Shown here piece after piece: positions 1 to 10,788 of a DNA stretch of 10,788 nucleotides (within the stretch, counting starts at the first letter, position 1; the number at the start of each line of letters is the position of its first letter). Below the pieces are notes generated by a model. The model saw nothing but the letters and a program-made list of their open reading frames with translations. It ran no database searches and was not told where the DNA came from. Origin of the DNA: Pseudomonadota bacterium (GTDB lineage: Bacteria > Pseudomonadota > Gammaproteobacteria > Steroidobacterales > Woeseiaceae); contig JADFGH010000037.1 in assembly GCA_022567775.1 (NCBI GenBank), forward strand, positions 1 to 10,788, given 5' to 3'. Both the position numbers and the translations under genes were made by a program.

Positions 1-377
1 GGAGTAGCGGTAGCTGGGGGTGGACCGGTGATTGCGGTCAGATTCAGTTCATCACCACCGTCGGCGGTCCACGTGGCCGTTTCGCCAGCCGTCCCGGCTC
101 CAACCTTGAAGGTTATCTCCTTGCCTGCGTATGACGATCCTGGCGGCTGTGCTATGGAAAAGGCGTAGTTTCCGCCAATAACAGTCGCCGTTGCAGCCAC
201 CACCCCATCGATTGTCGCGGTTACGGTGGTGCCATCCGCGGCCGTCACTCCATCTAATGTGGCTGTGCCACCAAACACTGCCGGCCGCGGCGGTTGGGCC
301 TGAGCCAGGACCATAGCCGGTAGCGCAAGCAGCATGGCCATGACAGCCATCAAGGCCAATAGTTTGGCTTTAGTCAT
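1..377 (-). CDS. Secreted beta-sandwich surface protein, N-terminal part (cut by left window edge)
   Basis: The frame opens at ATG 377-375 and stays open to the window edge, giving 125 visible residues; the C-terminus is missing. An AAGGAG ribosome binding site (complement of 384-389) sits 6 bases before the ATG and supports this start. The first ~25 residues form a signal peptide: charged MTKAK, then a Leu/Ala/Met-rich core ending in VLA-QA, so cleavage is likely after Ala25 or Ala27. The mature part is rich in Gly, Thr, Ala and Val ('FGGTATLDGVTAADGTTV', then a GNYAF turn and a 'YAGKEITFKVG' strand). It resembles a carboxypeptidase-regulatory-like beta-sandwich, followed by a Pro/Ala/Thr linker at the edge. 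I recall this pattern from SAR202-type Chloroflexota surface proteins. It lies 80 bases downstream of the TIG-repeat protein on the same strand. No enzymatic function can be assigned. Confidence 0.8.
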   Translation of the reverse strand, partial: MTKAKLLALMAVMAMLLALPAMVLAQAQPPRPAVFGGTATLDGVTAADGTTVTATIDGVVAATATVIGGNYAFSIAQPPGSSYAGKEITFKVGAGTAGETATWTADGGDELNLTAITGPPPATAT

Positions 378-406
378 CGGTTACTCCTTATCGGTTTCAC
401 AGAGTT

Positions 407-433
407 ACGAGGCCGCCTTTACGGCGGCCTCGT
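407..433 (-). terminator. Strong hairpin between two surface-protein genes, probable terminator
   Basis: An 11-bp perfect inverted repeat, ACGAGGCCGCC (407-417) and GGCGGCCTCGT (423-433), has a 5-base loop reading GTAAA on the minus strand. It lies 24 bases after the stop of the TIG-repeat gene and before the ribosome binding site of the next minus-strand gene. That position suits transcription termination or 3'-end protection of the upstream message. On the minus strand no U-tract follows the stem, so a classical intrinsic terminator is not proven. The plus-strand side is somewhat richer in T after the stem. Confidence 0.5.
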
Positions 434-457
434 TGTCTCTTGTTTGCCTTACCTGGT

Positions 458-2986
458 CTACCAGGTTACCGGGTTCCAACCCGCGAACAGGCTGCGAGAC
501 ACACCACCCAAGATGGCAGTCTGGGCCTCCCGTACGTTGATCCAGTAGAACTTACCTCCGGCGATCTCATCCACCGAGTTAGCGGCGGCGAAGACCGGAC
601 GCGGGTCATACAGGAACCAGCCGAAGTCTGGCGCCACGCTCTGCTGTGACGGATCGAAGTGCCAAACCCGCTGCAGGTTGTCGTTGTTGCTGATCAGCGC
701 GGCCAGTGCGTCAGCAGGCGCCTGTGAGGCCGCGACCGGCGCCGGCGTAGCCGTAGCCGCGACCGACAGCACCGTGAAGGTATCGGTGGCCACGGTGTTT
801 GAGACTGTGGCGGTAACGCTCTGGGAGCCCGTATTTAGCTGGGGCACCAAGATCGTCGCCGTGAAACTGCCTTCACTATCGGTGGAGGGCACCGGCGCAG
901 GCCGTACGTCCACGTCACCGATGTTAAGCGCCGAAACCGTGGAGAAGGTCTTGAACCCTTGGCCAATGATGCTTACTGTGGTGCCCGTAGGCCCTTCAGA
1001 GGGATCGATAGTGACCGTGGCCCGCGGTATCCGGTGAGTTGAGCCCGTGGTGGACACAATGTCAACAGAGTCGCCGGTGGGCCGATAGTTGAACTCCGCC
1101 GTAACCGAGTTGGTGGAGGGAATAGCGGTGTTCAAGGGCACCGTGAAGGTCCCGAGGATGTTACCGGAGGCGTCGGGCGTCAGGGTGGCGACGGTCTGGG
1201 CGGTGCCCGCAACCGTGTACCTGATGGATATAGAAGGCGTCGACGCCGCCCCGGTCTTGGTATTGTCCCCTGGGAACCCAGTGCCGGTTACGGTGACGAC
1301 GGTCCCCACCCGGCTCTCCGCGGGGCTCAAAATAATTGTCCGCGGGGCTATGACCAGGACACCAACTCCCTCGCGGCCCCCGTCGTCGGTTATCTTGAGC
1401 TCGTGGGTGCCCGGGGTAACGGTTGTGTTATTGATGGGCAGCACGATGGAGGCCGACCAGTTACCGCCGTTATCGATGGTAATGGAGTTGCCTTCGTTGA
1501 TCTTGTTGGTGGTTGCGCCTCCGGAGGCTTTGAGGCCAATGGAGCTACCATCAATCAATATGCTGCTGGTGTCTGTGGTGGTGCCGGATATTTTAGCTCC
1601 GCCACCAAGGCTGTAGCCCCGACCGATGACCGTGATTGTTTGGTTGGGAACCAGGTTTGTGTCAGGCGTCAACGAAAGGTCGGCGCCACTAATCACCATC
1701 TTCGCGTCGTCACTGCCGCTACCGATGAATACTTTAATTTCCTGCGTGCCGCTGGGGACGCCGTTGGGTATGGTGATATTGAAGGTCGCGTCTCCCTGCG
1801 TGGTCATCGTGACCGTCGGCAGGCCGGTGACGATGATTCCACCTATCGTGACCGAGGTGAGCGATGCCCCGCTAGCGAAATCTGTCGCTTTTATCTGGAC
1901 GGTATCGCCTATGGAGGCGCTCGAAGGCGTAACTGCAATGTCATCCGACAAGCTGAACCTGGGGCAGGTGAAGTCACTACTCCGGCAATGCAGAGTGTTG
2001 TTCTGGCCGTCGATGGCGTTCCAGGTGTTGCTGGTACCGGTCGTTAAGGCCGTATCAGCCGTCTCTCCTGAACCCTTGCCGGGGGAGAATGGGGGATTGC
2101 TGACAATTACCGTGACACTGAAGGTGTCGTCTGAACCCACGAGGGCGCTGGCCAGGGTAATCTCACCGGTATCCCTCGTGCCGTCGGCATCCACGTCCAG
2201 CCAGATCGTGGCGGTGGTCCCGTCCTGGAAGCCTTTGCCCGTAAGGGTCACGTCATCGCCCCGGGCCCCGGACTCATCGTTGACCAGGAGCTTCGGTACC
2301 AGGAAAAGACTGATTCCGCGAGACCCGTCCGCTGCGCCATCTATCCTCGCGATGACGAGGTGCAGAATATTTTCTGTCAGATCATGATCGCCCGACGTGA
2401 TAAAAATCTTGGTCCCACTGATGTCGTAAGAACCGTCATTGTTTGGAGACGCCTTCGTCGTGAGCATTCCAAGGTCGGAGCCGCAATGAGGTTCCGTCAA
2501 ACACATGGTGCCGGACCATACCCCCTCCACCATTTTCGGCAGGTACTGCGCGCGAATTTCCTCGGAGGCGCACACGGCGAGCAGATGATAAGCACCGTGA
2601 CTCAGCTCTGCATACAACTTGAACGCAAGATTCGTGGCTCCCAGCATTTCATCGATCAGGAAGCTGACCAGCTTGGGCAATCCCTGGCCGCCATGACCTG
2701 GCTCGGCATCGATGCTGGTCCAGCCGTTCTCGATAAATCTCTGGTACACGTTTTTGAATCCTGGCGGAGTTGTCACGGCTCCATCGGCGAATACGGCGCC
2801 ATGTTCGTCACCGTCCCGGTTGATCGGCAGGACCTCGGTGCTGCAAAATTTTCCTGCCTCTTCGAGAACGGCCTCCAGGATATCTTTGTCGAATTCCTCA
2901 TAGCCCGGCAATGAGTTCAATGTGTCGATGCCGATCCACTCATCGATGAGGAACATCATGTCTTTTACTGGCGCGTTATAGATCAC
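458..2986 (-). CDS. Chimeric ORF: truncated DmdC-type acyl-CoA dehydrogenase joined in frame to a TIG-repeat surface protein
   Basis: One 842-residue frame begins at GTG 2986 and ends at TAG 460-458. Residues 1-236 are the N-terminal part of a DmdC-type acyl-CoA dehydrogenase (family about 590-600 aa). They start with YNAPVKDMMFLIDEW and carry the flavin-contact motif MCLTEPHCGSDLG (161-173), then 'GTKIFITSGDHDLT' and 'GISLFLVPKLLVN'. The C-terminal helical domain with the catalytic Glu is absent. From about residue 237 the protein becomes five IPT/TIG-like repeats, each with a GDxVTLTGKGF-like strand (near 243, 360, 447, 560 and 667). An Ala/Pro linker (742-757) leads to a C-terminal domain with VWHFDP, FLYDPRPVF, FYWINV and GWNPV. 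The GTG start fits the conserved family N-terminus; Met10 and Met11 would truncate it. There is no signal peptide, so the surface half could not be exported. The start lies 13 bases after the hydrolase stop, so the dehydrogenase half belongs to the methionine/sulfur operon. Most likely a chimeric contig rather than a real fusion. Confidence 0.75.
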   Translation of the reverse strand: MIYNAPVKDMMFLIDEWIGIDTLNSLPGYEEFDKDILEAVLEEAGKFCSTEVLPINRDGDEHGAVFADGAVTTPPGFKNVYQRFIENGWTSIDAEPGHGGQGLPKLVSFLIDEMLGATNLAFKLYAELSHGAYHLLAVCASEEIRAQYLPKMVEGVWSGTMCLTEPHCGSDLGMLTTKASPNNDGSYDISGTKIFITSGDHDLTENILHLVIARIDGAADGSRGISLFLVPKLLVNDESGARGDDVTLTGKGFQDGTTATIWLDVDADGTRDTGEITLASALVGSDDTFSVTVIVSNPPFSPGKGSGETADTALTTGTSNTWNAIDGQNNTLHCRSSDFTCPRFSLSDDIAVTPSSASIGDTVQIKATDFASGASLTSVTIGGIIVTGLPTVTMTTQGDATFNITIPNGVPSGTQEIKVFIGSGSDDAKMVISGADLSLTPDTNLVPNQTITVIGRGYSLGGGAKISGTTTDTSSILIDGSSIGLKASGGATTNKINEGNSITIDNGGNWSASIVLPINNTTVTPGTHELKITDDGGREGVGVLVIAPRTIILSPAESRVGTVVTVTGTGFPGDNTKTGAASTPSISIRYTVAGTAQTVATLTPDASGNILGTFTVPLNTAIPSTNSVTAEFNYRPTGDSVDIVSTTGSTHRIPRATVTIDPSEGPTGTTVSIIGQGFKTFSTVSALNIGDVDVRPAPVPSTDSEGSFTATILVPQLNTGSQSVTATVSNTVATDTFTVLSVAATATPAPVAASQAPADALAALISNNDNLQRVWHFDPSQQSVAPDFGWFLYDPRPVFAAANSVDEIAGGKFYWINVREAQTAILGGVSRSLFAGWNPVTW
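2253..2288. other. Chimera breakpoint between acyl-CoA dehydrogenase and surface-protein sequence
   Basis: On the minus strand the dehydrogenase-like sequence (SLFLVPKLLVND, up to about 2277) changes to TIG-like sequence (GARGDDVTLTGKGF, from about 2268) within some ten residues. The short GC-rich stretch between them is flanked by the 6-base direct repeat TCATCG at 2253-2258 and 2274-2279, which could have served as microhomology. The protein families, gene style and inferred taxon differ on the two sides. I infer an assembly or recombination junction; the exact base cannot be fixed by eye. Confidence 0.65.
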
Positions 2987-2999
2987 AGGGTTTTCTCGG

Positions 3000-3809
3000 T
3001 TAAGTTGCAGGGTTGTTGGTGTAGATGAAGACTTTCAGCAGATCCCGGCATTTGTCCGGCACTTCCTGGGGCACCATGTGGCCACTCTCGGGAATGATGT
3101 GCACCTCGGGACTGTCCAGGTGTTTGACCAGTTCGGTAGTTGCCTTGCGTGGCGCCATGCGGTCCTGGCCACCCAGCATGACCTGGACGGGGACACCGAT
3201 TTTTGCTGCCGCTTGTTTGCCGTTGCTGTAGGCGTTGCAGGCCTGCAGATCTGCTGCCAGTGCTTGCGGTGCATTGCCGCGCATGACCTTGAGGCCGGCA
3301 GCGACCATCGAGCTTCCGGGAATCGGCCCCTGGTGCAGGTGACCTGCCGGACCGAAGCCCCAACCCACCATCATCGCGATAGCGTCTTCCGGACTATTCG
3401 CGGCGGCCTCAAGCAAAGCGGGATTGACTGGCGTGGCAAGGCCACTCGCGATCAATGACACACTGCGGACCCGCTGCGGATGGCGGGATACAAACTGCAG
3501 GGCATTCAGTACGCCCTGCGAGTGTGCAACGACAGAAATGTTGTTGATATCCAGTGTCTCCACAACTTCATTAAGCCAGTCACCGATCTCCTCAATCGAC
3601 TTCAGTGGAGGACCCTCGGAATGCGAGTGTCCGGGCAGGTCGGGTGCCAGGACTGAATATTTCCTGAACGCGAAGAACCGCGTGTACAGGCCCCAAAACG
3701 TATGGTCAAGTCCGCTGCCGTGCAAAAAGATCACGCACGACAAGCTGTTATCAAACGGCTTGCCGCCGGTGGTCGCGAATACCCGTTTGCCGTTGACCTC
3801 GAAATACAT
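3000..3809 (-). CDS. Alpha/beta hydrolase
   Basis: This 269-residue protein has the full alpha/beta-hydrolase layout. An HGSG oxyanion-hole motif lies at 30-33 and DLPGHSHSEG at 57-66. The nucleophile elbow is AHSQG with Ser97, the likely acid is Asp216 in GGQD, and His244 is in SGHMVPQE near the C-terminus. There is no signal peptide, so it is probably cytoplasmic. The length is normal for the family. The substrate is unknown: esterase, thioesterase and C-C hydrolase all fit this fold. The ATG lies only 2 bases after the TGA of the MetY-like gene, which suggests translational coupling, and the acyl-CoA dehydrogenase follows 13 bases after its stop. The setting suggests action on an ester or thioester made in this operon, but this is inference. 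Confidence 0.9.
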   Translation of the reverse strand: MYFEVNGKRVFATTGGKPFDNSLSCVIFLHGSGLDHTFWGLYTRFFAFRKYSVLAPDLPGHSHSEGPPLKSIEEIGDWLNEVVETLDINNISVVAHSQGVLNALQFVSRHPQRVRSVSLIASGLATPVNPALLEAAANSPEDAIAMMVGWGFGPAGHLHQGPIPGSSMVAAGLKVMRGNAPQALAADLQACNAYSNGKQAAAKIGVPVQVMLGGQDRMAPRKATTELVKHLDSPEVHIIPESGHMVPQEVPDKCRDLLKVFIYTNNPAT

Positions 3810-3811
3810 GC

Positions 3812-5110
3812 TCAGGCATCCGCAAATTTCTTCGCCGCGCGGAAGCCGTTTTCGAAATCGGCCTTGATGTCTGCGACATCCTCGAGTCCGACGGAAAGCC
3901 GGATCATGTCTTCGGTAATACCTGCCGCAACCAGCCCTTCTGCATCGATGCGCCCGTGAGTGGTAGTGGCCGGGTGGATGATCAGGGTCTTGGCGTCACC
4001 GACATTGGCCAGGTGCGACGCAAGCTGAAGATTTTCGATAAATGCCTTGCCGGCGTCCCGCCCGCCTTTGACGCCGAAGCTGACGATAGAGCCCGCGCCC
4101 TTCGGCAGGTATTTCTTCGCGAGTTCGTGGCTGGAATGCGACTTCAGGTCAGGGTGACTGACCCACGATACCTGTTTGTGTTTTGACAGGTGATCGAGCA
4201 GTTGCCTGGTATTGGATGCGTACCTGTCCATGCGCAGCGACAGCGTTTCAATTCCTTGCAGCAGCAGGAACGCATTCATCGGGCTCATCGACGCACCGAA
4301 GTCACGCATGGCCTCGGCACGGATGCGTGTCGCGAATGCGCTGGGGCCGAACTCCTCCCAGAAGTTGATGCCCTGGAACGGTGCGTACGGCTCGGTAATG
4401 GTCGGATACTTGTCAGTCGCGCCCCAATCGAAGTTGCCGCCGTCGACGATCGCACCTCCGATGGCCAACCCGTGCCCCCCCATCCACTTGGTGACGGAAT
4501 GAATGGTGATGTTGACGCCGAAATCGAAACACCTGCATAGATAGGGAGTGTTGAAGGTCGCGTCCACCATGAACGGGATGTGATTATCAGCGGATATTTT
4601 CACGATGGCCTCGAGGTCAAGGATGTCGAGGCCAGGATTGCCAATCAACTCACCGTAGATCAGCCGGGTGTTGTCCTGCAGCGCCGACCTGAAGCCATCA
4701 ATGTCCAGCGGATCCACGAACGTCGCAGTGATACCGAAACGGGGCAGCGTGTTCTTCATCAGGCTTATGTTGCCGCCATACATTTGCGACGAGGCGACGA
4801 TGTGATCGCCCTGCCCGAGGATTGCCGTGATCGCACAATAGGTCGCCGCCATGCCGGAAGCCGTGCACACCGCCGCGGAGCCGCCCTCGAGTGCAGCAAT
4901 GCGCTGCTCGAGTACGCCTACCGTCGGATTGGTGATGCGCGAGTATGCGTGACCACCGCGCTCGAGGTTGAAAATGGAAGACGCGGTGTCGGTATCCGGA
5001 AAAACATATGACGTTGTCTGGTAAATCGGGGTTGCGCGCGCGCCGAACTCGGGATCCACCGTTTGCCCGGCATGCAGGCTCAGGGTGTCAAAGTGATAGA
5101 AGTGCGACAT
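3812..5110 (-). CDS. metY: O-acetylhomoserine aminocarboxypropyltransferase (sulfhydrylase), MetY-like
   Basis: A 432-residue Cys/Met-metabolism PLP enzyme of usual MetY length. It would replace the acyl group of an O-acylhomoserine with sulfide (giving homocysteine) or methanethiol (giving methionine). Visible signs are FDTLSLHAGQ at the N-terminus, the phosphate-binding HAYSRITNPT (Tyr56, Arg58), SGMAA near 85-89, GNPGLDILDLEAI (158-170) and Asp183 in VDATF for the pyridine nitrogen. The Schiff-base lysine is Lys208 in HSVTKWMGGHG, and RLSVGLED (404-411) is the substrate-carboxylate region. MetY proteins are separated from MetB/MetC by the insertion after the lysine (FDWGATDKYPTITEPYAPF...), which is present here. 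An AGGA ribosome binding site lies 5 bases before ATG 5110. It sits 19 bases after the MetB-like stop, so the two PLP enzymes are co-transcribed. Acyl preference (acetyl or succinyl) cannot be read from the sequence. Confidence 0.92.
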   Translation of the reverse strand: MSHFYHFDTLSLHAGQTVDPEFGARATPIYQTTSYVFPDTDTASSIFNLERGGHAYSRITNPTVGVLEQRIAALEGGSAAVCTASGMAATYCAITAILGQGDHIVASSQMYGGNISLMKNTLPRFGITATFVDPLDIDGFRSALQDNTRLIYGELIGNPGLDILDLEAIVKISADNHIPFMVDATFNTPYLCRCFDFGVNITIHSVTKWMGGHGLAIGGAIVDGGNFDWGATDKYPTITEPYAPFQGINFWEEFGPSAFATRIRAEAMRDFGASMSPMNAFLLLQGIETLSLRMDRYASNTRQLLDHLSKHKQVSWVSHPDLKSHSSHELAKKYLPKGAGSIVSFGVKGGRDAGKAFIENLQLASHLANVGDAKTLIIHPATTTHGRIDAEGLVAAGITEDMIRLSVGLEDVADIKADFENGFRAAKKFADA

Positions 5111-5129
5111 TTTCCTGCCTGTTATTTTC

Positions 5130-6281
5130 TCAGACGCCTTCGAGGGCCTTATCCAGTGCTCCGATCAGGTCTTCGACATCTTCGAGGCCGACCGACAGGC
5201 GTACCAGGCCATCAATAATTCCGACACGTTGCCGCTCTGCTTCCTCGACGTCGGCGTGTGTCATCGTCACCGGGTGCGTGATCAGCGACTCTACCGATCC
5301 CAGGTTCTCGGCCAGCGTCCAGACCTCGATGGTATCCATCAGCTTCTTGCCTGCTGCAAGACCGCCTTTGACTTCAAACCACGCCATCGCGCCGTAACCG
5401 CTAGCCTGGCGGGTGGCGAGCTCGTGCTGGGAGAATGATTCGAGACCCGGGTAGCGGACCTGCTCCACTTTCGGATGCGACTCCAGGAATTTTGCGATTG
5501 CCATCGCATTCGCAGACTGCTGATCCATGCGCAACGACATCGTCTTACAACCCTGCGACGTAAGCCATGCGACCTGTGGCGACATGATGCTGCCGGTGCT
5601 GTTCTGGATGAAGCGAATCGCCGCGCCATGTTCCTCGGATTTGCTGATCGTCGCACCGCCGACGGTCGCGTTGTGTCCGTCCATGTACTTGGTGGTGCTG
5701 TGCACGGAAACATCGGCGCCAAGCTCCAGCGGTAACTGGTAGTAAGGCGTAAGGAGTGTATTGTCCACAACGTGTATGGCGCCGGCGCCCTTCGCAATTT
5801 CGGAAATTGCGGCGATGTCCGAACACTTCATCGTCGGATTGGCAGGCGTCTCCGTAAAAATCATGGCCGTGTTGTCGCGTATGGCGCCGGCAACCTCGTC
5901 GACGTTCGACGTATCCGCGAATGTAAACTCAATGCCGAATCGCGATAACACCTTGGTCGCGAGCCGATAAGTACCACCGTAGGCGACATCGGATATGACC
6001 GCATGTTTTCCGGCATCCAGGAATGCCAGCATCGTTGCCGTCGTTGCACCCATGCCGGTGCCAAAGCAGGAACAGTCGACGCCGCCTTCCAGATCGGCCA
6101 GCTTCAGTTCGAGCGCCTTGACGGTCGGGTTGCCGGAGCGCGAATAGGAATATCCCTTGTCCAGGTATTCGTCGATTGACGCCTGAACGAAAGTCGTGGT
6201 CTGGTAAATCGGCGTCAAGATCGAACCGGTTGTCGGGTCCGGCGTTACGCCTGCGTGTATCTGCCTGGTGGTGAAACCCAT
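5130..6281 (-). CDS. metB: Cystathionine gamma-synthase/gamma-lyase family PLP enzyme
   Basis: A 383-residue PLP-dependent transsulfuration enzyme, normal length for cystathionine gamma-synthase or gamma-lyase. The N-terminus is TRQIHAGVTPDPTTGSILTPIYQTTTF. YSYSRSGNPT (44-53) binds the cofactor phosphate of the partner subunit, and ETPANPT follows at 144-150. Asp173 in VVDNT contacts the pyridine nitrogen, and Lys198 in HSTTKYMDGH forms the Schiff base. LAENLGSVESLITHPVTMTH and RLSVGLED close the active site. AAGGA lies 9 bases before ATG 6281. Its place directly after metA favours synthesis of cystathionine (or homocysteine) from an O-acylhomoserine; gamma-lyase or sulfhydrylase activity cannot be excluded because these activities share all motifs. 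It is a distant paralog of the MetY-like protein next door. The 169-base gap to metA holds the REP pair. Confidence 0.88.
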   Translation of the reverse strand: MGFTTRQIHAGVTPDPTTGSILTPIYQTTTFVQASIDEYLDKGYSYSRSGNPTVKALELKLADLEGGVDCSCFGTGMGATTATMLAFLDAGKHAVISDVAYGGTYRLATKVLSRFGIEFTFADTSNVDEVAGAIRDNTAMIFTETPANPTMKCSDIAAISEIAKGAGAIHVVDNTLLTPYYQLPLELGADVSVHSTTKYMDGHNATVGGATISKSEEHGAAIRFIQNSTGSIMSPQVAWLTSQGCKTMSLRMDQQSANAMAIAKFLESHPKVEQVRYPGLESFSQHELATRQASGYGAMAWFEVKGGLAAGKKLMDTIEVWTLAENLGSVESLITHPVTMTHADVEEAERQRVGIIDGLVRLSVGLEDVEDLIGALDKALEGV

Positions 6282-6387
6282 GTTTATTTTTCCTTGAGAT
6301 CCAAAATGACGATGAGTCGGTAATGATGGGGATGCAAATCATACACGGACGGGGGTTCATCGGGGAATGGCGTGTGGGGCGGCTAAG

Positions 6388-6449
6388 GAATCGCGGCGGG
6401 ACGCCGCTCCTACGGATATTTTAATGGCACCGTAGTCCCGCCGCGATTC
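6388..6449. repeat. Inverted pair of REP-type elements (BIME-like)
   Basis: A perfect 15-bp inverted repeat, GAATCGCGGCGGGAC (6388-6402) with GTCCCGCCGCGATTC (6435-6449). Further complementary pentamers TACGG (6411-6415) and CCGTA (6430-6434) lie inside. Read on the minus strand, 6413-6388 is GTAGGAGCGGC-GTCCC-GCCGCGATTC. This matches the GTAG-headed REP pattern common between genes of gammaproteobacteria, with its own GCGGC/GCCGC hairpin. The other copy (6432-6449) is in the opposite orientation and has lost its internal GGAGCGGC segment. It starts 1 base after the metA stop and probably acts as mRNA 3' stabiliser or attenuator between metA and the MetB-like gene. No RAYT transposase is in the window. 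Confidence 0.8.
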
Positions 6450-6450
6450 A

Positions 6451-7524
6451 TTACCTAACGCCGAGCTCAAGCGGATCATCCGGATCGACTCCCGGCATGA
6501 ATTGCCGTCTACGGTCATGGCTTGTTAACTGGTAAACGAGGCCCAGCCAGTTGTTGACCATCGCTTTACCGGTATCGCCCCACGTGTTGTGTACCTGTTG
6601 CTCGAGCTCCCTTTCGGGAAACTCAGGCATTTCGTCGTTGTTCTCAATCGCCGTACGACATGCAGATATAAATGACTCGGCAATCCCGATCGCCTCGTCC
6701 GTAAAATAGTGTTCCGGATAAGGCGGCGGTGACTTCAGTTCGCCGTCGATGAAGCGAAACACCTCGCGCTTGTATTCTTTCAGCAGACTTACGGCATGGT
6801 ATTCCGGGTGACCCTGGAAGTAGACGGCGCGGAACTGGTCCGGGCTGACCGCAAGATGCACGCCGGCTTCCGGACTTTCTGCCAATACGGTTAACCCCGC
6901 ATCTTCGAGTTGCTCCCGGGTTACCTCGTTGTACCGGGAATGCGGTGCATCGAAACGCGTGTTGATGTCACGCATCAGCGGGTGTTTCGGTTCGCTTATC
7001 CGGTGACTGTAAACGCCCCAGCGTTTTTGCGGCATTCGCTGACGGTCAATGCCGTGGTGGTATTTGACCAGCGCATGCGTTGCGAGGCAGGAACAGAATA
7101 TGGAGGCCACATTGGACTCTGCCCAGCGAACAACCTCGATCAGGGGTTTCCAGAACGCTTCCTGGTCCAGCGAAGGATTGGCGACATTGGCGCCGGTGAT
7201 AATCAGTGCGTCCAGGCCCTGCGCCATCAAAGCGTCAAACGAAAAATAGTACTGGCTGATATGTTCCTCGGCTGCCGCGCCACGATTGAGTTCCCTGATG
7301 GAAAAAGGATATACGTAAAACTGCGCAATCTGATTGCAGCTGCCGATGAGCCTTATGAACTGATGCTCGGTCACACTCAGCGCCGCATCCGGCATCATGT
7401 TCAGCAGGCCAATATGCAGCTCACGGATATCCTGCTTCCTGGCGCGCTCAAGCGTCAACACCTCCTGGCCGCCTTCCCGCAGCCGCCTAAATGTTGGTAA
7501 ATCGTTGTGTGCAACCAGGGGCAT
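6451..7524 (-). CDS. metA: Homoserine O-acyltransferase, MetA family
   Basis: MetA-family transferase (glutamine-amidotransferase-like fold) that acylates homoserine as the first step of methionine synthesis. From ATG 7524 the protein has 357 residues, and its first 45 align without gaps to E. coli MetA as I recall it (MPxxxxxxLPxxxxLRE to LLNMMP). An upstream TTG at 7569 would add 15 residues but fits the family less well. The catalytic cysteine is Cys146 in FCSCLATHAL; His239 and Glu241 in GHPEYH complete the triad. APHSRY is present. The position corresponding to E. coli residue 111, known to set acyl-CoA choice (Glu for acetyl, Gly for succinyl), is Ala115 in TGANVANP. The C-terminal part carries about 50 residues more than the 309-aa E. 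coli enzyme (near SPPPYPEHYFTDE to NTWGD). First gene of a leftward operon with two PLP enzymes. A weak ribosome binding site leaves the start slightly uncertain. Confidence 0.9.
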   Translation of the reverse strand: MPLVAHNDLPTFRRLREGGQEVLTLERARKQDIRELHIGLLNMMPDAALSVTEHQFIRLIGSCNQIAQFYVYPFSIRELNRGAAAEEHISQYYFSFDALMAQGLDALIITGANVANPSLDQEAFWKPLIEVVRWAESNVASIFCSCLATHALVKYHHGIDRQRMPQKRWGVYSHRISEPKHPLMRDINTRFDAPHSRYNEVTREQLEDAGLTVLAESPEAGVHLAVSPDQFRAVYFQGHPEYHAVSLLKEYKREVFRFIDGELKSPPPYPEHYFTDEAIGIAESFISACRTAIENNDEMPEFPERELEQQVHNTWGDTGKAMVNNWLGLVYQLTSHDRRRQFMPGVDPDDPLELGVR

Positions 7525-7706
7525 GCTATTCAGGTACTGCTCACATTGAAAAGTCGGGTTATCATGCAATGCTCCATTCGAACAGGCCCCCTGATGGACG
7601 TGACCAGGTCATCGAGGCCGGCCCACAGGATGAAATGTCGGTTCCACTATAGCGAGCCACGTTCAATAATATTGTTTTAAGGGCTGCCCGCCCTGTATTT
7701 TAAAGG
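7525..7706. promoter_or_regulatory. Divergent promoter region between the met operon and the Rieske operon
   Basis: This ~180-base stretch separates divergently transcribed genes and must hold both promoters. Two perfect palindromes stand out: TGACCAGGTCA at 7601-7611 and CAATAATATTG at 7664-7674. Each has 5-bp arms around one central base, as expected for small dimeric repressor or activator sites. A TATAGT on the minus strand (complement of the ACTATA at 7647-7652) could be a -10 box for the met operon, but no convincing -35 is spaced from it. I see neither the MetJ box (AGACGTCT) nor the conserved core of a SAM-I riboswitch. The TTG alternative start of metA (7569) lies inside this span. 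Confidence 0.5.
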
Positions 7707-8942
7707 ATGAATCAGACAAGAATGCGCGATACCCGATCCATACGAGAACTGATCGCCTGTCAGAGGTCTGGCTGCTCTCTGGAGCAGCGGTTTTACACTG
7801 ACCCGGAAATCTACGCTCTCGAACTCGAGTGTATTGTCATGCGAAACTGGATTTTTACCGGCCACCAGTCACAGCTCGCAGAAGTCGGAGACTACCTGGT
7901 CCTGAACGTTGCCGGTGAATCCGCAATCGTGGTCAGGAGCAAGCAAGGTGGCATCAAGGCATTCGCCAACGTATGCCGGCACCGGGGTTCCATTGTTTGT
8001 CTCGGGAAGAGCGGCAACAAGCGAAAATTTGAGTGCCCGTATCACGGATGGATGTACGACACAGATGGCAATCTGATTGCTGCCCGAAATATGCCCGAAG
8101 ACTTCGACAGGACGAGTTACGGTTTGCACAAGGTACCCGTCGAAATCGTCCATGGTCTGATTTTCATCTGCTTCTGCGATGCGCCGCCGTCAATCGAGGG
8201 CGCGCGTCGTGACATGGCGGAGCCGCTGGCGATGTTTGATTTCGAAAACCTGAAGGTCGCGGCGCAGAAAACTTATCCGATTAGCGCAAACTGGAAACTG
8301 GCGGTAGAAAATTACCAGGAATGCTATCACTGCGCTGTCGCACATCCCGAGTACGCCAAAATGCACACGCTGATGCTTGAGGGAAAAAGACGGCAACTTA
8401 TCCAGTCACATATGCTTGAAAATATGGGTGCCTGCGGCCTCAAGACTATCGAAATCGATTATATTGACACGAAGGCGCGACCCGGCGAGACGGGCTTCGG
8501 ATATAGCCGGTCAGCGCTCTTTGAAGGTTACAAAACCGGTAGCAAGGACGGCCAGCCGGTTGCGCCTTTACTCGGTAATTTGACCGGCTATGATGGTGGC
8601 GCATCCGACATAACTTTCGGGCCGTTCAGCTTTTTCCTGGCCTACAGCGATCACGTAGTTGGCTATGTTTTCACGCCGGTGGATGCAAAGAATTGCCAGT
8701 GTCGAATCTACTGGCTGGTACGCGGTGACGCAGTCGAGGGAAAGGACTATGACCGCGATGAGCTCATGTGGCTGTGGGACGTAACGACCTGTGCAGACAA
8801 AATAATCATTGTGAACAACTGGAAGGGCATCAATTCCAAATACTACCAGCCGGGCCCGTTTTCAGGTATGGAAAAGGAGGAACAACGATTCGTTGACTGG
8901 GTGCTGCAGGAGTTGCGCCGCGCTCCCCAATACCCGAGCTAG
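7707..8942 (+). CDS. Rieske non-heme iron oxygenase, alpha subunit (CntA/GbcA-like active site)
   Basis: A 411-residue aromatic-ring-hydroxylating-type oxygenase subunit. The [2Fe-2S] Rieske site is Cys90-X-His92 with Cys110-X2-His113 (CRHRGS ... CPYHGW). The catalytic domain has NWKLAVENYQECYHCAVAHPE; His208 and His213 with Asp364 (CADKIIIVNNWKG) form the mononuclear iron site. The bridging residue that is Asp in naphthalene dioxygenase is Glu205, as known for carnitine monooxygenase CntA. This points toward the quaternary-amine/demethylating branch (CntA, GbcA, choline monooxygenase) rather than classic arene dioxygenases, but the substrate is unknown. AAGG touches ATG 7707, so spacing is poor; Met6 (ATG 7722), 14 bases after AAGGA, is an alternative start. 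A reductase is required and is not in the window. First gene of the rightward group with two FAD oxidoreductases. Confidence 0.9.
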   Translation: MNQTRMRDTRSIRELIACQRSGCSLEQRFYTDPEIYALELECIVMRNWIFTGHQSQLAEVGDYLVLNVAGESAIVVRSKQGGIKAFANVCRHRGSIVCLGKSGNKRKFECPYHGWMYDTDGNLIAARNMPEDFDRTSYGLHKVPVEIVHGLIFICFCDAPPSIEGARRDMAEPLAMFDFENLKVAAQKTYPISANWKLAVENYQECYHCAVAHPEYAKMHTLMLEGKRRQLIQSHMLENMGACGLKTIEIDYIDTKARPGETGFGYSRSALFEGYKTGSKDGQPVAPLLGNLTGYDGGASDITFGPFSFFLAYSDHVVGYVFTPVDAKNCQCRIYWLVRGDAVEGKDYDRDELMWLWDVTTCADKIIIVNNWKGINSKYYQPGPFSGMEKEEQRFVDWVLQELRRAPQYPS

Positions 8943-9014
8943 CAGCCTGTTGAATAAGAAAGATACTGGCCGATAAGAATAATCCCGGCACCTCGATCAA
9001 GAGCGATTTTATTT

Positions 9015-10631
9015 ATGAAAACATACGATGCGATTGTTATTGGCGCAGGCCACAATGGACTCACGAATGCTGCATACCTGGCAAAGTCCGGCCTGGACGT
9101 TTTATGTGTCGAAAAGAACGATTACATCGGTGGCGCGACCGTAAGCCGCAATCTTTACAAGGATTGGATCTACTCGAATTGCTCCTACGTGTGCAGCCTG
9201 CTGCGGCCCGAGATTTATCGTGACCTGGAACTGGCCAGGCATGGTCTGCAGGTAACACCCTACGGCGGCGGCTCGGTTTTCATGGAGAACGGCGACTATC
9301 TCGGCAGTTATCCTGACGACGAAGTGCATCACCGCGAGTACGCCAGGTTTTCCAAAGCGGACGCCGATGCGTACGAGCGCTATTCGGCGGACACGATGCG
9401 CCAGTGTCGATTCATTCGTGATTTCCTGTTACGCACGCCACCGGATCCAACGTCGTTTAAACCCAGGGACCTGAAAGAGCTTGCACATCTCGGCAAGAAA
9501 TTCTTTGAGATGAGCGAGCAACGAATGTACGACACGATTCGTTTCTGGACCATGAGTGTCGCCGAATATCTCGACGAGTATTTTGAGACGGATGTCATTA
9601 AAGCTGCGTTGTCCGGGAGCGGCATCATCGGCACGGCGCTGGGCATCCATTCGCCGGGTACTGCCTACGTACTGTTGCATCACTACATGGGAGAGGTCGA
9701 CGGCAATATGGGCGCGTGGGGTTTTGCGCGCGGCGGCATGGGTGCTGTTGCTGACGCGATCAGCAAATCTTACCAGTCACTGGGTGGCGAGCTGCGGGTC
9801 GATGCGGGCGTTGACCAGATTGTTGTGAAAAACGGCAAGGTCAAGGGTGTGGCGCTAACAAGCGGCGAAGAAATAGATGCGCGTATCGTCGTATCGGCGA
9901 TGGACTTCAAGCGCACTTTCCTCAAGTGCATGGACAAGAACGATCTCGATCCGGATTTCTATCATCGTGTCAAACATTTCAAGATTCGCGGTTCCTCCGG
10001 CAAGGTCAATATCGCGCTCGACGGGATGCCGACATTTCCGGCGTTACCCAAAAACAGTCCATTGCTCAACGGCGATATGCATTTCATCGATTCGATGGAG
10101 CGCATGGAGCGGGCCTACGACGACTGGAAGGAGGGCACCTGGTCGAAAGACCCGTACGTCGACATGGTGATTCCGACGACTTCCGATCCGACGATGGCGC
10201 CGCCAGGCAAACACTACATGAGCTGTTTTGTGCAGTACTGCCCCGCCAAAGTCGAAGGGCGCGAATGGACCTCTGAGGAGCGGGACCAGTTCGGCCAGAC
10301 AGTAATCGATCAGATTGCCAAGTACAGCCCCGACTTCAAGGATCTTATCCTGCATGTAGAAATTCGCACAGCACAGGACATCGAAGACGAAGCTGGCCTA
10401 ACCGAGGGCAATATCTTCCATGGCGAGTTGACAATGGACCAGTTGATGTTCAATCGGCCGATTCCCGGTTATGCCCAGTATCGCGGGCCGGTGGCGGGAC
10501 TTTATATGTGTGGCTCGAGCACGCACCCGGGCGGCGGTGTGATGGCCGCCCCCGGTTGTAACGCGGCGCGGGAAATTCTTATTGATCTCAAACGGCCGGA
10601 TGTCACGCCCGTCAACTTCAGTGAAGACTAA
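9015..10631 (+). CDS. Phytoene-dehydrogenase-like FAD oxidoreductase (PYROXD2-like)
   Basis: A 538-residue flavoprotein of the CrtI/amine-oxidase superfamily. The N-terminal dinucleotide-binding fold has GAGHNG (10-15), then Glu33 at the end of strand two for the ADP ribose and GGA (39-41). The C-terminal FAD motif is GLYMCGSSTHPGGGVMAAPG (495-514), and it keeps the GGMGAVADAI segment typical of the family. It is closer to the mammalian PYROXD2 group than to carotenoid desaturases, and there is no phytoene synthase or other carotenoid gene nearby, so a carotenoid role is unlikely. Substrate unknown. It begins 72 bases after the Rieske stop with only a weak upstream GAGCG, and ends by overlapping the next gene by one base. 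The arrangement suggests successive oxidation steps on one substrate. Confidence 0.88.
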   Translation: MKTYDAIVIGAGHNGLTNAAYLAKSGLDVLCVEKNDYIGGATVSRNLYKDWIYSNCSYVCSLLRPEIYRDLELARHGLQVTPYGGGSVFMENGDYLGSYPDDEVHHREYARFSKADADAYERYSADTMRQCRFIRDFLLRTPPDPTSFKPRDLKELAHLGKKFFEMSEQRMYDTIRFWTMSVAEYLDEYFETDVIKAALSGSGIIGTALGIHSPGTAYVLLHHYMGEVDGNMGAWGFARGGMGAVADAISKSYQSLGGELRVDAGVDQIVVKNGKVKGVALTSGEEIDARIVVSAMDFKRTFLKCMDKNDLDPDFYHRVKHFKIRGSSGKVNIALDGMPTFPALPKNSPLLNGDMHFIDSMERMERAYDDWKEGTWSKDPYVDMVIPTTSDPTMAPPGKHYMSCFVQYCPAKVEGREWTSEERDQFGQTVIDQIAKYSPDFKDLILHVEIRTAQDIEDEAGLTEGNIFHGELTMDQLMFNRPIPGYAQYRGPVAGLYMCGSSTHPGGGVMAAPGCNAAREILIDLKRPDVTPVNFSED

Positions 10632-10788
10632 TGAACGAACGATACGATGCAATTGTTGTAGGCGCCGGACATAACGGCCTGGTTTGCGCGTCCCTGCTTG
10701 CGAAGGCGGGCAAGAAAGTTCTGGTGCTCGAGGCGAAGGAACAGGTTGGCGGCGCGGCCATCACCCGGGCGTTCGCCGACGGCTACTC
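10631..10788 (+). CDS. Second phytoene-dehydrogenase-like FAD oxidoreductase, N-terminal part (cut by right window edge)
   Basis: The ATG overlaps the TAA of the preceding gene (TAATG), giving translational coupling. The 52 visible residues hold a Rossmann FAD-binding start: YDAIVVGAGHNGL (GAGHNG at 11-16), Glu34 in VLVLEAKEQ and VGGAA at 39-43. The N-terminus is similar to, but clearly different from, that of the 9015 gene (for example YDAIVVGAGHNGLVCASLLAKAG against YDAIVIGAGHNGLTNAAYLAKSG), so this is an ancient paralog pair rather than a recent duplication. The rest of the gene lies outside the window, so whether it is intact is unknown. Coupled paralogs like these may form a heteromer or act in sequence. 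Confidence 0.85.
   Translation, partial: MNERYDAIVVGAGHNGLVCASLLAKAGKKVLVLEAKEQVGGAAITRAFADGY

Follow-up and report, generated by a model that had tools for sequence, protein, structure and literature searches.

A probable assembly chimera joins a Chloroflexota TIG-repeat protein gene to a gammaproteobacterial acyl-CoA dehydrogenase gene at a short word that both seem to carry

The window analysed here, a stretch of 10,788 bases that makes up the whole of contig C343, is almost certainly a chimera, whatever its cause, of DNA from two bacterial phyla. Sequence comparison suggests that it is very probably a chimeric metagenome contig, most likely joined by the assembler at a word that the two parent genes appear to share in frame. 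The contig belongs to a bin of 403 contigs (2.38 Mb, 83% complete, 3.1% contaminated), and the join lies inside a minus-strand open reading frame of 842 codons with a GTG start (458-2986), in which an acyl-CoA dehydrogenase (ACDH) of gammaproteobacterial type, represented by its first ~237 residues, passes in frame into a Chloroflexota-type TIG protein, of which the last ~605 residues are present. What looks like a fusion protein is probably an artefact, and there is nothing in the fused frame whose function needs explaining.

The fused frame and its intact parents

The open frame runs through the join with no internal stop (Table 1). The 842-residue protein bears Pfam matches to Acyl-CoA_dh_N at residues 38-155, to a truncated Acyl-CoA_dh_M at residues 161-232 (profile positions 2-68 of 97) and to a TIG/IPT domain at residues 659-738 (PF01833; 30.5 bits against a cut-off of 20.9). 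It has no match to PF00441, the C-terminal dehydrogenase domain, which in ACDHs carries the catalytic residue, and it is thus not classed as a functional ACDH. By eye, no signal-like start precedes the TIG part, whereas the intact relatives P0002-P0004 begin with one. The preliminary description had reported an ACDH half (residues 1-236) that ends before the catalytic domain and is fused in frame to a repeat protein without a signal peptide, and each element of this reading holds against the Pfam matches and the alignments to intact relatives. The TIG part of the window is the only PF01833 match in the whole bin, and no other TIG domain was found there.

Table 1. Features of the window (positions in bases of the 10,788-base stretch)
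Feature	Position	Strand	Basis
Small secreted-type protein, 125 aa, cut by contig end	3..377	-	Chloroflexota-type, belongs with TIG gene
C-terminal ~605 residues of Chloroflexota TIG-repeat protein (left parent)	458..2275	-	84-87% identical to P0002-P0004
Join word, where both parents meet	2274..2293	-	AAGCTCCTGGTCAACGATGA, K-L-L-V-N-D plus GA
N-terminal 237 residues of ACDH (right parent)	2276..2986	-	Pfam N and partial M; 95% identical to P0100
Alpha/beta hydrolase	3000..3809	-	Pfam; 59-72% identical, same neighbourhood in L037-L040
Cys/Met-metabolism PLP enzyme, O-acetylhomoserine aminocarboxypropyltransferase type	3812..5110	-	Pfam; NCBIfam NF006004, 648.9 bits (cut-off 636); 77-88% identical, neighbourhood kept in L037-L040
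Second Cys/Met-metabolism PLP enzyme (cystathionine gamma-lyase/synthase or methionine gamma-lyase type)	5130..6281	-	Pfam
Homoserine O-succinyltransferase	6451..7569	-	Pfam; 61-68% identical, same neighbourhood in L037-L040

The two parents were sought separately, and about 8000 candidates were scored in each of three protein searches (TIG side, ACDH side and junction). From about 5.8 billion proteins, the 7992 with the most words in common with the TIG side (residues 236-842) were scored, and 99 of them passed. The nearest relatives other than the entry that the window's own protein holds in this large collection (P0001) are P0002-P0004, proteins of 864-873 residues that match across the whole queried part at 84-87% identity. 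Dehydrogenase domains occur among the 99 matches only in P0001. Organism names are given for three of them and point to Chloroflexi and SAR202; where the sources name the family at all, the label is 'hypothetical protein', and GWN, found within the last 12 residues of 85 of the 98 relatives, is a conserved ending of this Chloroflexota family. A scan at the genome level with an alignment of 19 TIG relatives located six Chloroflexota loci that encode distant relatives; a scan of genome contigs with the window's own TIG part found no close one. A literature search combining SAR202 and 'TIG domain' returned no paper.

On the other side, the query of residues 1-260 retrieved ordinary dehydrogenases, and among the best 120 of 7997 matches a TIG domain is present only in the window's own entry. 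The closest other ACDH among the matches listed is P0100 (579 aa), 95% identical over the dehydrogenase part, and PF00441 is present in P0100 as well as in the other dehydrogenases among those matches. The names that accompany the listed ACDH-side matches are Woeseiaceae, Gammaproteobacteria and Pseudomonadota, although most matches on either side come without an organism name. The two sides of the window therefore differ in their closest taxa, and both parents exist elsewhere intact and unfused.

The junction itself (residues 197-277) is covered in full only by the window's own entry among the best 120 of 7843 matches. The next three among the matches listed are the TIG proteins P0002-P0004, with 57-75% of the query covered, and the remainder are ordinary dehydrogenases. 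Two of these, P0200 and P0251 (587-589 aa), align weakly over 91-93% of the query, at 53-57% identity, and were considered as further fusions, but were rejected because they have normal dehydrogenase domains and no TIG domain. In 59 other genomes related to the bin, none of the matches listed extends past query residue 285 and none covers the TIG part. A second protein with both halves was found neither among the 99 TIG-side matches nor among the best 120 of 7997 on the ACDH side and the best 120 of 7843 at the junction; the same fusion in another genome, which the preliminary description had named among the observations that would speak against a chimera, is thus absent from the matches listed in every search. 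Two short signature motifs, one for each half, occur together only in P0001 among the fetched proteins. These motifs are narrow (a slightly wider form of the first is found in 87 of the 119 ACDHs listed, and the GWN ending is common to 85 of 98 TIG proteins), and the claim that no other fusion is present is therefore based on the Pfam domains of the matches instead.

Place of the join and the word at it

The likeness to intact ACDHs dwindles around residues 237-244, and that to P0002-P0004 starts at about residue 232. The interval previously proposed for the change was 2253..2288; the join itself lies slightly further right, at 2274-2293. Here the window reads VPKLLVNDESGARGDDVTLTGKGF, with dehydrogenase ahead of the word and TIG protein behind it. 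At the same place, P0002-P0004 read RKLLVND(D/E)SGARGDDVTLTGKGF, and most aligned dehydrogenases read VPK(F/L)LVNDDGSLGERN, with P0101, P0103 and P0147 varying within it; P0100-P0104 and P0111 take the form K(F/L/FH)..VN(D/N).

On the ACDH side the join can be compared with C100, a contig of the same bin, which carries the C-terminal part of a close ACDH allele that continues normally past the join. Without gaps, C100 and the window agree at 293 of 316 bases as far as base 2274 and at 75 of the 300 that follow; the 16 nucleotides ending at base 2274 are free of mismatches, and divergence sets in from the very next base. This second dehydrogenase allele (L036, G000:C100, 3-1370) starts right at the end of its contig, and because an allele so close (293/316) sits at a contig end, the bin probably mixes strains around the dehydrogenase gene.

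The word K-L-L-V-N-D is common to each of P0002-P0004 and to three of the seven ACDHs compared (P0102, P0111 and P0113); the other four (P0100, P0101, P0103 and P0104) have no six-residue word in common with P0002-P0004. Between P0102 and P0003 it is the sole six-residue word in common, and any common 6-mer with P0102 arose in 55 of 2000 shuffles of P0003, P0102 having been picked for this test because it contains K-L-L-V-N-D. The same test with 5-mers was uninformative (732/2000). Among the 119 dehydrogenases listed, PKLLVND occurs in 5 and PK(L/F)LVND in 33, and K(L/F)LVN(D/E) is found in 3 of 98 TIG relatives, these being the three nearest, P0002-P0004. The nearest ACDHs, P0100 and C100, read KFLVND, one base off the KLLVND of the window, and P0104 shows the same change of L to F. 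Since P0100 and C100 have F at this position, the shared DNA word would be 20 nucleotides long if the ACDH parent of the window had L, and otherwise 16 nucleotides with the mismatch further out. The word is observed as DNA on the ACDH side only (16 nucleotides) and as protein on the TIG side.

A direct repeat, TCATCG, had also been described as flanking the change. Its copies are indeed found at 2253 and 2274, but the hexamer occurs 16 times on the plus strand and 9 times on the minus strand of the window, and some repeated 6-mer is present in 121 of 1076 sampled 36-bp stretches of it. As a mark of recombination the repeat was rejected, its frequency being at chance level: the 2274 copy forms the border of the stretch that seems to be shared, and the one at 2253 is coincidental.

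Gene order and composition on the two sides

To the right of the join lies a set of methionine-metabolism genes whose order was compared in four of the 59 related genomes (L037-L040), picked because their dehydrogenases are the nearest (60-72% by tblastn). In each of them the dehydrogenase is grouped, in the gene order of the window, with the alpha/beta hydrolase, the first Cys/Met PLP enzyme and homoserine O-succinyltransferase. The second PLP enzyme is 81% identical to its counterpart at the same place in L037 and is not separately present in L038-L040; it reaches the cut-off of none of the 25 NCBIfam models listed. Because 11 genomes of the same genus gave no ACDH match above 48% among the matches listed, the right-hand gene order is drawn from other genera of the family. 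In all four relatives a FadB-like gene of ~774 aa lies between the hydrolase and the dehydrogenase; it is absent from the window, where the gap is 13 bases (2986-3000), and the best match to it in the bin is 34% identical, so that either a lineage-specific loss or another spot to be checked in the reads may be involved. Further right, at 7707-10631, the window carries two plus-strand genes. One encodes a Rieske oxygenase for which glycine betaine monooxygenase is the nearest model (302.6 bits, far under the curated cut-off of 670); the other encodes an oxidoreductase that comes closest to CrtO (275.1 bits, far under the curated cut-off of 1000). Neither was found beside the methionine cluster in L037-L040, except for a weak match of 46 aa in L038.

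DmdC is one family of the long (~580-600 aa) bacterial acyl-CoA dehydrogenases, and the label 'DmdC-type' earlier given to the ACDH half, which would imply specificity for methylmercaptopropionyl-CoA, is no more than plausible; P0100 exceeds the cut-off of no NCBIfam model. A gene resembling the DMSP demethylase DmdA adjoins the dehydrogenase in three of the four relatives (L037 4862-6220, L039 11072-12190 and L040 7531-8649). The one tested, that of L037, scores 350.6 bits, under the curated cut-off of 410, and the best match to it in the bin is 33% identical. The presence of a DmdA-like gene beside methionine-metabolism genes hints at a DMSP/methionine sulfur neighbourhood in these relatives.

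To the left, the small secreted-type gene has a relative directly behind the TIG gene in two of the six Chloroflexota loci by tblastn (L041, 42% over 108 aa; L043, 41% over 97 aa) and in one more by eye, L042, where the gene behind the TIG gene has a start of similar appearance and tblastn gives no match. No relative of the small protein was found by tblastn in L045, L046 or L044, the contig of the last ending just behind its TIG gene.

Tetranucleotide composition changes at the join as well. The left 2273 bases lie at a distance of 0.276 from the Chloroflexota loci and 0.393 from the bin, against 0.270 and 0.112, respectively, for the right 8495 bases, with a bin reference in which 7 of 19 contigs are wholly N. 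The left side is further from the bin than any of the 47 equal-sized control chunks retained, and no control chunk leans to Chloroflexota; 3 of the 47 come from the right side of the window itself, and 4 others were skipped for stretches of N. In a 1-kb sliding scan, the sign flips between 1501-2500 and 2001-3000. Among chunks of Chloroflexota, 21 of 28 fall on their own side, and because the other 7 do not, the composition test is supportive but imperfect. The tetranucleotide comparison had been proposed in the preliminary description, and once run it separates the two sides with the switch at the join; the further claim that gene style changes there, from Chloroflexota-like on the left to gammaproteobacterial-like on the right, is borne out by match names, gene order and tetranucleotides together.

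Origin of the join and comparison with known systems

The intact parents, the lack of recurrence among the matches listed, the gene order of each side and the composition all support the original suggestion of a probable chimeric contig, and the likely cause of the join is the point that is new here. Bases 1 to ~2273 would derive from the genome of a SAR202/Dehalococcoidia-like member of the Chloroflexota, contributing the 3' part of a TIG gene along with the small secreted-protein gene, and bases ~2294 to the end from the gammaproteobacterium of the bin. The junction would lie inside a word probably carried by both genes, K-L/F-L-V-N-D, of 16-20 nucleotides and in the same frame, a short-read assembler most likely having crossed between the two genomes at small k. 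Assemblers often begin at k near 21. A word with the same reading frame in both parents would keep the frame open and make it resemble a fusion. We infer that the TIG parent has the same DNA at the word, and that the error arose during assembly and not by amplification or in the library.

A chimera formed in vitro before assembly, by whole-genome amplification, PCR or library ligation at the same short homology, would leave the same anatomy, as template switching likewise uses short common words; chimeras of this kind are usually rare molecules that an assembler does not favour, and such an origin is improbable. Still less likely is a true fusion, in which interphylum recombination through microhomology would have brought a Chloroflexota surface-protein cassette into a gammaproteobacterial ACDH gene, cutting the latter. 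The frame that stays open through the join without a stop would suit such an event, as would the position of the join at a probable microhomology, which is seen in some real recombination. Yet its product would have no catalytic domain on one side and no export signal on the other, the same bin holds a close ACDH allele with a normal continuation beyond this point, and a real fusion was rejected as the main reading given its absence from other proteins, and from related genomes into the TIG part, among the matches listed. That the contig is one true piece of a single unusual genome and merely misassigned to its bin is the most remote of these readings: a bin contamination of 3.1% would allow for it, but a single source does not account for a left side that fits Chloroflexota together with a right side whose genes and composition fit the bin and its family.

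The assembly chimera favoured here is a case of data quality, in that such a contig passes inside a bin with 3.1% contamination and the fused protein has an entry of its own (P0001) in a large collection. Since the join is probably an artefact, no gene neighbourhood is to be read across it, and a claim that the methionine-metabolism cluster is syntenic with the Chloroflexota genes would be wrong. The case also points to an inexpensive test for apparent fusions of this kind, namely a search for a word common to both parent families exactly at the join and in the same frame.

The whole retained TIG part is 84-87% identical to the SAR202-type Chloroflexota proteins P0002-P0004, and in some distant loci of this family a small gene likewise lies behind the TIG gene; unlike these proteins, that of the window has lost the N-terminal ~250 residues, including the signal-like start. 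Residues 1-237 are clearly the N-terminal part of a long bacterial ACDH, 95% identical to P0100, which itself aligns along nearly its full length with the solved chains 8png, 8pns and 6ijc, whereas the window's protein is devoid of the C-terminal catalytic domain. The join, for its part, would resemble the inter-genome chimeric contigs known from short-read metagenomes, in which two genomes are joined at a short shared word and assembly graphs linked by shared k-mers lead to chimeric contigs, as set out in the review PMC7299287. Passages of that review concern closely related species and name sequencing errors as another link, whereas the window appears to unite different phyla through what is seemingly a chance word.
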